From Chloroflexota bacterium (GTDB taxonomy: Bacteria > Chloroflexota > Anaerolineae > Anaerolineales > Villigracilaceae), in contig JACRBN010000004.1 in NCBI GenBank assembly GCA_016213105.1, forward strand, positions 62,001 through 126,000: 64,000 bases of DNA, in the 5' to 3' direction. Below, in pieces: positions 1-64,000 of this stretch. Under the pieces are notes generated by a model. That model saw only the letters and a list, made by a program, of their open reading frames with translations, was not told the origin of the DNA and did not search any database. Numbering within the stretch: position 1 is the stretch's first letter; every line of letters starts with the position of its first letter. A program made the translations under genes and the position numbers.

Positions 1-704
1 CACGAGCGCCGCGAGCGGCTGTCGCTGAATTGGGTGTAGAGCAGGTCCGAGTAGCAGCGCGAAAAATCGAAATCCTCGCGGCCCTTGCACCAGCCCTTCT
101 GCACGGCAAAGGAGACCAGGTTGGGTGAAGCCAGGTCGAAGTCGTTGCCCAGGGTCAGCACGTTGGAGATGGCATACACGCCGCGCACCTGTTTCGCCGC
201 CCAGTGACGGTCGACGCTTTCGAGCACCCAGGCCTCGCGCGGGTCGACCATCAGGAAACTGTTGTGATAATAAAATGGATGGAAGAAGGAACAGCCGCCG
301 CCCTGGCCGTATTTATCCAGCAGGTTGGTGATCACGTCCACGGCCTGGCGGGCGGTGGACGCGCGTTCGAGCGCCAGCCGCAGCAGGTCCATGCCCAGCA
401 GGGCGGGTTCCTTTTGCGCGGGCACCTTCGAGAAGATGGCCTCGTTGCCGATCACCAGGCCGCGCTCGTTCGCGCCCATCTCCGCGCCCCATATCCAGAA
501 CGGACGCGAGAGCAGCACGGCGTTCGTCCGCTCCACCTGCGGGATTTCGATGTAGGTGCATTTCAGGGGGGAGCCTGCGGCGTGCGTCTGCGCAGGGACG
601 TATTCCAGGTACTGCGCCTCGTTCGCATCGCGGTCCGAGTTCTTGCCGAACAGCATCACGCCATCGGCGGTGACTTCAGGGGTGGCTACGACTGTATCGC
701 ACAT
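1..704 (-). CDS. Secernin-like dipeptidase, peptidase family C69 (partial, runs off the window edge)
   Basis: I translated this open frame directly; it runs from an ATG at 704 to the window edge without a stop, giving about 234 residues. It begins MCDTVVATPEVTADG and continues with LFGKNSDRD, the N-terminal signature of the Ntn-hydrolase C69/secernin peptidases. In this family Cys2 becomes the N-terminal nucleophile after Met removal. A good GGAGGA ribosome site lies just upstream. The family hydrolyses dipeptides or acts on small amides; the exact substrate is unknown. It follows glpD on the same strand, separated by a long palindrome, so cotranscription is uncertain. The C-terminal part is missing from the window. 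Confidence 0.85.
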   Translation of the reverse strand, partial: MCDTVVATPEVTADGVMLFGKNSDRDANEAQYLEYVPAQTHAAGSPLKCTYIEIPQVERTNAVLLSRPFWIWGAEMGANERGLVIGNEAIFSKVPAQKEPALLGMDLLRLALERASTARQAVDVITNLLDKYGQGGGCSFFHPFYYHNSFLMVDPREAWVLESVDRHWAAKQVRGVYAISNVLTLGNDFDLASPNLVSFAVQKGWCKGREDFDFSRCYSDLLYTQFSDSRSRRS

Positions 705-736
705 GCTTCCTCCAACAATAAAACTCGAACAGATAC

Positions 737-784
737 CCCTTGCGAAGGTTCGTTTTTTACCAAAAAGAATAACCTTCGCAAGGG
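737..784. repeat. Perfect 14-bp-arm palindrome between glpD and the C69 peptidase
   Basis: Arms at 737-750 and 771-784 are exact inverted complements. The 20-nt centre itself has a T6 run followed by an A5 run, so the stem can extend further. It sits just after the glpD stop on the minus strand and may terminate glpD transcription, but no U-tract follows the stem, so it may equally be a dispersed palindromic repeat. Confidence 0.6.
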
Positions 785-826
785 TGGATGGATACGATGA
801 CCTGCCCGCGTGTATCTACTTTGAAT

Positions 827-2518
827 CTACAGCCGCACCCCGTGCTGGTCGGCCAGTATGGACAGCGCCCGCGCCACCTCGGCCTGCTTCTGGGACTCAT
901 CCCAGCCCAGGGCCTCGCCCGTGACGTCGGCCAGTTCATCCACGCTGGCGCGGGTCAGCTTACCCAGCATGGCCAGCATCGAGCGGCGCAGCAGCAGGTC
1001 ATCCAGGTGGACAACCTTTTCGTTGAGCGCCACGTAGGCGATCTCACGGCGGGTCGAGTCGGGCAGGGTCATGAGCGCCGTATCGGGAGAACGGCCCATG
1101 TAATCGGCCATGGCTTCCAGACGGGTGCCGTAACGCAGGAACAGGCTGCTCAGGCGTTCCCCAGACATACCCGTCCAGGCGGCCAGGCTGTCCACGCGGC
1201 GTTTGAGTTCCTCGTCATTGCGCGGATATCCGCGCCCGCCGCCGATGGGCAGGGAGGCCGTATCCTTTTGCCGCGTTTTGCCCAGGAAGGCCAGGGCCTT
1301 GTCGGTGACCTGTTCCCCAAAGGCGCGGAAGGAGGTCCACTTGCCGCCCACCAGCGAATAGATCGGGAAGTCCAGCCCGGTCCACTCGCCGCTGATGACC
1401 TGAATGGTGTGGTCGCGGCTGATCTGGCCCGTGGTCTTGGCGCCGCTATGTTCGAGCGGACGCACGCCCGAGAACCTGAAAACGATGTGCTCGTGCGTGA
1501 CTTTGATCTTCGGGAAGACGCGTTCGACCATGCCGAGGAAGTAGCCCACCTCCTCGTCGGTGCAGCGCACGTCGTCGGGGTTCTCGACGGGCAGGTCCGA
1601 GGTGCCGATCAGGACGCGGTCATAGAGAGGCAGGATCAGCACAATGCGGCCGTCCTTGTTCTCGAAGAAGAACTCGCTCTCCCCAATGGCGGCGCGCAGT
1701 TCGGGGTGATCGAGGACGAGGTGCGAACCTTTCGTCCCGCCGATGAAGCGGGTGGCGTGCCCGATCTTCTTGTTGACCGAGTCGATCCACGGCCCGGCCG
1801 CGTTGATGACCAGCTTCGGGCGCACGTCGTAGACTTCGTCGGTTAACTCGTCGCGCAGCATCAGGGTATCCTCCGCCCCGCCGATCATACTGACGTAGTT
1901 GAGGGCGCGCGCGTTCGGGTTATCGGTTTCGGCATCCAGCAAAATTTCGAGCGCCAGCCGCTCAGGGTTGACGATCTCGCCGTCAAAATAGGTGGCGGTG
2001 GCGACCACTTCGGGATTCAAATCCTTCCACTTTGCCAGCGACTGTGCGCGACCGCGGAACGTATGCGGCGGAACGGTACGCGTCCGCCCTGTGAAGGCGT
2101 CGTACATGATCAACCCCAGCTTGATGATGACCGCCCCGCGCTCGGAGGGCTTGTCCAGCAGGCGCAGGAACTTGAGCGGCGCATTGAGCAGGCCCGAGAA
2201 ATATTTGAACATCGGCACGGTGGTCGGCAGCGGCTTGACCAGGTGCGGCGCGTTCTCGATCATGCGGTTGCGTTCCTTGACCGCTTCGCGCACGAGACGG
2301 AACTCGCCGTTCTCGAGGTAGCGGATGCCGCCGTGGGCCATGTGCGAGGAGGCCGCCGAAGCGCCCGAGCAAAAGTCGCCGCGGTCGACCATCAAGACAT
2401 CCACGCCGTTGAGGGCCAGGTCGCGGAAGGTGCCAATGCCATTGATACCCGCGCCCACGATCAGCACGGAGACTTTCGGATTGGCTTTCAGGGCAGTGAG
2501 AATTTCAGTACGGTTCAT
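827..2518 (-). CDS. glpD: Aerobic glycerol-3-phosphate dehydrogenase (FAD)
   Basis: 563 residues, normal for GlpD. It oxidises sn-glycerol-3-phosphate to dihydroxyacetone phosphate and passes electrons to quinone at the membrane. The FAD dinucleotide fold is at the N-terminus (GAGINGIGTFRDLALNG, about residues 22-38, then the acidic end of the second strand at VDRGDF). The family signature GASAASSHMAHGGIRYLE follows. Further DAO-fold motifs are visible (FIGGTKGSHLVLDHP, VLIGTSDLPVENPDDV) and a C-terminal DAO_C helical domain. It lies 160 bp downstream of glpK on the same strand, the usual glycerol catabolic pairing. No glpF of the NPARD type is in the window. Confidence 0.97.
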   Translation of the reverse strand: MNRTEILTALKANPKVSVLIVGAGINGIGTFRDLALNGVDVLMVDRGDFCSGASAASSHMAHGGIRYLENGEFRLVREAVKERNRMIENAPHLVKPLPTTVPMFKYFSGLLNAPLKFLRLLDKPSERGAVIIKLGLIMYDAFTGRTRTVPPHTFRGRAQSLAKWKDLNPEVVATATYFDGEIVNPERLALEILLDAETDNPNARALNYVSMIGGAEDTLMLRDELTDEVYDVRPKLVINAAGPWIDSVNKKIGHATRFIGGTKGSHLVLDHPELRAAIGESEFFFENKDGRIVLILPLYDRVLIGTSDLPVENPDDVRCTDEEVGYFLGMVERVFPKIKVTHEHIVFRFSGVRPLEHSGAKTTGQISRDHTIQVISGEWTGLDFPIYSLVGGKWTSFRAFGEQVTDKALAFLGKTRQKDTASLPIGGGRGYPRNDEELKRRVDSLAAWTGMSGERLSSLFLRYGTRLEAMADYMGRSPDTALMTLPDSTRREIAYVALNEKVVHLDDLLLRRSMLAMLGKLTRASVDELADVTGEALGWDESQKQAEVARALSILADQHGVRL

Positions 2519-2678
2519 GGTGCTCCATTGTTAATAACGATTGTCATCGAGCGGCGCCGGCCGCCTGGATGTTTTTTTCGATTGAATCATGCGTTGTCAT
2601 GTACCGATAATTCTGTCTTTACGGGCCGCGGGCGGTTCACCATGCACAAGAAGGCATCCCTCGCAGCATGAATTCCAA

Positions 2679-4160
<1,482 letters not shown>

Positions 4161-4200
4161 GTCGGCCCTCCACAGCAAGGATTCCACCTTATTGTAAAAC

Positions 4201-4239
4201 AAAAAACGGGCTGGGATGAAAACTCCCAGACCGTTTTTT
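4201..4239 (-). terminator. Intrinsic terminator of katG
   Basis: A GC-rich hairpin (CGGGCTGGGA / TCCCAGACCG) is flanked by A6 and T6 runs, so it can work in either direction. It lies 50 nt past the katG stop and directly before glpK. Confidence 0.85.
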
Positions 4240-4289
4240 GATTATCCACGAATGTGACTCCCGTAATTTTCCACGGGGTTTTCGCGCGC

Positions 4290-6512
<2,223 letters not shown>

Positions 6513-6529
6513 TCATTACCTATGAAAAC

Positions 6530-6558
6530 ATTGTATAATTTTCGAGTATAGATGTAAA
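6530..6558 (-). promoter_or_regulatory. katG promoter
   Basis: On the minus strand TTTACA (6558-6553) and TACAAT (6535-6530) are separated by exactly 17 nt. The predicted start is near 6523, about 38 nt before the katG ATG. The -35 box directly abuts the OxyR-type tetramers, the arrangement expected for an activator. Confidence 0.75.
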
Positions 6559-6595
6559 ATATCAATTACCTATATTGTTTATAGGCAAAAACTAT
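6548..6595. promoter_or_regulatory. OxyR operator: phased ATAG/CTAT tetramers
   Basis: Reading the plus strand, tetramers start at 6548 (ATAG), 6559 (ATAT), 6570 (CTAT), 6581 (ATAG) and 6592 (CTAT), each exactly 11 nt after the last. The last four match the E. coli OxyR consensus ATAG-N7-CTAT-N7-ATAG-N7-CTAT at 15 of 16 tetramer positions. The site lies between katG and a gene with the diagnostic OxyR cysteines. Confidence 0.85.
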
Positions 6596-6666
6596 GGAAC
6601 GTTTTCGTTTTACGTAGGGGCAGAGCAATGCTCCGCCCCTACGACCAATCAACAAAGAGAGCCAAC

Positions 6667-7551
6667 ATGGAAATTCACCAACTGACCTACTTCGTGGCTG
6701 TCGCCGAAACAGGAAGTTTCAGCCGCGCCGCCGAACGCTGCAACATCGCCCAGCCCTCGCTCAGTCAGCAGATTCAAAAACTGGAGCAGGAACTGGGCGA
6801 GCCGCTCTTCGACCGCCTGACCCGCCGCGTGGTGCTGACCGACGCCGGGCGCAGCCTGCTCCCCCGCGCCGCCAGCATCCTTGCCGAGTTGCAGGACATC
6901 AAACATTCGATGAAACAGGAAACCGATATCAGCCGCGGCATGTTGTCGGTTGGCTTCATTCCCACCATTGCGCCTTTTGTCCTGCCGCGAGTCATCCAAC
7001 GCTTTAGCCGTGAGTTTCCCCTCGCCCGCCTCTCCGTCCACGAAGACCTGACCGAGTCCCTCGTCCGCGAGTTGGTGGATGGAAAACTGGATGTGGGAAT
7101 CACCAGCAGTCCCATCCACAACAAATTGATCCGCACCCAGGAGTTGCTGACCGAGCCGCTGCTGGTGGCATCCTCCAAAAAACATGACATCATCACCAGC
7201 GCAGACATCCACATCAAAGAGTTGGATGAATTCCCGTTCATCGCACTCAGCGAAATGCACTGCCTCGGCGAACAGGTGCAATCCTTTTGTTACCAACAGC
7301 ATTTGGAATTAAAGATCGTCTGCCACACTTCCCAACTGACTACCGTGCAAAACTGCGTTGCATTGGGATTGGGCGTTTCCCTCGTTCCCAAAGCGCTGGC
7401 GATGGGCGACATCTCGAAGCAGGTTGTCTACCGCGAGTTGAGCGACGCCACGCCCCAAAGAAAAATCGCTGCCGCCACCCACGTCGAGCGGACTCAATCC
7501 TTCCTCGCCAAAAAGTTCATCGAGATCGTGCGCGAGGAATATCCAACGTAG
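6667..7551 (+). CDS. oxyR: Hydrogen-peroxide sensing LysR-family regulator OxyR
   Basis: 294 residues. The N-terminal LysR winged helix is typical (SFSRAAERCNIAQPSLSQQIQKLE is the helix-turn-helix region, residues 17-40). The regulatory domain contains HCLGEQVQSFC, placing cysteines at residues 199 and 208, the same positions as the redox pair of E. coli OxyR. This separates it from generic LysR proteins. The start at 6667 (MEIHQLTYF) matches the family; an upstream in-frame ATG at 6628 would add 13 unconserved residues. It is divergent from katG and shares its operator region, so it probably activates katG and regulates itself. Confidence 0.95.
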   Translation: MEIHQLTYFVAVAETGSFSRAAERCNIAQPSLSQQIQKLEQELGEPLFDRLTRRVVLTDAGRSLLPRAASILAELQDIKHSMKQETDISRGMLSVGFIPTIAPFVLPRVIQRFSREFPLARLSVHEDLTESLVRELVDGKLDVGITSSPIHNKLIRTQELLTEPLLVASSKKHDIITSADIHIKELDEFPFIALSEMHCLGEQVQSFCYQQHLELKIVCHTSQLTTVQNCVALGLGVSLVPKALAMGDISKQVVYRELSDATPQRKIAAATHVERTQSFLAKKFIEIVREEYPT

Positions 7552-7555
7552 GTCG

Positions 7556-7605
7556 GAGTCCAGAAGTTCCACTTCTGGACATCTGCAAGTAGAACTTGCA
7601 GACTC
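7556..7605. repeat. Palindrome doublet downstream of oxyR
   Basis: Two adjacent hairpins, GTCCAGAAGT/ACTTCTGGAC and TGCAAGT/ACTTGCA, are enclosed by GAGTC/GACTC. The architecture resembles other doublets at 36371-36436 and 29735-29797. Confidence 0.6.
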
Positions 7606-7618
7606 CATTTAATAAAAA

Positions 7619-7644
7619 CAGTCCCCGCCTTTCGACGGGGACTG
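7619..7644. terminator. Bidirectional terminator between oxyR and rubrerythrin
   Basis: CAGTCCCCG/CGGGGACTG stem with an 8-nt loop, flanked by A-rich sequence on both sides, placed between two convergent genes. Confidence 0.8.
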
Positions 7645-7669
7645 CCTTAAAAAACTATTTTCGACCAGA

Positions 7670-8167
7670 CTAAACCAGCACAAACTTCTCGGGCTTGGTC
7701 CCGCAGACCGGGCAGGCCTCGGTCGGTTGACCAAACTCAATGTAGCCGCAGATCGGGCACAGATAGAAATCGGTCTGGGTCAGATCCTTGCCCGCCACCA
7801 CCGCTTCGAGCGCCAGTGCATACAGCCTGGCATGAACGGCTTCGGTTTCGAGTGCGTAGCCAAACATGCGCTTGGCCTTGTGCTCTTCGGCGGTCGCCTG
7901 CTCGAACATGGGCGGATACATTTCCTTGTACTCATAGGTTTCACCGTTGATGGCGGCCTGCAAGTTATCGGCGGTGGAACCGATCCCATCCATCGCGCCG
8001 AGGTGGCCTTCAGCATGGATGCGCTCCGCTTCGGCGGCAGTGCGGAACAGGCGGGCAACATTCGGGAAACCATCCCGCTCGGCTTTCTTTGCAAAGGCGC
8101 GGTACTTCTGATTCGCCTGGCTTTCGCCTGCAAAGGCGTCCTTCATGTTATCCAAAGTGGTGGGCAT
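7670..8167 (-). CDS. Rubrerythrin
   Basis: 165 residues from MPTTLDNMKDAF. It is a non-haem diiron peroxidase that reduces hydrogen peroxide in the cytoplasm. The N-terminal ferritin-like four-helix domain carries the ExxH-type diiron ligands (GESQANQKY, AEAERIHAEGHL, TAEEHKAKRMF, ETEAVHARLY). The C-terminal rubredoxin-like domain has two CPxCG knuckles (CPICGYIEF and CPVCGTKPEKF). The start was chosen at 8167 because an AGGAGA site precedes it and upstream residues are unconserved. On the minus strand TTTTGC and TATAAT (8226-8231) with 17-nt spacing form a plausible promoter. Its position beside oxyR and katG fits a peroxide-defence role. Confidence 0.95.
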   Translation of the reverse strand: MPTTLDNMKDAFAGESQANQKYRAFAKKAERDGFPNVARLFRTAAEAERIHAEGHLGAMDGIGSTADNLQAAINGETYEYKEMYPPMFEQATAEEHKAKRMFGYALETEAVHARLYALALEAVVAGKDLTQTDFYLCPICGYIEFGQPTEACPVCGTKPEKFVLV

Positions 8168-8284
8168 TGTGATTCTCCTATTTTGAAATGTGAAATGAAA
8201 CCGTCTTATTGGGATATTTTTCACAATTATAACCCACAAAGCCGTATAGCAAAATATCTTATGGAAAAATTGGTAAGCGGCTGT

Positions 8285-8318
8285 AAAAAAAGTTCCCGCT
8301 TACCGCGGGAACTTTTTT
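8285..8318 (-). terminator. Terminator of the aquaporin gene
   Basis: Perfect stem AGTTCCCGC/GCGGGAACT bordered by A7 and T6 runs, 42 nt past the aquaporin stop on the minus strand. Confidence 0.85.
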
Positions 8319-8359
8319 GTTCTTGCAATACGAAACCTGTAAACAGGTTCCCGATGGGC

Positions 8360-9124
8360 TTACGCCTTCTCGGCGCCTTCCACGTCATCCTCTTCCACGT
8401 CATCCTCTTCATCTTCTTCCTCGACATCCATGATGCCGCTGAAGTAGTTGTAGGCCAGGACGGCCAGGGTGGCGCCGAACAACGGGCCGACGAAATAGAC
8501 CACGTACAGGAAGGGATCCTTGATGCTCTGCACGGTCTCGGAGGCGAAGATGGCCACGCCCAGGGTGCGGGCCGGGTTGAGCGAAGCGCCCGTGAACAGG
8601 CCGCCCGCCAGAATTGCCATGGCATACGTCGCGCCATAAACCCATCCGCCCATCCCGGTGCCCTTGCCAACCGCCACGGTTTGCAGGTAGGCGCTGACGA
8701 GCAGGAAGGTCAGGATGGCTTCGAAGGACATCGCCATCATGTTGGTCTGGGTCGTGACGGAGCCTGGATTCGTAAACGCGCCAAGGGAGGCGCCGCCGTC
8801 GATGGTCCCGCCCAAAGTGGTCACAAAGTAGTTCATCAACAGGGCCGCCAGGATCGCGCCCGCAAACTGGGCCACCCAATAAAAAACGGCCTGCATCCAT
8901 TTGACGCTGCCGTTCAACGCCATGGCAAAGGTGACCGCCGGGTTGACGTGCGCGCCGGATACATTGCCAAAGATGTAGACCAGCACCGCCAGCATCAGGC
9001 CGCCCGTCAGTGCATTACCCACGGGGCCCCCGCCCGCGCCGGAAACGATCCCTGCAGAGGCAACCACGAACACCAGTGCAAAGGTGCCGATCAGCTCGGC
9101 CAAAAACGCTTTCAGGTTGAACAT
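8360..9124 (-). CDS. Aquaporin (MIP family channel)
   Basis: 254 residues from MFNLKAFLAELIG, with six membrane helices and two half-helix NPA motifs (SGAHVNPAVTF and GASLNPARTLG). The residue after NPAR is Thr rather than the Asp typical of GlpF glycerol facilitators, so a water-type (AqpZ-like) channel is more likely. The C-terminus ends in an unusual run of about 25 mainly Glu/Asp residues (DVEEEDEEDDVEEDD). The start at 9124 has a GAGGAGA site; an ATG ten codons upstream is less likely. A minus-strand TATAAT at 9220-9225 may belong to its promoter. Confidence 0.92.
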   Translation of the reverse strand: MFNLKAFLAELIGTFALVFVVASAGIVSGAGGGPVGNALTGGLMLAVLVYIFGNVSGAHVNPAVTFAMALNGSVKWMQAVFYWVAQFAGAILAALLMNYFVTTLGGTIDGGASLGAFTNPGSVTTQTNMMAMSFEAILTFLLVSAYLQTVAVGKGTGMGGWVYGATYAMAILAGGLFTGASLNPARTLGVAIFASETVQSIKDPFLYVVYFVGPLFGATLAVLAYNYFSGIMDVEEEDEEDDVEEDDVEGAEKA

Positions 9125-9546
9125 GAAGACTTCTCCTCTTCGTTTGAATTGCAAATATTAACCCACGCCAGATCAAAGCGTTTCCGCATCCCTGCGTATC
9201 CGCCTCAAACCAGCGCCTTATTATATCCTGATTGGGAAAATCCCAACCCGCAAAAACAAACAGGATCGGCAGGAAAAAACACCCGGTCAGTCCTGACAGG
9301 CGCGCGAACCGGGCTGGGATGACAATTGTACTGGCCACGGTTCCTTCATTTCCCGTATAATCGCTCAATTCCACACCCCGGAGGTGAAACACCCGTCAAA
9401 AATACGCGAACCGTACCGCCAGCATCCCAGCCCTGTTTCAATAACCAAGTTGTGGTTCAAAAAACATGGCCCGCAAATGCGGGCATTTCCATCCTGCTTT
9501 TCCTTTGAACACAATTGCTACACTCGAATTCATTTTGGAGGATCGA
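9125..9546. other. Intergenic region between aquaporin and the M4 protease
   Basis: No gene is seen. It holds a minus-strand TATAAT (9220-9225) for the aquaporin, a plus-strand TATAAT (9356-9361) that could serve the protease, and a long-range inverted pair (around 9308-9320 and 9424-9436, CGGGCTGGGATG type) enclosing the plus-strand -10. The ribosome site TTGGAGGATCGA of the protease ends it. Confidence 0.5.
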
Positions 9547-12282
9547 ATGTTAAGTAAACGCTTGCAAGCAACGTGGATTATCCTGATGATCGCGGCCCTG
9601 ATCGCCCCTGGCGTGGCCGTCTCAGCCCAGGCATCCGCGCCGCAACAAACCACGATTGCCTATCACGAACTGACCGGCATGGCCCGTTACATGGGCGCCC
9701 CCGCCGACGGCAGGCCCATCCTGGAGGCCACAGCCGCCCAGCAGTCCCAATCGAACGAGGAAATCGCGCGCTCCTTCCTGGCCGGGTACGGCGACAAGTT
9801 CGGCATCAGCGACGCATACGATGATCTGCGCGTGCTGCGCGAGACCACTTCCGAGGCCGGCTACGGCACGGTCCGTTTTCAGCAGACCTATCGCGGCATC
9901 CCGGTCATCGCCGGGGAAATGATCGTCCACATGGACTCGTCCAGGAACGTTCTCTCCGCCAATGGCGAGATCCTGCCCAACATCGAGTTGAACGTGACAC
10001 CCGCGGTGGATGAAGCCACGGCGGCCCAGACCGCCCTGGAACTGACCTCCAAGGAAAGCGGATTGGCTGTCGAGGCGCTGCAAGCCAGCGCCCCCAAATT
10101 GTGGATCTACAATCCCGCCCTGCTGGCCGGCTACAAGGGCGCGACCCTGCTCACCTGGCGCGTCGAAGTGACGCCCCGCGAGGGGCTGGCGCCCGTTCGC
10201 CAGTTCGTCCTGGTCGAGGCCCAGCGTGGAGGCGTGGCGCTTTCCTTCAATCAGGTGGACTCAGCCAAAAACCGCCTGACCTATGACGCCAACGGCAACA
10301 ACATCCTGCCTGGCACCCTGGTCTGCAACGAAAGCACCGCGAACTGCAACGGCGGCACGGGCGACGCCTACAAGGCCCATCTGTACGCCGGTCATACCTA
10401 CGACTTCTACATGACCAATCACAGCCGCGACAGCATCAACGGGGCCGGCATGTCCCTCATCTCCACGGTCGACTTCGATGATGTGCCCGGCGCGCCCGCC
10501 TATGAGAACGCCTTCTGGAACGGTTCCCAGATGGTGTATGGCGCGGGCTTCGCCAGCGCCGATGACGTGGTGGCGCACGAGCTCACCCACGGCGTGACCG
10601 AGCGCGAGTCCAACCTGTTCTACTTCTGGCAGTCGGGCGCCATCAACGAGTCCTTCTCGGATGTGTGGGGCGAGTTCGTCGACCTGACCAACGGAGCCGG
10701 GACCGACGGCGCAGCCAAGCGCTGGCAAATGGGCGAGGACCTGCCTGCCAGCATCGGCGTCATCCGCAACATGGCCGATCCCACCATTTACGGCGACCCC
10801 GATAAGATGACCAGCCCCAATTACTACACGGGCAGCGGCGATAACGGCGGAGTGCATTTCAACAGCGGCGTGAACAACAAGGCCGCCTACCTGATGGTGG
10901 ACGGCGCCACCTTCAACGGCAAGACCGTCACCGGGCTGGGCATCACCAAGACCATCAAAATTTATTACTACGCCCAGACCAACCTGCTGACCTCCGGCTC
11001 GGATTATGCCGACCTGTATTACGCCCTGCAAACCGCCTGCACCGCCTTGACCGGCACGGACAGCATCACCTCCACCAACTGCCAGGAGGTAAAGGATGCT
11101 CTCGACGCGGTCGAAATGAACCTCCAGCCAGTGGCCGGTTACAACCCGGATGTCGCGGCCTGCGGCACGGGGCTGTACGCCGCATCACGCTTCTACGATA
11201 ACTTCGAGGCCGGCTCGAGCAAATGGACCTCCGCCTCTGCCACCGGCACCAATCACTGGACCTTCGACTGGCCCTACACCGCCGACCTGGGCATCTTCGC
11301 GCACTCGGGCACGCACTTCATGTACGCCGACGATTGGCCGGATGACCCGACCGATACCACCCTGCGCATGAAGACCAGTGTGACCGTTCCAGCCAACGGG
11401 AAGTTGATCTTCCATCACGCCTATGCCCTCGAAACCGGCTATGACGGCGGCGTGATCGAACTCAGCACCAACAACGGCTCCTCGTGGGTCGACGCCGGGC
11501 CGTACATCGACGGCAACACCTATGACAGCGCCCTTTCCTCTGGATTTGGCAACCCGCTGGGAGGCCGCTCCGCTTTTACCGGCATCAGCCACGGGTATAT
11601 CTCCACGCGCCTGAACCTGGCCTCGCTGGCCGGGCAGAACGTCATGCTGCGCTTCCGCCTGGGCCTGGACTCGAGCGGCTATTCGCTCGGCTGGTTCGTC
11701 GACGATGTCCAACTCTATGAATGCGTCCGCTTCAGCGACGTGGGCACCAATCACTGGGCCTATACCTGGATCGAAACGCTCGCCGCCAACAACGTGACCG
11801 GCGGCTGCGGCACCGGTCTATATTGCCCCTCCAAAGGCGTGACCCGCGCCGAGATGGCGGTCTTCCTCCTGCGCGCCAAGTATGGCTCGGCCTATGCTCC
11901 GCCTGCCGTGGGAGCCGGCACCGGCTTCAACGATGTCGCCACGAGTTACTGGGCCGCAGCCTGGATCAAACAACTGGCTGCGGAAGGTATCACCGGCGGA
12001 TGCGGAAATGACAACTACTGCCCCGAGAAAACCGTAACCCGCGCCGAGATGGCGGTCTTCCTGCTGCGCGCCAAAAACGGCTCGGCCTATACTCCACCCG
12101 CCGTGGGAGCCGGCACCGGCTTCAGCGACGTGCCGACCGATTATTGGGCCGCCGCCTGGATTAAGGAACTGGCGGCTCAGGGCATCACAGGTGGTTGCAC
12201 GGCGACTGCCTACTGCCCCTCCACGCCGGTCAAACGCGACCAGATGGCCGTTTTCCTGGTTCTGACGTTCAGCCTGCCCTAA
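9547..12282 (+). CDS. Secreted M4 (thermolysin-like) metalloprotease with SLH-like anchor
   Basis: 911 residues from the ATG preceded by GGAGGATCGA. Residues 1-34 form a Sec signal peptide. The propeptide (about 35-230) has FTP/PepSY character. The catalytic domain carries HELTH at 344-348, the third zinc ligand E368 in GAINESFSD, exactly 20 residues after the second His as in thermolysin, and the transition-state His in GGVHFNSGVNNKAAY. Residues about 548-726 form a choice-of-anchor/jelly-roll domain (FVDDVQLYEC end). Three SLH-like repeats of about 60 residues finish the protein, each with GGC...YCP and TRAEMAVFLLRAK-type motifs. It should act outside the cell as a surface-held endopeptidase. 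Confidence 0.95.
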   Translation: MLSKRLQATWIILMIAALIAPGVAVSAQASAPQQTTIAYHELTGMARYMGAPADGRPILEATAAQQSQSNEEIARSFLAGYGDKFGISDAYDDLRVLRETTSEAGYGTVRFQQTYRGIPVIAGEMIVHMDSSRNVLSANGEILPNIELNVTPAVDEATAAQTALELTSKESGLAVEALQASAPKLWIYNPALLAGYKGATLLTWRVEVTPREGLAPVRQFVLVEAQRGGVALSFNQVDSAKNRLTYDANGNNILPGTLVCNESTANCNGGTGDAYKAHLYAGHTYDFYMTNHSRDSINGAGMSLISTVDFDDVPGAPAYENAFWNGSQMVYGAGFASADDVVAHELTHGVTERESNLFYFWQSGAINESFSDVWGEFVDLTNGAGTDGAAKRWQMGEDLPASIGVIRNMADPTIYGDPDKMTSPNYYTGSGDNGGVHFNSGVNNKAAYLMVDGATFNGKTVTGLGITKTIKIYYYAQTNLLTSGSDYADLYYALQTACTALTGTDSITSTNCQEVKDALDAVEMNLQPVAGYNPDVAACGTGLYAASRFYDNFEAGSSKWTSASATGTNHWTFDWPYTADLGIFAHSGTHFMYADDWPDDPTDTTLRMKTSVTVPANGKLIFHHAYALETGYDGGVIELSTNNGSSWVDAGPYIDGNTYDSALSSGFGNPLGGRSAFTGISHGYISTRLNLASLAGQNVMLRFRLGLDSSGYSLGWFVDDVQLYECVRFSDVGTNHWAYTWIETLAANNVTGGCGTGLYCPSKGVTRAEMAVFLLRAKYGSAYAPPAVGAGTGFNDVATSYWAAAWIKQLAAEGITGGCGNDNYCPEKTVTRAEMAVFLLRAKNGSAYTPPAVGAGTGFSDVPTDYWAAAWIKELAAQGITGGCTATAYCPSTPVKRDQMAVFLVLTFSLP

Positions 12283-12297
12283 CAACCCTTTCTTTGC

Positions 12298-12331
12298 AGC
12301 CCGGGTGGAATGATCCACCCGGGCTTTTTTT
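12298..12331 (+). terminator. Terminator of the M4 protease gene
   Basis: AGCCCGGGTGGA / TCCACCCGGGCT stem with a 4-nt loop followed by a T-tract, 15 nt after the stop. Confidence 0.9.
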
Positions 12332-12367
12332 ATGAGCACCACCCCACTGCCGTTCCCAGATGAAGTT

Positions 12368-12412
12368 GTAGCGCAATTGGCTACATTGCGCCCGGCAAAT
12401 TGGCAATTTGCC
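12368..12412. repeat. TAGCGCAAT-type palindrome pair
   Basis: GTAGCGCAAT is followed by its approximate complement around 12386-12391, and GGCAAATT-GGC-AATTTGCC forms an exact palindrome at 12394-12412. Related palindromes occur at 18291-18318 and 23256-23276, again next to the giant surface-protein genes. Confidence 0.6.
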
Positions 12413-12460
12413 CTACAGATATATACTGAGCACGGTCACTTTCTGCGCTTTTTCTTACTT

Positions 12461-12527
12461 ACCGCCAAGACCGCGAAGAACGCGAAGGAAAAGCCTTTTC
12501 TTTGCGCTCTTAGCGCGCTTCGCGGTT
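12461..12527. repeat. Imperfect long palindrome (CGCGAAG type)
   Basis: Arms of the form ACCGC..GCGAAGAACGCGAAGG and CTTTGCGCTCTTAGCGCGCTTCGCGGT fold around a central GGAAAAGCCTTTTC. The same centre sequence occurs in the next palindrome at 12612-12702. Confidence 0.6.
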
Positions 12528-12611
12528 CAATTTTGCCGATGCTCAAAACCGCAATTTGTGGCCGTTCGCAGTATATAAGTTTAAAGGCTCTCTGGGATCT
12601 GCCGTGATTCT

Positions 12612-12702
12612 GTACACGGACGACACGGATACACGAATTCGCACGGAAAAAGCCTTTAAAAAATCCGTGTTTTTCCGTGTTCGTCTGCCGAAGGTCCGTG
12701 TC
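12612..12702. repeat. Imperfect long palindrome (CACGGA/TCCGTG type)
   Basis: Repeated CACGGA words on the left (GTACACGGACGACACGGAT..CACGGAAAAA) are complemented by TCCGTG words on the right (AATCCGTGTTTTTCCGTG..GGTCCGTGTCC). The centre AAAAAGCCTTTA resembles that of 12461-12527. Confidence 0.6.
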
Positions 12703-12889
12703 CAAAAGGTTTCGATCACGGCGATTCCCAATGAGCCGGTTTAAAGCGCAAGTCACAAAGCGGGGAATTTGGATACGACAGAATGAATGTTCTCAAACGA
12801 GCTTTGTCATATCCCGCCAGGGTAATTCACGCCCGATGACTTACAGATTTGAAAGGCAATATTCATCCAATTTTTAAGAAAGTCGCTAT

Positions 12890-12917
12890 TTGTCGGGAAA
12901 AATTCCTGTGCTATACT
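12890..12917 (+). promoter_or_regulatory. Promoter of the 1575-residue surface protein
   Basis: TTGTCG (12890-12895), a 16-nt spacer and TATACT (12912-12917) preceded by TGC, an extended -10. It implies a 5' leader of roughly 400 nt. Confidence 0.6.
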
Positions 12918-13332
12918 ATTCCTAGCGCCACACAGGCAAGGTGGCTTGCTTTAGTGGTCAGCGCGGATATACATATACAGTTCCACAATCAATTACAAAC
13001 AGTTCGGTTAGCGCAAAAAACAAGTGAGTAATTCGGTCAGTGCTTGATTTCAAAAGGTATTTAAATCCAGCCAAATGAATGCTGTCCTGTCTTGATGGTT
13101 CAATGCGAACGCGCCATATACCCCATAACTGCTTCTCCAGCTTTTCCCAGGTCCCCCCAATTTGGTCTTCCGCGTCGGCTTCCTCCGATGCTGTCTTTTA
13201 TCATCCATCCAAGAAGTCGGAAGATGGTTTCTATTTGCACAAGAAGGAGGTGAGGCGATCGACTAAAACGAAGTCCCGTTCAATGTACGCACAATTTTAA
13301 GCAAGCAAGATTCTTTTGAGGAGAATACTACA

Positions 13333-16300
13333 ATGCATAAGACTACATGGCGAATTGCCAGCCTGATTACCGTGCTGGCTATGCTGATTAGCGCAGTTGG
13401 CGTTTCAGGCACAGCCTACGCCGCCCCGCGCGAAACCCATACCCCCGCCTCCATGCCCAACGGCATGACGCTCATCGAAGCCGCGAAAACCGGCACCTTG
13501 GAATCGTTGCGCGCCGTCGGCAACCGCCCGATCGTGGCCGACCCGCCCAGCTACCTGAAGCAGAACCCTGAACGCCTGCTTCTGCCCAAGACCTCGAATG
13601 GTGGAACCAGCCTCGGCGCCCCCATCAACCTGGATGCGGTGCTCCCGAACAACATGCCCGCCACCGAAGCCAACTTCGAAGGCGTCAATAACGTCAGCGG
13701 CGTGCTGCCCCCCGACACCGACGGCGACATCGGTTACGATCCCATCACTGGCAACAAGTACTACATCCAGTGGGTCAACCTGGCCCTCCAGATCTGGGAT
13801 GTGACCAACCCGGCCGCCCCGGTGGCCATGCTGACCAACCCGGTGCCCGGCAATGCCCTGTTCACCGGCATGGGCGGCATCTGCGAAGCCAACAACGACG
13901 GCGACCCGATCACGCTCTTCGATCCCATTGCCAACCGCTGGTTCATCAGCCAGTTCGCGCTCGGCTTCCCGAATGACTTCCATCAATGCGTGGCGGTCTC
14001 GGCCTCGGGCGACCCGATGGGCTCCTGGTACCTGTACGACTTCATGACCAGCGCCACCTTGATGAACGACTATCCCAAGTTCGGCGTCTGGCCCGACGGC
14101 TACTACATGAGCGTCAACCAGTTCAACGGTGCCTCCTTCGCCTGGGAAGGCGCTGGCGTGGCCGTCATGGAACGCTCGCAAATGCTGCAAGGCCTGCCCG
14201 CCCGCATGATCTACATCGATCTCGGCGCGGTTACGCTCAACTACGGCGGCATGCTGCCCTCCGACTTGGACGGCCCGGCTCCCGCCTACGGCACCCCCAA
14301 CTACTTCATGGAATGGGATGACAGCGCCTGGCTCGGCGACCCGGCTGACACCCTGCGCATCTGGGAATTCAAGACCGACTGGGTCACTCCCGCCAACACC
14401 ACCTTCGGCGCAAATGCCAGCTTCGATCCAGACCTGATGCTGGCCACCCAGGATGTGGACCTGCTGCCCTGCGTTATCGCCAGCAGCCGCAACTGCATCG
14501 ACCAGCCCGATACCACCCAGAACCTGGATGCGATCGGCGACCGCCTGATGTTCCGCCTGCAGTACCGCGACTTCGGCACCTACCAGACCCTGGTGACCAA
14601 CCACACCGTCGATGACGGCGCCGCTACTGGCCGCGCCGGCGTCCATTGGATGGAACTGCGCGATACCGGTGCAGGCTGGACCCTGTACCAGGATGACGTC
14701 TTTGCCCCGGCCGACACCGAAAGCCGCTGGATGGGCTCGATTGCCATGGATGACTCCGGCAACATTGCCCTCGGCTACTCGGTCTCCAGCGGCACGGTCT
14801 ATCCGTCCATCCGCTACACTGGCCGCCTGGCCGGTGACCCGCTCAACGATAGGCCCCAGGGTGAAGGCACCGTTATCAACGGTACCGGCTCCCAGACCCA
14901 CAGCGCCGCGCGCTGGGGTGACTACAGCAAGATGAGCGTCGACCCCGAAGACGGCTGCACCTTCTGGTACACCCAGGAATACATGCAGACCACCAGCAGC
15001 GCTGGCTGGCAGACCCGCGTCGGCTCCTTCAAGTTCCCGAGCTGCACCGCCCTGCCCACCGGCATCCTGTCTGGCACCGTCACTGACGGCGTCAACCCGG
15101 TCACTGGCGCCTCCATTGACGTGGACGGCACCTACCACACCATCACCGACGCGAGCGGCAACTACTCGCTCGAACTGCCCGACGGCACCTATAGTGTGGT
15201 CGCCTCCAAGTACGGCTACACTTCCAGCACCGCGCCCGCCGTGGTGGTCACCTCTCCCAACGTCACCGACCAGGACTTCACCCTGACCCTGGCGGCCACC
15301 AGCACCATCACCGGCACCGTTACCGACCTCGGCGGCGGCTGGCCGTTGTATGCCCGCATCGACATCTCCGGCTATCCTGGCGGCCCGGTCTTCACCAACC
15401 CGGTTAGCGGCGCGTACTCCGTCAACCTGGTCGACGGCCCCTACACCTTCACGGTCGTTCCGCTCAGCGGCGGCTACACCCCCAGCGGCACCCCGATCGT
15501 TGTGGCTGGCAACGCCACCCATGACTTCGCCCTGACAGCGAACACCTCTTGTACGGCGCCCGGCTATACGGCTGGTGCAACCCTCTTCTCTGAGGGCTTC
15601 GAGGGCACCTTCCCGCCCACCGGCTGGACGCGCTACGAGACCGGCGGAGATCCCCTGGGCTGGTTCCAAGGCCCCTTGGGAACCGAATCTCATGGCACTG
15701 CCCACAGCGGCGCTACCTTTGCCTTCCACGACGATGACTTCGCCTCCGTCGCTGGCATCGAAAGCTGGATGGTCACCCCGCAATTCACCGTCCCGGCCGG
15801 CGGCACGCTTTCCTTCTGGCAGCGCGGCTATTGGGGCGCCTATTACACCTTCCACGGTGTGGCGATCACCACCGGCGCCAGCGCTGACCCGTCCGTCTCC
15901 ACCTACAATCTCCTGTGGAACGGCAATACCGCTGAAGCCTGGTCGCAGTCGGTCGTCGACTTGAGCGCCTATGCCGGCCAGAATGTGTACTTGGCCTTCT
16001 ACTATGAAGGCGACTTCTCGGATGAGTGGTACTTGGACGATGTCTCTGTCCAGGGTGCCTGCCATCCGATCGCGGGCGCAGGCCTGGTTGTTGGTAACGT
16101 GTACGATGCCAACACCCTCCTGACCATGCCCGTGGCGAGCGTGGTTGACGGCAGCGCCAACCATGCGCTCTTCGTCGACAACTCGGCCGATCCCGCCGAG
16201 GACACTCCGTTCTACATCTACGCCGCCCCGGCCGGCGCGGTCACACTGACCGCCAGCGCCCTGGGCTTCGCCGAAGATGTCCAGACACCCACCGTGGTGG

Positions 16301-18060
16301 CTGGCACCGCCATCCGCCAGGACTTTGCGCTGGGCTCGGGCTTCCTCACCGCCGATCCGGCCAGCCTGACCTTCGACGTAACGATCTCCAACCCGACTGA
16401 CGGCCTGCCGGTTGCCCTGGATAACACCGGCTCCGCAGACGCGGGCTACCGCATCTTCGCCATCCCGGGTGTCTTCAACGGCTACGCCCCCACCGGGCCT
16501 TTTGCCGCGAACACCCGCCATGTCGGCCCCAAGAACCTCATGGATATGATCGCCAACATGCGCATCCCCTATGAGATGCCCGGTGAACTTAATCCAAATA
16601 ATGCCGGCACCGTGCTCGACTCGTGGGATACCGGCCTGGTTTACCCGTGGGGCATCGCCTATGACACCGACGCCAATGAGGTGTGGGTGGGTAATATCGG
16701 TGCAGGCGGCGGCGACGACCTGAACTACGGCTTCCTGCCCGATGGCACCCCCACCGGCGACACCATCGACACCAGCTCCTGGCTGGGCGTCTTTGGCGGC
16801 GACATGACCTACAACCCGTTCACCCAGACCATCTGGCAGGTCAACGTTGGCGGCGACAACTGCATCTACGAGATGGACCCGACTGCGTTGATCCCGACCG
16901 GCAACAGCATCTGCCCGCTCTTCGGCACCAGTGAACGCGGCCTGGCCTTCGACCCGCTGACCAACACCTATTACGCCGGCTCCTGGAACGACGGCATCAT
17001 CAACCACTTCGCCCCGGATGGCACCATGCTCGCTTCCGTGGCTGTGGACCTGCCCGTCGCCGGCCTGGCCTTCAACCCCACCACCGGACACCTCTTCGCT
17101 ATCACCAGCAATGACGGTTCCCCGGATGTCTACGTGCTCGACACCAACACGCCCAATTACGACATCGTCGGCGCCTTCTACATCAAGGATGGCGCTGCCT
17201 TTGCCGTCAACGGCGCCCAGGCCGGCCTCGAGATCGACTGCGACGGCAACCTGTGGATGGTCAACCAGACCACCGGCGAGGTCATCAAGGCCGAGTCCGG
17301 TGAAACCGGCGTGTGCGATTGGCAAGCCTCCTGGCTGAGCGTCGCTCCCGCCAGCGGCTCCGTGACGGCTGCGGGCAGCGCTGCCCTCACCGCCAGTGTG
17401 GACGCCACCGGCATGCCCGGCGGCACCTACCAGGGCTACCTGCGCATCGTGAACGACACCCCCTACGGCGACGAAGTCGTGCCCGTTACGATGAATGTCA
17501 CCGTCTTCGAGGATGTCCCCAATACCCATTGGGCGAATGACTTCATCGAGGCCCTCTACAACAACGGCATCGCCGGCGGTTGTAGCGCCACCCCGTTGAA
17601 CTACTGCCCGAACGCCACCGTGACCCGCGCCCAGATGGCCATCTTTATGCTGGTCGCCAAACACGGTTTCGGCTACATGCCTGCGCCTGCGACTGGCAAT
17701 GTCTTCAATGATGTGGGAGAAGGTGACTTCGCTGCGGCCTGGATCGAACAACTGGCTGCGGAAGGCATCAGCGGCGGCTGCGGCGGCGGCAACTTCTGCC
17801 CGAACGCCCCGGTCTCCCGCGCCCAGATGTCGGTCTTCATCCTGCGCGGCATGAACGGTTCCGCTTACACTCCCCCGGCTTTCACGGGTGGCGTCTTCAC
17901 AGACGTTACCGCAGGCACCTTTGCGGCAGCCTGGATCGAAGAGCTCAATGCCCTTGGCATCGCTGGTGGTTGTGGCGGCGGCAATTTCTGCCCGAACAAC
18001 CCGGTGACCCGCGCTCAGATGGCGGTTTTCATCGCGACTGCCTTCGGTTTGGTTCCGTAA
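13333..18060 (+). CDS. Giant secreted multidomain surface protein with SLH-like anchor
   Basis: 1575 residues with a Sec signal peptide (1-31). Residues about 80-575 form a beta-rich, probably propeller-like ectodomain with no catalytic motif that I recognise. Two carboxypeptidase-regulatory-like beta domains follow (about 578-735; repeated pattern SGTVTD...Y), then a choice-of-anchor J/cleaved-adhesin domain (about 745-910, GWTRYETGG to DEWYLDDVSVQG), another regulatory-like domain, a further propeller-like stretch (about 1095-1320), a BACON-like domain (WLSVAPASGSVTAAGS) and three SLH-like repeats (about 1393-1575) with GGCG-GGNFCPN and TRAQMAVF motifs. The ribosome site is GAGGAG. It is probably an adhesin or structural surface protein, and the exact role is unknown. 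Confidence 0.85.
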   Translation: MHKTTWRIASLITVLAMLISAVGVSGTAYAAPRETHTPASMPNGMTLIEAAKTGTLESLRAVGNRPIVADPPSYLKQNPERLLLPKTSNGGTSLGAPINLDAVLPNNMPATEANFEGVNNVSGVLPPDTDGDIGYDPITGNKYYIQWVNLALQIWDVTNPAAPVAMLTNPVPGNALFTGMGGICEANNDGDPITLFDPIANRWFISQFALGFPNDFHQCVAVSASGDPMGSWYLYDFMTSATLMNDYPKFGVWPDGYYMSVNQFNGASFAWEGAGVAVMERSQMLQGLPARMIYIDLGAVTLNYGGMLPSDLDGPAPAYGTPNYFMEWDDSAWLGDPADTLRIWEFKTDWVTPANTTFGANASFDPDLMLATQDVDLLPCVIASSRNCIDQPDTTQNLDAIGDRLMFRLQYRDFGTYQTLVTNHTVDDGAATGRAGVHWMELRDTGAGWTLYQDDVFAPADTESRWMGSIAMDDSGNIALGYSVSSGTVYPSIRYTGRLAGDPLNDRPQGEGTVINGTGSQTHSAARWGDYSKMSVDPEDGCTFWYTQEYMQTTSSAGWQTRVGSFKFPSCTALPTGILSGTVTDGVNPVTGASIDVDGTYHTITDASGNYSLELPDGTYSVVASKYGYTSSTAPAVVVTSPNVTDQDFTLTLAATSTITGTVTDLGGGWPLYARIDISGYPGGPVFTNPVSGAYSVNLVDGPYTFTVVPLSGGYTPSGTPIVVAGNATHDFALTANTSCTAPGYTAGATLFSEGFEGTFPPTGWTRYETGGDPLGWFQGPLGTESHGTAHSGATFAFHDDDFASVAGIESWMVTPQFTVPAGGTLSFWQRGYWGAYYTFHGVAITTGASADPSVSTYNLLWNGNTAEAWSQSVVDLSAYAGQNVYLAFYYEGDFSDEWYLDDVSVQGACHPIAGAGLVVGNVYDANTLLTMPVASVVDGSANHALFVDNSADPAEDTPFYIYAAPAGAVTLTASALGFAEDVQTPTVVAGTAIRQDFALGSGFLTADPASLTFDVTISNPTDGLPVALDNTGSADAGYRIFAIPGVFNGYAPTGPFAANTRHVGPKNLMDMIANMRIPYEMPGELNPNNAGTVLDSWDTGLVYPWGIAYDTDANEVWVGNIGAGGGDDLNYGFLPDGTPTGDTIDTSSWLGVFGGDMTYNPFTQTIWQVNVGGDNCIYEMDPTALIPTGNSICPLFGTSERGLAFDPLTNTYYAGSWNDGIINHFAPDGTMLASVAVDLPVAGLAFNPTTGHLFAITSNDGSPDVYVLDTNTPNYDIVGAFYIKDGAAFAVNGAQAGLEIDCDGNLWMVNQTTGEVIKAESGETGVCDWQASWLSVAPASGSVTAAGSAALTASVDATGMPGGTYQGYLRIVNDTPYGDEVVPVTMNVTVFEDVPNTHWANDFIEALYNNGIAGGCSATPLNYCPNATVTRAQMAIFMLVAKHGFGYMPAPATGNVFNDVGEGDFAAAWIEQLAAEGISGGCGGGNFCPNAPVSRAQMSVFILRGMNGSAYTPPAFTGGVFTDVTAGTFAAAWIEELNALGIAGGCGGGNFCPNNPVTRAQMAVFIATAFGLVP

Positions 18061-18075
18061 GTTTGCACGTGCAAT

Positions 18076-18113
18076 AAAAACAGGGACGGGCAATTGCCCG
18101 TCCCTGTTTTTTT
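18076..18113 (+). terminator. Terminator of the giant surface-protein gene
   Basis: CAGGGACGGGCAATTGCCCGTCCCTG stem flanked by A5 and T7 runs, 15 nt after the stop codon. Confidence 0.92.
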
Positions 18114-18859
18114 ATTCTTCAAGATGGCAACCTGGGTAAATTGATCTCTTGCAAAAGCCCAGAGCCTCACCACTGAGGTACTGAGTTTTTAATTGGTTTT
18201 CTTTATGTCTCACATCGTCCCGATGCTCTTTCGGGAGCGCCTCCGTGGTTCAAAAGGTTTTGGCTCATGTGCAAACAGTGTGCAAGGGCCGTAGCGCAAG
18301 TTTATAGACTTGCGCTACAAGGCGCGGCCTGTTCATAAACAGGTATTCGTCACGTTGAAAACGCGGTCATCCACATTCCCGGCATCCGGCAGGCTTTGCA
18401 AAAGGTCGGTACGAATCCCGGGGTTTGCACATGCCCAAATACTTTACAGAACAGAAAAGAAAAAACAGTCAGCCAGGGTCTCCCCAGGCGGGCTGGCTAT
18501 GCTATACTCATCTCCGATACCCTCCAGCGGGGCAATATCCCTGATTCACGGACACAGATCCACGCCATGGACGGCTTTCGAAATTTGGCGGCGGGTCTTC
18601 TTTGCAAGATCATCCTTCAAGGTTCGCCGTTCATTTATTGGTGGGACGAATCAATCGATGGAAATACGATATTAGTGTATGGGAAAAATCCTGTCATCCA
18701 CCCTCGATGATTGTCTCGGAAACGACCGTCATGCGGTGCTTTTCCGCACATGGAATTGCAGGAGAAATCGCTCGAAACAGGAGATGCCAATCGAAAAATA
18801 TCCGCCACACATCGACCCCATGCAGTAACCCCACACTTTCATCAGCACAGGAGAATGTC
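18114..18859. other. Intergenic region and leader before the S8 protease
   Basis: No gene is supported. It holds the TAGCGCAA palindrome (18291-18318) followed by a GCCTGTTCATAAACAGG hairpin, an extended -10 (TGCTATACT, ending 18508) with no good -35, and about 350 nt of likely transcribed leader to the ATG at 18860. An in-frame extension from 18602 exists but lacks a ribosome site and signal-peptide character. Confidence 0.55.
18291..18318. repeat. TAGCGCAA palindrome
   Basis: Perfect 11-bp arms GTAGCGCAAGT / ACTTGCGCTAC with a 6-nt loop. Same family as the elements at 12368-12412 and 23256-23276. Confidence 0.75.
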
Positions 18860-21800
18860 ATGTCACGCAAGGTTTTGCGACAACTGTTCACGCTTTTTAT
18901 CCTGAGCGGTTTGGTCCTGAGTCTGGTTGCGTCGATGCCAGCCGCGGCCTCCGCTTCACCCGCCCAGTCGGCCCAGGCGGACGCGGCCATCCAGGTTGAA
19001 GACGCGCTCGCCCGTCAGTTCCAACAGCAAGGCAGCGCCGGGTACCTGATCTACTTCCGCTCCGACGCCGACTTGAGTGCCGCCGCGAAGATGGACTGGA
19101 ACGAACGCGGCCAGTACGTCATGGAGACCCTCCAAAAGGCCGCCGAACGGAGCCAGGCCAACGTAAAGGCCTACCTCGACGCACAGGGAATCAAATATCA
19201 ATCCTTCTGGATCGACAACATCATCCTGGTGGATTCCTCCACCCAGCAGGTCTTCAACGGACTGACCGCCTTCCCCGAGATCCAGTCGCTGAAAGCCCGC
19301 CGCACCATGAGCCTGATCGAGCCGAAACTCGAACCGACGCCCAAGGATCTGTTTGCCATCGAATCCAACATTACGCACGTCAACGCGGACGATGTGTGGG
19401 CATTGGGTTATGAAGGCACGGGCGTGACCATCGCCAACGTCGACACCGGCGTGCGCTACACCCACCAGGCTGTCAACGCCCAATACCGCGGCAACCTGGG
19501 CGGCGGCTCCTACGATCATAACTACAACTGGTACGATCCCTACGGCGACCATCCCACCGCGCCCGCCGACGATAACGGCCACGGCACCCACACCATGGGC
19601 ACCATGGTCGGCGACGATGGCAGCGCCAACCAGATCGGCATGGCCCCCAACGCTGATTGGATGGCCTGCCGCGCCTGCAACACCAGCAACTGCACTGACG
19701 CCGCCCTGCTGGCATGCGCCCAGTTCATTGCCGCGCCCACCGACCTGGCCGGCGCCAACGCAGATCCTGCCAAGCGCCCGGTAGCCGTCAATAACTCGTG
19801 GGGCGATTGCTCCACCAGCTACGACAACTGGTATCAAGGCGTGGTGGATGCCTGGCATGCGGCCGGCATTCATCCCATCTTCTCGAACGGCAACGCCTCC
19901 AACTGTGGATACTCCTCGCCTCCGGGCCTGAACACCGTCGGCAACCCGGCCCGTTACGGCAACGTGACCGGCGTCGGCTCCAGCGGCACCAGCAACGGGC
20001 AGTATGCCTCGCATTCCAACTGGGGGCCCACCGACAACCTCGATACTGTCAACCCCAGCCCGAATGACCCCTTCGGCGCGGCCCTCAAACCCCAGGTGAT
20101 CGCCCCGGGCGTGTTTATCCGCTCGAGCGTCAACGACAGCGACACCAGCTACTCCTTCTACACGGGCACCTCGATGTCGGCCCCGCATGTGACCGGCTTG
20201 ATTGCCCTGATGGTACAGGCCGCGCCCTGCCTGGCGGGTGACTACGCCACGGTCGAGACCATCCTGGAAGAGACCGCCGTGCCGGTTCCCTACGCATCCG
20301 GCGGCTCTCCCGCGCCCCCGGCCGGCAACGCCGTCAACTATGCCACCGGACATGGTGAGATCGACGCCCTGGCGGCCGTGAACATGGCCCTGAGCATGTG
20401 CGGCAACAGCACTCTGTCCGGCCTGGTCACCAACAGCGGCAACGGCCTCCCGCTTTCGGGTGTGCGCGTGGATGTGGTGAACGCCACCACCAACCGCCAC
20501 GTTTCCAGCGACACGAACGGCGCCTACTCGCTCAACCTGTTCGACGGCACCTACGATGTCACCTTCAGCAAATTCGGCTACATTTCGGAAAGCTACCCGG
20601 GTGTGGTTCTCGCCACCTCGGCCACGCTCAACGCAGCCCTTGACCCGTCCCCATCCTATACCATCAGCGGCACCGTGACAGACGCCGTGACCGGCTGGCC
20701 GCTCTATGCCAGTATCGAGATCAGCGACTATGCCGGCGGCACGGTCTACACCGACCCGCAGACTGGCGCCTACTCGGTCGACCTGATCAACTGGAACTAC
20801 ACCTTCACGGTCAACGCCATCAGCGGCGGCTACGTGGAAGCCAGCATCCCCGTCACCGTATCGGGGAACGCCACCCAGAACTTCACCCTGGCCGTGGACA
20901 GCAACGTCTGCATTGCGCCGGGCTATATCGGCAGCGGCTTCGTCCAGCGCTTCGAAACCTGGCCGCCCGCCGGCTGGGCAATCGTGGATAATATCGCCGC
21001 CGGCGCGGGCCTGGACTGGAACACCAATACCGTCCACGGCGAAGGCAATTACACCAACGGCAGCGGCCTGGCGGCAACCGTCAGCAGCGATAAAAGCGAG
21101 AACACGGAATATGACACCGAACTGCGCACCCCGCTGCTCGACCCCGCCTCCCTATCCAGCCTGACCCTGATCTACAAAGCCAATTACCAGGATTATTCGA
21201 GCTACGACGCCTTCGACCTGGACATCTCCAACAACGGCGGCACGAATTGGACAAACATCAGCCACTGGACAACCGACCACGGCACGCTGCAAGACGAAGG
21301 GGAAACGGTCAACATCGATCTGACCTCCTACGTCAGCGGCCCCTTCATGCTGCGCTGGCGCTACTACACCACGGAGATCGATCCGTGGGATTGGTACGCG
21401 GAGATCGATGACGTCCAGATCGGCGCAGTGAACTGCGATCCCATCCCCTCGGGCGGCCTGGTGATCGGCTACGTAATCGACGGCAACAGCGGACTGCCCC
21501 TCGCCAACGCCACCGTGGTCGACGCCGGCGCCAAACAGGCCCTCTTCGTCGATAACTCGGCGGACGCCAGCCAGCCGCACCCGATCTACTTCCTCGGCGA
21601 ACCGGCCGGCCCCGTCAGCCTGACCGCCAGCGCCCCGAGCCACGGCACTAGCACCCAGTCTCCCACAGTGACCGCCGGCGGCGTGGTGCGCCAGGACTTC
21701 AACCTGGGCACGCCCCCCAACGTGGTATCCATCGTCCGCGCCGGGACCAGCCCGAGCAACGCCGCCAGCGTGAACTTCACCGTCACCTTCTCTGAGACCG

Positions 21801-23245
21801 TGACCGGCGTGGACACGGGCGACTTCACCCCGACCCCGGGCGGGGGCGTGAGCGGCGTCAGCATCGGCACCGTGACCCCGGTCAGCGGCAGTGTCTACAC
21901 CGTTGCCGTCAACAGCGGCAGCGGCAGCGGCACCCTGCGTCTGGATATTCCCGCCTCCCCGACCATCGTCGACCTGGATGGGAATCCCCTGAGCGGCGCG
22001 CCTTACACCAGCGGCGAAAGCTACACCCTGGACAAGACCGCCCCGACGGTCGTCTCCAGCTCACGCGCCGGTACCAACCCCACCAACGCCGCCAGCGTGA
22101 ACTTCACGGTCGTCTTCTCCGAAGCCGTCAGCGGCGTGGAGATTGGCGACTTCGCCCCCTTCATGGATGGCGTCAGCGGCGCGAGCGTGACCACCGTCAC
22201 CCCGGTCAACAGCACCACCTACACCGTCGCCGTCAACACCGGCACGGGCAGCGGCACCCTGCGCCTGGACGTGCCGAACACGGCAGCCATCACCGACGCG
22301 GTCGGCAACGCCCTCGGCAGCCTGCCCTTCACGGGCGGCCAGGCCTACACGCTTGACAAGACCGTTCCCACGGTCGTCTCCAGCGTGCGCGCCGACGCAA
22401 ACCCGACCAATGCCGCCAGCGTGAACTTCACCGTCACCTTCTCCGAAACCGTCACTGGCGTGGGCACGGGTGACTTCAGCCCGGTCATGGGCGGCGGCGT
22501 GACGGGTGCAAGCGTCACCACCGTCACCCCGGTCAACGGCAGCACCTACACCGTATCCGTCAACACGGGCACGGGCAACGGCACCCTGCGCCTGGACCTG
22601 CCCGCCACGGCAGGCATCAACGATGCGGCCGGCAACGCCCTCGGCGGTCTGCCCTACACCGTCGGCGAGGTGTACACAATCAGCAAGACGCCCATCTTCA
22701 ACGATGTGCCCTTCACGCATTGGGCCAACGATTTCGTCGAGCGTCTGTACAATTATGGCGTGACCGGCGGCTGCGGCGATGGCAGCAACTACTGCCCGGA
22801 CGGTAAAATCACCCGCGCCCAGATGGCAGTCTTCCTCCTGCGCGCCAAGTACGGCGACACCTACGCGCCCCCGGCTGCCAGCGGCACAGTCTTCAACGAT
22901 GTGGCCCAGAACAGCTTTGCGGCGGCCTACATCGAAGCCCTGGTCGCGGAAGGCATCACCGGCGGCTGCGGCGGCAACAACTACTGCCCGAACAAGAACA
23001 TCACCCGCGCCGAAATGGCGGTCTTCATCCTGCGTGCCATGTACGGCAACACCTACGCCCCCCCCGATGCGAGCGGCGCGATCTTCACCGATGTGGCGCA
23101 AAACAGTTTCGCGGCAGCCTACATCGAAGCCCTGGCTGCGGAAGGGATCACCGGCGGCTGCGGCGGCGGCAACTACTGCCCGAACGGCTACGTGACCCGC
23201 GCCGAAATGGCGGTCTTCCTGGTCGCGGCCTTCAATATCCCCTAG
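18860..23245 (+). CDS. Secreted S8 (subtilisin-like) serine protease with Ig-like repeats and SLH-like anchor
   Basis: 1461 residues from the ATG preceded by CACAGGAGA. A signal peptide covers about 1-33 and an I9-type propeptide about 40-170. The catalytic triad is D195 (ANVDTGVRY), H241 (NGHGTHTMG) and S438 (TGTSMSAPH). Then follow two carboxypeptidase-regulatory-like domains, a jelly-roll/choice-of-anchor domain ending WYAEIDDVQIG, a third regulatory-like domain, three near-identical Ig-like repeats of about 105 residues (21718-22689) and three SLH-like repeats with GGCGG.NYCPN and TRAEMAVF. It is expected at the cell surface, degrading extracellular protein. Start choice: an upstream extension to 18602 lacks a ribosome site. 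Confidence 0.95.
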   Translation: MSRKVLRQLFTLFILSGLVLSLVASMPAAASASPAQSAQADAAIQVEDALARQFQQQGSAGYLIYFRSDADLSAAAKMDWNERGQYVMETLQKAAERSQANVKAYLDAQGIKYQSFWIDNIILVDSSTQQVFNGLTAFPEIQSLKARRTMSLIEPKLEPTPKDLFAIESNITHVNADDVWALGYEGTGVTIANVDTGVRYTHQAVNAQYRGNLGGGSYDHNYNWYDPYGDHPTAPADDNGHGTHTMGTMVGDDGSANQIGMAPNADWMACRACNTSNCTDAALLACAQFIAAPTDLAGANADPAKRPVAVNNSWGDCSTSYDNWYQGVVDAWHAAGIHPIFSNGNASNCGYSSPPGLNTVGNPARYGNVTGVGSSGTSNGQYASHSNWGPTDNLDTVNPSPNDPFGAALKPQVIAPGVFIRSSVNDSDTSYSFYTGTSMSAPHVTGLIALMVQAAPCLAGDYATVETILEETAVPVPYASGGSPAPPAGNAVNYATGHGEIDALAAVNMALSMCGNSTLSGLVTNSGNGLPLSGVRVDVVNATTNRHVSSDTNGAYSLNLFDGTYDVTFSKFGYISESYPGVVLATSATLNAALDPSPSYTISGTVTDAVTGWPLYASIEISDYAGGTVYTDPQTGAYSVDLINWNYTFTVNAISGGYVEASIPVTVSGNATQNFTLAVDSNVCIAPGYIGSGFVQRFETWPPAGWAIVDNIAAGAGLDWNTNTVHGEGNYTNGSGLAATVSSDKSENTEYDTELRTPLLDPASLSSLTLIYKANYQDYSSYDAFDLDISNNGGTNWTNISHWTTDHGTLQDEGETVNIDLTSYVSGPFMLRWRYYTTEIDPWDWYAEIDDVQIGAVNCDPIPSGGLVIGYVIDGNSGLPLANATVVDAGAKQALFVDNSADASQPHPIYFLGEPAGPVSLTASAPSHGTSTQSPTVTAGGVVRQDFNLGTPPNVVSIVRAGTSPSNAASVNFTVTFSETVTGVDTGDFTPTPGGGVSGVSIGTVTPVSGSVYTVAVNSGSGSGTLRLDIPASPTIVDLDGNPLSGAPYTSGESYTLDKTAPTVVSSSRAGTNPTNAASVNFTVVFSEAVSGVEIGDFAPFMDGVSGASVTTVTPVNSTTYTVAVNTGTGSGTLRLDVPNTAAITDAVGNALGSLPFTGGQAYTLDKTVPTVVSSVRADANPTNAASVNFTVTFSETVTGVGTGDFSPVMGGGVTGASVTTVTPVNGSTYTVSVNTGTGNGTLRLDLPATAGINDAAGNALGGLPYTVGEVYTISKTPIFNDVPFTHWANDFVERLYNYGVTGGCGDGSNYCPDGKITRAQMAVFLLRAKYGDTYAPPAASGTVFNDVAQNSFAAAYIEALVAEGITGGCGGNNYCPNKNITRAEMAVFILRAMYGNTYAPPDASGAIFTDVAQNSFAAAYIEALAAEGITGGCGGGNYCPNGYVTRAEMAVFLVAAFNIP
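21718..22689 (+). repeat. Three tandem intragenic repeats encoding Ig-like domains
   Basis: Three units of about 320 nt lie inside the S8 protease gene. Each encodes NAASVNFTV.FSE.V.GV..GDF and ends near YT(L/I)..KT. Long stretches such as GCCAGCGTGAACTTCAC recur at the DNA level, which indicates recent amplification. Confidence 0.85.
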
Positions 23246-23255
23246 ACCCGTTGTA

Positions 23256-23276
23256 GCGCAATTTGGCAAATTGCGC
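23256..23276. repeat. GCGCAATTT palindrome
   Basis: GCGCAATTT-GGC-AAATTGCGC exact palindrome just after the S8 protease stop; same family as 12368-12412 and 18291-18318. Confidence 0.75.
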
Positions 23277-23286
23277 CTGCCAACAC

Positions 23287-23323
23287 AAAAAAGCAGGACG
23301 GGAGTTTCCCGTCCTGCTTTTTT
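23287..23323. terminator. Bidirectional terminator between the S8 protease and fmt
   Basis: AAGCAGGACGGGA / TCCCGTCCTGCTT stem flanked by A and T runs, between convergent genes. Confidence 0.9.
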
Positions 23324-23332
23324 ATCTGCCTG

Positions 23333-24241
23333 TCAGGCCCAGTTCCGCGCGCCCGCCAGGAAGGATTTTCCGCTCATGGGCTTTTTGCCCGGCGGCTGGA
23401 TCTCATCCAGGAGGAGCAGCCCTTCCCCACACCCGACTGCGGGCTGGCCCCGTACCACCAGGGTGTGCCCAACTGGAGCGGACACTGCCTCCGCGTGCGC
23501 GCGGTGAACTTTCAACACCCCGCCTTCCCGCTCGAAGAACGCGCCCGGCCACGGATTAAAGGCTCGCACACGGCGCGCCAACTCCGCGGCGGGACGGGTG
23601 AAGTCGAGCAGGCCATCCTCTTTTTTCAGCATCGGCGCATAGGTCATGCCTTCCTCGGGCTGCGGCACAGGGACGAGGTCGCCGCGCAGGTAGGCGGGCA
23701 GGGTCTCGATCAGCAGGTCCGCCCCCAGCGCGGACATGGCCTCGAAAACGGAACCAGCCGTATCGTCCGCGCCCAGTTTGAGGCGGCGCTGACTCAGCAT
23801 CGGGCCGGTATCCAGCCCGGGGTCCATCCTCATGATGGTCACGCCGGTTTCCTCATCCCCGGCCAGGATGGCGGCATTGATCGGCGCGGCGCCCCGCCAG
23901 CGCGGCAGCAGCGAGGCATGCACGTTGATACAGCCATGCTGCGGAAGGTCGAGTACTTCGGGGCGAAGCAGTTGCCCGAAGGCAGCCACCACGATCAAAT
24001 CAGGCGCCCACGCGCGGAGTTGATCCATCGCCTCGGGCAGGCGCAATTTCAGCGGCTGAATGAAAGGCAGGCCCAGTTCCTGCGCCAGGGTTTTGACCGG
24101 CGGCGGCTTGAGTTCGCGCCCGCGCCCGGCGGCGCGATCAGGCTGGGTGACGACGCCCACCACGTCGTAGTGCTGCGCCAGGGCGCGCAACGTGGCCAGG
24201 GAAAAATCGGGTGAACCCATGAAGACGACTTTGGTTTGCAT
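23333..24241 (-). CDS. fmt: Methionyl-tRNA formyltransferase
   Basis: 302 residues, usual length. It formylates initiator Met-tRNA using 10-formyltetrahydrofolate. The formyltransferase fold has the motif INVHASLLPRWRGAAPIN with the catalytic Asn and His, GVTIMRMDPGLDTGPML, and a C-terminal OB-like domain (RAFNPWPGAFFE onward). No Shine-Dalgarno sequence precedes the ATG; instead TAGAAT lies six bases upstream, so the mRNA may be leaderless. def is not adjacent in this window. Confidence 0.96.
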   Translation of the reverse strand: MQTKVVFMGSPDFSLATLRALAQHYDVVGVVTQPDRAAGRGRELKPPPVKTLAQELGLPFIQPLKLRLPEAMDQLRAWAPDLIVVAAFGQLLRPEVLDLPQHGCINVHASLLPRWRGAAPINAAILAGDEETGVTIMRMDPGLDTGPMLSQRRLKLGADDTAGSVFEAMSALGADLLIETLPAYLRGDLVPVPQPEEGMTYAPMLKKEDGLLDFTRPAAELARRVRAFNPWPGAFFEREGGVLKVHRAHAEAVSAPVGHTLVVRGQPAVGCGEGLLLLDEIQPPGKKPMSGKSFLAGARNWA

Positions 24242-24247
24242 GACCCG

Positions 24248-24253
24248 ATTCTA
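24248..24253 (-). promoter_or_regulatory. fmt -10 box implying a leaderless mRNA
   Basis: Minus-strand TGC-TAGAAT (an extended -10) ends six nt before the fmt ATG, so transcription would begin at or next to the start codon. No -35 of quality is visible. Confidence 0.55.
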
Positions 24254-24293
24254 GCACAGCACGGAAATAGTACCAGTGGGGAGGGGGCGCTTG

Positions 24294-24322
24294 TTGCTTT
24301 TTGGGGGGATTGGCTGTAAAAT
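24294..24322 (+). promoter_or_regulatory. Promoter of the first DUF4870-like gene
   Basis: TTGCTT (24294-24299), 17 nt, TAAAAT (24317-24322). Confidence 0.7.
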
Positions 24323-24361
24323 ACCTGAAACTCAAAACAAGACCATTCCGAGGAGAATAAG

Positions 24362-24673
24362 ATGTCAAACGAAAATATGAACATGGGCCTGACCAGCGAC
24401 GATAAACTGTGGGCGGCGCTTGGGTACGTTTTCCCGATCATCGCCATCGTCGTGCTTTTTATGGAAGATAAGAAAGCCCGCCCCTATATCAAATTCAATG
24501 CCGTGCAGTCGCTGGTTGCCACGGTTGCGCTCACAATCATCTCCACCGTGACCTTCGGCTGCGGCACCATTCTCTTCCTCGTCATGTTCTGGTGGGCTTA
24601 CCAGGCGTACCAGGGCCAGGACGTGAAGATCCCGATGATCAGCGACTTCATCAAGAACCAGGGCTGGGCGTAG
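24362..24673 (+). CDS. Small DUF4870/Tic20-like membrane protein
   Basis: 103 residues with a strong GAGGAGAATAAG ribosome site. Two to three hydrophobic helices are visible (LWAALGYVFPIIAIVVLFM; LVATVALTIISTVTFGCG; LVMFWWAYQAYQG) with the conserved-type loop RPYIKFNAVQSL between them, as in DUF4870 proteins. Function is unknown. A second member follows directly at 24761, but each has its own hairpin terminator. It is probably an inner-membrane protein. Confidence 0.8.
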   Translation: MSNENMNMGLTSDDKLWAALGYVFPIIAIVVLFMEDKKARPYIKFNAVQSLVATVALTIISTVTFGCGTILFLVMFWWAYQAYQGQDVKIPMISDFIKNQGWA

Positions 24674-24695
24674 TAGTCCATTCCCTCAGTAATCA

Positions 24696-24726
24696 AAGCC
24701 CGCGGAAAATCCGCGGGCTTTTTTTA
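24696..24726 (+). terminator. Terminator after the first DUF4870-like gene
   Basis: AAGCCCGCGGA / TCCGCGGGCTT stem with an AAA loop and T7 tail. Confidence 0.9.
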
Positions 24727-24760
24727 TTTGGTGGTACACTCACGCGCAAGGAGAATTGCC

Positions 24761-25195
24761 ATGAACGAAACTTCCAGCTTTACACCGCCTGCGCCCCTCT
24801 CCGAATCCGAGGAGCGCCAATGGGCCATGTTTGCCCATTTGAGTATCCTGCTCAACCTCGTCACCGGCCTGCTGGGGGTGGCCGCCCCGCTCGTGATCTA
24901 CATGCTCTACAAGGATCGCTCCCGCTACGTGGCCTATCATTCCCTGCAATCCCTGGTCTTTCAGTTGATCTGGTGGGTCGGCGGCGGCTTCGTGCTGGGG
25001 ATCGTCTGGGCGATCACTGGCGTATTGAGCAGTGTGATCGTCGGCCTCCTGTGCATCCCCCTGGCCTGCATCCTTTCCCTCGTCCCCCTGGGCGCTTTGG
25101 GTTACGGCATCTACGGCGGCGTGGAAGCCAGCCAGGGCAGGGATTTCAAGTACTGGCTCATCGGCGATTGGGTGCGCGGAACGTACACCAGCTAA
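24761..25195 (+). CDS. DUF4870-like membrane protein
   Basis: 144 residues from MNETSSFTPPAP, with AAGGAGAATTGCC before the ATG. The N-terminal ESEERQWAMFAHLSILLNL and SRYVAYHSLQSLVFQLIWW patterns are typical of DUF4870. Three hydrophobic segments are visible. It is a paralogue of the preceding gene, somewhat longer. Function unknown. Confidence 0.8.
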   Translation: MNETSSFTPPAPLSESEERQWAMFAHLSILLNLVTGLLGVAAPLVIYMLYKDRSRYVAYHSLQSLVFQLIWWVGGGFVLGIVWAITGVLSSVIVGLLCIPLACILSLVPLGALGYGIYGGVEASQGRDFKYWLIGDWVRGTYTS

Positions 25196-25214
25196 TCCTC
25201 CACATCAGGTCATC

Positions 25215-25242
25215 AAGAGCCTGCCAGCGCGCAGGCTCTTTT
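25215..25242 (+). terminator. Terminator after the second DUF4870-like gene
   Basis: AAGAGCCTGC / GCAGGCTCTT stem, short loop, T4 tail. Confidence 0.8.
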
Positions 25243-25367
25243 GTACCGCACTCGGGTGAAAATTGTGCTTTGTTAGAGGGTGGAATGCGCAATTTTCACC
25301 CGTGGGTATTATATTTGCAACCTGTCCCCTGCTCCTTCGTTATATTCCACAGACAAAGGAGCAAATC

Positions 25368-25856
25368 ATGAACAACAATCAAAGACCCAATCTCGTCACC
25401 ATCATCGCGGCGATGACCCTCGCCAGCGGTATTGTCAATGTCTTCTGGGGCGCAATTGCCTCGCAGGGCGCCTTCGCCAGCGTGGTCGGCATCGTCTGCA
25501 CGCCCTTCACGATCCTGCCCACCGTCCTGGGCATCTTCGAGATCATCTATGCCGCCAAATTGTTCGGCACCCCCGCCCAGGCCGTGCGTCCATCGACGGG
25601 CATCGCCGCCTTCGAGATCGCGGCCATCCTGGCGGGCAACGCCTTTTCGATGGTGGTCGGCATCCTGGCCCTGGTCTTCTACAACGACCAGGCCGTCAGG
25701 AGTTACTTCGACGAGATCAATGGGATGGCTGCGCCAGTCTCCGCGCCCGCGCCGGCTCCTGTTGAATCGAGCCCCTCCCAGCCCGAGGAGACACCCGCCG
25801 AACCTGTCGACCCGCAGTCGCCCGCCAGCCCGCGCCGTCCGCGCAAGGTGGCGTAG
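25368..25856 (+). CDS. Small membrane protein with Pro/Glu-rich cytoplasmic tail
   Basis: 162 residues from MNNNQRPNLVTI, with AAAGGAGCAAATC before the ATG. Hydrophobic stretches lie at about residues 8-30, 37-62 and 77-105, with LPTVLGIFEIIYAAKLFG between the last two. The last 40 residues are Pro/Glu-rich and end RRPRKVA. It resembles small tetraspan-type bacterial membrane proteins, but I do not recognise a named family. It precedes the glycine riboswitch, which has its own promoter, so it is a separate unit. Confidence 0.7.
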   Translation: MNNNQRPNLVTIIAAMTLASGIVNVFWGAIASQGAFASVVGIVCTPFTILPTVLGIFEIIYAAKLFGTPAQAVRPSTGIAAFEIAAILAGNAFSMVVGILALVFYNDQAVRSYFDEINGMAAPVSAPAPAPVESSPSQPEETPAEPVDPQSPASPRRPRKVA

Positions 25857-25887
25857 TAAGTAAGAGGAAGTTTGTCCTCTTGTCCCC

Positions 25888-25916
25888 TTGACGCCTGCCC
25901 CGCTCGCCCGTAGAAT
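25888..25916 (+). promoter_or_regulatory. Promoter of the riboswitch-gcv operon
   Basis: TTGACG (25888-25893), 17 nt, TAGAAT (25911-25916); predicted start near 25923, about 15 nt before the first aptamer. Confidence 0.8.
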
Positions 25917-25937
25917 GGATTGACAAATGAACGGCAC

Positions 25938-26218
25938 GCAGGGAAGAGACTCGGGATAGTGACGATCTTGATGTTCGCCACTGCAATTCGAAAGAGCGCC
26001 GAAGGTGCAAGCCTGGAGTTAGCGAACCCAGGTGAATCTCTCAGGCAAAAGGACCCTGCCCCGCAAAACTCTGGAAAGTCCCACCCGGGCACCGACGGTG
26101 TAAAGTTTAGTCGAATAGTCTGATGGTCAAAAGGTCTAATAGTCAAAATCAACCGACTATAAGACCCTAAGACCAACGACTATCACACTACACTAATCTC
26201 TCAGGTCCAATAACAGAG
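25938..26218 (+). ncRNA. Tandem glycine riboswitch
   Basis: Two aptamers in a row. Aptamer 1: P1 GCAGGG (25938-25943) with CCCTGC (26054-26059), core GCGCCGAAGGTGCAAG and AATCTCTCAGGCAAAAGGAC. Aptamer 2: P1 CTCTG (26069-26073) with CAGAG (26214-26218), core GCACCGACGGTGTAAAG and AATCTCTCAGGTCC. The pairing of two aptamers ahead of gcvH and gcvPA/PB is the classic cooperative glycine switch. An intrinsic terminator abuts the second P1, so glycine most likely permits read-through and turns on glycine cleavage. Aptamer 2 carries an unusually long variable helix (see the repeat entry). Confidence 0.95.
26110..26183 (+). repeat. Repeat-derived helix expanding the second glycine aptamer
   Basis: Left arm words ATAGTC, GGTC, GGTCT, AATAGTC (26115-26144) pair in nested order with GACTAT, AGACC, GACC, GACTAT (26155-26183), giving a long imperfect AT-rich hairpin within the variable arm of aptamer 2. 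Confidence 0.75.
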
Positions 26219-26246
26219 GCGCACGATTAATCCCGTGCGCCTTTTT
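26218..26246 (+). terminator. Riboswitch-controlled intrinsic terminator
   Basis: GGCGCACG / CGTGCGCC stem (26218-26225, 26234-26241) plus T5, directly after aptamer 2 and 40 nt before the gcvH ATG. Confidence 0.88.
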
Positions 26247-26287
26247 GATTCTCGCCAAAATCCATATCTGTTTGAGGAGTCCCACAC

Positions 26288-26665
26288 ATGAACACCCCCG
26301 CCACCCTGAAATATACCAAGTCCGATGAATGGTTCGATCCCGCCACGGGCAACCTGGGCATCACCGACTACGCCCAGAGCCAGCTCTCCGACATCGTCTT
26401 CGTGGAATTGCTGGTCGAAGTCGGCGAAGAGATCGAAGCGGGCAAGCCCATCGCCTCGGTCGAATCCGTCAAGGCCTCGGCCGAGATTTACGCCGCCGCG
26501 GGCGGAAAAGTCGTGGCCGTCAACAGCGCCCTGGCCGACAAGCCCGACACGCTCAACAGCGATCCCTTCGGCGACGGCTGGATGGTCAAGCTGGAAGGCG
26601 GCAAGGCAGGCGACGTGATGGATGCCGCCGCCTACATCGCCGATTGCGACGGGCGCGCGCATTAA
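26288..26665 (+). CDS. gcvH: Glycine cleavage system H protein
   Basis: 125 residues. The lipoyl carrier shuttles the aminomethyl group from P to T protein. The lipoylation site is K62 in VESVKASAEIY, with the preceding DIVFVELLVEVGEEIEAGK typical of GcvH. The ribosome site is TTGAGGAG. It is the first gene after the glycine riboswitch and is followed by gcvPA and gcvPB; gcvT and the lipoamide dehydrogenase gene are not in the window. Confidence 0.97.
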   Translation: MNTPATLKYTKSDEWFDPATGNLGITDYAQSQLSDIVFVELLVEVGEEIEAGKPIASVESVKASAEIYAAAGGKVVAVNSALADKPDTLNSDPFGDGWMVKLEGGKAGDVMDAAAYIADCDGRAH

Positions 26666-26672
26666 TATTTTT

Positions 26673-26767
26673 CGTCATTGCGAGGAGCCGCGCTAGCGGC
26701 GACGAAGCAATCTCCTCCACGACGAGGAGATTGCTTCGTCGGGAAGAACGCCCTCCTCGCAATGACG
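26673..26767. repeat. Palindromic element between gcvH and gcvPA
   Basis: Outer arms CGTCATTGCGAGG (26673-26685) and CCTCGCAATGACG (26755-26767) are exact complements. An inner perfect 17-bp pair (26701-26717 with 26724-26740, GACGAAGCAATCTCCTC) lies inside. It is a dispersed-repeat-type element inserted within the operon. Confidence 0.85.
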
Positions 26768-26778
26768 TGGAGACTATC

Positions 26779-28134
26779 ATGACCTATATCCCGATCTCCC
26801 CCCGGGAGCGGGACGCGATGCTGGCGGCCATCGGCGTGCAAACGCTGGATGAGCTGTTCGAGGCTGTACCCGCCAAACATCGTTTCCCCGCCCTGAACCT
26901 GCCCCCTGCGCTGACCGAAATGGAAGCGCTGGCCGAACTTTCCCATATCGCCGAAGCCAACGAACACGTGCGCGGCGAACTGGTTTCCTTCCTTGGCGCG
27001 GGCATGTACAACCACTACATCCCATCGGTCATCGACCACATGCTGCGGCGCGGCGAGTTCTACACCGCCTACACACCCTACCAACCCGAGATCTCGCAGG
27101 GCACCCTGCAGGGCATCTTCGAGTACCAGTCGCTCATCACCACGTTGACGGGCATGGAGCTTTCGAACGCCTCGCACTACGATGGCGCCACCGCCACCGC
27201 CGAAGCCGTCAACCTGGCCTTCGCCCAGTTCCGCGGCAAACGCAAAAAAGTCGTCGTTTCCCCCACCGTCCACCCACAGTATCGCGCCGTGTTGCGCACC
27301 TACACCCAGGGCATGGAGTTGGAAGTGGCAGGCGATGACCCGAACGTTGATCTCAACTCGAGTCCCGCCGACCTGGCAGGCCTGATCGATGACGGCACCA
27401 TGCTGGTGGTTGTGCAGTATCCCGATTTCTTTGGGCGCGTCTACGATTACACCAAACTGATCGAAACCGCCCACGCCAGGGGCGCGCTGGTCTGCGTGGT
27501 GGCCAACCCCACCGCGCTGGCACTCTTCAAGACGCCCGGCGCGATGGGCGCGGACATCGTCGTCGGTGAGGGCCAGCCGCTGGGCATCCCCATGTGGTAC
27601 GGCGGCCCCAGCCTGGGCTTCTTCGCCACGCGCAAGTCCTTCGTCCACAAAATGGCGGGACGCCTGGTCGGCGAGACCGTCGATGCGCGCGGACAGCGCT
27701 CCTACGTGCTGACCCTGACCGCCCGCGAACAGCACATTAAACGCGAGCGCGCCACTTCCAACATCTGCACCAACCAGGGATTGCTGGCGCTGGCCTCGGC
27801 CATTTACATGAGCGTGCTGGGCAAAAGCGGCATGCGGCAGGTGGCAGAGTTGTGCTATCACAAGGCGCATTACGCCGCCGAACAACTCAGCAGGATCGAA
27901 GGCATGGGTCTGTGCTTCAGCGAACCCTATTTCCACGAGTTTGCCCTGTGCGTCAATCGCCCCGTGGAGGAGGTCAACGCGCACCTGCTCGATCACGGCA
28001 TTCTGGGCGGCTACGACCTGGGCCAGGATTATCCCGCGCTCAAGGATCACATGCTTATCGCCGTCACCGAAATGAACAGCAAGGAAGAGATCGATGCGCT
28101 GGTCGAAATCCTCGCGGAGGTGAGCCATGACTAA
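26779..28134 (+). CDS. gcvPA: Glycine decarboxylase (P protein) subunit 1
   Basis: 451 residues from MTYIPISPRERDAML, the normal size for GcvPA. It pairs with GcvPB to form the PLP-dependent glycine dehydrogenase. Family motifs: FLGAGMYNHYIPSVIDHML, YTPYQPEISQGTLQGIFEYQ, SNASHYDGATATAEA. The open frame extends upstream through gcvH in another frame, but the homologous start and a GTGGAG site place the ATG at 26779. Its stop overlaps the gcvPB start by 8 nt. Confidence 0.97.
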   Translation: MTYIPISPRERDAMLAAIGVQTLDELFEAVPAKHRFPALNLPPALTEMEALAELSHIAEANEHVRGELVSFLGAGMYNHYIPSVIDHMLRRGEFYTAYTPYQPEISQGTLQGIFEYQSLITTLTGMELSNASHYDGATATAEAVNLAFAQFRGKRKKVVVSPTVHPQYRAVLRTYTQGMELEVAGDDPNVDLNSSPADLAGLIDDGTMLVVVQYPDFFGRVYDYTKLIETAHARGALVCVVANPTALALFKTPGAMGADIVVGEGQPLGIPMWYGGPSLGFFATRKSFVHKMAGRLVGETVDARGQRSYVLTLTAREQHIKRERATSNICTNQGLLALASAIYMSVLGKSGMRQVAELCYHKAHYAAEQLSRIEGMGLCFSEPYFHEFALCVNRPVEEVNAHLLDHGILGGYDLGQDYPALKDHMLIAVTEMNSKEEIDALVEILAEVSHD

Positions 28135-29626
28135 CGCTCCCGTCACCCCCAAGATCGTTGAACCGACCCTCTTCGACCTGTCTTCGCCCGGCCGCATCGG
28201 CGTGACCTTCCCCAAACCCGACGTGCCGCTGGCCGATCTGCCAACCGACCTGTTGCGTGAAGACCTGCCCCTGCCCGAGCTGGCCGAGGTGGATGTCGTC
28301 CGCCACTACATGCACCTCAGCAAGTTCAACTACAGCGTGGACAGCGGCTTCTATCCGCTGGGTTCATGCACGATGAAGTACAACCCCAAGATCAATGAAG
28401 ATACTTGCCGCCTGCCGGGCTTCCTGTTCACGCACCCACTGCAACCCATCGAGACCGTGCAGGGCAACCTGGCATTGATGTATCAGATGCAGGAATGGCT
28501 GAAGGAGATCAGCGGCTTCGCGGGCATCACCCTCCAGCCTGCGGCGGGCGCGCACGGCGAGTTCACGGGCGTGCTGATGATGCGCGCCTATCACAAGGCC
28601 CGCGGCGATCACAAGCGCACCAAGATGCTCATCCCCGACGCGGCGCACGGCACCAATCCCGCCTCGGTCGGCATGCTGGGCATGTCGGTCGTGACCATCC
28701 CCTCGGATGCGCGCGGCAACGTCGATCTTGAAAAGCTCAAGGCCGCCTGCGACGACACCGTCGTGGGCATGATGCTGACCAACCCGAACACGCTCGGCCT
28801 GTTCGACGAGCACATTGAAGAGGTCATCAAGCTGGTCAAGGACTGCGGCGGCCTGATGTACGGCGACGGCGCGAACCTCAACGCCCTGCTGGGCATCGTC
28901 CGCCCGGGCGACCTGGGCTTCGACCTGATGCACTTCAACCTGCACAAGACCTTCGCCGTCCCGCACGGCGGCGGCGGACCTGGCTCGGGTCCCGTGGGCG
29001 TTTCCCAGCGCCTGCTGGATTTCCTGCCCGAACCGTTGGTCGGCATCCTCGAAGAAGGCGACGGCGACGAGCTGGCCCCGCTCTTTGGCTTCGTCTCACC
29101 GCCCAGGACAATCGGCCGCATGAAGGCCTTCCACGGACATTTCGGCGGCGGCCTGGTGCGCGCCTACACCTACATCGCCATGCACGGCCCCGACGGCTTG
29201 AAGGACATCGCCCAATACGCGGTGCTCAACGCCAACTACCTGCTGGCGCGCCTGCGCGACACCTACAAGGTCCCGTTCGACCGCATCTGCATGCACGAGT
29301 TCGTGGCCGAAGGCCGCTTCGAAGGCTCGGACGTGCGCGCTCTGGACATTGCCAAGCGCCTGATGGATTACGACTTCCATCCGCCGACGAACTACTTCCC
29401 GCTCATCGTCCACGAAGCGCTGATGATCGAGCCGACCGAGACCGAGAACAAGGATACGCTGGACGCCTTCGCCGACGCGCTGATCAAGATCGCGGAAGAG
29501 GCCAAGTCCCAGCCCGAACTGCTGCACGAGGCGCCGCACATCACACCCTTCGGAAGAATGGACGAGGTCAAGGCCGCGCGCGAGCTGGTCTTATGCTGCT
29601 GGCTGCCGGAGAATTATAGTGAGTAG
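28127..29626 (+). CDS. gcvPB: Glycine decarboxylase (P protein) subunit 2
   Basis: 499 residues. It contains the PLP-binding lysine K274 in HFNLHKTFAVPHGGGGPG. Other conserved segments are FYPLGSCTMKYNPK, LQPAAGAHGEFTG and IPDAAHGTNPAS. The ribosome site GCGGAGG lies inside the end of gcvPA, and the 8-nt overlap indicates translational coupling of the two P subunits. It ends the glycine operon; a terminator follows. Confidence 0.97.
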   Translation: MTNAPVTPKIVEPTLFDLSSPGRIGVTFPKPDVPLADLPTDLLREDLPLPELAEVDVVRHYMHLSKFNYSVDSGFYPLGSCTMKYNPKINEDTCRLPGFLFTHPLQPIETVQGNLALMYQMQEWLKEISGFAGITLQPAAGAHGEFTGVLMMRAYHKARGDHKRTKMLIPDAAHGTNPASVGMLGMSVVTIPSDARGNVDLEKLKAACDDTVVGMMLTNPNTLGLFDEHIEEVIKLVKDCGGLMYGDGANLNALLGIVRPGDLGFDLMHFNLHKTFAVPHGGGGPGSGPVGVSQRLLDFLPEPLVGILEEGDGDELAPLFGFVSPPRTIGRMKAFHGHFGGGLVRAYTYIAMHGPDGLKDIAQYAVLNANYLLARLRDTYKVPFDRICMHEFVAEGRFEGSDVRALDIAKRLMDYDFHPPTNYFPLIVHEALMIEPTETENKDTLDAFADALIKIAEEAKSQPELLHEAPHITPFGRMDEVKAARELVLCCWLPENYSE

Positions 29627-29640
29627 AGAGTAGTAAACAG

Positions 29641-29677
29641 AAAGCCCCATAGGTGAAAACCTGTGGGGCCTTTTTTT
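29641..29677 (+). terminator. Terminator of the gcv operon
   Basis: AAAGCCCCATAGGT / ACCTGTGGGGCCTTT stem with a short AAA loop and T7 tail, directly after gcvPB. Confidence 0.88.
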
Positions 29678-29680
29678 ATG

Positions 29681-29797
29681 CTCCCGCTGGATTTGTGATC
29701 CAGCAACTGGACAGAGAAGCAGCGGGCAAAAAGGGCCGACGATTGCAAATCGTCGGCGAGCACGGGTTGCTCCCGCTGGATTTGCAATCCAGCGGCT
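29681..29797. repeat. Palindrome array, left copy flanking the HEPN/MNT pair
   Basis: 29735-29797 is a 63-nt unit made of two hairpins: GCCGACGATT-GCA-AATCGTCGGC and CGCTGGATT-TGC-AATCCAGCG. The unit is exactly repeated at 30671-30733. A further variant of the second hairpin (CGCTGGATTTGTGATCCAGC) precedes it at 29685-29704, and a partial ATCGTCGGCG arm follows. Confidence 0.9.
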
Positions 29798-29871
29798 GGC
29801 AAATCGTCGGCGGACATGAAAAAAGCCTCGGAGAGTTTTACTCCAAGGCTTTTTGGGAGAGTCTTTTTCTA

Positions 29872-30267
29872 TCATTCCACAATTCTGCGGTTCAACTCGG
29901 TCCTAATTGTATCGAAAACAGATTCCGCCAAAGCAAGCGTTTCTTGAGCTTCATTCTCTGTAACATCGGGCGTGTCCCCAGGGTAACGCGACTCAACCGC
30001 CCAGATCGTAAGTTCCGCCAGATCGGGAAAAGCTTCCTTGAACTCCCAACCTTCTGGGATCAAATCGCGCAGACGGTCGAGGTCGTGGCTTTTCGGAAAA
30101 TTGACCTGCTCGAACACAAGCACGGCTTTTACAGATTTCTCGGCGCATTGCTGTGCAAGGAAACTGATCTGCCGCGGAAAGAATTCGCCGCTCTCGAACA
30201 GGGTGTGCGCAGCATGTAAATCCTTGGCGGCATAATCCAACCACTTCCTGGCCTCACCCGCGTTCAT
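29872..30267 (-). CDS. HEPN-domain protein, partner of an MNT nucleotidyltransferase
   Basis: 131 residues from MNAGEARKWLDYAAKDL. The helical HEPN pattern is clear: WLDYAAKDLHAAHTL, then FLAQQCAEKSVKAVLV, SHDLDRL and AVESRYPGD near the C-terminus, as in PF05168-type HEPN proteins encoded beside MNT genes. Such pairs act as toxin (HEPN RNase) and antitoxin (MNT) or related systems. I do not see the canonical R-x4-6-H RNase motif, so toxicity is uncertain. The start at 30267 overlaps the end of the MNT gene by 14 nt; an ATG six codons upstream is also possible. Confidence 0.85.
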   Translation of the reverse strand: MNAGEARKWLDYAAKDLHAAHTLFESGEFFPRQISFLAQQCAEKSVKAVLVFEQVNFPKSHDLDRLRDLIPEGWEFKEAFPDLAELTIWAVESRYPGDTPDVTENEAQETLALAESVFDTIRTELNRRIVE

Positions 30268-30586
30268 AGATGACCCTCCCCTCACGCAGCGCGGGCCGCA
30301 AAATATCGCCCACCAAGTCGCCTCGCGCCTTGATCTCCTCAGGTGTGGTTACCACCACGTCCTTGCTGATCGGCAGGCCGTTCAAAACCCGCAAAATTTC
30401 GACCGCAGCTCGTCGTTTATGCTCGACTCGTGACAAAACGACCAGCAAGTCCACATCACTGTCGTCATTCGCTTCGCCGCGCGCCCATGACCCAAAAAGG
30501 ATGATACGCACAGGATCGAATGCGCGCGCAATGCGCTCGACTACTTCGGGCAGGCAGGGAGGCTGGACAGTATATGACAAGGTCAT
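30254..30586 (-). CDS. MNT-type minimal nucleotidyltransferase (antitoxin-like)
   Basis: 110 residues. The signature GSWARGEANDDSDVDLLVV gives the GSxxxG and DxD metal-binding motifs of the polymerase-beta fold, with a further acidic/hydrophobic strand at ISKDVVVTTPEEI. In HEPN/MNT pairs this protein can AMPylate and neutralise its HEPN partner. It is upstream of and overlaps the HEPN gene. The ATG at 30586 lacks a good ribosome site. The pair is flanked by a 63-nt direct repeat, which suggests a cassette. Confidence 0.9.
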   Translation of the reverse strand: MTLSYTVQPPCLPEVVERIARAFDPVRIILFGSWARGEANDDSDVDLLVVLSRVEHKRRAAVEILRVLNGLPISKDVVVTTPEEIKARGDLVGDILRPALREGRVIYERG

Positions 30587-30670
30587 GTTGTAATAATTTT
30601 ACATCATTTTTTCCCGCTTCCGCTGAGTATGAAACAGCCAATCCAAAGAGCAGTGCCTGGTTACAAAACA

Positions 30671-30733
30671 GCCGACGATTGCAAATCGTCGGCGAGCACG
30701 GGTTGCTCCCGCTGGATTTGCAATCCAGCGGCT
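30671..30733. repeat. Palindrome pair, right copy flanking the HEPN/MNT pair
   Basis: Identical over all 63 nt to 29735-29797, then diverging, although both continue into an ATCGTCGGCG segment. Confidence 0.92.
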
Positions 30734-30762
30734 TGTACATCGTCGGCGAGCGTGGGTGTAAA

Positions 30763-30794
30763 AAAGACCTCCGAGCTTTCACTCGGAGGTCTTT
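30763..30794 (-). terminator. Terminator of the two-domain lipoprotein gene
   Basis: AAAGACCTCCGAG / CTCGGAGGTCTTT stem with a 6-nt loop, adjoining A/T runs, just past the stop at 30804. Confidence 0.85.
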
Positions 30795-30803
30795 GCTGTC
30801 AGG

Positions 30804-32168
30804 TTATTTCGGCGTCCATAAAACGATGTTGCTCATCTCGCAGCGCGTCCCATAATCGCTGTTCCCACCTGAGAGGAGCGAGAGGGCAAATTTTCCCTTC
30901 GCGTCCTGGTCCGAGGCGAGGATGTAGTGAACGAACACGTCATTGACCAGCACGTACAGGTTGTTCCCCCAAACAGCCGCGGCAAAATCCGCTTCGGCGG
31001 GTTTGGGGATGATTGGGAATCTGCCGCTGTCGTCTGCGGCCCCCATGCGCTTGACGGTGGTATCCGTCCCCTTGGCGAAGGCGATATTTTCCCGGTCTAA
31101 AAAGACCGCGTAGTGCGTCCCATCATCCTTGATGCCAAAGCCGATGCCGCAGCCCGAGATGTCGGGCGTGGAGGTGTACGAGTCCCATTTGAAGTGCGCG
31201 CTGAAAACAAAGTTCTCGTATTCGCCATCCGCCTCCTCAGCAAAGCCCCACTTGTAATACCAACCCTTCTGCGCCAGGGACTTCCTGAAATCCGCAATGG
31301 GAATCTCCTGGCCGTCGGTGGTATCGATGTACCCTTTTTCCTTGAACTTTTCCAGCAGGGCCGGGAAATCGACTGTTGTTTGGGCGGCTTGCTCGGTCTT
31401 CGTCCACAGCAGGATGTCGGTCATCTCGCAGCGAGTCCCATAATCGGTGCTGGAATTTGAGAGGACATTAAAGGCCAGTTTCCCGGACGAAACCTGGTCA
31501 GCCGACAGGGTGTAGGATGTGACCGCCCCGTCCACCCAAACGTATGCCGACTGGCCTTTTACCATCAGAGCCACGTCGTGCTCGGTGGGCGTCCCCGGCT
31601 CGGGGCCAGCCGGGCCGCTCGTCCTTCCAACCAGGTAGGACCAGTAGCCTCGTTTCAAGGTGAACAGGATGCGATCCTTGTCCACGATGACCAGGTAATT
31701 GTCATCGTTCTCCTGAACGCCAAAGGCAATCCCGCACCCCGACAGGCCCTCGGTCGCGGAAGCCGATTCCCACTTCATGTGGGCGCGGATCATGAACGTG
31801 TCGGGAAGGACTTCACCCGTATCGTAGAGGTCGCTCCAGGCTCCCCGTTCAGCGAATTCCACCTTGTAGTCGGGCAGGGCCTTGCTGGTTCCCTCGCTGG
31901 AATCCAGGACGCCGTTGTCCAGATACACCTTCAAGATGGATTGAATGTCCTCCGCCTGCTGGGTGGCCGTTGCGTTGGGCGTGGCGGTGGGAGTTAACGT
32001 TGAGGTTGCGGTGGGCAGGGGCGTGGGCGTATCGGTTGGCAGAGACGTCTCCGTCGGCGGTGGGGCGGTGAAGGTGGGCGTGGCGGGTGGCGCGCCCACA
32101 GTACAGGCCGAAAGAACCACAGCCAGGGTCCAAAAGATCACGGTCTTGAAGAGATTGAACTTGTACAT
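30804..32168 (-). CDS. Lipoprotein with two lectin-like domains (paralogue 1)
   Basis: 454 residues from MYKFNLFKTVIFW, preceded by AGGAGGAAGC. The signal peptide ends in the lipobox VLSAC. A Thr/Pro-rich linker of about 45 residues follows. Then come two copies of a domain of about 180 residues. The second reads YIDTTDG..., FVFSAHFKWDS, GCGIGFGIKDDG, YAVFLDREN and finally GTRCEMSNIVLWTPK. The beta-rich pattern suggests a concanavalin-like sandwich. No catalytic residues are recognised; binding or sensing on the cell surface is likely. Confidence 0.82.
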   Translation of the reverse strand: MYKFNLFKTVIFWTLAVVLSACTVGAPPATPTFTAPPPTETSLPTDTPTPLPTATSTLTPTATPNATATQQAEDIQSILKVYLDNGVLDSSEGTSKALPDYKVEFAERGAWSDLYDTGEVLPDTFMIRAHMKWESASATEGLSGCGIAFGVQENDDNYLVIVDKDRILFTLKRGYWSYLVGRTSGPAGPEPGTPTEHDVALMVKGQSAYVWVDGAVTSYTLSADQVSSGKLAFNVLSNSSTDYGTRCEMTDILLWTKTEQAAQTTVDFPALLEKFKEKGYIDTTDGQEIPIADFRKSLAQKGWYYKWGFAEEADGEYENFVFSAHFKWDSYTSTPDISGCGIGFGIKDDGTHYAVFLDRENIAFAKGTDTTVKRMGAADDSGRFPIIPKPAEADFAAAVWGNNLYVLVNDVFVHYILASDQDAKGKFALSLLSGGNSDYGTRCEMSNIVLWTPK

Positions 32169-32260
32169 GCTTCCTCCTGAAAAATATTGGTGAAAAGCAA
32201 AACTCATCTTTTCATCGGCATCCGTGAGGGCTGGGCGGATTGCGCCTCATTCTTTTTCCC

Positions 32261-33049
32261 TCACTTCGGTGTCCAAAAGATGATATTCGACATTTTACAG
32301 CGCGTGCCGTAGCCGCCATTCGTCCCCGAAAGGACCGAGAAGGCCACCTTCCCCTCTCCATTCAGTTCAGAAGAGAGGATGTACGTGACGACCGTATCGT
32401 TCACAGATACGGTGACATTCTGATCCCATACTGCCATCACAAAATCGGCCCTGGCAGGGATGGGAATGGAGGGGAATCGCTCCCCGCCCGAGGTCCCCAT
32501 GCGGTAGACCTGGGTTCCCCTGGTGCGCATCAGGAAAAGGTTCTCCCGGTCGAGAAAGATCGCATAATGATTCTCGTTCGACTTGATGCCAAACCCCAAC
32601 CCACAGCCCGAGGCGTCGGAAGTGGAGCCGGAAGACGCCCATTCGAAATGGGCGCTGAAAACAAACCGACTGTATTCCTTGTCGCCCAAAGGCCACCACC
32701 ACTTGTAATAATACCCAAGCTGGGCATACTCGCCCTTGAAATCCTTGAGAGAGGTCGACTCGCCGTCCGTGGTGCTGATATATCCCTTCCCCTGGAATCT
32801 TTCCAGGATTTCCTGAAAAGCCTCCGCATTTTGGGTGGCCTCGACGTTGGGCGTGGCAGTCGGCTTGGGGGTGTGGGTCGGCTTGGGCGTGTTGGTGACG
32901 GTCGCAGTCGGTTCAGGGGTGTTCGTTTGCGTGCTGGCCGGCAAGGGGAGCGGGGTGGGGGTCAGCGCGGCCGACTGGCTGCATGCCAGGGTCACCATGA
33001 TTGTCAGGACTGAAACCGTCAGAAAAATGGGGAACGCGCGTTTCATCAT
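32261..33049 (-). CDS. Lipoprotein with one lectin-like domain (paralogue 2)
   Basis: 262 residues. Three consecutive ATGs occur (33052, 33049, 33046) after AAAGGAGG; the second or third gives the best spacing. The lipobox is VTLAC, followed by a TPKPTHTPKPTATPN linker and one domain homologous to those of the upstream and downstream neighbours (YISTTDGES, FVFSAHFEWAS, GCGLGFGIKSNENHYAIFLDREN, GTRCKMSNIIFWTPK). The promoter is at 33075-33103. Function unknown. Confidence 0.82.
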   Translation of the reverse strand: MMKRAFPIFLTVSVLTIMVTLACSQSAALTPTPLPLPASTQTNTPEPTATVTNTPKPTHTPKPTATPNVEATQNAEAFQEILERFQGKGYISTTDGESTSLKDFKGEYAQLGYYYKWWWPLGDKEYSRFVFSAHFEWASSGSTSDASGCGLGFGIKSNENHYAIFLDRENLFLMRTRGTQVYRMGTSGGERFPSIPIPARADFVMAVWDQNVTVSVNDTVVTYILSSELNGEGKVAFSVLSGTNGGYGTRCKMSNIIFWTPK

Positions 33050-33074
33050 CATAACCTCCTTTATACTTGCACAA

Positions 33075-33103
33075 ATTTTAAGGCATTTCATATAAGTTGT
33101 CAC
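33075..33103 (-). promoter_or_regulatory. Promoter of lipoprotein paralogue 2
   Basis: Minus-strand GTGACA (33103-33098), 17 nt, TAAAAT (33080-33075). The flanking TTGTAAGGTGACAA is shared with the promoter of paralogue 3. Confidence 0.7.
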
Positions 33104-33220
33104 CTTACAATCTGCCAACTTCATCGGATGAAAATCACCCTGACGGGCTACCATAGACGCCCCTCCTGCCGCCCTCTGCCGCGTCAAACAGGTCATGCGG
33201 ATTTCCTTCCATACAACAGA

Positions 33221-33249
33221 ACTCCCCGCAGATTTGAATCGCGGGGAGT
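33221..33249. terminator. Hairpin downstream of lipoprotein paralogue 3
   Basis: ACTCCCCGC / GCGGGGAGT stem with an 11-nt loop, between the two lipoprotein genes; the T-rich tail is stronger on the plus strand. Confidence 0.6.
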
Positions 33250-33304
33250 GTGTTTTTATCTTTTCAAGCCTGGCTTTTCCACCTGCCCCCTGACGGATCG
33301 GCAT

Positions 33305-34072
33305 TTATTTTGCGACCCACAACATCATGTCGGTCATTTCGCAATGGGTGCCGTAATCCTTGTTCGTCCCGGAGAGGATCGAGAGCGCAAACGTCCCCTG
33401 CGAGGTCTGATCCACGGACAGGGTGTATTTGGTGACGTCGCCGTCCACGGAAACGTAGGCGATCTGGTCGTGGACGGAAACGATCAACTCCGCTTCGGCA
33501 GGGTTGCCGTAGTTCAGGCGCCCCGAGCCGCTGGTCTTGCCGACGTTGTACACGTTCGATCCGCGGCCCATCAGGAACAGGATGCGGCCCTTGTCGATGA
33601 AGACGGCATAATGATCGTTGTTCTCCTGCAGGCCGAAGACGACTCCGCAGCCCGAGACTTCAGGCGTATTGATCCCCGACGACCAGGAGATGTGGCCTTT
33701 GAAGACAAAATCGCTATTGACTTCATCCTGCGGCCACCACTGGTACCAGCCAAGCTGGGCCCAATCCTCTTCGAAATCATCCAGGTCGGTGATCTCGCCG
33801 TCCGTGGTGCTGACGTAGCCGCTGTCCAGGTATTCTGCAAGGATCGCGTTGAAGCCTTCGATCCTTTCGGTGGCGGCGATGTTGGGAGTGGCGGTCGGCT
33901 TGGGTGTGTTGGTCGGCTTGGGCGTGTTGGTCGCGGTTGCCGTCGGCTCAGACGTGTTCGTCGGTGGGGCTTGCGTGGCGGTCGGCGTGGGAGCAGCCGC
34001 CTGGCCGCACGCCAGAGTTACAACCGTCAGAACCGAAAGAGCGATGAAAATGGGGGACATACGTTTGTTCAT
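33305..34072 (-). CDS. Lipoprotein with one lectin-like domain (paralogue 3)
   Basis: 255 residues from the second of two ATGs (34075 and 34072) after AAGGAGG. Lipobox VTLAC, Thr/Pro linker TNTPKPTNTPKPTATPN nearly identical to that of paralogue 2, then one domain (YVSTTDGEITD, FVFKGHISWSS, GCGVVFGLQENNDHYAVFIDKGR, GTHCEMTDMMLWVAK). The shared linker, promoter and domain show it arose by tandem duplication. Surface-exposed role inferred; ligand unknown. Confidence 0.82.
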   Translation of the reverse strand: MNKRMSPIFIALSVLTVVTLACGQAAAPTPTATQAPPTNTSEPTATATNTPKPTNTPKPTATPNIAATERIEGFNAILAEYLDSGYVSTTDGEITDLDDFEEDWAQLGWYQWWPQDEVNSDFVFKGHISWSSGINTPEVSGCGVVFGLQENNDHYAVFIDKGRILFLMGRGSNVYNVGKTSGSGRLNYGNPAEAELIVSVHDQIAYVSVDGDVTKYTLSVDQTSQGTFALSILSGTNKDYGTHCEMTDMMLWVAK

Positions 34073-34098
34073 CATAACCTCCTTAATGGTTGCGTCAA

Positions 34099-34127
34099 AT
34101 CTTACGCCACTTTATGAAAATTGTCAC
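34099..34127 (-). promoter_or_regulatory. Promoter of lipoprotein paralogue 3
   Basis: Minus-strand GTGACA (34127-34122), 17 nt, TAAGAT (34104-34099), with the same TTGTAAGGTGACA context as paralogue 2. Confidence 0.7.
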
Positions 34128-34172
34128 CTTACAATTTACCGATTCCATTGGATGAAAATCACCAACCCGGAC

Positions 34173-34178
34173 TACAAT
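34173..34178 (+). promoter_or_regulatory. -10 box of a possible leaderless mRNA (DUF1786 gene)
   Basis: TACAAT ends 8 nt before the ATG; TTGGAT at 34148-34153 is a weak -35 with 19-nt spacing. Confidence 0.45.
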
Positions 34179-34186
34179 AGGCCATT

Positions 34187-35362
34187 ATGAAAATCCTTAC
34201 TGTTGACATCGGCACGGGCACCCAGGATGTGTACCTGTTCAACTCGCACCTGGATGTGGAAAACGGCTTCAAACTCGTCCTGCCATCTCCCACCATGATG
34301 ATCCACCGCCGCGTCAAACAGGCGCTGCGCACGCGCACCCCCATCCTGCTGAGCGGACATCAGATGGGCGGCGGACCTTCGGCCTGGGCCATCGAGGAGG
34401 CGGCGCGGGCGGGCATCCCTGTCTACATGACGCCCGAGGCGGCCACCACGCTCAACGATGAGTTGGACAAGGTGCGGGCGCTTGGCATCGAGATCGTCTC
34501 GGAGGATGAGGCGGCGGGTCTCCAGTCAAAGGTCGAAAGTCTTGAATTGAAGGATTTCGATTTTTCTGCGCTGGCAAAGACATTTGCCGAGTATGGCGTA
34601 TCCCTGGACGATTTGGCGGCGGTGGCCGTGGCGGTCTTCGATCACGGCAATGCGCCCGCGGGGGTTTCGGACCGCCAGTTCCGTTTCGATTATCTCGACG
34701 GGCGCATCCGCGCGAAAAATTCCCTTTCCTCTTTTATCTTTCCTTCACACGAAATCCCCCCGCTCATGACCCGCCTGCAAGCCGTGGCTGACTCCGCGCC
34801 CGACCTGCCCTGTCCGCTGCTGGTGATGGACACGGCCCCCGCCGCCGTGCTGGGGGCTGGCTTTGACCCCAATGTAGCCGCGCGCAGGAGGAAGATCGTG
34901 GTCAACGTTGGGAATTTCCACACCATCGCCTTCCGCATGGACGGCGGGCGCACCGAGGGCCTCTTCGAGCACCACACGGGCGAGATCGATCTGCCCAAGC
35001 TGGAGGGGCTGATCCGCAAGCTGGCCGACGGCTCCCTGAAACATCAGGACGTGTTCGACGACATGGGCCACGGTGCGTTGATCTACTCGGACGAAGCGTT
35101 CGAATTCGGCCGGGGTGACTTCGATGTCGTTGTCACAGGCCCGCGCCGCAGCCTGTTCAGCCCAATCGCCAATCGTCAATCAGAAATCGCAAATCGTCAA
35201 TCGCTGCGTCCCTACTTTGCCGTGCCCTTCGGCGACATGATGATCGCGGGCTGTTTCGGACTGCTGGCGGCCACAGCCGAGGCGCTGCCCGATTTGGCGG
35301 AGCCCATTCACAGGTCCATGCAGGGCGGGCGCGGAGTCGCGCCGTGGGATGCGGGGTCGTAA
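34187..35362 (+). CDS. DUF1786-family protein (ASKHA-like)
   Basis: 391 residues. It starts MKILTVDIGTGTQDVYLF, the usual N-terminus of DUF1786 proteins. A second glycine-rich stretch VVNVGNFHTIAF and a C-terminal PYFAVPFGDMMIAGCFGLLAA match the family as I know it. The fold looks like a sugar-kinase/actin type, and no substrate is established. No ribosome site is seen; TACAAT at 34173-34178 ends 8 nt before the ATG, so the mRNA may be leaderless. Near 35160-35203 the frame contains PIANRQSEIANRQS, encoded by an ATCGTCAATC-type repeat that looks inserted. Confidence 0.75.
   Translation: MKILTVDIGTGTQDVYLFNSHLDVENGFKLVLPSPTMMIHRRVKQALRTRTPILLSGHQMGGGPSAWAIEEAARAGIPVYMTPEAATTLNDELDKVRALGIEIVSEDEAAGLQSKVESLELKDFDFSALAKTFAEYGVSLDDLAAVAVAVFDHGNAPAGVSDRQFRFDYLDGRIRAKNSLSSFIFPSHEIPPLMTRLQAVADSAPDLPCPLLVMDTAPAAVLGAGFDPNVAARRRKIVVNVGNFHTIAFRMDGGRTEGLFEHHTGEIDLPKLEGLIRKLADGSLKHQDVFDDMGHGALIYSDEAFEFGRGDFDVVVTGPRRSLFSPIANRQSEIANRQSLRPYFAVPFGDMMIAGCFGLLAATAEALPDLAEPIHRSMQGGRGVAPWDAGS
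35160..35203 (+). repeat. In-frame AATCG(T/C)CAATC repeat inside the DUF1786 gene
   Basis: Three to four imperfect copies of AATCGCCAATC/AATCGTCAATC/AATCGCAAATC encode the PIANRQSEIANRQS segment, between two conserved parts of the protein. Confidence 0.65.
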
Positions 35363-35437
35363 CATCCAGTAGGATTTGAGAATCAGTGAGAGCGTATGCG
35401 AGCGCCCGCAGCGTATGATGCGCATGGAGGTGAAAAC

Positions 35438-35920
35438 ATGTCGTCGTTCATCCATCGTGTTGCAACTGCGTTCTTTACCGCTCTGCCTGCCGTTTTCTTC
35501 TTCCTGCCCGTGATCGCCATCGAAAGCATGCGGCGGGAATATTACTGGATTTCGCTCCTGGCGGGGACCTCGGTGCTGTTGGGGAGCGCCCTCGTCCTGG
35601 GCTTCTTCCAACCGACGTGGCTGCGGCCAAAATGGGTCTGGATCATGATGGCGGGCGCCACCGCAATGGGTCTGGCTTTGTTTGCGACGGCGGTCATTGA
35701 CGTCACCCCGCTGTGCGTGGGACAGAACAACGGCGACGGGAACAATGACCTGGGTCGGTGCCTGGGATATGTGTTGCTGTACGCCTTCTTTTACGGCATC
35801 CCCTACCTGCTGATGCTGGCGGTGAGCGCGGGCATCGGGCATTGGGTGCTGAAGTTGCTCGATACAACCACGAAAAACAGTGAGCCGTTCCTTCCTCCCA
35901 ACAGGAAGGGTGGAATATAA
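35438..35920 (+). CDS. Four-helix membrane protein of unknown function
   Basis: 160 residues from MSSFIHRVATAFF, with ATGGAGGTGAAAAC before the ATG. Hydrophobic segments lie at about 9-29, 39-60, 67-87 and 112-140. A short polar loop contains two cysteines (LCVGQNNGDGNNDLGRC). It ends in a polar tail. No family recognised. It is 20 bp upstream of the VOC gene and may be cotranscribed with it. Confidence 0.7.
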   Translation: MSSFIHRVATAFFTALPAVFFFLPVIAIESMRREYYWISLLAGTSVLLGSALVLGFFQPTWLRPKWVWIMMAGATAMGLALFATAVIDVTPLCVGQNNGDGNNDLGRCLGYVLLYAFFYGIPYLLMLAVSAGIGHWVLKLLDTTTKNSEPFLPPNRKGGI

Positions 35921-35940
35921 TACGGTCATCAGGAGCAGCC

Positions 35941-36366
35941 ATGAATCAACACTTGCATCTCATCACATTGGGAGTCGGGGACCTGGCAGTTTCGCGCAAG
36001 TTCTATGCCGAGACACTAGGCTGGAAGCCATCCGCCGCCAGCTCGGAAAACGTGGTTTTCTTCCAGGCGGGCGGTGTGGTATTGGGCCTGTATCCGCGCG
36101 AAAAGCTGGCAGAGGATGCGCAACTCTCCAACAGGGGCAGCGGCTTTGCAGGCATCACGCTGGCCTATAATACCCTCAGCGAAGGCGAAGTGGACGAGAT
36201 CATCGCGGATTTGAAGGCGAAGGGTGTGACCATCCTCAAGGAACCGCAGAAGATCTTCTGGGGCGGGTACAGTTCCTACTTTGCCGACCCCGATGGCTAT
36301 GCCTGGGAGGTGGCCTACAATCCCTTCTTTGCATTCAACGAGCAGGGCAACCTGAAGCTGGATTGA
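35941..36366 (+). CDS. VOC-superfamily (glyoxalase/bleomycin-resistance fold) protein
   Basis: 141 residues, typical of a single-unit VOC protein. It has two beta-alpha-beta-beta-beta modules: HLITLGVGDLAVSRKFYAETLGW at the start and SSYFADPDGYAWEVAYNP at the end, with a candidate metal-binding His near residue 5 and Glu in AWEVAYN. The substrate cannot be predicted. The ribosome site is CAGGAGCAGCC. Confidence 0.85.
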   Translation: MNQHLHLITLGVGDLAVSRKFYAETLGWKPSAASSENVVFFQAGGVVLGLYPREKLAEDAQLSNRGSGFAGITLAYNTLSEGEVDEIIADLKAKGVTILKEPQKIFWGGYSSYFADPDGYAWEVAYNPFFAFNEQGNLKLD

Positions 36367-36370
36367 GAGG

Positions 36371-36436
36371 CGCTCCGAACATCGGAATGCAGACTTTAGT
36401 CTGCTCTGGAATGGCGGACTGAAGTCCGCGCTCCGA
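36371..36436. repeat. Palindrome doublet
   Basis: GCAGACTTTAGTCTGC (36389-36404) and GCGGACTGAAGTCCGC (36414-36429) are two hairpins of the same design, bracketed by CGCTCCGA words. Confidence 0.75.
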
Positions 36437-36500
36437 GAGTTCCCGAATGAATACAAACCACCGACATCCTGCTTTATAATTTTCCCAGAGGAAAACGCCC

Positions 36501-37568
36501 ATGTCCACAACACCCAACCCCAAGGAAGAAATCGCCAGCCAGATCGCGTCCCTGCGCTCCCAGTTGAGTTCGCTCGAACAAAACGTCCGCCTCACCAAGA
36601 TCCGCGATGAGGTGGAGGATTTGCAAACCGACGTGGGCAGCCTGGCGCAGAAGATCGCCGTCCTGCGTTCGCGCGGCTACGTGTTCGGCAGGGATTTCGA
36701 GGCCCAGGCGGCCCAGTTCGCCAAACAATGGGCGCAGATGAGCGCCAACGTCCTGACGCAGATCAACCAGCAGGCCAACCGCCTGCAAACGGCAATGACG
36801 CCCCTCTCGACGCGCAGCACGTCGCTGGCGGGCGCGGCGGGCAATATCGCCCAGGCGCGCACCCTGCTCAACCAGCTCAAGCCCCAGGCCGATGCGCTCG
36901 AGGCGCAGGTCAACGCCGCGGAGGGACAGTTGCGCGGAATGTACGACTCCTTCGACAGCCAGGTGGGCGAACTGGTCGACCAGGTGGAAAAGGTTGATTG
37001 GATGCTGACCCAACTGGCCGAGGCCACCTTCCCACTGCTCGCCACCGAGGCGGGCGTGATGGCGGTCAAGGCCGTGCTGGTACGGGACGGCAAGGAGGAC
37101 AAGGAAGATCCCGACGGCGTGCTGTTCCTGACTGACCAGCGCCTGCTCTTCGAACAAAAGGAGGAGGTGGCAACGAAGAAGATTTTGTTCATCACCACCG
37201 AATCGCAAAAGGTGCAGAAGCTGCTCTTCGAGGCGCCTGTCGCGCTGGTGGAAGGGGTCGAAGCCGTCCGAAAGGGCCTGTTCAAGAACGAGGACAACCT
37301 GGAGGTCAGGTTCGCCCCAGGCGCGCCCGCCCCCAAGATTTACGTCCACATCTGGCAAAACTGCGACGAGTGGAAGGCGCTCATCAACCGCGTCAAATCG
37401 AAGGATATCGAAAAGGAGCGCGCCGTGGCCGTGGACGCTGCCGCCGAGGCCAGGGTCAAATCCGCGCCCAGCCAGTGTCCCAGCTGCGGCGGGAACATCA
37501 CCCAGATCGTCCTGCGCGGACAGGACAACCTCAAGTGTGAATACTGCGGGTTCGTGATCCGTTTGTAG
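36501..37568 (+). CDS. Coiled-coil protein with PH/GRAM-like region and C-terminal zinc ribbon
   Basis: 355 residues. Residues about 1-180 are predicted long helices (coiled coil; heptads rich in Ala/Gln/Leu). Residues about 185-310 look like a PH/GRAM-like beta domain (ATEAGVMAVKAVLVRDGK, GVLFLTDQRLLFEQKEEV). The C-terminus has two zinc knuckles, CPSCGG and CEYCG. It is cytoplasmic, with no signal peptide. No named family is certain. The ribosome site is AGAGGAAAACG. Confidence 0.7.
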   Translation: MSTTPNPKEEIASQIASLRSQLSSLEQNVRLTKIRDEVEDLQTDVGSLAQKIAVLRSRGYVFGRDFEAQAAQFAKQWAQMSANVLTQINQQANRLQTAMTPLSTRSTSLAGAAGNIAQARTLLNQLKPQADALEAQVNAAEGQLRGMYDSFDSQVGELVDQVEKVDWMLTQLAEATFPLLATEAGVMAVKAVLVRDGKEDKEDPDGVLFLTDQRLLFEQKEEVATKKILFITTESQKVQKLLFEAPVALVEGVEAVRKGLFKNEDNLEVRFAPGAPAPKIYVHIWQNCDEWKALINRVKSKDIEKERAVAVDAAAEARVKSAPSQCPSCGGNITQIVLRGQDNLKCEYCGFVIRL

Positions 37569-37592
37569 GCCGATCCAATGGCTTTTCCAGAC

Positions 37593-37622
37593 CGCCCCTG
37601 ACGATGTCGGGGGCGTTTTTTT
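37593..37622 (+). terminator. Terminator after the coiled-coil zinc-ribbon gene
   Basis: CGCCCC...GGGGCG stem followed by T7, 25 nt after the stop. Confidence 0.8.
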
Positions 37623-37628
37623 GGGTGT

Positions 37629-37658
37629 GGAGTCCAACGTCAGGAGACGTTGGACTCC
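37629..37658. repeat. GGAGTCCAACGT palindrome
   Basis: GGAGTCCAACGT / ACGTTGGACTCC perfect stem with a 6-nt loop; same general design as other GACT-ended palindromes in the window. Confidence 0.75.
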
Positions 37659-37768
37659 ATGCCTTAATCACATAACGCGGATATAAAGGTCCCTGTCACT
37701 TCGTGAGTAACATCACCTAGCCCGCGGTGGTCTATAGCATATAATCCAAAGAAAAAATGGAACACTCT

Positions 37769-37917
37769 GGTGGTCGAGTAGTTCCGAGCGCCAGCGAGGA
37801 ACGTACACCTGCACTGGCGCGCAGGCGCAAGTGTCGAGACCACCCATAAGTAAAGCCACTTCCACTGCATGGTGGTCTCGATACGAGCGGGGAGAGCACC
37901 CGCTCTACTCGACCACC
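37769..37917. repeat. Large palindromic repeat with GGTGGTCGAGTAG ends
   Basis: Ends GGTGGTCGAGTAG (37769-37781) and CTACTCGACCACC (37905-37917) are exact complements. Internal CGAGACCACC and GGTGGTCTCG also pair, so the element is a nested palindrome of about 150 bp in the glmS leader. Confidence 0.85.
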
Positions 37918-37948
37918 GAGTAACGAATACACAGGAGAACACACAACC

Positions 37949-39775
37949 ATGTGCGGAATTTTCGGATACGTAACGAATAAAGACGAAGCCCTCGGCCCGA
38001 TCCTGATCGAGGCGGCCAAGCGGCTGACCTATCGCGGCTACGACTCGGTCGGCGCGGCGACGATCAACAACGGGAAGATCGATCTGCGCAAGGATGTCGG
38101 CAAGGTGGATGTGGTCGCGGCCAAATACAACATCGCCGAGATGCGCGGACAGCGCGGAATCACCCAGCTGCGCTGGGCCACCTTCGGCGAGCCGTCGCAG
38201 GTCAACAGCCAGCCGCACCTCGACTCGGATGGCGACATGGTCGGCGCGCATAACGGCAACGTGGTCAACAACGTCGAGCTGCGCGAACAGTTCATGGCCG
38301 AAGGCATGACCGTCCGCTCGCAGAACGACGGCGAGACCTGTGTCCACGCGGTGGAACGCTACATCAACCGCGGCTACCAGTTCATCGACGCCATCCGCCT
38401 GGCCTACGGCGACCTGCAGGGCGATTACGCCTTCGTCATCGGGCGCGCGGACGATGACAAGCTGTATGCCTTCAAGAAAGGCTCGGGCATGGTGGTGGGA
38501 CTGGGCGAGGGCTTTACCTGTGTCTCGTCGGACCTGCCTTCGATCCTGCCGCTGACCCGCAGTGTGATCCGCCCCCAGGACGGGGAGATCGTCACCTTGT
38601 GGGCGGATAAGGTCGAGGTGCGCTCGGTCAAGGACGGCAAGCTTATCGACCGTCAGCCTGAGCTGGTGACCGAGACGATGGACGCCGTCCAAAAGGGCGG
38701 TTATCCGCACTTCATGCTCAAGGAAATCCACGAGCAGGGCCAGGTGGCGCGCGAACTGCTGCACCTGCTGGATGGCAGTCCCGACGTGGCGCCGCTGGTC
38801 GAGAAGATGAAGAACGCCCGCCACCTGTACCTGATCGGCTGCGGCACCAGTTATCACGCCGCGTCGGTGGGCGCGGTCTACTTCGCGCAACTGGCGGGAC
38901 GCGCCGCCATCCCCGTGCTGGCCCCGCAATTCATCGCGCAATATGCGCCCGCCGTCAACCACGATGACGTGGGCATCTTCGTCAGCCAGTCGGGCGAGAC
39001 CAAGGATGTGCTCAACGCGCTGGAGGCCGCCGAGAAGCGCGGTATGGCCTGCTTCGGCCTGGCCAACGTGGTTGGCTCCACGCTGACGAGGGCCACTTCC
39101 TTCTGCCTGCCGCTGTGCTGCGGCTACGAGATCAGCGTGCCTGCCACCAAGACCTTCACCAACCAGGTCGTGACCTTCCTGTACCTGGCCTACCGCCTGG
39201 CTGGCATGGGCCCTTCGACTTCGCTCGACGATCACTCGCTCCGCTCAGGGCGGCATGTGCTCGACAGCATCCCCGACCTGATGGAGCAAACCCTTTCGAT
39301 GGTCGGCCCGCAGATCGAGACCATCGCCAGGGACATCAATGAATGGAACGACATGTACTGCCTGGGCTACGGCGCGACCTACGCCATCGCGCTGGAAGGC
39401 GCCTTGAAGTTGAAGGAGATCACCTACGCCCACTGCGAAGGCATGCTCTCGACCGAATTCAAGCACGGACCGCTCTCCGCGGTCAGCAAGGGCTTCCCGA
39501 TCGTCTTCGCCGCGGGACCGAACGATGTGCCGCTCATCATCAGCGGCATCAACGAGGTCAAGGTACGCGGCGCGCGCACCATCGTCATCGCGGAGGAGGA
39601 TGCCCGCCTGCGCGCCAACGGCGACGACCTGGTCGTGCTGCCCAAATCCGACCCACAGGTCAACGCCCTGCTGGCCGTCCTGCCGCTGCAACTGCTCTCC
39701 TATCACATGAGCGTGATGCGCGGCTTCGACCCCGATTTCCCCAGGAATTTGAGTAAAACCTTGACCGTAGACTAG
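37949..39775 (+). CDS. glmS: Glutamine-fructose-6-phosphate aminotransferase (isomerizing)
   Basis: 608 residues, full length. It makes glucosamine-6-phosphate from fructose-6-phosphate and glutamine, the entry to peptidoglycan and amino-sugar synthesis. The class II glutamine amidotransferase domain starts MCGIFGYV with nucleophile Cys2. Two SIS domains follow (GCGTSYHAA; SQSGETKDVLNALE), and the C-terminus is DFPRNLSKTLTVD. The glutamine-site motif usually HTRWATHG reads QLRWATFG here. The stretch PSTSLDDHSLRSG near residue 425 is encoded by a palindromic CCCTTCGACTTCGCTC...GCTCAGGG sequence. Confidence 0.96.
   Translation: MCGIFGYVTNKDEALGPILIEAAKRLTYRGYDSVGAATINNGKIDLRKDVGKVDVVAAKYNIAEMRGQRGITQLRWATFGEPSQVNSQPHLDSDGDMVGAHNGNVVNNVELREQFMAEGMTVRSQNDGETCVHAVERYINRGYQFIDAIRLAYGDLQGDYAFVIGRADDDKLYAFKKGSGMVVGLGEGFTCVSSDLPSILPLTRSVIRPQDGEIVTLWADKVEVRSVKDGKLIDRQPELVTETMDAVQKGGYPHFMLKEIHEQGQVARELLHLLDGSPDVAPLVEKMKNARHLYLIGCGTSYHAASVGAVYFAQLAGRAAIPVLAPQFIAQYAPAVNHDDVGIFVSQSGETKDVLNALEAAEKRGMACFGLANVVGSTLTRATSFCLPLCCGYEISVPATKTFTNQVVTFLYLAYRLAGMGPSTSLDDHSLRSGRHVLDSIPDLMEQTLSMVGPQIETIARDINEWNDMYCLGYGATYAIALEGALKLKEITYAHCEGMLSTEFKHGPLSAVSKGFPIVFAAGPNDVPLIISGINEVKVRGARTIVIAEEDARLRANGDDLVVLPKSDPQVNALLAVLPLQLLSYHMSVMRGFDPDFPRNLSKTLTVD
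39210..39250 (+). repeat. Palindromic CCCTTCGAC...GCTCAGGG element within glmS
   Basis: CCCTTCGACTTCGCTC-GACG and CTCGCTCCGCTCAGGG have complementary ends. It encodes PSTSLDDHSLRSG between the two SIS domains, in frame. Confidence 0.6.
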
Positions 39776-39783
39776 GATGAATT

Positions 39784-39821
39784 AGACTTCGGAAGTCTGT
39801 GAGACTTCCGAAGTCTTTTTG
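39784..39821 (+). terminator. Terminator of glmS
   Basis: AGACTTCGGAAGTCT-GTG-AGACTTCCGAAGTCT. The two 15-nt arms are exact complements, followed by T5. Confidence 0.92.
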
Positions 39822-39874
39822 TTGATTTCTTGAGGATTTGTCGAAGATGTTGACGGCAGATTGAGGTAAATTTT

Positions 39875-40849
39875 ATGGATCCATATACTGAAGGCGATAA
39901 AATTTTTAGAAAAATTGCCCAGGCATTTGGTATTGATGAAATTGATGATATTAATTTAGCTGATACATTCTTTAAGATGCTGCTGGCAGAAACTCAAGGC
40001 GCAGTGATAATTGATTTCCTAGACGCTGGTAACTGGGATAGCTTTTGTGGCTATAATATTGACAAAGATAAAGAACTTCTATATCTGTATTGGTATGGAT
40101 GCGAAGAAAATAATAACAAACTGGACTCGCAAACAGCAGTTATTCCCTTGCATGGGCTTTTGTTGCGTTTTCATTCAATTGGAATATTGAACGAGGAAAC
40201 TAAGAATCCTTTGTTCCTTCTCCGAGGATATACTATGTCAGAAAAGGAGATTAGGAAAATACTTAGTCAGCATGGGGATGAATATTACAATTTCAAATTC
40301 AACTATTTTTCTGAAAGAGTTCTCAGAATGGTTGAGGATGCCAATCAAAAATTTCTCTGTCTAAATACGCCTTTGTATTCGGTAGTTATCTTGCCTAAAT
40401 CATTAAATACTTCCGCTCAATGGTCAAAATTCTTTTTATACAACGTAAATCTTTCCCTTTGTAAAAGAAAACTTGAACAGATAAGAGAATTTTTGGCTTC
40501 AATTCATCATAAAGATATTGATCTAATTTACGAAAAGTCAAGCACAATTCGAAGAACTCTGGAAAATGTTTTGAAAATAGAATCCTGTTTTAGAGAAATC
40601 GAATATAAAAAATCTTACTCTCAGCAATTGTTAGGAGACCTTACAAGCGCATTAAAGAATTACCACGACGAACCCGTAAAGAGCACTTTCGGGAAAATGG
40701 CAGAATGGGCAAACGAATTATCACATGATACTGGTTTGCCAGTAACTAAGACCAAAGCAGTTGAATTGTGCAATCTAGTTGCTGATTACACAGAACAAGT
40801 TGTTCAATTAATTAATAGCGATGCTTCCGAAGACGATGCTAACATTTAA
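39875..40849 (+). CDS. AT-rich orphan protein with a possible HEPN-like C-terminal region
   Basis: 324 residues, with a GAGG-type ribosome site about 10 nt upstream. The gene is visibly AT-rich (roughly one third G+C by eye) and uses AAA/AAT/TTA codons heavily, unlike the GC-rich genes around it, so recent acquisition is likely. No signal peptide or membrane helix is seen. The C-terminal 110 residues (RRTLENVLKIESCF, then KMAEWANELSHDTGLPVTK and a final amphipathic helix) resemble the helical HEPN-type tails found on several phage-defence ATPases. This is a weak, motif-level impression. The N-terminal 200 residues match nothing I know. Confidence 0.6.
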   Translation: MDPYTEGDKIFRKIAQAFGIDEIDDINLADTFFKMLLAETQGAVIIDFLDAGNWDSFCGYNIDKDKELLYLYWYGCEENNNKLDSQTAVIPLHGLLLRFHSIGILNEETKNPLFLLRGYTMSEKEIRKILSQHGDEYYNFKFNYFSERVLRMVEDANQKFLCLNTPLYSVVILPKSLNTSAQWSKFFLYNVNLSLCKRKLEQIREFLASIHHKDIDLIYEKSSTIRRTLENVLKIESCFREIEYKKSYSQQLLGDLTSALKNYHDEPVKSTFGKMAEWANELSHDTGLPVTKTKAVELCNLVADYTEQVVQLINSDASEDDANI

Positions 40850-41153
40850 ATGTATCAGCTTCCAATCAACTTATAGCGCAATATGGATTTGAGAAAGAGA
40901 TTGCGGAGGAGATGAGGATGGGATTTGACCTATCCCCCCGCCCTTCCCACCCTTCGACAGGCTCAGGGCAGGCCTGGGAAGGGGGCTGGTCGCGTGATAG
41001 CTGTGGTAATTATCCATTCGGTGAGGCGGGTTTGGTGCGTGATGAGATTGTTGATTTTCCATACCAAAGAAACTTTTGTTTGAGGAAGCATTAGCCTCTC
41101 CCCCTTGGGGGAGACGGGAGAGGGGTTTTCCTATTTTGCATTACAATCTCGCC
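40850..41153. other. Intergenic region with palindromic motifs
   Basis: No gene is supported. It contains CTTCGACAGGCTCAG (40952-40966), the reverse complement of the element inserted in the pseudogene at 42535-42549, inside a CCCTTCCCA...TGGGAAGGG palindrome, and CTCTCCCCCTTGGGGGAGACGGGAGAGG (41096-41123). Confidence 0.55.
41142..41147 (+). promoter_or_regulatory. -10 box of a possible leaderless mRNA (DUF559 gene)
   Basis: TACAAT ends six nt before the ATG at 41154, and no ribosome site is present. Confidence 0.5.
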
Positions 41154-41522
41154 ATGCCAGTCAAAAACATCATCCCAGGTCAAACCGTCACCAAAGAAAA
41201 ACTCCAACGCGCCCGCGAACTGCGGCGTGACATGACTCCTACCGAGAAAATCCTTTGGCAGGAATTACGCGGGAATAAGCTCGGCGTCCATTTCCGAAGG
41301 CAACAAGTCATCGCAGGCTTCATCGTCGACTTTTATTGTCACAAGGCTGCGCTGGTCATTGAAGTGGATGGCGACATCCATGATCTGCAGCAGGAAGAAG
41401 ATGCCAGGCGGGAAAAGGTTTTGAGAGAGATGGGGCTGAGCATTGTTCGATTCAGGAATGAAGAGGTTGTGAAGAACTTGTCTGCTGTGATGGGGAAAAT
41501 CCGCGAATTGGTTGCGAAGTGA
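41154..41522 (+). CDS. DUF559 (Vsr-like endonuclease fold) protein
   Basis: 122 residues from MPVKNIIPGQTV. Family features: ARELRRDMTPTEKILWQELRGNKLG at the N-terminus, HFRRQQVIAGFIVDFYCHKAALVIEVDGDIHD with the nuclease-type acidic residues, and RFRNEEVVKNL at the end. DUF559 proteins have the Vsr/restriction-endonuclease fold, but their role is unproven. The leader lacks a ribosome site. A decayed duplicate of the 3' half of this gene lies 900 bp downstream (42429-42631). Confidence 0.88.
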   Translation: MPVKNIIPGQTVTKEKLQRARELRRDMTPTEKILWQELRGNKLGVHFRRQQVIAGFIVDFYCHKAALVIEVDGDIHDLQQEEDARREKVLREMGLSIVRFRNEEVVKNLSAVMGKIRELVAK

Positions 41523-41543
41523 GTTTTGTAAAGGAGTTGCGCA

Positions 41544-41921
41544 ATGGCGTCAAAATCCAAAAGAAGTCTTCAGGATGTGGTTGAAAAAGAAACGTATTCC
41601 GTTTGGGTAGAAATGCTTCGTGTGCTCGTTCCAGGTGGACGCACACATCGTGTTTCAGTTATGGTTGCGGGGATGCTGCAATATGCGCTTGAAGTTGCAG
41701 ATAGTGATGCCGAAGAACCGTCGGTTTCTAAGTCTTTGATTGACTCGGCAGAAACAAGCGACCCTGACGAGATCAAGTCTATGTTACACGATGTGGTATC
41801 CCAATTATTCAAAGATGCAGGGGTAACATATGAACGCACAGCTAAAAGCGGCGAACACTACAGCATCGCAGATGAAGTTTATGATGAGTTTTCTCGTTGG
41901 TTTGATCATCCGTGGGAGTAA
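41544..41921 (+). CDS. Hypothetical acidic cytoplasmic protein
   Basis: 125 residues, with AAAGGAGTTGCGCA before the ATG. The sequence is acidic and helical with no membrane segment or known motif (SVMVAGMLQYALEVADSD and EHYSIADEVYDEFSRWFD are the most regular parts). It starts 22 bp after the DUF559 stop and may be cotranscribed with it. Function unknown. Confidence 0.65.
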   Translation: MASKSKRSLQDVVEKETYSVWVEMLRVLVPGGRTHRVSVMVAGMLQYALEVADSDAEEPSVSKSLIDSAETSDPDEIKSMLHDVVSQLFKDAGVTYERTAKSGEHYSIADEVYDEFSRWFDHPWE

Positions 41922-41993
41922 CACCTGTCCATGCCACATGGGTGATGCGAGTGAACAACACCATGAATACGTTCGATACCAAGGAATCATCAA

Positions 41994-42428
41994 ATGACCA
42001 AACAAAATAAAACCATCAAAGCCATTGGCGAAATCGTCCTGCGGGTTAAAGATATGCAGGTCATGCGGGAGTTCTACGAGAACATCCTTGGTCTTGAACT
42101 ATTTGGGGAATTTGAGAAAATGATCTTCTTTCAAATCGCGCCAAGCTATGGGGGACACATTCAACTTCTGGCGCTGTTCGATGAGTCAATGCCGCCAGAC
42201 CATAGGTCACGTCACTTCACAAAAATAAATCCTCAAACAACTTCACTTCATCATATCGCCTTCGCGATCGATCAGGCAGACTACATGTCCGAAATGGAAC
42301 GATTTCAGCAACTTGGTTTCGAAGTAGAGACCATGGAACACGAATGGACGCATTGGCGTTCTTTGTACGTGCTTGATCCAGAAGGCAATCTGGTCGAGTT
42401 GATTTGTTATGATGAGAGTGTGCAGTAA
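41994..42428 (+). CDS. VOC-superfamily protein
   Basis: 144 residues. The N-terminal module IGEIVLRVKDMQVMREFYENILGLELF and the C-terminal module WRSLYVLDPEGNLVELICYD are typical of glyoxalase/dioxygenase-fold proteins. Candidate metal ligands are His in SLHHIAFAI and Glu in NLVELICY. It sits between the intact and broken DUF559 copies, which may record an insertion or duplication event. Ribosome site AAGGAATC. Confidence 0.85.
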   Translation: MTKQNKTIKAIGEIVLRVKDMQVMREFYENILGLELFGEFEKMIFFQIAPSYGGHIQLLALFDESMPPDHRSRHFTKINPQTTSLHHIAFAIDQADYMSEMERFQQLGFEVETMEHEWTHWRSLYVLDPEGNLVELICYDESVQ

Positions 42429-42631
42429 AAGGCGGCGCTGATCATTGAAGTGGATGGCGACATCCATGATCTGCAACAGGAAGAAGATGCTAGGCGGGAA
42501 AAGGTTTTGAGAGAAATGGGGCTGAGGGCTTGTGCTGAGCCTGTCGAAGCATTGTCCGATTCAGGAATGAAGAGGTTATGAAGAACTTGTCCGCTGTGGT
42601 GGGGAATGTCCGCGAATTGGTTACGAATTGA
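42429..42631 (+). pseudogene. Decayed duplicate of the DUF559 gene 3' half
   Basis: Beginning at the VOC stop, the DNA matches 41341-41522 almost base for base (ATTGAAGTGGATGGCGACAT and AAGAAGATGC.AGGCGGGAAA, among others). A 23-nt insertion at 42527-42549, ending CTGAGCCTGTCGAAG, shifts the frame. The first half of the gene is absent. This is a clear gene remnant with an inserted palindromic motif. Confidence 0.9.
42527..42549. repeat. 23-nt insertion carrying CTGAGCCTGTCGAAG in the DUF559 remnant
   Basis: Comparison with the intact gene gives precise borders (after GGGGCTGAG, before CATTG). Its core is the reverse complement of 40952-40966. Confidence 0.85.
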
Positions 42632-42691
42632 ATTTAGAGATCGCAGGAACAATTTCTCCCTCCCAGCGTTTCTATGGAAAGGAGAATTCCC

Positions 42692-43174
42692 ATGCTCAAC
42701 ACTGGAAAAGCCTTTCTTGTTCTGATCCTGTTGCTTACCGCCTGCACGTCATCACAGCCCGCCTCGAGTGCAGAAGGGGAAGATTGGATCGCATTTTCCG
42801 CAGACAAGGCGCAGACAGACAAAATGCTCGACTGGCTCTTCCCCGCCGAGGCCGAATACTGGTCGCCCACCGAAGCGGACGTCCACGCATTGGAGGACGG
42901 CCTGCCCGCCTATTTGCAGGAGAACCAGTCCGCGTTCCATATGACCGAGTCGCCCGTCTGGGAGCAGTTGGAGGAGTACAACCGCCAGTATGTCGGGATC
43001 GTCCTCGATGGCCAAAAGGTAATCTACGCCAATTACCTGTGCAGGATTGGAGCAGAGACCGAGTGGAAGGAACAATTCATCTTCGTGGCGGATGGCGGCG
43101 CGTGCTATTTTCAATTCAAGTTCGACGCGTCCACGGGCAGATTCTTCGACCTGTTGGTGAACGGTGAGGCGTGA
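42692..43174 (+). CDS. Small lipoprotein of unknown function
   Basis: 160 residues from MLNTGKAFLVLILLLTAC, with AAAGGAGAATTCCC before the ATG. The lipobox LLTAC predicts a lipid-anchored Cys at residue 18. The mature part is acidic with no recognised domain (TDKMLDWLFPAEAEYWSPTEADV; GRFFDLLVNGEA). A membrane-anchored extracytoplasmic role is inferred. Confidence 0.75.
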   Translation: MLNTGKAFLVLILLLTACTSSQPASSAEGEDWIAFSADKAQTDKMLDWLFPAEAEYWSPTEADVHALEDGLPAYLQENQSAFHMTESPVWEQLEEYNRQYVGIVLDGQKVIYANYLCRIGAETEWKEQFIFVADGGACYFQFKFDASTGRFFDLLVNGEA

Positions 43175-43212
43175 CGCGCGGGTTCGCTCCTGATTTCCGA
43201 AGTCTGACCACG

Positions 43213-43962
43213 TTACCAGCCGCGATTCGTCCAGCCGTTCTGGCGTTCCTGACGGAAGCGCTGGGCCCATTCCTCGGAGACGGCATCCGCCAGCTTGGTC
43301 AGCGCAGGCGGCGCGATGGTGGCGGACTTCGAGTCCAGTTCGAAGTGATCGAGAATTGTTCGAACAGTCCCCTCGTAGTTTTGGATGAAGTCCTCGTAGA
43401 AAATATTCAGCGGGGTGATGCCGCCTTCGGCAAAGAATTCCTGGATGCCCGCTTCGCGCATGGAACATTCGTTATACAGGTGGTTGATGGCGTCGAAGGA
43501 ATACTTGTCGGACAGGTCAACAGGCTTGCGGGGCTCATTGTCTGGCACGTGCCACTCCCCCGATTGGATCGCCTTCCACCACGAGACCGCCAGCCGAATC
43601 TTGTTGCGGCGCGTCATGAAGACGTGACGGTGATTGGGAAAGACTCCTTCCCAAACTTCTGTCCGCTTTGCAGTGGGTGGACAGGCAGGGAAGTTTTGAA
43701 GCGTTTCGGTCAATTGGCTGAAATGCGGCTCATAATAGGAATGACTGATGCCGAAGACGCCGTTGGGCGTACTGCCAAGTTTGTATAAATATTCCTGAAG
43801 TTCGGCGTGACTTGACCTTCTGAATGTCGTGAGCAGGTCGGGCGGACAGTTGAACCACTCGCGCGGGACGCCTGCCACACCCGTCGATTCGAGTGCCTTG
43901 TAGAGCAGGGTGCTGCCCGTACGTTGGGTGAACCAGATGGTGTAGGAAAGAGTAGGTTGCAT
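43213..43962 (-). CDS. Stf0-type sulfotransferase
   Basis: 249 residues from MQPTLSYTIWFTQRTGSTLL. The 5'-phosphosulfate loop TQRTGSTLLYKALE and the 3'-phosphate region FMTRRNKIRLAVSWWKAIQ identify PAPS-dependent sulfotransferases of the Stf0 (trehalose 2-sulfotransferase-like) type. The acceptor is unknown. The frame extends far upstream, but the homologous start and an AAGGAAA site place it at 43962. It lies directly after the EamA transporter on the same strand (44-nt gap), so the two may be coexpressed. Confidence 0.9.
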   Translation of the reverse strand: MQPTLSYTIWFTQRTGSTLLYKALESTGVAGVPREWFNCPPDLLTTFRRSSHAELQEYLYKLGSTPNGVFGISHSYYEPHFSQLTETLQNFPACPPTAKRTEVWEGVFPNHRHVFMTRRNKIRLAVSWWKAIQSGEWHVPDNEPRKPVDLSDKYSFDAINHLYNECSMREAGIQEFFAEGGITPLNIFYEDFIQNYEGTVRTILDHFELDSKSATIAPPALTKLADAVSEEWAQRFRQERQNGWTNRGW

Positions 43963-44006
43963 GGGAAGGTTTCCTTTTCTCTGAAGGATCACGCTGAAAG
44001 CGTGGC

Positions 44007-44849
44007 CTACGATTTGGCCGCCTTCGCGCTGCCGACCGCGCTCAGGATCACGCCGCAAAGCACGACCAGTCCGCCAAAGAAGGCGTACCTGCCCATGCTC
44101 TCGCCGTAAAACAGAAACACCCAGATCGGATTCAGCACAGGCTCCAGCGTGCCGATCAGGTTCGCCTCCAGGGCGGGGATGTGTTTGATGCCCTTGCTGA
44201 AGAAGATGAAGGCCAACCCGATCTGAATGATGCCGAGGAAGGCCAGGATCAGCCAACTGTTCACCGTCCAGGTCTGCTGCAGGACAAAGGGAAAGCCCAG
44301 GGTCGCCGTGAGCAGGAAGGCGATCAGGTTGCTTTCGGCGGGGTCGCCATTCTTCTGGGCGCGGAAAGCGACGATCATCACCGCCGAGGTCACGCCGCTC
44401 AGGACGGCCAGCAGGTTGCCGTAGAACCCGTCCGTGCTGAGTTTATCGCCAAAGAAAAGCCCCAGCCCGAGGAAGATGAGGCCCATCGAAAACCAGTCCG
44501 TGCGCGAGGGCTTTTCGCGCAGGAACCAGAACGCCAGCAAAACGATATAAATGGGCGCGGTGTATTGCAGGAAGATCGAGTTCGCAGCGGTGGTCAGCTT
44601 GATGGAGGTGATGTACAGGAACTGCGTCAGGATGAAGGCGCCCGCCGCCAGCAGTTGCCAGCGGTTGAAGCGCGTCGGCACACGCCGCAGGTAGATCAGG
44701 AATACAACTGACGCAAACAGGCTGCGTCCCGCCAGGATGGCAATCGGCTGCCAATCCAGAATCTTGACGAAAAATCCGCTTGTGCTCCACAGGATGGCCG
44801 CAGCCACGAGATAAAAAACCGCCTTGCGGCGTTCTGAAATTGAGTCCAT
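44007..44849 (-). CDS. EamA-family (DMT) transporter
   Basis: 280 residues with ten predicted membrane helices in two homologous halves (first: VFYLVAAAILWSTSGFFVKIL; second: LLAVLSGVTSAVMIVAFRAQ, then IGTLEPVLNPIWVFLFYGE). This is the drug/metabolite transporter fold. The substrate is not predictable. The ribosome site is GTGAGGTTGT. It is upstream of the sulfotransferase on the same strand. Confidence 0.9.
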   Translation of the reverse strand: MDSISERRKAVFYLVAAAILWSTSGFFVKILDWQPIAILAGRSLFASVVFLIYLRRVPTRFNRWQLLAAGAFILTQFLYITSIKLTTAANSIFLQYTAPIYIVLLAFWFLREKPSRTDWFSMGLIFLGLGLFFGDKLSTDGFYGNLLAVLSGVTSAVMIVAFRAQKNGDPAESNLIAFLLTATLGFPFVLQQTWTVNSWLILAFLGIIQIGLAFIFFSKGIKHIPALEANLIGTLEPVLNPIWVFLFYGESMGRYAFFGGLVVLCGVILSAVGSAKAAKS

Positions 44850-44969
44850 ACAACCTCACAAAAGGGGTAACTTCAAAGGCTGATTATACTGTCCGCCCAG
44901 GTTTGTTGCATTCCTGTGTTTCCCGCTGCACATGGATTATACTTTTCCAAATCGAAAGGAAAACTTCTC

Positions 44970-45503
44970 ATGAGCACACGCTACAAAATCCGCCAAAACA
45001 TGATCTCCATTGGGGACGATTTCTGGATCGAAAATGCCGAAGGCAAAAAAGTCTACAAAGTGGATGGCAAGATCCTGCGCATCCGCAAGACGCTGGTCTT
45101 CGAAGACTTGAAGGGCAACACGCTGTGCCAGATCAAGGAGCGCCTGCTGACCATCAAGGATACGATGGTCATCGAAGACGCCGACGGCAGGGATCTGGCC
45201 GTGGTCAAAAAGGCGCTGCTCACCCCCCTGCGCGACAAGTGGGACGTCAACGTCAAGAACGGCCCCGACCTGGACGTGCAGGGCGACATCCTCGACCACG
45301 AGTATTCGATTAAGCGCGGCTGGAACAAGGTCGCCGAAGTCTCCAAGAAATGGTTCAGCTTCACCGACACCTACGGCGTGGAGATCGACGAGGGCCAGCA
45401 TGACATCCTCATCCTGGCTATTGCGGTGGCCGTCGACATGATGGCGCACGATGACGACGGTAAAAAGGATAAAAAGGACAAGGACAAGAAAAAGGACAGG
45501 TAA
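44970..45503 (+). CDS. LURP-one-related family protein
   Basis: 177 residues from MSTRYKIRQNMISIGDDFWIEN. The repeating short beta strands with alternating KVYKVDGKILRIRKTLVFEDLKG and QIKERLLTIKDTMVIEDADG are typical of LURP-one/phospholipid-scramblase-like tubby folds. The C-terminus is a lysine/aspartate-rich tail (KKDKKDKDKKKDR). It may bind membrane lipids; the function in bacteria is unknown. Ribosome site GAAAGGAAAAC. Confidence 0.85.
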   Translation: MSTRYKIRQNMISIGDDFWIENAEGKKVYKVDGKILRIRKTLVFEDLKGNTLCQIKERLLTIKDTMVIEDADGRDLAVVKKALLTPLRDKWDVNVKNGPDLDVQGDILDHEYSIKRGWNKVAEVSKKWFSFTDTYGVEIDEGQHDILILAIAVAVDMMAHDDDGKKDKKDKDKKKDR

Positions 45504-45535
45504 CCGACCCATCCATCTTGCCCTATGTTTCACTG

Positions 45536-45583
45536 AACAAGACCCGCCAGCGAAATATTATTTTGCGGGCGGGTCTTGTTTTT
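45536..45583. terminator. Terminator after the LURP-one-related gene
   Basis: AACAAGACCCGCC / GGGCGGGTCTTGTT stem with an AT-rich loop and a T-tract. Confidence 0.8.
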
Positions 45584-45690
45584 AAGGGAAGTGGGGCGCA
45601 GGTTGACGCCGAAAACGCGGATTTTTTATCGCTTCCGCTCTCGTCAGGATGTGTCCGTATCCCACATTCGGATGATTGGTGTTTTATCCC

Positions 45691-45719
45691 TTGACAAGAA
45701 TAAGACTGATTGATAATAT
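45691..45719 (+). promoter_or_regulatory. Promoter of the PadR operon
   Basis: TTGACA (45691-45696), 17 nt, TAATAT (45714-45719), a near-consensus housekeeping promoter 34 nt before the PadR ATG. Confidence 0.85.
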
Positions 45720-45752
45720 AACTGCATAGGAATATAAAACAAAAGGAACAAT

Positions 45753-46331
45753 ATGCCACTCGAACATGCCATTCTCGCTTTTATCGAATACCAACCCATG
45801 TCTGGCTACGACCTGAAGAAATTCTTCGATGTGTCGGTAGCCCACTTCTGGTCGGCCACCCAGAGCCACATTTACAAGTCCCTAGAAGGTCTGGAGAAAA
45901 AAGGCTGGGCGGAAGCCCGCGTCATCCAGCAGGATGGCAAGCCGAACCGCAAGGAATACCAGATCACGGACGAAGGCCGCGCCGAACTGCGCCGCTGGAT
46001 GGTCACCCCCCTGCCGATGGATCCCGTCCGCGAGGCGAGTCTCATCCAGATCTTCTTCTCACACTTCAGCAGCAACGAGCAGATCGCCGCGCTGTTGGAA
46101 GCCCGCATGCAGGAAATTCGTGAGCACCTGTATATCCTGCGCACTTCGGCGCAAGCCGCGATCAACGAAAATGCACAGCGAATCAGCATCGAGCGCGCCC
46201 GTCAACTCTGGCAGATCACTCTCGATTATGGGATTGATTATTACGAATTCGAACTGGCCTGGTACGAGAAGACTCTGGAGACCGTCCGCAACCTTCCGCC
46301 CCTGATGCCGCCAAATCTACCCTCACCCTAG
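45753..46331 (+). CDS. PadR-family transcriptional regulator
   Basis: 192 residues. The N-terminal winged helix starts MPLEHAILAFIEYQPMSGYDLKKFFD with the ATQSHIYKSLEGLEKKGW recognition region and wing EYQITDEGRAELRRW. The C-terminal half is the long-helical dimerisation domain (Vir_act_alpha_C type). It is the first gene after a strong promoter and precedes a 9-kb run of co-directional genes, so it is the likely local regulator, usually a repressor relieved by a ligand. Ribosome site AAAAGGAAC. Confidence 0.92.
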   Translation: MPLEHAILAFIEYQPMSGYDLKKFFDVSVAHFWSATQSHIYKSLEGLEKKGWAEARVIQQDGKPNRKEYQITDEGRAELRRWMVTPLPMDPVREASLIQIFFSHFSSNEQIAALLEARMQEIREHLYILRTSAQAAINENAQRISIERARQLWQITLDYGIDYYEFELAWYEKTLETVRNLPPLMPPNLPSP

Positions 46332-46444
46332 CCCTCTCCCAAAGGGAGAGGGGACTCCCTGAAAAATAATATTCTAAAAAATCAAAACTGCCTGAATCAA
46401 GGCGGGGCTATTCAATGCGCCCTGTGCGCAAAAAGGAGATAAAC

Positions 46445-47062
46445 ATGAAAGTCGGCACCGCAATCAATATTCACAAAGCCCTCGTCACCCCCGTTGTGTT
46501 GGGACTGATGTGGTTCTTCAATAACTGGTCGACCGAAGCATTCATCTATTTGGCAATTCACGGCAGTTACAGCATCCTGTGGCTCATCAAGGATTCGCTT
46601 TATCCCGACAAACGTTTCGATGAAAAACAACCCTTGGCGATTGCGATCCTCTTCGTCTTCCTTCCGCTGGCTGGATATTACGTCGCGCCGTACCTGCTGA
46701 TCAGCCGCCACCTGACGCTCCCCTCGCCGCTCATCGGACTGGTGGTTGTTCTCTACATCTTCGGCATTTTCCTACACTACGTCAGCGATGCGCAGAAGTT
46801 CTACACCCTGCAAAACAAAAAAGGATTGATCGAAGATGGCCTGTTCAAATACACCCGCAACCCGAACTACCTCGGCGAGATCATGATCTACGCGGCGTAT
46901 GCGACCATGTCCATGCACTGGCTGCCGTTCGTAATTTTGAGCGCATGGGTCTTCGGCTTCTTCGTGCGGAACATGCTTTCAAAAGATAAGTCTCTCTCAC
47001 GCCACGCGCAGTTTGCAGAATACAAACAAAAATCTGGACTACTGTTTCCAAAATTCTTCTAA
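46445..47062 (+). CDS. DUF1295/ICMT-PEMT-type membrane enzyme
   Basis: 205 residues from MKVGTAINIHKALVTP, with AAAAGGAGATAAAC before the ATG. Five or six membrane helices. The C-terminal motif LFKYTRNPNYLGEIMIYAA followed by ..AQFAEYKQKSGLLFPKFF is the RNPxYxG pattern shared by isoprenylcysteine methyltransferase, phospholipid methyltransferases and DUF1295 steroid-reductase-like proteins. Exact chemistry (methyl transfer or reduction of a lipid) is undetermined. It is the second gene of the PadR run. Confidence 0.82.
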   Translation: MKVGTAINIHKALVTPVVLGLMWFFNNWSTEAFIYLAIHGSYSILWLIKDSLYPDKRFDEKQPLAIAILFVFLPLAGYYVAPYLLISRHLTLPSPLIGLVVVLYIFGIFLHYVSDAQKFYTLQNKKGLIEDGLFKYTRNPNYLGEIMIYAAYATMSMHWLPFVILSAWVFGFFVRNMLSKDKSLSRHAQFAEYKQKSGLLFPKFF

Positions 47063-47092
47063 ACCATCTAAATCATAAAAGGAAAATAAATC

Positions 47093-47941
47093 ATGACTCA
47101 AAAAATTCTCGTCATCGGCGCGGCTGGCTTCGTCGGCGCCCCCATCGCAAAGCGACTTCTGGCAGACGGCTTTTCCGTCCGCGCACTCGTCCGCAACGCA
47201 GACAAGGCTCGCCAAATGCTGGGCGACCAGGTTGAACTCATCGTCGGCAATTTCACGGACAAAACCACACTCGAAAAAGCCCTCGCAGGCGTGGACGGAG
47301 TCAATCTCAGTGTGCCGTGGCAATCGGAAGCGCAAGTCGCTCGCGATGTGACTGACATCCTCGCCGCGCAGGGACGCAGGAACGTCCGCGTCACCTACAT
47401 CTCTGGCACCACCGCCCTGCCCGAAAATCGCTGGTATCCGATGATCGATGAAAAACTCAAAGCGGAAGAAGCGCTGACCAAGAGCGGCGTCGCGTACACC
47501 ATCTTCCGCCCCAGTTGGTTCATAGACGCGCTGGCGCTCTTCGTGCGCGATGGACGGGCGACGGTTTTCGGCAAGCAGAAACAGCCCTATTATTTCCTCG
47601 CCGTAGCGGACTTTGCCCGCGCAGTTTCCAAATCCTATCAGACCGAAGAAGCCGCCAACAAAACCTTCGTCATCAACGGACCGAAAGCCATGCTCATGCA
47701 GGACGCGCTCCAGCAATACTGTGACGTTGTCTACCCTGGAGTCAAAGCCGCGACCATGCCGACCTGGTTTGGCAACATGCTGGCGGCGATGATGAAAAGC
47801 GCGACCATGAAGGACTTTGTCCAAATGATGGCATATTTTGAAAAGTCACCCAAAGTCACCGCGCCCAACGGCGCGGAAAAAATCCTCGGCGCGTCCAGCA
47901 CCACATTGGAAGAATGGCTCAAGACCCAGAAAAAGGCATAA
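47093..47941 (+). CDS. NmrA-like NAD(P)-binding protein
   Basis: 282 residues. The N-terminal Rossmann motif is ILVIGAAGFVGAPIAKRLLADGF, followed by VRALVRNADKARQMLG and the NmrA-type segment VRVTYISGTTAL. Members reduce quinones or azo compounds or sense NADP. A second paralogue ends the same gene run at 54709-55575. Ribosome site AAAGGAAAATAAATC. It starts 31 bp after the DUF1295 gene. Confidence 0.88.
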   Translation: MTQKILVIGAAGFVGAPIAKRLLADGFSVRALVRNADKARQMLGDQVELIVGNFTDKTTLEKALAGVDGVNLSVPWQSEAQVARDVTDILAAQGRRNVRVTYISGTTALPENRWYPMIDEKLKAEEALTKSGVAYTIFRPSWFIDALALFVRDGRATVFGKQKQPYYFLAVADFARAVSKSYQTEEAANKTFVINGPKAMLMQDALQQYCDVVYPGVKAATMPTWFGNMLAAMMKSATMKDFVQMMAYFEKSPKVTAPNGAEKILGASSTTLEEWLKTQKKA

Positions 47942-47952
47942 GGAAAAACATA

Positions 47953-50070
47953 ATGGAAAAATTTGACGTAGTTATCATCGGCGCAGGTCTGGGAGGGCTC
48001 AGCGCCGCGGGATACCTCGCAAAGGCGGGGAAGAAAGTTCTTGTGCTCGAGCATCACACCGTCCCTGGCGGATATGCTCACGAGTTTCGGCGCGGAAAGT
48101 ATCGCTTCGAAGTTGCCCTGCACGCCCTCGATGGCGCTGCGCCTGGCGGTTGGTCGTATCCCATTCTCAAAGATTTGGAAGTGTTCGATCAGGTTCACTT
48201 CCACCGCATTGATCCTTTCTACTCGGTTCAGTTTCCCAAACAGAAAGTTGTGGCGTCTGCCGACTTGATGATATACGAGTCCGAACTGGTGAAGCACTTC
48301 CCGCACGAGCGCGATGGCATTCACAAGATCATCGCCGACATGGTGGAAACCTATTGGCAGGTGCGCCGCTTCGACGCGGAAGGTCAGTTGGGCATTCGTC
48401 CGCCGTTGGAAAAAATGCCCATACTCTATCCAAAAATGCTGGCAGCCATGACCATTTCACTGGAAGAATACATGAGCCAGTTCATTCAGGATAGCGAACT
48501 CAAGTCAGTCTTCACCACGCTCTGGGGCTACTACGGACTGCCGCCCGAAAAACTGAACGCCGCCATTTTTATTTTCCCCTGGGTCAGTTTTCACCTGATG
48601 GGCGCGTACTACCCCGAAGGCGGCAGCATGGCGATCAGCCGCGCGATGGAAGCCACGTTGAAAAAATTCGGCGGGGAGATCCGCTACAAGGAAACAGTCA
48701 ACAAGATCGAGATTAAGGATGGACGCGCGGTGGCAGTCATCACCGAGAAGGGATTGCGCGTCGAAGCAGATGTCATCATCAGCAACGCGAATTCTCCCGA
48801 CACAATGCTCAAGTTCGTTGGGCGCGAGCATCTGCCCGCTGATTATGTGCGCGGCATTGAAGAAGCCAAACCATCTATTTCGAATTTCGTGCTTTACCTC
48901 GGTTTGGATCGCGACCTGCAAGCCGAAGGTTATACCGATCACGAAATATTTGTGCGGGATAGTTACGACAGCAACGCAGGTTATCAAGCCGCGCTGGACG
49001 GTGACTTCGCCAACGCTGGGCTTTCGATCACCAACTACAGCATCGCCGATCACGGCAGTGCGCCCGAAGGTGGAACGGTCTTGAATATTTTTGCGCTCGC
49101 CGATTGGAACAGTGACAATCAATGGGGCACGGGCGGCAACCTTGAAAACTACAGCGACAATCCGCAGTACAACGAGTTGAAGAAAGCCGCGACCGAAATT
49201 CTTCTCGACCGCACCGAAAAACTCATCCCAGGCTTGCGCAAATCGATCAAGTACATCGAAGTTGCCACGCCCATCACCAACTGGCGTTACAGCCTCAACG
49301 TCGGCGGCGCGATCTACGGCAGCGATCAAACCGTCGAGAACGCGCACGGCGGTCGCTTGAGCGCGCAGACGCCCATCAAAAATCTTTTCCTCGCAGGCGC
49401 GTGGACGTTTGGCGGCGGCATGAGCGCGGCAATGCTTTCAGGTCGCGATACCTCGCGCATGGTGATCGGACACTTGGACGGCACCGAAGTCGTTTTGATG
49501 GCTGCGCCCAGCATGGATGTGGAAGATGAAACCCCGCTTCCCACCCCGCCGACAATTGCTCCCGTCAAACAGACAATGGTCAACGCCTCAGCCTCTTCCA
49601 CCTCCGCCCCAGCCGTGACCCTCAAAACCTCAGGCTCTGGACGCGAAGTTACGCTCAACGCCATCGGCAAACGCAGTGTGCTCATCTTCCACACCGCCGA
49701 CACTTCCGAAGACGCGGAACGAATCAATCAAGCGATCCGCGCGGTTGAAGAATATCAACCCTGCGAATCTGTCACCATCGCCAACGTCGTGGATTTACAT
49801 TCCGTGCCGAAATTGTTCCGCAGTTTCGCCGAGAAATCCATGCGCGAATCTTATGACAAGGCGAGCAAATCCATTCCGCAGGGACAAGACCCGCAAGATT
49901 ATGTCATCATCCTGCCCGATTGGGACGGCAAGGCAACCCAAGGCTTTGGTCTCGGAGACACGAGCAAGGTCGTCGGTCTTGCCGTGCTGGACGCGCAAGG
50001 CTGCGTGGTTGGTACATACCAGGGCGCTGAGCCAGAACTTCACGCGCTGGAATTGTTGAAGAAAATGTAA
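47953..50070 (+). CDS. Phytoene-desaturase/RetSat-like FAD oxidoreductase with thioredoxin-like tail
   Basis: 705 residues from MEKFDVVIIGAGLGGLSAAG. Residues 1-520 form a carotenoid isomerase/retinol-saturase-like flavoprotein: dinucleotide fold, LEHHTVPGGYAHEFRRGKYRFE substrate-entry segment, and a C-terminal FAD motif NLFLAGAWTFGGGMSAAMLSG. After a Ser/Ala/Pro linker, residues about 540-705 form a thioredoxin-like fold (KRSVLIFHTADTSEDAERIN; VVGLAVLDAQGCVVGTYQGAE) without a CxxC pair. It may act on isoprenoid or polyene lipids. The fusion is unusual. Confidence 0.85.
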   Translation: MEKFDVVIIGAGLGGLSAAGYLAKAGKKVLVLEHHTVPGGYAHEFRRGKYRFEVALHALDGAAPGGWSYPILKDLEVFDQVHFHRIDPFYSVQFPKQKVVASADLMIYESELVKHFPHERDGIHKIIADMVETYWQVRRFDAEGQLGIRPPLEKMPILYPKMLAAMTISLEEYMSQFIQDSELKSVFTTLWGYYGLPPEKLNAAIFIFPWVSFHLMGAYYPEGGSMAISRAMEATLKKFGGEIRYKETVNKIEIKDGRAVAVITEKGLRVEADVIISNANSPDTMLKFVGREHLPADYVRGIEEAKPSISNFVLYLGLDRDLQAEGYTDHEIFVRDSYDSNAGYQAALDGDFANAGLSITNYSIADHGSAPEGGTVLNIFALADWNSDNQWGTGGNLENYSDNPQYNELKKAATEILLDRTEKLIPGLRKSIKYIEVATPITNWRYSLNVGGAIYGSDQTVENAHGGRLSAQTPIKNLFLAGAWTFGGGMSAAMLSGRDTSRMVIGHLDGTEVVLMAAPSMDVEDETPLPTPPTIAPVKQTMVNASASSTSAPAVTLKTSGSGREVTLNAIGKRSVLIFHTADTSEDAERINQAIRAVEEYQPCESVTIANVVDLHSVPKLFRSFAEKSMRESYDKASKSIPQGQDPQDYVIILPDWDGKATQGFGLGDTSKVVGLAVLDAQGCVVGTYQGAEPELHALELLKKM

Positions 50071-50077
50071 TGACCTC

Positions 50078-50113
50078 AAGAGGCTTCGATGTGAAAATCA
50101 CCGAAGCCTCTTC
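50078..50113 (+). other. Hairpin between the FAD enzyme and the next membrane gene
   Basis: AAGAGGCTTCG / CGAAGCCTCTT stem with an 11-nt loop and no U-tract. It could attenuate or stabilise the operon mRNA. Confidence 0.5.
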
Positions 50114-50127
50114 TCAAGGAAAATCTT

Positions 50128-50550
50128 ATGAACAATTTCATCACCATTCTGCGTTGGGTAGCAAGAATCATCAGCATATTAGCAATTTTGCTGTTCGGCT
50201 TGATGTTCCTGCAAGATGGACTGCCTCTCTTCCTGTTTGCGGACGATGATCCTGAACTTGCGTTTCACATGTGGGCATTGTTTGGAATGCTGATCAGTTT
50301 GGGACTAGGTTGGAAGTGGGAAGGTCTCTCCGCCGCGCTGACCTTGCTTTTCTTCATTGCGGATGAGATCGCCCTGCTGATCTATGGTCTCAGAACTATT
50401 GGGTTGCCCAACGGACTCGTCATGCCGCTCTCCGCTCTCTCTTTCCCCTTCATCCTCTTTCCACTGGGCGGAGTGTTTTATCTCATCAGTTGGGCGTGGA
50501 AAAAATCTGCACAGGCAAAATTGAAAATTGATGTCACTCCCAGTGAATAG
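50128..50550 (+). CDS. Four-helix membrane protein of the PadR run
   Basis: 140 residues with four hydrophobic helices (IISILAILLFGLMFL; MWALFGMLISLGLGW; LSAALTLLFFIADEIALLIY; LSFPFILFPLGGVFYLISWAW). No catalytic motif. The ribosome site is CAAGGAAAATC. It starts 57 bp after the FAD oxidoreductase and ends 24 bp before the SCP2-Lnt gene. Function unknown. Confidence 0.75.
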   Translation: MNNFITILRWVARIISILAILLFGLMFLQDGLPLFLFADDDPELAFHMWALFGMLISLGLGWKWEGLSAALTLLFFIADEIALLIYGLRTIGLPNGLVMPLSALSFPFILFPLGGVFYLISWAWKKSAQAKLKIDVTPSE

Positions 50551-50574
50551 CAACAAACAAAGGAACAACCCATC

Positions 50575-53007
50575 ATGAACATTCCAAAAGACCTAAATCT
50601 TCGCCAAACTCTTGAAGGTATGACGTTGACCTTCGACGCGAATGTCATCCCCAACCTCAAGGCGATCATCCAATTTGATGTAAGCGGAAAAGAAGCGGGC
50701 GTCTATCATCTCCGCATTGAAAACGGCGAATGCTATTTTCACGAAGGCGCCGCCAGCGAACCGACCATGACGATCATCACACCGTCAGAAGTGTGGATGA
50801 AAATCAGCAACGGCGAGATGACTGGCTACGAAGCCTTAATGCAGGAACTCTATACCGCCACGGGTGATCTGGAACTGCTGATGAAAATGGGTGACCTGTT
50901 CAAGAGCGCAGACAAAGTCGTCTACGAAGCGCCGCCTTCCCAACGCCCAGGCGGATTCATCTCCCTGCCAGGCATGGCATGGATGACGGTCGCCTTCATC
51001 CCGTGGATTATCCACTGGAGTACCTTCGACATCCCAAGAGTCAGTCATTGGATCAGCGTTGGGATTCCGCTGTTTATCTCCGCGCTGATCGTGGCGTATC
51101 GCTTTATCTTCAGCCGCCCCAATTCCCAATCACCAATTACCAATCTCCAACCTCCAACTTTCATGGAATGGGGCGGACTTGGGTTCTTCGTCATGTCTGC
51201 TGGGCTGGCACTTACGGGAAGCGAAGGATATTCCAAATGGGGTTCCATCGTCAGTAGTGTGGCGATGGCTGCGCTTTGGTTCAGCAGTTTGCTGATTTCC
51301 AAAATACCGCTCTCGGGTGAATATTCCAAATGGGGTTTCATCAAAGCGATGTGGCGCAACGGCATGTTCATCTATCCCAATGCAGTCATTAGCCTGATGT
51401 GGGGTTGGCAGTTCATCTTCGCATCAACGCTGGGCATTGCCGCCATTCTTCTTCCCGACCAAAAACTGGTCTTCACTCTAGCCCGCTATCTTTTGCTCGT
51501 TCCCGCATTTATCTTTACATCCACCTACCAGAAACGCGTCCCCATCAGCAACCCCAAATTTTCTGAATCGCAACTCCGCTTTTGGGCAGGCATGGGACTC
51601 TCCGCCGTTTCAGGTTTTCTACTAGCCGCGTCCATGCCTGGGTTCGACGTCCCCTTCATCGGCTGGGTCGCGCTCGTTCCGCTGTTGATCGTCCTCCCCT
51701 ACGCCGAATCCAAACACGTTTATCCGCTGGCTCTGCCGTTTGGCGTTGTCTTTTCCATCGGCGTCCACAACTGGTATCCAAATATTTTTCCGCCAGCGCT
51801 TGGATATTTTCTCATCATCGCCGTGGGAGCATTTTATGCAAGCATGCTTCAACTTGGCGACTGGCTTTACTCGCGCCTGCCCGTCGCATTCAAAATTCTT
51901 GCGTTCCCTGTCGCCTGGTCGGCAATTGAATTTGTCAAATACATCACGCCCGTCGCGGAAGATTGGTGGTTCGTCCTTTTAGCAAACAGCCAGTGGCGCT
52001 TTCCATCCGCGCTGCAAATCTTGAGCATGACTGGCGTTTTTGGATTGAGCTTCCTCGTGATGTTGGTCAACGTGGCGATTGCGTTTCTTTTGATGAAAAA
52101 ATCCACGCGCGCCAGCCTGATCACTCTCGGTCTTTCCGCGCTGATAGTTGGTGCGGGCGCGATCAGCATTCCCCAGCCTGAGAACACATTCAAAGTCGCC
52201 GTCATCACCGATATGATTTACCAACTGCCACTCGTCAGCGGACAGGGAGAATTTGCAGGCACACTCGTTCAATCGCCCGAAGTGTCGCAAGCCATCTTCG
52301 ACGCCGACGCGGAGTTGACCCGTCAGGCAGCGGCGGAACAACCCGCATATATTGTCTGGCCTGAAAATGAATTCACCAACGCAGACGATCCGCAATTCAT
52401 GGATCAATTGAGTGCATTGGTTGGCGAAACCAATGCCTACTTCACCGTGGACACAGCCTGGAATGCCCCGACAGGTTTACACGACACGGCTGTTCTGGTT
52501 GGCCCCGATGGGAACGAGATTGGACGCCGTGCCAAAATTAACCTCGTCTCTGGCGAGATAGACGCAGGCTTTACGCCTGGCCCGCGTGAGTTCCCCGTCT
52601 TTGATACGCCCAACGCAAAAGTTGGCATCTCCATCTGTTGGGATGTTCATCGCCTGTGGATCATGCGCGAATTGGCACGCTTTGGCGCAGAGATCGTCCT
52701 CCTGCCAATGGACAACGACTTCAACGGCGTCGCCACCTTCCCCCCGTTCCACGCCGCCGACGCAGTCTTCCGCGCCGCAGAGAATCATTTGGCGTTTGGG
52801 CTTGGCACAGTCAACGGACTCTCGATGGTCATTGATCCATACGGAAGAATCACCGCCGAAGGAAAGGTCAACGAAAAAGGTGTGACCATCGGTGAGACAT
52901 TTGTCGTCAACGACCAAACCCTCTACACCCGTTTCGGCGATTGGTTCGGCTGGACAATGGCGGCTGTGTTGGTTATCCTTGTCTCAATTTCAATTTTGAA
53001 AAAATAG
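50575..53007 (+). CDS. SCP2 sterol-carrier domain fused to an apolipoprotein N-acyltransferase-like enzyme
   Basis: 810 residues. Residues 1-120 are an SCP2 lipid-binding domain (LKAIIQFDVSGKEAGVYHLR; ENGECYFHEGAASEPTMTI; KISNGEMTGYEALMQ). About ten membrane helices follow (130-540), the later ones resembling the Lnt membrane part. Residues about 541-790 form a nitrilase-superfamily domain with E597 (VWPENE), K654 (AKINLV) and C688 (ISICWDVHR), the Glu-Lys-Cys triad of Lnt-type acyltransferases. A repeat-derived SRPNSQSPITNLQPP loop lies between helices. It may acylate lipoproteins or another amine; the fused lipid carrier is atypical. Confidence 0.85.
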   Translation: MNIPKDLNLRQTLEGMTLTFDANVIPNLKAIIQFDVSGKEAGVYHLRIENGECYFHEGAASEPTMTIITPSEVWMKISNGEMTGYEALMQELYTATGDLELLMKMGDLFKSADKVVYEAPPSQRPGGFISLPGMAWMTVAFIPWIIHWSTFDIPRVSHWISVGIPLFISALIVAYRFIFSRPNSQSPITNLQPPTFMEWGGLGFFVMSAGLALTGSEGYSKWGSIVSSVAMAALWFSSLLISKIPLSGEYSKWGFIKAMWRNGMFIYPNAVISLMWGWQFIFASTLGIAAILLPDQKLVFTLARYLLLVPAFIFTSTYQKRVPISNPKFSESQLRFWAGMGLSAVSGFLLAASMPGFDVPFIGWVALVPLLIVLPYAESKHVYPLALPFGVVFSIGVHNWYPNIFPPALGYFLIIAVGAFYASMLQLGDWLYSRLPVAFKILAFPVAWSAIEFVKYITPVAEDWWFVLLANSQWRFPSALQILSMTGVFGLSFLVMLVNVAIAFLLMKKSTRASLITLGLSALIVGAGAISIPQPENTFKVAVITDMIYQLPLVSGQGEFAGTLVQSPEVSQAIFDADAELTRQAAAEQPAYIVWPENEFTNADDPQFMDQLSALVGETNAYFTVDTAWNAPTGLHDTAVLVGPDGNEIGRRAKINLVSGEIDAGFTPGPREFPVFDTPNAKVGISICWDVHRLWIMRELARFGAEIVLLPMDNDFNGVATFPPFHAADAVFRAAENHLAFGLGTVNGLSMVIDPYGRITAEGKVNEKGVTIGETFVVNDQTLYTRFGDWFGWTMAAVLVILVSISILKK
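51117..51160 (+). repeat. In-frame CCAATC-type repeat inside the SCP2-Lnt gene
   Basis: Serial words CCCAATT, CCCAATC, ACCAATT, ACCAATC, TCCAACC, TCCAACT encode an Asn/Pro/Ser-rich loop between two membrane helices. Similar in style to 35160-35203. Confidence 0.65.
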
Positions 53008-53017
53008 GAAGTAAACC

Positions 53018-53746
53018 TTGAACAATCCTGCTCCAAAATCCAACCGCCTCTGGTGGACTCTGCTCGCCGCGCCGATTCTCGCGCTGGTTTTGATTGTCCT
53101 CGCGTCCGTTTATTTTGGCTTCGTCACACAGGGCAAAGACCCCGCGGCGATTCCTCAACTCGTCGCAGACTCCACACCCTATCAACTGGTGGCGCTGCAA
53201 ATCTGGCTGCTCCTCATCCTGATGAAAACCATGAAGCGCGAAGGTCTCTCGTGGAAAGACATCGGCTGGAAACTTCAAGACGGTCAACAACTTTGGCGTG
53301 AGATTCTCATCGGCGCCATTCCTGGTGTTGTGATTGTCCTGCTTTACTTTTTCGTCCTCACCCCCGTCCTCGTCAGCCTGCAAAACATTTGGGATTACGT
53401 CCCCGCTGGCTCCGTGCTGACCGCGCTCGGCGCATCGCTCATCCCCTTCGCCATCGCGGATGTGCTTCTCGCGCCCTTCGTCGAAGAAAGCATTTATCGT
53501 GGCTATGGGCTCACTCGCCTGCTCGAAAGATTTGGTCAACCCGCCGCCATCGCCATTTCGGTTTTCTTCTTCGGCATCCTTCACTGGACGGGCGGATTTT
53601 GGTACATCGTGTTGGTGGGACTTGTCGCGGGCGTCCCCTTCGCATACTTGCGTGTCACGCGAAAAAATGTCATCGCGCCGTTTGCCGCGCATCTGGCATT
53701 GAACCTGCTTGAGACAATTTTCATCATCATCGGGATTGGAGGCTGA
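53018..53746 (+). CDS. CPBP-family intramembrane metalloprotease (1)
   Basis: 242 residues from a TTG start preceded by ATAGGAAGTAAAC; no ATG is available near it. About seven membrane helices. The CPBP (Rce1/CAAX protease-like, Abi) motifs are complete: EESIYRG (E156, E157, R161), FGILHW (H189) and AHLALN (H225, N229). Such proteins cleave membrane substrates including prenylated or lipid-linked peptides. It begins 10 bp after the SCP2-Lnt stop and ends one base before the next CPBP gene. Confidence 0.9.
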   Translation: MNNPAPKSNRLWWTLLAAPILALVLIVLASVYFGFVTQGKDPAAIPQLVADSTPYQLVALQIWLLLILMKTMKREGLSWKDIGWKLQDGQQLWREILIGAIPGVVIVLLYFFVLTPVLVSLQNIWDYVPAGSVLTALGASLIPFAIADVLLAPFVEESIYRGYGLTRLLERFGQPAAIAISVFFFGILHWTGGFWYIVLVGLVAGVPFAYLRVTRKNVIAPFAAHLALNLLETIFIIIGIGG

Positions 53747-53747
53747 T

Positions 53748-54464
53748 ATGACGCCGCTTCTTACCGCCCTGATAGTTGGTCTCGCCGCCGCAGGCATTTT
53801 CGCCCTTCGACCTGTCACCGCCAAAATCAAAACCGTGCTCAACCAAAATTCAGTGGTCGATTTTCAAATTAAATTTCAATCTCTGCAATTGGTCTTGACC
53901 TCCATCGTTCTGCTCCTCATCTATTTCCTCAACCCTGAAAACTTCGCGCGCTTCTTTCGCATGGGAGATGTCAATGTGCATATCAGCAAGATCACATGGC
54001 TCGGAGTCACAGGCAATGAGACCTGGCTGGAGATTGCCACAAGCATTGGCATTTTCATCACACTTGGCACGGCAATATTCATGTTCTTTCAATTAAAAAA
54101 AGCAGGCGTGGACTATCGCTACTTCGTCTTCAGTCTGCTCTGGTCAATTCCATTTTCGATGGCGAATGCCTTTTCAGAAGAAGCCATTTTCAGAATCGGA
54201 ATCGTCTCGCCGCTGTATGGAATTTTCTCGGTGTCCGTCATTGTCCTGATTTCGGGTGTGGTATTCGGCGCACCTCATTATTTCGGAATGCCCAGCGGCG
54301 TGGTCGGCGCACTGATGGCAGGCTTCCTCGGCTGGCTGTTAGCGATGAGTCTCGTCGAAACGCAGGGACTTTTCATCGCGTGGGCAATCCACTTTGTGCA
54401 AGATGTGGTCATCATCACTTCGATGATTTTGATGAGCAAGAAACTTGGCTCTGTCCCCGTATAG
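53748..54464 (+). CDS. CPBP-family intramembrane metalloprotease (2)
   Basis: 238 residues. The ribosome site GGAGG lies inside the end of the preceding gene, showing tight coupling. Motifs EEAIFRIG, FGAPHYFG and IHFVQD correspond to the three CPBP motifs, with Asp in place of the usual final Asn. About seven or eight membrane helices. It is divergent from copy 1, so this is not a recent tandem duplication. Confidence 0.88.
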   Translation: MTPLLTALIVGLAAAGIFALRPVTAKIKTVLNQNSVVDFQIKFQSLQLVLTSIVLLLIYFLNPENFARFFRMGDVNVHISKITWLGVTGNETWLEIATSIGIFITLGTAIFMFFQLKKAGVDYRYFVFSLLWSIPFSMANAFSEEAIFRIGIVSPLYGIFSVSVIVLISGVVFGAPHYFGMPSGVVGALMAGFLGWLLAMSLVETQGLFIAWAIHFVQDVVIITSMILMSKKLGSVPV

Positions 54465-54490
54465 GACTTTATTCCAAAGGAGAACTGACA

Positions 54491-54712
54491 ATGCTCAAGA
54501 CGGTACTGCGAGTTTTTCTCACTCTCATCATTGCGCTTGTTTTGGGAGTGATTGGTTTGCTCATCGCCATGTATATCGGCGGGAATTATGCCGAGGATTT
54601 CGTGTTCAATGGCGTTCGCGGATATGAAGCAACGGGCCAAATCGGCTTTATCATCGGAGGGATAATCGGTTTAGTCACAGGCTGGTGGTTTCTGCTCAGA
54701 AGGAAGAAATGA
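54491..54712 (+). CDS. Small two-helix membrane protein
   Basis: 73 residues, with AAAGGAGAACTGACA before the ATG. Two membrane helices (VFLTLIIALVLGVIGLLIAMYIG and IGFIIGGIIGLVTGWWFLL) ending in RRKK, a positive-inside anchor. Its stop overlaps the start of the next gene (ATGA). Function unknown. Confidence 0.75.
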   Translation: MLKTVLRVFLTLIIALVLGVIGLLIAMYIGGNYAEDFVFNGVRGYEATGQIGFIIGGIIGLVTGWWFLLRRKK

Positions 54713-55575
54713 CAAACTCAAATAAAACCATTCTCGTCATCGGCGGGACAGGCATGTTAGGAAAGCCCGTGGCACAACAACTTAAAGCGGACGGATTCAA
54801 CGTCCGCTTGCTGGCGCGCAACCCTGAAAAGGCGCAAAAACTTTTGGGCGCTGGATATGAAATTATCAAAGGTGATGTGGATAATGCGGCGGCTTTGAAA
54901 AAAGCAATGACTGGCGTGGACGGAGTCCATATCAGCCTGAAAGGCGGTCCCACCGAAGCGGACTTCGACCGCATGGATCATCTCGCCACCCGCGACATCG
55001 CAAATGCCGCAAAAGAGATGAACGTCGGGCGCGTGACGATTCTTTCCGCGTACGCTGTCAGCGTGGAAAAAGCCGATACGCCAGAGAGCAGGTCAAAGGT
55101 TAAGGGCGAAGCGGCTCTTAAATCCAGCGGCGTGCCGTACACCATCTTCCGCGCTTCGTGGTTCATGGAAACGCTACCGCTATTCATCCAGGGGAAAAGC
55201 ATGTCGCTGATTGGCAATCAAATCCACCCACTGCATTGGATTGCCGCCGCAGATTATGCGCGCATGGTCTCGAAGAGTTATCAGACCGATGAAACGCTCA
55301 ACAAGGAACTTTATATTTTCGGACCCGAAGCCTACACCATGGGCGAGGCGATGAAAATCTACGCTGACCACGCTGGCGTTAAGGTTTCGCCGATGTCCAC
55401 TCAAATGCTTGCCGTGCTGGGCGCGCTGACCTTCAACACCGAATGGAAAGGCATGGCGACACTGATGAAGCATTACGAGAACTGGGGCGAAGACGGTTCG
55501 CCAGAGGAAGCAAATCGTTTGTTGGGTATGCCACGAATCACGTTGAAAGAATGGTGCAAAGAGAAGCGCGGGTAG
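54709..55575 (+). CDS. NmrA-like NAD(P)-binding protein (second copy)
   Basis: 288 residues from MTNSNKTILVIGGTGMLGKPV, overlapping the previous stop by 4 nt. The Rossmann motif and the following GFNVRLLARNPEKAQKLLG match the paralogue at 47093-47941, and both share the YTIFR.SWFM(E/D) segment. It is the last gene of the PadR run. The substrate is unknown; a quinone or lipid reductase role is possible. Confidence 0.88.
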   Translation: MTNSNKTILVIGGTGMLGKPVAQQLKADGFNVRLLARNPEKAQKLLGAGYEIIKGDVDNAAALKKAMTGVDGVHISLKGGPTEADFDRMDHLATRDIANAAKEMNVGRVTILSAYAVSVEKADTPESRSKVKGEAALKSSGVPYTIFRASWFMETLPLFIQGKSMSLIGNQIHPLHWIAAADYARMVSKSYQTDETLNKELYIFGPEAYTMGEAMKIYADHAGVKVSPMSTQMLAVLGALTFNTEWKGMATLMKHYENWGEDGSPEEANRLLGMPRITLKEWCKEKRG

Positions 55576-55641
55576 ATCAAATTAACAAATCATTATGTGC
55601 CGCAGAATCTGCGGCACATTTATTTTCCCCCCGCCTTTGGC

Positions 55642-55669
55642 TTGACATAAAATAGAATTGGCTTATAAT
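55642..55669 (+). promoter_or_regulatory. Promoter of the arsR-type gene
   Basis: TTGACA (55642-55647), 16 nt, TATAAT (55664-55669). It places transcription start at about 55676, inside the following palindrome. Confidence 0.88.
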
Positions 55670-55671
55670 AC

Positions 55672-55687
55672 ATCGGTAATTACCGAT
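55672..55687. promoter_or_regulatory. ArsR operator 1
   Basis: ATCGGTAATTACCGAT, a perfect 16-bp palindrome between the -10 box and the ATG. The ATCGG half-site recurs at 56007-56028. Confidence 0.75.
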
Positions 55688-55984
55688 ATGACAACACCGG
55701 CCATTCCCACCGACCTGTTAGGCTTCCTCAAGTCACTCGCGAGCGAGTCGCGTTTGAACATCATTTTGCTTTTCCTAGACGGCGAGGAAAGGACGGTCAA
55801 TCAAATTGCGGAATCCATTGGCTTGGGTCAGCCAGCCACCTCGGAACATTTGGCAGTCTTGAAGCAGGCGGGTGTATTGCTGGCTCACAAGGAAGGCAAG
55901 GAGATGTACTATTCCCCCGACCGCGCCAAGGTGCTGAGCATGATGAAAATGCTCGACAGCCTGTTACGCAGTTGCTGCAATTAA
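55688..55984 (+). CDS. ArsR-family winged-helix regulator
   Basis: 98 residues from MTTPAIPTDLLGFLKSLASE. The winged-helix core is typical: RLNIILLFLDGEERTVNQIAESIGLGQPATSEHLAVLKQAGVL. It ends LLRSCCN, a possible thiol ligand site. The open frame extends to 55658, but the promoter lies at 55642-55669, so the start must be 55688. The leader is about 12 nt with no ribosome site. It probably represses itself and the methyltransferase gene that follows. Confidence 0.9.
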   Translation: MTTPAIPTDLLGFLKSLASESRLNIILLFLDGEERTVNQIAESIGLGQPATSEHLAVLKQAGVLLAHKEGKEMYYSPDRAKVLSMMKMLDSLLRSCCN

Positions 55985-56006
55985 TCCACTATATTTTTTT
56001 ATTCAA

Positions 56007-56028
56007 TATATCGGAAAACGCCGATATA
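56007..56028. promoter_or_regulatory. ArsR operator 2, ahead of the methyltransferase
   Basis: TATATCGG-AAAACG-CCGATATA, 8-bp arms with the same ATCGG half-site as operator 1, 19 nt before the methyltransferase ATG. Confidence 0.65.
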
Positions 56029-56046
56029 TAAACAAAGGAGATAAAA

Positions 56047-56697
56047 ATGAACATTTCTACAGCAAAACTCGACAAGCCCGAAGTGGTGGATGTCTACTCA
56101 AAGACAGCGCCCGTCTACAATATTTGGGGCGCAGTGACCGAATCCAAAGCCAGAGAGAAGGCGATAGCGCGGGCAAAGATCCGCGATGGCGAATCGATTT
56201 TGGAAGTGGCAGTCGGCACGGGGTTGACCTTCTTCGAAATCCTGAAAGCGAACCCGAACGGAGAAAACGCGGGCATTGACTTGACTCCCGCCATGTTGGA
56301 AAAAGCGCGTCAAATAGCTGCCAGGTCAGGCACGACCAATTATCAACTGGCGACGGGTGACGCGTACAATCTGCAATTCCCCGATCATCACTTTGACTTG
56401 CTGATGAACAACTACATGTTCGACCTGCTCCCCGAAAAAGACTTTCTGACCGTGTTAACTGAGTTCAAACGCGTGCTCAAACCAGGCGGACGACTGGTGC
56501 TGGTCAATATGACACGCGGCGAACGCTTCTATCAGAAATTCTGGGAAGGCCTGTACAACTTCAACCCGCGCTGGCTGGGCGGATGTCGCGGCGTGTTGCT
56601 GCATGATACCCTGAAATCGGCGGGCTTCCAAAACATCGAACGCGAAATGATCAGCCAGTTCGGGTTTCCGTCCGAAATTATTTCCGCCAATATTTGA
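56047..56697 (+). CDS. Class I SAM-dependent methyltransferase
   Basis: 216 residues. SAM-binding motifs: ILEVAVGTGLTFFEIL (motif I), AGIDLTPAMLEKARQ (motif II), FKRVLKPGGRLVLVN (post-III). It resembles UbiE/phospholipid N-methyltransferase-type enzymes. The substrate is not determined. Ribosome site AAAGGAGATAAAA. It is placed 62 nt after an ArsR-family gene and shares its operator half-site, so coregulation is likely. Confidence 0.9.
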   Translation: MNISTAKLDKPEVVDVYSKTAPVYNIWGAVTESKAREKAIARAKIRDGESILEVAVGTGLTFFEILKANPNGENAGIDLTPAMLEKARQIAARSGTTNYQLATGDAYNLQFPDHHFDLLMNNYMFDLLPEKDFLTVLTEFKRVLKPGGRLVLVNMTRGERFYQKFWEGLYNFNPRWLGGCRGVLLHDTLKSAGFQNIEREMISQFGFPSEIISANI

Positions 56698-56714
56698 TCA
56701 GTGAACGACTACAA

Positions 56715-56744
56715 AAAAGGCTTTGGATAAATATCTCCAAAGCC
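56715..56744. terminator. Terminator between the methyltransferase and the minus-strand operon
   Basis: AAGGCTTTGGA / TCCAAAGCCTT stem, 8-nt loop, A-rich on one side, between convergent units. Confidence 0.75.
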
Positions 56745-56753
56745 TTGTCGGTT

Positions 56754-56924
56754 TCAGCGGGTAATTACTTTTCCCGCTTCTTGTACAACAACAAAAACAC
56801 CCCCACCCACCGCCGCGGTCGGGCCAACGATATGCGGAAACACCGCCCCGCCATAGGTCAACAGAATGAAGATTCCCAGCACGCCAACCACGAGCAACAC
56901 AATTGCGATGATTTTCTTTGCCAT
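56754..56924 (-). CDS. Tiny membrane protein (56 aa) downstream of the ABC exporter
   Basis: I read this frame directly: MAKKIIAIVLLVVGVLG at the start, two hydrophobic stretches (IIAIVLLVVGVLGIFILLTYGG and GPTAAVGGGVFVVV), ending GKVITR. A GGAGAAATCAA ribosome site precedes the ATG. It is the last gene of the minus-strand ABC operon. It may be an accessory subunit or an unrelated small membrane protein. Confidence 0.7.
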   Translation of the reverse strand: MAKKIIAIVLLVVGVLGIFILLTYGGAVFPHIVGPTAAVGGGVFVVVQEAGKVITR

Positions 56925-56948
56925 TTGATTTCTCCTTTTGATTCAGAC

Positions 56949-57098
56949 TTATCCGCCGTGGAGTTGTTTCAGGAATTCGGCGATGTTGAAATTAGCGACC
57001 AGCACGCTGGCAACCCAGAACAATGCTGCGATGATAACGACAACGATTACAACTGTGGCGATTTTCTTCTTGCCATCTTGTTCATTCTTCTTTTCCAT
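56949..57098 (-). CDS. Tiny membrane protein (49 aa) downstream of the ABC exporter
   Basis: Read directly: MEKKNEQDGKKKIATVVIVV, one hydrophobic helix (about residues 13-35) and an ending FLKQLHGG. A GGAGAACCGAA ribosome site precedes the ATG. The charged N-terminus and single helix suggest an inner-membrane protein with its N-terminus inside. It lies between the permease gene and the 56-aa gene on the same strand. Confidence 0.7.
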   Translation of the reverse strand: MEKKNEQDGKKKIATVVIVVVIIAALFWVASVLVANFNIAEFLKQLHGG

Positions 57099-57194
57099 TT
57101 CGGTTCTCCTTTTTTACGAAAACACCATTCTGAAGGTTTTCGGACAGGATTCACTCTTATCTCAAAATCCTTCGGAACGTTTTTTATAAATCTT

Positions 57195-59609
57195 TTACAC
57201 GTACGCCAATGTTTCTCGGATCGTCAGCCGCGACGCCTGGCGGGCGGGATAGAAACTGGCGAAGACCGCGCCGAGCAAGACCAGCAACAGCCAGCCGAAG
57301 ACCGCCAGCGGGGACAATATCAACGGCAGGGCAGCGCGGAAGGACAACATACCTACGAGATAGTCCACACCCCACGACAGCGGCAGCGAGAGCGGCACGG
57401 CAGTGATCCAACTCATCAAGCCGATGAAAATCCCTTCGCTGATGACGTTGCGCAAAATGGTCTGCGATTTAGCTCCGATGGCGCGCATGATTCCAAACTC
57501 GCGTGTGCGTTCGATGACACTGGTGCTCATGCTCGACATCAATCCCAACACGCCAACAACTGCCATGACCGCCGAAATCAGGATCAGCGAATAGATGAAG
57601 ATGTACACATGTCCGCTCGTTGCGCCTTCCAACATCGTTTCGGTGATGGATACTTTCGTGCTGATCTTCTGCGCCGCCAGCGCAGACTCAATCGCGCCCG
57701 AAGCGGCGCTGATGGTCTGCGCGTCGTGCTGGCTCAAGACGATTCGCACGGCGTTGGTCATCGGCGCGGGTTGACCTGTCGTCGCGGCGAAGGTGCTCGG
57801 GGTCACGTAGGCAGTCGCGGGGGTGAGAATCTGCTTGATAATGCCGACCAGTTTGAAGGTCGCGGTTTGACCATTGACCGTCAACTGGATCGTGTCGCCC
57901 ACTTTCGCGTTCGGGAAAAACGCGGCGGACATCTGGTTCAGCACCACCGTGTCCACATCATCCGGTTGCAGGGTGCGACCTGTCATCAGCGGCGCTTCCA
58001 TCATCTTGCTTTCGGGCGGCATGGAGCGCAGGCTGAAACTGCCGTGCCCGCCATCGGGGTACGTGCGGACGATGTCCAACCCATCGGGGCGAACCAGCGC
58101 GGCGGGATTCAAATTCCACGCTTCCACTTTCTGGACTTCGGGGATGGTCGCCAGGATCGAGTTTATCTGCGCTTCGGATTGCGGCGCGTTGAAGCGCAGT
58201 TCCAGATCGTAGTGACGATACGACGCGGCGTCGGTGAGATAGGTCTCCCAACCCGTTTTGACATTCAGCCCCGTGATGAACATCGCGCCCGCGGCGGCGA
58301 GCAAACTCAAGGTCAGGATCAATCGCCCGCGGCGGCGGAACGTGTTGCGGAGCGCCATCAACAGGGTGTTGTCCACGCCCCGTAGTTTGGCAACCCAACT
58401 CACCAGTCCGCGTGAAGCGACGGTTTCGCGCGTCGTGCCGTAATAGTTGAGGGTCTCGCGGACAGTGGTGCGCGTCGTCTTCAAAATTGGATTCAGCGCG
58501 ACGAGCAGCGGGATGAGGACTCCCATCAGCAGTTCGACGACGTACACCCACGCAGGAATCGCGTTGCTGTAAATGGTGAAGTTCAGCAGTTCGCCGACCA
58601 CGCTGGCAAAGCCGCGTCCCACCGCGACGCCAAACGGCACGCCGAGAATCACAGCGATCAGACCGAGCGCCGCAATCATAACCAGATACAAACTCGTGAT
58701 CTGACTCGAGCGCGCGCCGATGGCTTTCATGATTCCGATCTGGCGAATCTGTTGTGCGAGCAAACCACCGATCATGGTCGCGGTCAAAATCGCGGACAAG
58801 ACCAACGCCATCAAAATAAAAATCAGCAACATGAAGAGAATGGAATTCATCTGGCTTTGGTGCGGGTGCATGTTCGGCGGCGGAATGCGAATCTCTTCCA
58901 CCGTATGCCCTTGCGATTTCAGCCACGCCGCCAAATCACTGACGGCGCTTTCGATTGCCGCTTGATTGGATGAGCCATCTTTGATTTTGACTTTCAAAAT
59001 TTGCAGGGTGTCACTCTCGCCCAACCAAGCCAGCGTGGACGGCGTGATGTACCCGTACACCATTTGCTCCTGCCACGCGGGCGCGAGACCAGGGTCATGC
59101 ACCAAACCAGAAATCACAATGCTTTGTTTTTGTCCGTTCGGCGTTTGGACATTGATCGCGTCGCCGACTTTTGCATTGGTCATCGGCAGGGCAAGCCGTT
59201 CCAGCAAAATAGTTTGCTCCTGCGGCGGGAACGCGCCTTCTTCCGATTTGAAGGTGTTGAGACGCAGGGCGTTGAAATCGGGGATGACGAACAACAACAG
59301 CGGTCGCCACTCGTTCGGCGATACTTCGACGCGCGCCATCACCCACGAAGTTGCTTCCGCCTCGGCGATGTTTGGTTGCGCCTTGACCGACTCGACCAGA
59401 ACGTCATCCACGCGCTCCAATTCGATGTACGCCGACGCGGGATTCGTGCCAAGATAATTGCGGCTCACTTCGCGCATTAAGATGGTGTACGCGCTCGTGA
59501 TGGCGCCTACGCCGAAAATGCTCACCGCGATTGCCGCCACCATCATGATCATGCGACCGCGCGCGGCTTGCAGGTCGCGCCATAATTTTTTCCAGCGTGT
59601 GCTGCTCAT
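57195..59609 (-). CDS. ABC exporter permease, MacB/FtsX type
   Basis: 804 residues. There is one N-terminal helix, a periplasmic-type core domain (about 45-245), three FtsX helices with [16 protein letters not shown], then a second complete unit (helix, core, and three helices with [17 protein letters not shown]). It ends [19 protein letters not shown]. This is the duplicated arrangement of LolCE/MacB-like permeases fused into one chain. With the adjacent ATPase it should export or mechanically transmit to envelope lipoproteins or lipophilic compounds. The start overlaps the ATPase stop by 4 nt. Confidence 0.92.
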
Positions 59610-60334
59610 TTCGCACCCGCCACAATTTCGCCATCCGCCAGCGTGATGGTGCGCGTGAAAAATCTCGTCAGGTCGCGCTCGTGCGTCACCATCACCACGG
59701 TCTTGCCTTCGGCGGCGAGTCCCGCGAACAACTGCATGACCGCGTCCGACGTGTGCGAGTCGAGATTGCCCGTCGGTTCGTCAGCAACCAAAATCTGCGG
59801 ATCGTTCGCAAGCGCCCGCGCAATCGCGGCGCGTTGCTGTTGTCCGCCCGAAAGGTCGGATGGCAGTTTATCCGCCTGCTCGGCAATGCCCACTTTCTCC
59901 AGCAGGGCGAGCGCGCGTGCGTTTCGTTCACGGGCAGGGAATGTGCCGCAAAAATCCATCGGCAGCACGATATTCTCCATCACCGTCAACGTCGGCAGCA
60001 GTTGGAAAAATTGAAACACCACGCCCACGTTCTTTCCGCGCCAGACCGCGAGTTGCTCGTGATCCAGTTCATGCACAGGCGTCGCCGCCACCAGCACTTC
60101 GCCCGACGTGGGATTGTCAATGCCCGTGATCATGTTGATCAGCGTGGACTTGCCGCTCCCCGACTTGCCGACCACCGCCACGAACTCGCCCGCGCCGACC
60201 TGCATATCAACATTTTTCAACGCGACAAATTTTCCACCCGCGACATCATACGCCTTCACGACATTTCGCAACTCGATCAGCCGCGCTTCGTTCTTGGCCT
60301 GAACTTGATTCTGCTTCACGGATTTCGTCTCCAC
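59606..60334 (-). CDS. ABC transporter ATP-binding protein, MacB/LolD type
   Basis: About 242 residues. Walker [10 protein letters not shown]-loop [15 protein letters not shown], signature LSGGQQQR, Walker [13 protein letters not shown] and the H-loop VMVTHERD are all intact. I chose a GTG start at 60334 because AAAAGGAGAAAC lies just before it; an ATG seven codons upstream has no ribosome site. The family start ([12 protein letters not shown]) fits either. The promoter at 60410-60438 and an inverted repeat at 60389-60403 lie upstream; a TetR gene is divergent. Confidence 0.92.
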
Positions 60335-60388
60335 TTTGATGTTTCTCCTTTTCATTTCGGATGAACAGATGTACACTGTATACGTTTT

Positions 60389-60403
60389 CGAACACTATGT
60401 TCG
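60389..60403. promoter_or_regulatory. TetR operator 1 (exporter side)
   Basis: CGAACA-CTA-TGTTCG, a perfect 15-bp palindrome at the predicted transcription start of the exporter operon. Confidence 0.75.
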
Positions 60404-60409
60404 ATTTAT

Positions 60410-60438
60410 CTTATACGAGTATTTCGCTCCGCAGTCAA
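60410..60438 (-). promoter_or_regulatory. Promoter of the ABC exporter operon
   Basis: Minus-strand TTGACT (60438-60433), 17 nt, TATAAG (60415-60410). Confidence 0.82.
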
Positions 60439-60457
60439 CAACCAATGTGAGCGGAAA

Positions 60458-60473
60458 TGTTCAATACCGAACA
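60458..60473. promoter_or_regulatory. TetR operator 2
   Basis: TGTTC-AATACC-GAACA, with the same GAACA/TGTTC half-sites as operator 1 but opposite order and a 6-nt centre. Confidence 0.55.
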
Positions 60474-60502
60474 AAACAAGCTGAATTGTTCATGAATGAG
60501 TG

Positions 60503-60535
60503 AGACCCTAAAGGTTTCTAAAACCTTTAGGGTCT
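60503..60535. repeat. Perfect 15-bp hairpin in the tetR leader
   Basis: AGACCCTAAAGGTTT-CTA-AAACCTTTAGGGTCT, 17 nt before the TetR ATG. No U-tract follows. It resembles the dispersed palindromes elsewhere in the window. Confidence 0.75.
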
Positions 60536-60551
60536 ATGAAAGGAAATATCC

Positions 60552-61145
60552 ATGACTGAAAAATCCCCCGACCGCCGCATTCAACGGACGCGGCAATTAT
60601 TGCAAGACGCGCTGATCGCTGTCATTCTCGAAAAAGGATACGACGCCGCCACCGTGCAGGATGTAATCGACCGCGCCAATGTGGGACGATCCACGTTCTA
60701 TGCCCATTTCCAGGATAAGGAAGATTTGCTCTTGAGCGGCTTCGAGCACCTGCGGACAGAGTTCGAAAAGCACCTGCTCAGCGCCTCCGTCACCAGCGCC
60801 AGCCCGTGGGGGTTGAGCCTGTCCATGTTCCAACACGCGGAGGGACAACGTCAACTCTACAAGGCGTTGGCTGGCAAACAAGGCGGCAATGTGGTCATCA
60901 CCTACATCCAAAAATATCTGTTTACCTATCTTCACACCCATTTGAAACAAGCACTGACAAAACGGAAAAATGGCATTCCTCCCGAGATCCTTGCGCAATA
61001 TCTCTCCAGCTCCTTCATCTCCCTGCTCACCTGGTGGCTGGATACCGACTCACCCTACTCCGCCGCGCAGATGAACGAGTTCTATCGTCAACTGGTGGAG
61101 CCTGGCGTAAATGGCGTGATGGCTGGGATGTTTTTTACAAGTTGA
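60552..61145 (+). CDS. TetR-family regulator of the ABC exporter
   Basis: 197 residues. The N-terminal helix-turn-helix is standard (RRIQRTRQLLQDALIAVILEKGYDAATVQDVIDRANVGRSTFYAHF, shown here in two parts: RTRQLLQDALIAVILEKGY and VQDVIDRANVGRSTFYAHF). The C-terminal ligand domain is helical with Trp/Phe-rich segments (SLLTWWLDTDSPYS). It is divergent from the exporter operon; two inverted repeats with shared half-sites lie between, so it probably represses the exporter until a toxic ligand binds. Ribosome site AAAGGAAATATCC. Confidence 0.9.
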   Translation: MTEKSPDRRIQRTRQLLQDALIAVILEKGYDAATVQDVIDRANVGRSTFYAHFQDKEDLLLSGFEHLRTEFEKHLLSASVTSASPWGLSLSMFQHAEGQRQLYKALAGKQGGNVVITYIQKYLFTYLHTHLKQALTKRKNGIPPEILAQYLSSSFISLLTWWLDTDSPYSAAQMNEFYRQLVEPGVNGVMAGMFFTS

Positions 61146-61154
61146 AATTTCCCC

Positions 61155-61183
61155 TTGACAAATAAATAAACTAAATATAAACT
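61155..61183 (+). promoter_or_regulatory. Promoter of the rrf2-type gene
   Basis: TTGACA (61155-61160), with TATAAA (61176-61181) or TAAACT (61178-61183) as the -10. The start would fall within a few bases of the ATG at 61195, with no ribosome site, so the mRNA may be leaderless. Confidence 0.7.
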
Positions 61184-61194
61184 ATATTTAGTTT
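61168..61194. promoter_or_regulatory. Rrf2 operator 1
   Basis: AAACTAAATATA-AAC-TATATTTAGTTT: perfect 12-bp arms with a 3-nt centre, covering the -10 and ending at the ATG. Confidence 0.8.
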
Positions 61195-61626
61195 ATGAGT
61201 TATTCACTCTCCTTCTCCCAAGCCATTTTCACCGTCCTGTTTGTCGGCGACAAAGTCGAACAGGGATTTTATGACTTTGTCCCCACCAAGGAATTGTCCA
61301 CTGCGCTGAACATCCCCAACCCGTCGGCGGTCAAGATTCTGGGCAACCTTGCCAGCGCAGGCATCATCGAAACCCGCGAAGGCTCACGCGGCGGGGTGCG
61401 CTTGGCAAAACTCGCCCAGCAAATCACCCTGCTGGATGTGTTCACCGCCATTGAAACGGGCAAACCCATGTTCCGCCAGGATCATAAACTGCGAGTGACT
61501 GGAGAAAAGCCCACCCGAGCCCAACAATCTGTATATGCAATTCTCACGGATGCGGAAACCGCCATGAAAACCAGATTGGCGCAAACAACAATTGCTGATT
61601 TGATGGCGACCTTTTACAAGAAGTAA
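61195..61626 (+). CDS. Rrf2-family transcriptional regulator
   Basis: 143 residues. The winged helix (SQAIFTVLFVGDK; PTKELSTALNIPNPSAVKILGNLASAGIIETREGSRGG as separated parts) matches Rrf2. The three-cysteine cluster of IscR/NsrR-type iron-sulfur sensors is absent; there is no Cys in the protein, so it is a non-cluster member. It is expected to bind the palindrome that overlaps its own start, and a similar one before the next gene. Confidence 0.88.
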   Translation: MSYSLSFSQAIFTVLFVGDKVEQGFYDFVPTKELSTALNIPNPSAVKILGNLASAGIIETREGSRGGVRLAKLAQQITLLDVFTAIETGKPMFRQDHKLRVTGEKPTRAQQSVYAILTDAETAMKTRLAQTTIADLMATFYKK

Positions 61627-61640
61627 TATTTTTTGCATAG

Positions 61641-61665
61641 TACTATATATAATTTATATGTAGTA
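61641..61665. promoter_or_regulatory. Rrf2 operator 2
   Basis: TACTATATATA-ATT-TATATGTAGTA: 10 of 11 arm positions pair around a 3-nt centre, the same architecture and AT-rich (A)CTA half-sites as operator 1. Confidence 0.65.
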
Positions 61666-61698
61666 TATAAATAACCAGCAAAACAAGGAGATTGAAAA

Positions 61699-62019
61699 AT
61701 GAAAGCACAAGAACTATCAAATATAAAATGGTATCACTATGTAGCAAATTTCTTTGCCGGGATGATTCTTGCGAATGTCGTACCACATTATGTCAATGGC
61801 ATTTCCGGCAACCCATTCCCATCCCCTTTTGGCAATCCACCGGGTTTGGGTAATTCATCGCCATTAAGTAACGTGCTGTGGGGGGCGCTTAATATGGTCA
61901 TCGGATATTTGCTCTTCAGGTTCAGCAAGGTTTCAGAAAAAAGAATCGTTTCATTGATCATTTTCTTCGCTGGCATTGTTTGCCAGGGGGTTATATTAAG
62001 TATTGCATTTTCACGTTAA
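61699..62019 (+). CDS. Small membrane protein in the Rrf2 module
   Basis: 106 residues, with CAAGGAGATTG before the ATG. Three hydrophobic segments (YHYVANFFAGMILANVVP; LSNVLWGALNMVIGYLLF; IVSLIIFFAGIVCQGVILSIAF) with a Gly/Pro/Asn-rich loop between the first two. No family recognised. It is preceded by a probable Rrf2 operator and followed at once by a palindromic element that begins at its stop codon. Confidence 0.7.
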   Translation: MKAQELSNIKWYHYVANFFAGMILANVVPHYVNGISGNPFPSPFGNPPGLGNSSPLSNVLWGALNMVIGYLLFRFSKVSEKRIVSLIIFFAGIVCQGVILSIAFSR

Positions 62020-62134
62020 TAACTCACCTTACGCACCTAAAGCGTGATTCCCTGAGCGGAGCGAAGGGTCTCTACCTTGAAATAAGAGGTTCTTCGCTTC
62101 GCTCAGAACGACACTGCGTAAGGTGAATTAATAA
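62016..62134. repeat. MITE-like composite palindrome
   Basis: Outer arms TTAATAACTCACCTTACGCA (62016-62035) and TGCGTAAGGTGAATTAATAA (62115-62134) pair at 18 of 20 positions. Inner arms CTGAGCGGAGCGAAG (62052-62066) and CTTCGCTTCGCTCAG (62092-62106) also pair. No open frame lies inside. It ends 16 bp before a truncated rrf2 remnant. Confidence 0.75.
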
Positions 62135-62149
62135 AATTGTTTCAACCTG

Positions 62150-62185
62150 GCAGTTGATTTGATGACGAACCGCCATAAGAAGTAA
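62150..62185 (+). pseudogene. 3'-terminal remnant of a second rrf2-type gene
   Basis: GCAGTTGATTTGATGACGAA...AAGAAGTAA reads AVDLMTNRHKK-stop, matching the end of the intact rrf2 gene (ADLMATFYKK-stop). The downstream TACTTTTTGCATA also matches the sequence after rrf2 (TATTTTTTGCATA). The 5' part is gone, apparently replaced by the MITE-like element. Confidence 0.7.
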
Positions 62186-62198
62186 TACTTTTTGCATA

Positions 62199-62225
62199 CA
62201 ACCACATGGATTCCATGTCTGGTTG
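62199..62225. promoter_or_regulatory. Inverted repeat ahead of the DUF-type membrane gene
   Basis: CAACCACATGG-ATT-CCATGTCTGGTTG, an imperfect palindrome at the same place relative to TTTTTGCATA as Rrf2 operator 2, but with different half-sites. Confidence 0.5.
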
Positions 62226-62252
62226 TAGAAAATCAAAATAAGGAGATAAATC

Positions 62253-62621
62253 ATGAAATTGAAAGTTTTGCTGCGCCTCATCGGAGTTGTGCAACTGATT
62301 CTGGGAGCATTCTATCTGTTCCTGCCGCTGCAATTTTTGTCCATGCAGGGACTCTCGACCCCTGGCGCCGACAACGCCTACCCGCTCGGAATGCTCGCCG
62401 CCCGCTTTCTGGCGTATGGCATCGGCATGTTTTTCATCGCCCGCGACTCCGAAAAGAATCGCTTCTGGATTAACAACATGATTCTGATTCAAGCCGTGGA
62501 TTTGGCGGTGGGGATTTTTTACACCGCGACGGGAATCGTGGGGCTGAGTCATTCCGCCTTCCCCATGTTCAATGCGGCGCTGTTCATCGTTCTGCTGATG
62601 CTGTGGCGTCCCACGAAATAG
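62253..62621 (+). CDS. Four-helix membrane protein
   Basis: 122 residues, with AAGGAGATAAATC before the ATG. Four hydrophobic helices (LLRLIGVVQLILGAFYLFLP; LGMLAARFLAYGIGMFFIA; MILIQAVDLAVGIFYTATGIVG; FNAALFIVLLMLW) and an R-DSEKN loop. It resembles small DoxX/DUF4345-like proteins in size and layout, without certainty. It is 8 bp upstream of a methyltransferase and probably cotranscribed. Confidence 0.72.
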   Translation: MKLKVLLRLIGVVQLILGAFYLFLPLQFLSMQGLSTPGADNAYPLGMLAARFLAYGIGMFFIARDSEKNRFWINNMILIQAVDLAVGIFYTATGIVGLSHSAFPMFNAALFIVLLMLWRPTK

Positions 62622-62629
62622 GGAGAATA

Positions 62630-63238
62630 ATGATCTCTACCCTTTTATTCACCTGGTTACAAGGCGCGGACTTTTATCACGATCTGCACAAACAGGCGGT
62701 TGATTTGTTGCCGCAGGGCAATGGTCAACTCTGGCTGGACATTGGCAGCGGACCAGGATTAGTGTCGCGGCTGGCAGCGCAGCGCGGATATCGCGTAACG
62801 GGGATTGACTCAGACGCGGCAAGCATTCAAACCGCCAAATTGATCGCTGTCAGTCAGGGATTATCCATCGAATTCAAGTCGGGAGATGTCTTCAAACTTC
62901 CAGCAGAATCTGCGGACGTGGTTTCAGCCGCGTCGCTATTGGCGGTTCTGCCCGACAGGGAAAAAGGACTCAAATCGCTGTGGAGCGCAGTCCGCGCGGG
63001 TGGGTCGCTGCTCATCATCGAGCCAACTCATCAAATGAACAGCGAGAACGCCGCCCGCGCCATCCAAAACGGACTTCCAAAAAAACGCATTGCGGGACTT
63101 CGCATGTGGGCAAACGCCAGGCAGGGAAACATCGTTGACCCAGCCATCTATGAAACCCTCGGCGCGGAATCAATCCGCTTCACGCCGCTGCTGCAAGGCT
63201 TGGTGGGAGCGTGGGTGATTCAGAAACCGCAAACCTAA
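62630..63238 (+). CDS. Class I SAM-dependent methyltransferase
   Basis: 202 residues from MISTLLFTWLQGADFYHDLH, with AGGGAGAATA before the ATG. Motif I LWLDIGSGPGLVSRLA, motif II VTGIDSDAASIQTAKL, and the acidic segment SADVVSAASLLAVLPD followed by AGGSLLIIEP identify the Rossmann methyltransferase core. The substrate is unknown. It follows the four-helix membrane gene closely. Confidence 0.87.
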   Translation: MISTLLFTWLQGADFYHDLHKQAVDLLPQGNGQLWLDIGSGPGLVSRLAAQRGYRVTGIDSDAASIQTAKLIAVSQGLSIEFKSGDVFKLPAESADVVSAASLLAVLPDREKGLKSLWSAVRAGGSLLIIEPTHQMNSENAARAIQNGLPKKRIAGLRMWANARQGNIVDPAIYETLGAESIRFTPLLQGLVGAWVIQKPQT

Positions 63239-63257
63239 AGCAAATCAAATTTTGCTC

Positions 63258-63287
63258 TTGACAAAATGACCTGTGGTCAGCTATAAA
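63258..63287 (+). promoter_or_regulatory. Promoter of the second tetR-type gene
   Basis: TTGACA (63258-63263), 18 nt, TATAAA (63282-63287), 20 nt before the ATG. Confidence 0.78.
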
Positions 63288-63300
63288 TGACCATAGGTCA
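63267..63300. promoter_or_regulatory. Twin TetR operators
   Basis: TGACC-TGT-GGTCA (63267-63279) and TGACC-ATA-GGTCA (63288-63300), two identical-arm palindromes exactly 21 bp apart, flanking the -10 box. Confidence 0.85.
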
Positions 63301-63307
63301 TTTATTT

Positions 63308-63961
63308 ATGAAAAAACAACGCGCAACCAATAGCGAAGACAAACTGGCAAAGCGTCAGGTCATCCTGACTGCCGCCCTGCAAATTTTCAAGCGGACTTCC
63401 TACAACGAAGTCACCATGTCTGCCATTGCGGATAAAACCAAACTGGCGAAAGGCACGCTCTTTCTATACTTCCCCACCAAGGAGGAATTGTTCCTTGCCT
63501 TGCTGGAAGCACAGCTCATCGAATGGTTTGACGCGGTGGACGCGGAACTCGACTCCCTTGAAGGAAAGTCCATCCCCGCCATCGCTTCTCTGTTTGCCAA
63601 CTCTCTCGATGAACGCGCCGAGTTTACCCGCCTGCTTGCCATCCACTCGACCATCCTCGAACAAAACGTCAGCTATGAATCGATTTTCAAACATAAGCAA
63701 CTGATTCTGCAAAGGCTGGTTGGGACAGGCGCTCGCCTTGAAAAATCCCTGTCATTTCTACAAGCTGGGCAGGGGGCGCATTTCATTTTGCAATGTCAGG
63801 CTCTGGTGGTTGGCTTGTGGCATCTCAGCGACCCAGCCCCCACCGCGCGTAAAGTTATTGAACAAGAAGGATTGACCGCTTTCAAGTTGGATTTCAATTT
63901 CGAATTCAAAAACGCACTGACCTCTTTGCTCTATGGCATCGAGAAACAATCAAAATCATAA
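63308..63961 (+). CDS. TetR-family transcriptional regulator
   Basis: 217 residues from MKKQRATNSEDKLAKRQVIL. The helix-turn-helix region is AIADKTKLAKGTLFLYFPTKEEL. The C-terminal domain is helical (FLALLEAQLIEWFDAVDAEL). An upstream in-frame ATG at 63287 overlaps the -10 box and is excluded. Two palindromes across the promoter imply autorepression; the gene that starts 15 bp downstream is probably also controlled. The leader of about 14 nt lacks a ribosome site. Confidence 0.9.
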   Translation: MKKQRATNSEDKLAKRQVILTAALQIFKRTSYNEVTMSAIADKTKLAKGTLFLYFPTKEELFLALLEAQLIEWFDAVDAELDSLEGKSIPAIASLFANSLDERAEFTRLLAIHSTILEQNVSYESIFKHKQLILQRLVGTGARLEKSLSFLQAGQGAHFILQCQALVVGLWHLSDPAPTARKVIEQEGLTAFKLDFNFEFKNALTSLLYGIEKQSKS

Positions 63962-63975
63962 AAAGGAATCAACTC

Positions 63976-64000
63976 ATGAAATACTTTATCACTGGCGCAA
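63976..64000 (+). CDS. Start of an NAD-dependent epimerase/SDR-like gene (partial)
   Basis: Only eight codons are visible, MKYFITGA, after AAAAGGAATCAACTC. This matches the first strand and glycine motif of extended short-chain dehydrogenases, and the gene continues beyond the window. It is likely cotranscribed with the preceding TetR gene. Confidence 0.55.

Follow-up and report, generated by a model that had tools for sequence, protein, structure and literature searches.

The gene at positions 50575-53007 of the window (the whole stretch of Chloroflexota DNA analysed here, 64,000 nucleotides) raises the question of what a lipid-carrier domain is doing in the same protein as a membrane enzyme resembling apolipoprotein N-acyltransferase (Lnt). 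The acyl chain that Lnt uses comes from membrane phospholipid. A sequence-only reading of the locus had suggested that a fused carrier could present an acyl donor or acceptor, which raises the matters of whether the parts truly form one gene, what each of them is and on which face of the membrane each is likely to work. The gene and its parts are as follows:

50561-50564, plus strand: likely ribosome-binding site, AGGA, 10 bases 5' of the ATG (direct sequence reading)
50575-53007, plus strand: gene for the SCP2-YciB-like-Lnt fusion protein, 810 aa, with an ATG start, an intact uninterrupted frame and homologous fusions in L047, L048, L109 and L153
50575-50919, plus strand: SCP2 lipid-carrier domain, aa 1-115 (Pfam PF02036, PDB profile matches, AF2 model)
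50965-51540, plus strand: middle domain (MID), a six-helix membrane domain, aa 131-322, distant relative of YciB/IspZ/VC0807 (profile searches, helices)
51571-52179, plus strand: Lnt membrane domain, seven helices, aa 333-535 (PF20154, VIA fold match)
52180-52935, plus strand: nitrilase-fold (CN_hydrolase) catalytic domain, aa 536-787, predicted to lie outside the cytoplasm (PF00795)
52363-52365, plus strand: catalytic E597, equivalent to E. coli Lnt E267 (alignment)
52534-52536, plus strand: catalytic K654, equivalent to E. coli Lnt K335 (alignment)
52636-52638, plus strand: catalytic C688, equivalent to E. coli Lnt C387, followed by W689-D690 in place of Y388-E389 (alignment)
52942-52998, plus strand: last membrane helix, aa 790-808 (hydropathy, AF2 model)

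The fusion of SCP2 to Lnt is borne out by one intact frame and by the same domain order in independent genomes. Copies span several families of Chloroflexota. Two are complete (L047, 66%; L109, in an 837-aa frame), and two others run to the end of their contigs and stop within the Lnt part after 793 aa (L153) and 675 aa (L048). The copy in L041 enters only the first 24 aa of Lnt and that in L111 includes only part of MID, while L152:6301-8802 carries an in-frame TGA inside MID, and L110 (9398-9729) keeps SCP2-MID but has a frameshifted Lnt start and a decayed Lnt part. That an assembly or sequencing artefact joined two genes has a negligible probability: related loci do hold SCP2-MID without Lnt, and Lnt alone, but the same order appears in independent assemblies of several families, and GC3 is even (0.62-0.63) across the three modules of the gene, namely SCP2, the YciB-like middle domain and the Lnt part. 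A sequencing artefact was accordingly rejected on the SCP2-MID-Lnt order of L047, L109, L153, L048, L041, L152 and L110. As to the number of fusion origins, the Lnt tree requires two changes and the SCP2-MID tree is compatible with one.

Relics were also observed, one joining the start of SCP2 to the Lnt C-terminus (L045:10157-10561) and two holding the Lnt C-terminus only (L035:2985-3284 and L081:1487-1954).

Among the open-access papers searched, none contained both 'apolipoprotein N-acyltransferase' and 'sterol carrier protein', which agrees, as far as so limited a test goes, with the earlier statement that no SCP2-Lnt protein is known to have been described. The SCP2-YciB-like-Lnt protein is a new architecture built from known parts.

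The assignment of the N-terminal 120 residues to SCP2 held in an HMM search, with PF02036 matching aa 26-110 at E=2.8e-10 and 40.9 bits, above the gathering threshold of 21.3. A seven-member profile of the domain retrieves mammalian SCP2 structures at 3e-7 in a PDB profile search. When modelled in isolation with AF2 (pLDDT 84), the domain adopts the SCP2 fold, with VIA Z scores of 13.2 to human SCP-2L (1ikt) and 12.2 to a fatty-acid-bound insect SCP2 (1pz4), and Z 15 to alkylsulfatase SCP2 domains. The modelled domain thus resembles ligand-bound SCP2 folds, and lipid binding is predicted.

About ten membrane helices had been proposed before the nitrilase domain, but hydropathy and the AF2 model give 13 before it (six in the middle and seven in the Lnt part) and one after it. 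The earlier description contained no middle domain, and we found a six-helix module at aa ~130-322. Used as a query, this MID recovered the same domain in other proteins: it is joined N-terminally to a CrtI-like FAD oxidoreductase in L036, L037, L042-L046, L112 and L115, and adjoins SCP2 in L034. An HMM built from non-fusion MID proteins only recovers the MID of the 810-aa protein at 6e-19 (Z=10,000 database size), while decoy membrane domains fail against it. VC0807_fam matches 10 of the 17 MID members (best 4e-13) and PF04279 (IspZ) matches seven (best 1e-4), and hhalign aligns MID with E. coli YciB at 88% probability. The MID of the 810-aa protein itself has no PF04279 or VC0807_fam match at E<=1, so its kinship to YciB/IspZ/VC0807, seen through other family members by profile comparison, is a distant one. 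One MID relative scores 39 bits against VC0807_fam, below the cut-off of 65, and the MID profile had no match among PDB sequences.

SCP2 and MID also travel together. They stand alone in L149 and L151, and likewise in L150, which is cut by the contig end, and they follow an FMN reductase within one protein in L146, L147, L148 and L154. In Ca. Desulfatibia vada (L054), a MID-SCP2-FMN reductase gene is directly followed by a separate stand-alone Lnt gene. In L109, L110, L041, L111 and L035, the fusion or what is left of it has as its neighbour an FMN-reductase protein that contains two or three SCP2 domains. Judged by these comparisons, SCP2-MID is a shuffled and reused unit.

Four proteins carry an FMN reductase and then three SCP2 domains (L109:5639-7585, L110:6440-8392, L111:1842-3791 and L041:4160-6193). 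In the window, the fusion gene lies among the following neighbours:

45753-46331, plus strand: PadR-type regulator; PadR recurs near relatives (profile match, neighbourhoods)
47914-50070, plus strand: CrtI-like FAD oxidoreductase with a C-terminal extension; also adjoins stand-alone Lnt relatives (Pfam, neighbourhoods)
50128-50550, plus strand: DUF7670 membrane protein, directly upstream of the fusion gene; same neighbour in L040 (Pfam)
53018-53746, plus strand: homologue of CPBP (Rce1-like) membrane proteases, downstream of the fusion gene (Pfam)

A PadR gene is found near most loci of the fusion and of its SCP2-MID or MID relatives. It also adjoins most of the MID-CrtI-like fusions listed above. 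The C-terminal extension of the CrtI-like protein (~190 aa, 49474-50067) matched no PDB sequence, nor any Pfam family above its cut-off. Two adjacent CPBP homologues lie directly downstream of the fusion gene, at 53018-54464.

The Lnt part matches PF20154 (LNT_N) over aa 346-501 (4.1e-20) and, in the HMM search for CN_hydrolase, PF00795 over aa 579-774 (2.7e-18), both above the Pfam cut-offs. Residues 327-808 superpose on E. coli Lnt (8b0k) with VIA at Z 35.2 and an rmsd of 3.6 over 463 aligned residues, with 19% identity, and the protein has the eight-helix membrane domain and nitrilase domain of Lnt; nitrilases and amidases likewise score well by fold against this region. The triad proposed earlier (E597, K654, C688) aligns with E267, K335 and C387 of E. 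coli Lnt and is kept in every Lnt-part family row covering the position. Besides the triad, W237, E343, Y388 and E389 are essential in Lnt (PMC3850990). In the 810-aa protein Y388 is replaced by W and E389 by D, W237 has no counterpart, and E661, one place short of E343 in the alignment, is probably its equivalent. The score against TIGR00546 is 114.8 bits, below the cut-off of 132.9, as are those of four relatives (79-119). In the tree, the Lnt part groups in a separate clade (100/99) that excludes the sampled Lnt sequences. The label 'Lnt-type' therefore stands for fold and triad but fails at the curated cut-off and at the further essential residues; going by these sequence features, the part should be called Lnt-like and not Lnt.

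Among 400 genomes of the order, only 7 contain a relative of the Lnt part at E<=1e-40, and we therefore regard the gene as accessory. The source genome has a second Lnt-like gene (L092:6476-7945, G000 contig C7), with CWD at its active cysteine and a score below the Lnt cut-off. A housekeeping Lnt was considered unlikely given the sporadic distribution and this second gene on C7. The genome encodes LspA and has two Lgt matches, all over their own cut-offs, while neither Lnt-like gene reaches that of TIGR00546. Two Lnt-part relatives from MAGs labelled Marinosulfonomonas (L050) and Nitratifractor (L055) place among Chloroflexota in the tree, reflecting either mis-binned contigs or transfer.

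Whether the carrier could hand a lipid to the enzyme depends on topology. Lysine and arginine are abundant in the MID loops 176-195, 243-257 and 317-328, so both ends of MID are expected in the cytoplasm, and with them the SCP2 domain that precedes it. The six MID helices also appear in the AF2 model, with low confidence in the region. In the FMN-reductase-SCP2-MID proteins, SCP2 is preceded by a nicotinamide-flavin enzyme and followed by the first MID helix, an arrangement that also suggests a cytosolic position, and no export signal was seen on the flavin reductase in the four genomes. Lnt itself has its N- and C-terminus on the cytoplasmic side and its active site on the periplasmic side (PMC5500888). 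SCP2 and C688 are thus predicted, and most likely, to lie on opposite faces of the membrane. The full-length AF2 model has low confidence in SCP2 and MID, which only three alignment rows cover, and is unusable for these domains or their contacts with Lnt, so we avoid docking claims.

Comparison of sequences establishes that the protein has these three domains in this order, that the Glu-Lys-Cys triad is conserved and that SCP2-YciB-like is reused with other enzymes. The explanation we prefer, to which we give an even chance, is that the protein is an accessory membrane acyltransferase of the Lnt fold to which a cytosolic unit for lipid binding and membrane anchoring is attached. The Lnt part would work like Lnt, with C688 accepting an acyl chain from an outer-leaflet lipid before its transfer to an amine or some other acceptor. 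SCP2 would face the cytosol, bind an apolar ligand there and, together with the YciB-like domain, act on the inner leaflet by loading, withdrawing or sensing a lipid, giving no substrate straight to C688. The unit could thereby connect the enzyme on the outer face with the cytosolic flavin enzymes encoded in the same clusters.

The idea first proposed for this protein, direct presentation of an acyl donor or acceptor by SCP2 at the active site of the Lnt part, is attractive in that a lipid-binding fold is covalently linked to a lipid-using enzyme, but the charge pattern, the FMN-reductase fusions and the Lnt topology (PMC5500888) would place the two on opposite faces and make it improbable. 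SCP2-MID is, moreover, missing from many relatives that have the Lnt part, which presumably can function on its own. A stronger contender, possible if doubtful, is that the Lnt-like part is a membrane amidase or lipid hydrolase of the nitrilase superfamily, with SCP2-MID concentrating an apolar substrate or product. Such an activity is conceivable because the protein falls below the TIGR00546 cut-off, has CWD where Lnt has CYE and has lost W237; the separate clade and the good fold scores of nitrilases and amidases point the same way, but the protein retains all of the eight-helix architecture of Lnt (Z 35), an architecture that soluble amidases do not have.

The unit might instead be a scaffold that gathers the enzymes of PadR-linked clusters at the membrane, its lipid binding incidental or lost, as its fusion to unrelated enzymes and the tandem SCP2 copies in FMN-reductase proteins could suggest; since the SCP2 model keeps a ligand-binding fold, we consider this as improbable as direct presentation. 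A bolder proposal, which we regard as rather unlikely but less so than the scaffold, is that SCP2-YciB-like is a mobile lipid-handling unit plugged into either the FMN reductase or the Lnt-like acyltransferase of a PadR-linked cluster, where it would carry one hydrophobic intermediate between cytosolic redox and outer-face acyl transfer, with the YciB-like domain aiding membrane crossing.

Under the preferred reading, an accessory acyltransferase with a cytosolic lipid-binding unit, the fusion matters beyond this locus. The YciB/IspZ family is poorly understood, and a protein that links an Lnt-fold enzyme to a lipid-binding domain in the cytosol via a YciB-like domain would offer a handle on the family's role in lipids, as well as on what Lnt-like paralogues outside lipoprotein maturation acylate. 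With the same unit shuffled onto a flavin reductase, a shared ligand becomes a concrete, testable question.

Among known systems, the Lnt of E. coli and P. aeruginosa (TIGR00546) shares with the fusion the eight-helix membrane domain, the exoplasmic nitrilase domain and the E-K-C triad, whereas the fusion has ~19% identity, a score below the cut-off, W for Y388, D for E389, no W237, extra N-terminal SCP2 and YciB-like domains and a sporadic distribution in place of a housekeeping one. With other proteins of the SCP2 or nonspecific lipid-transfer domain family (PF02036), including the C-terminal domains of alkylsulfatases, it has sequence and predicted fold in common, but here SCP2 is N-terminal to a membrane domain. 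YciB/IspZ (PF04279) and the VC0807 family (NF041646) have a detectable, distant similarity to MID, and a link to membrane fluidity has been described for YciB along with the lipoprotein DcrB (PMC9487459). Mycobacterial Ppm1, like the fusion, is a single protein in which an Lnt domain is combined with another, lipid-related domain (PMC3850990), but there Lnt is followed on its C-terminal side by a polyprenol-phosphate mannose synthase and has no SCP2 domain as its partner, and no YciB-like domain is described in it.
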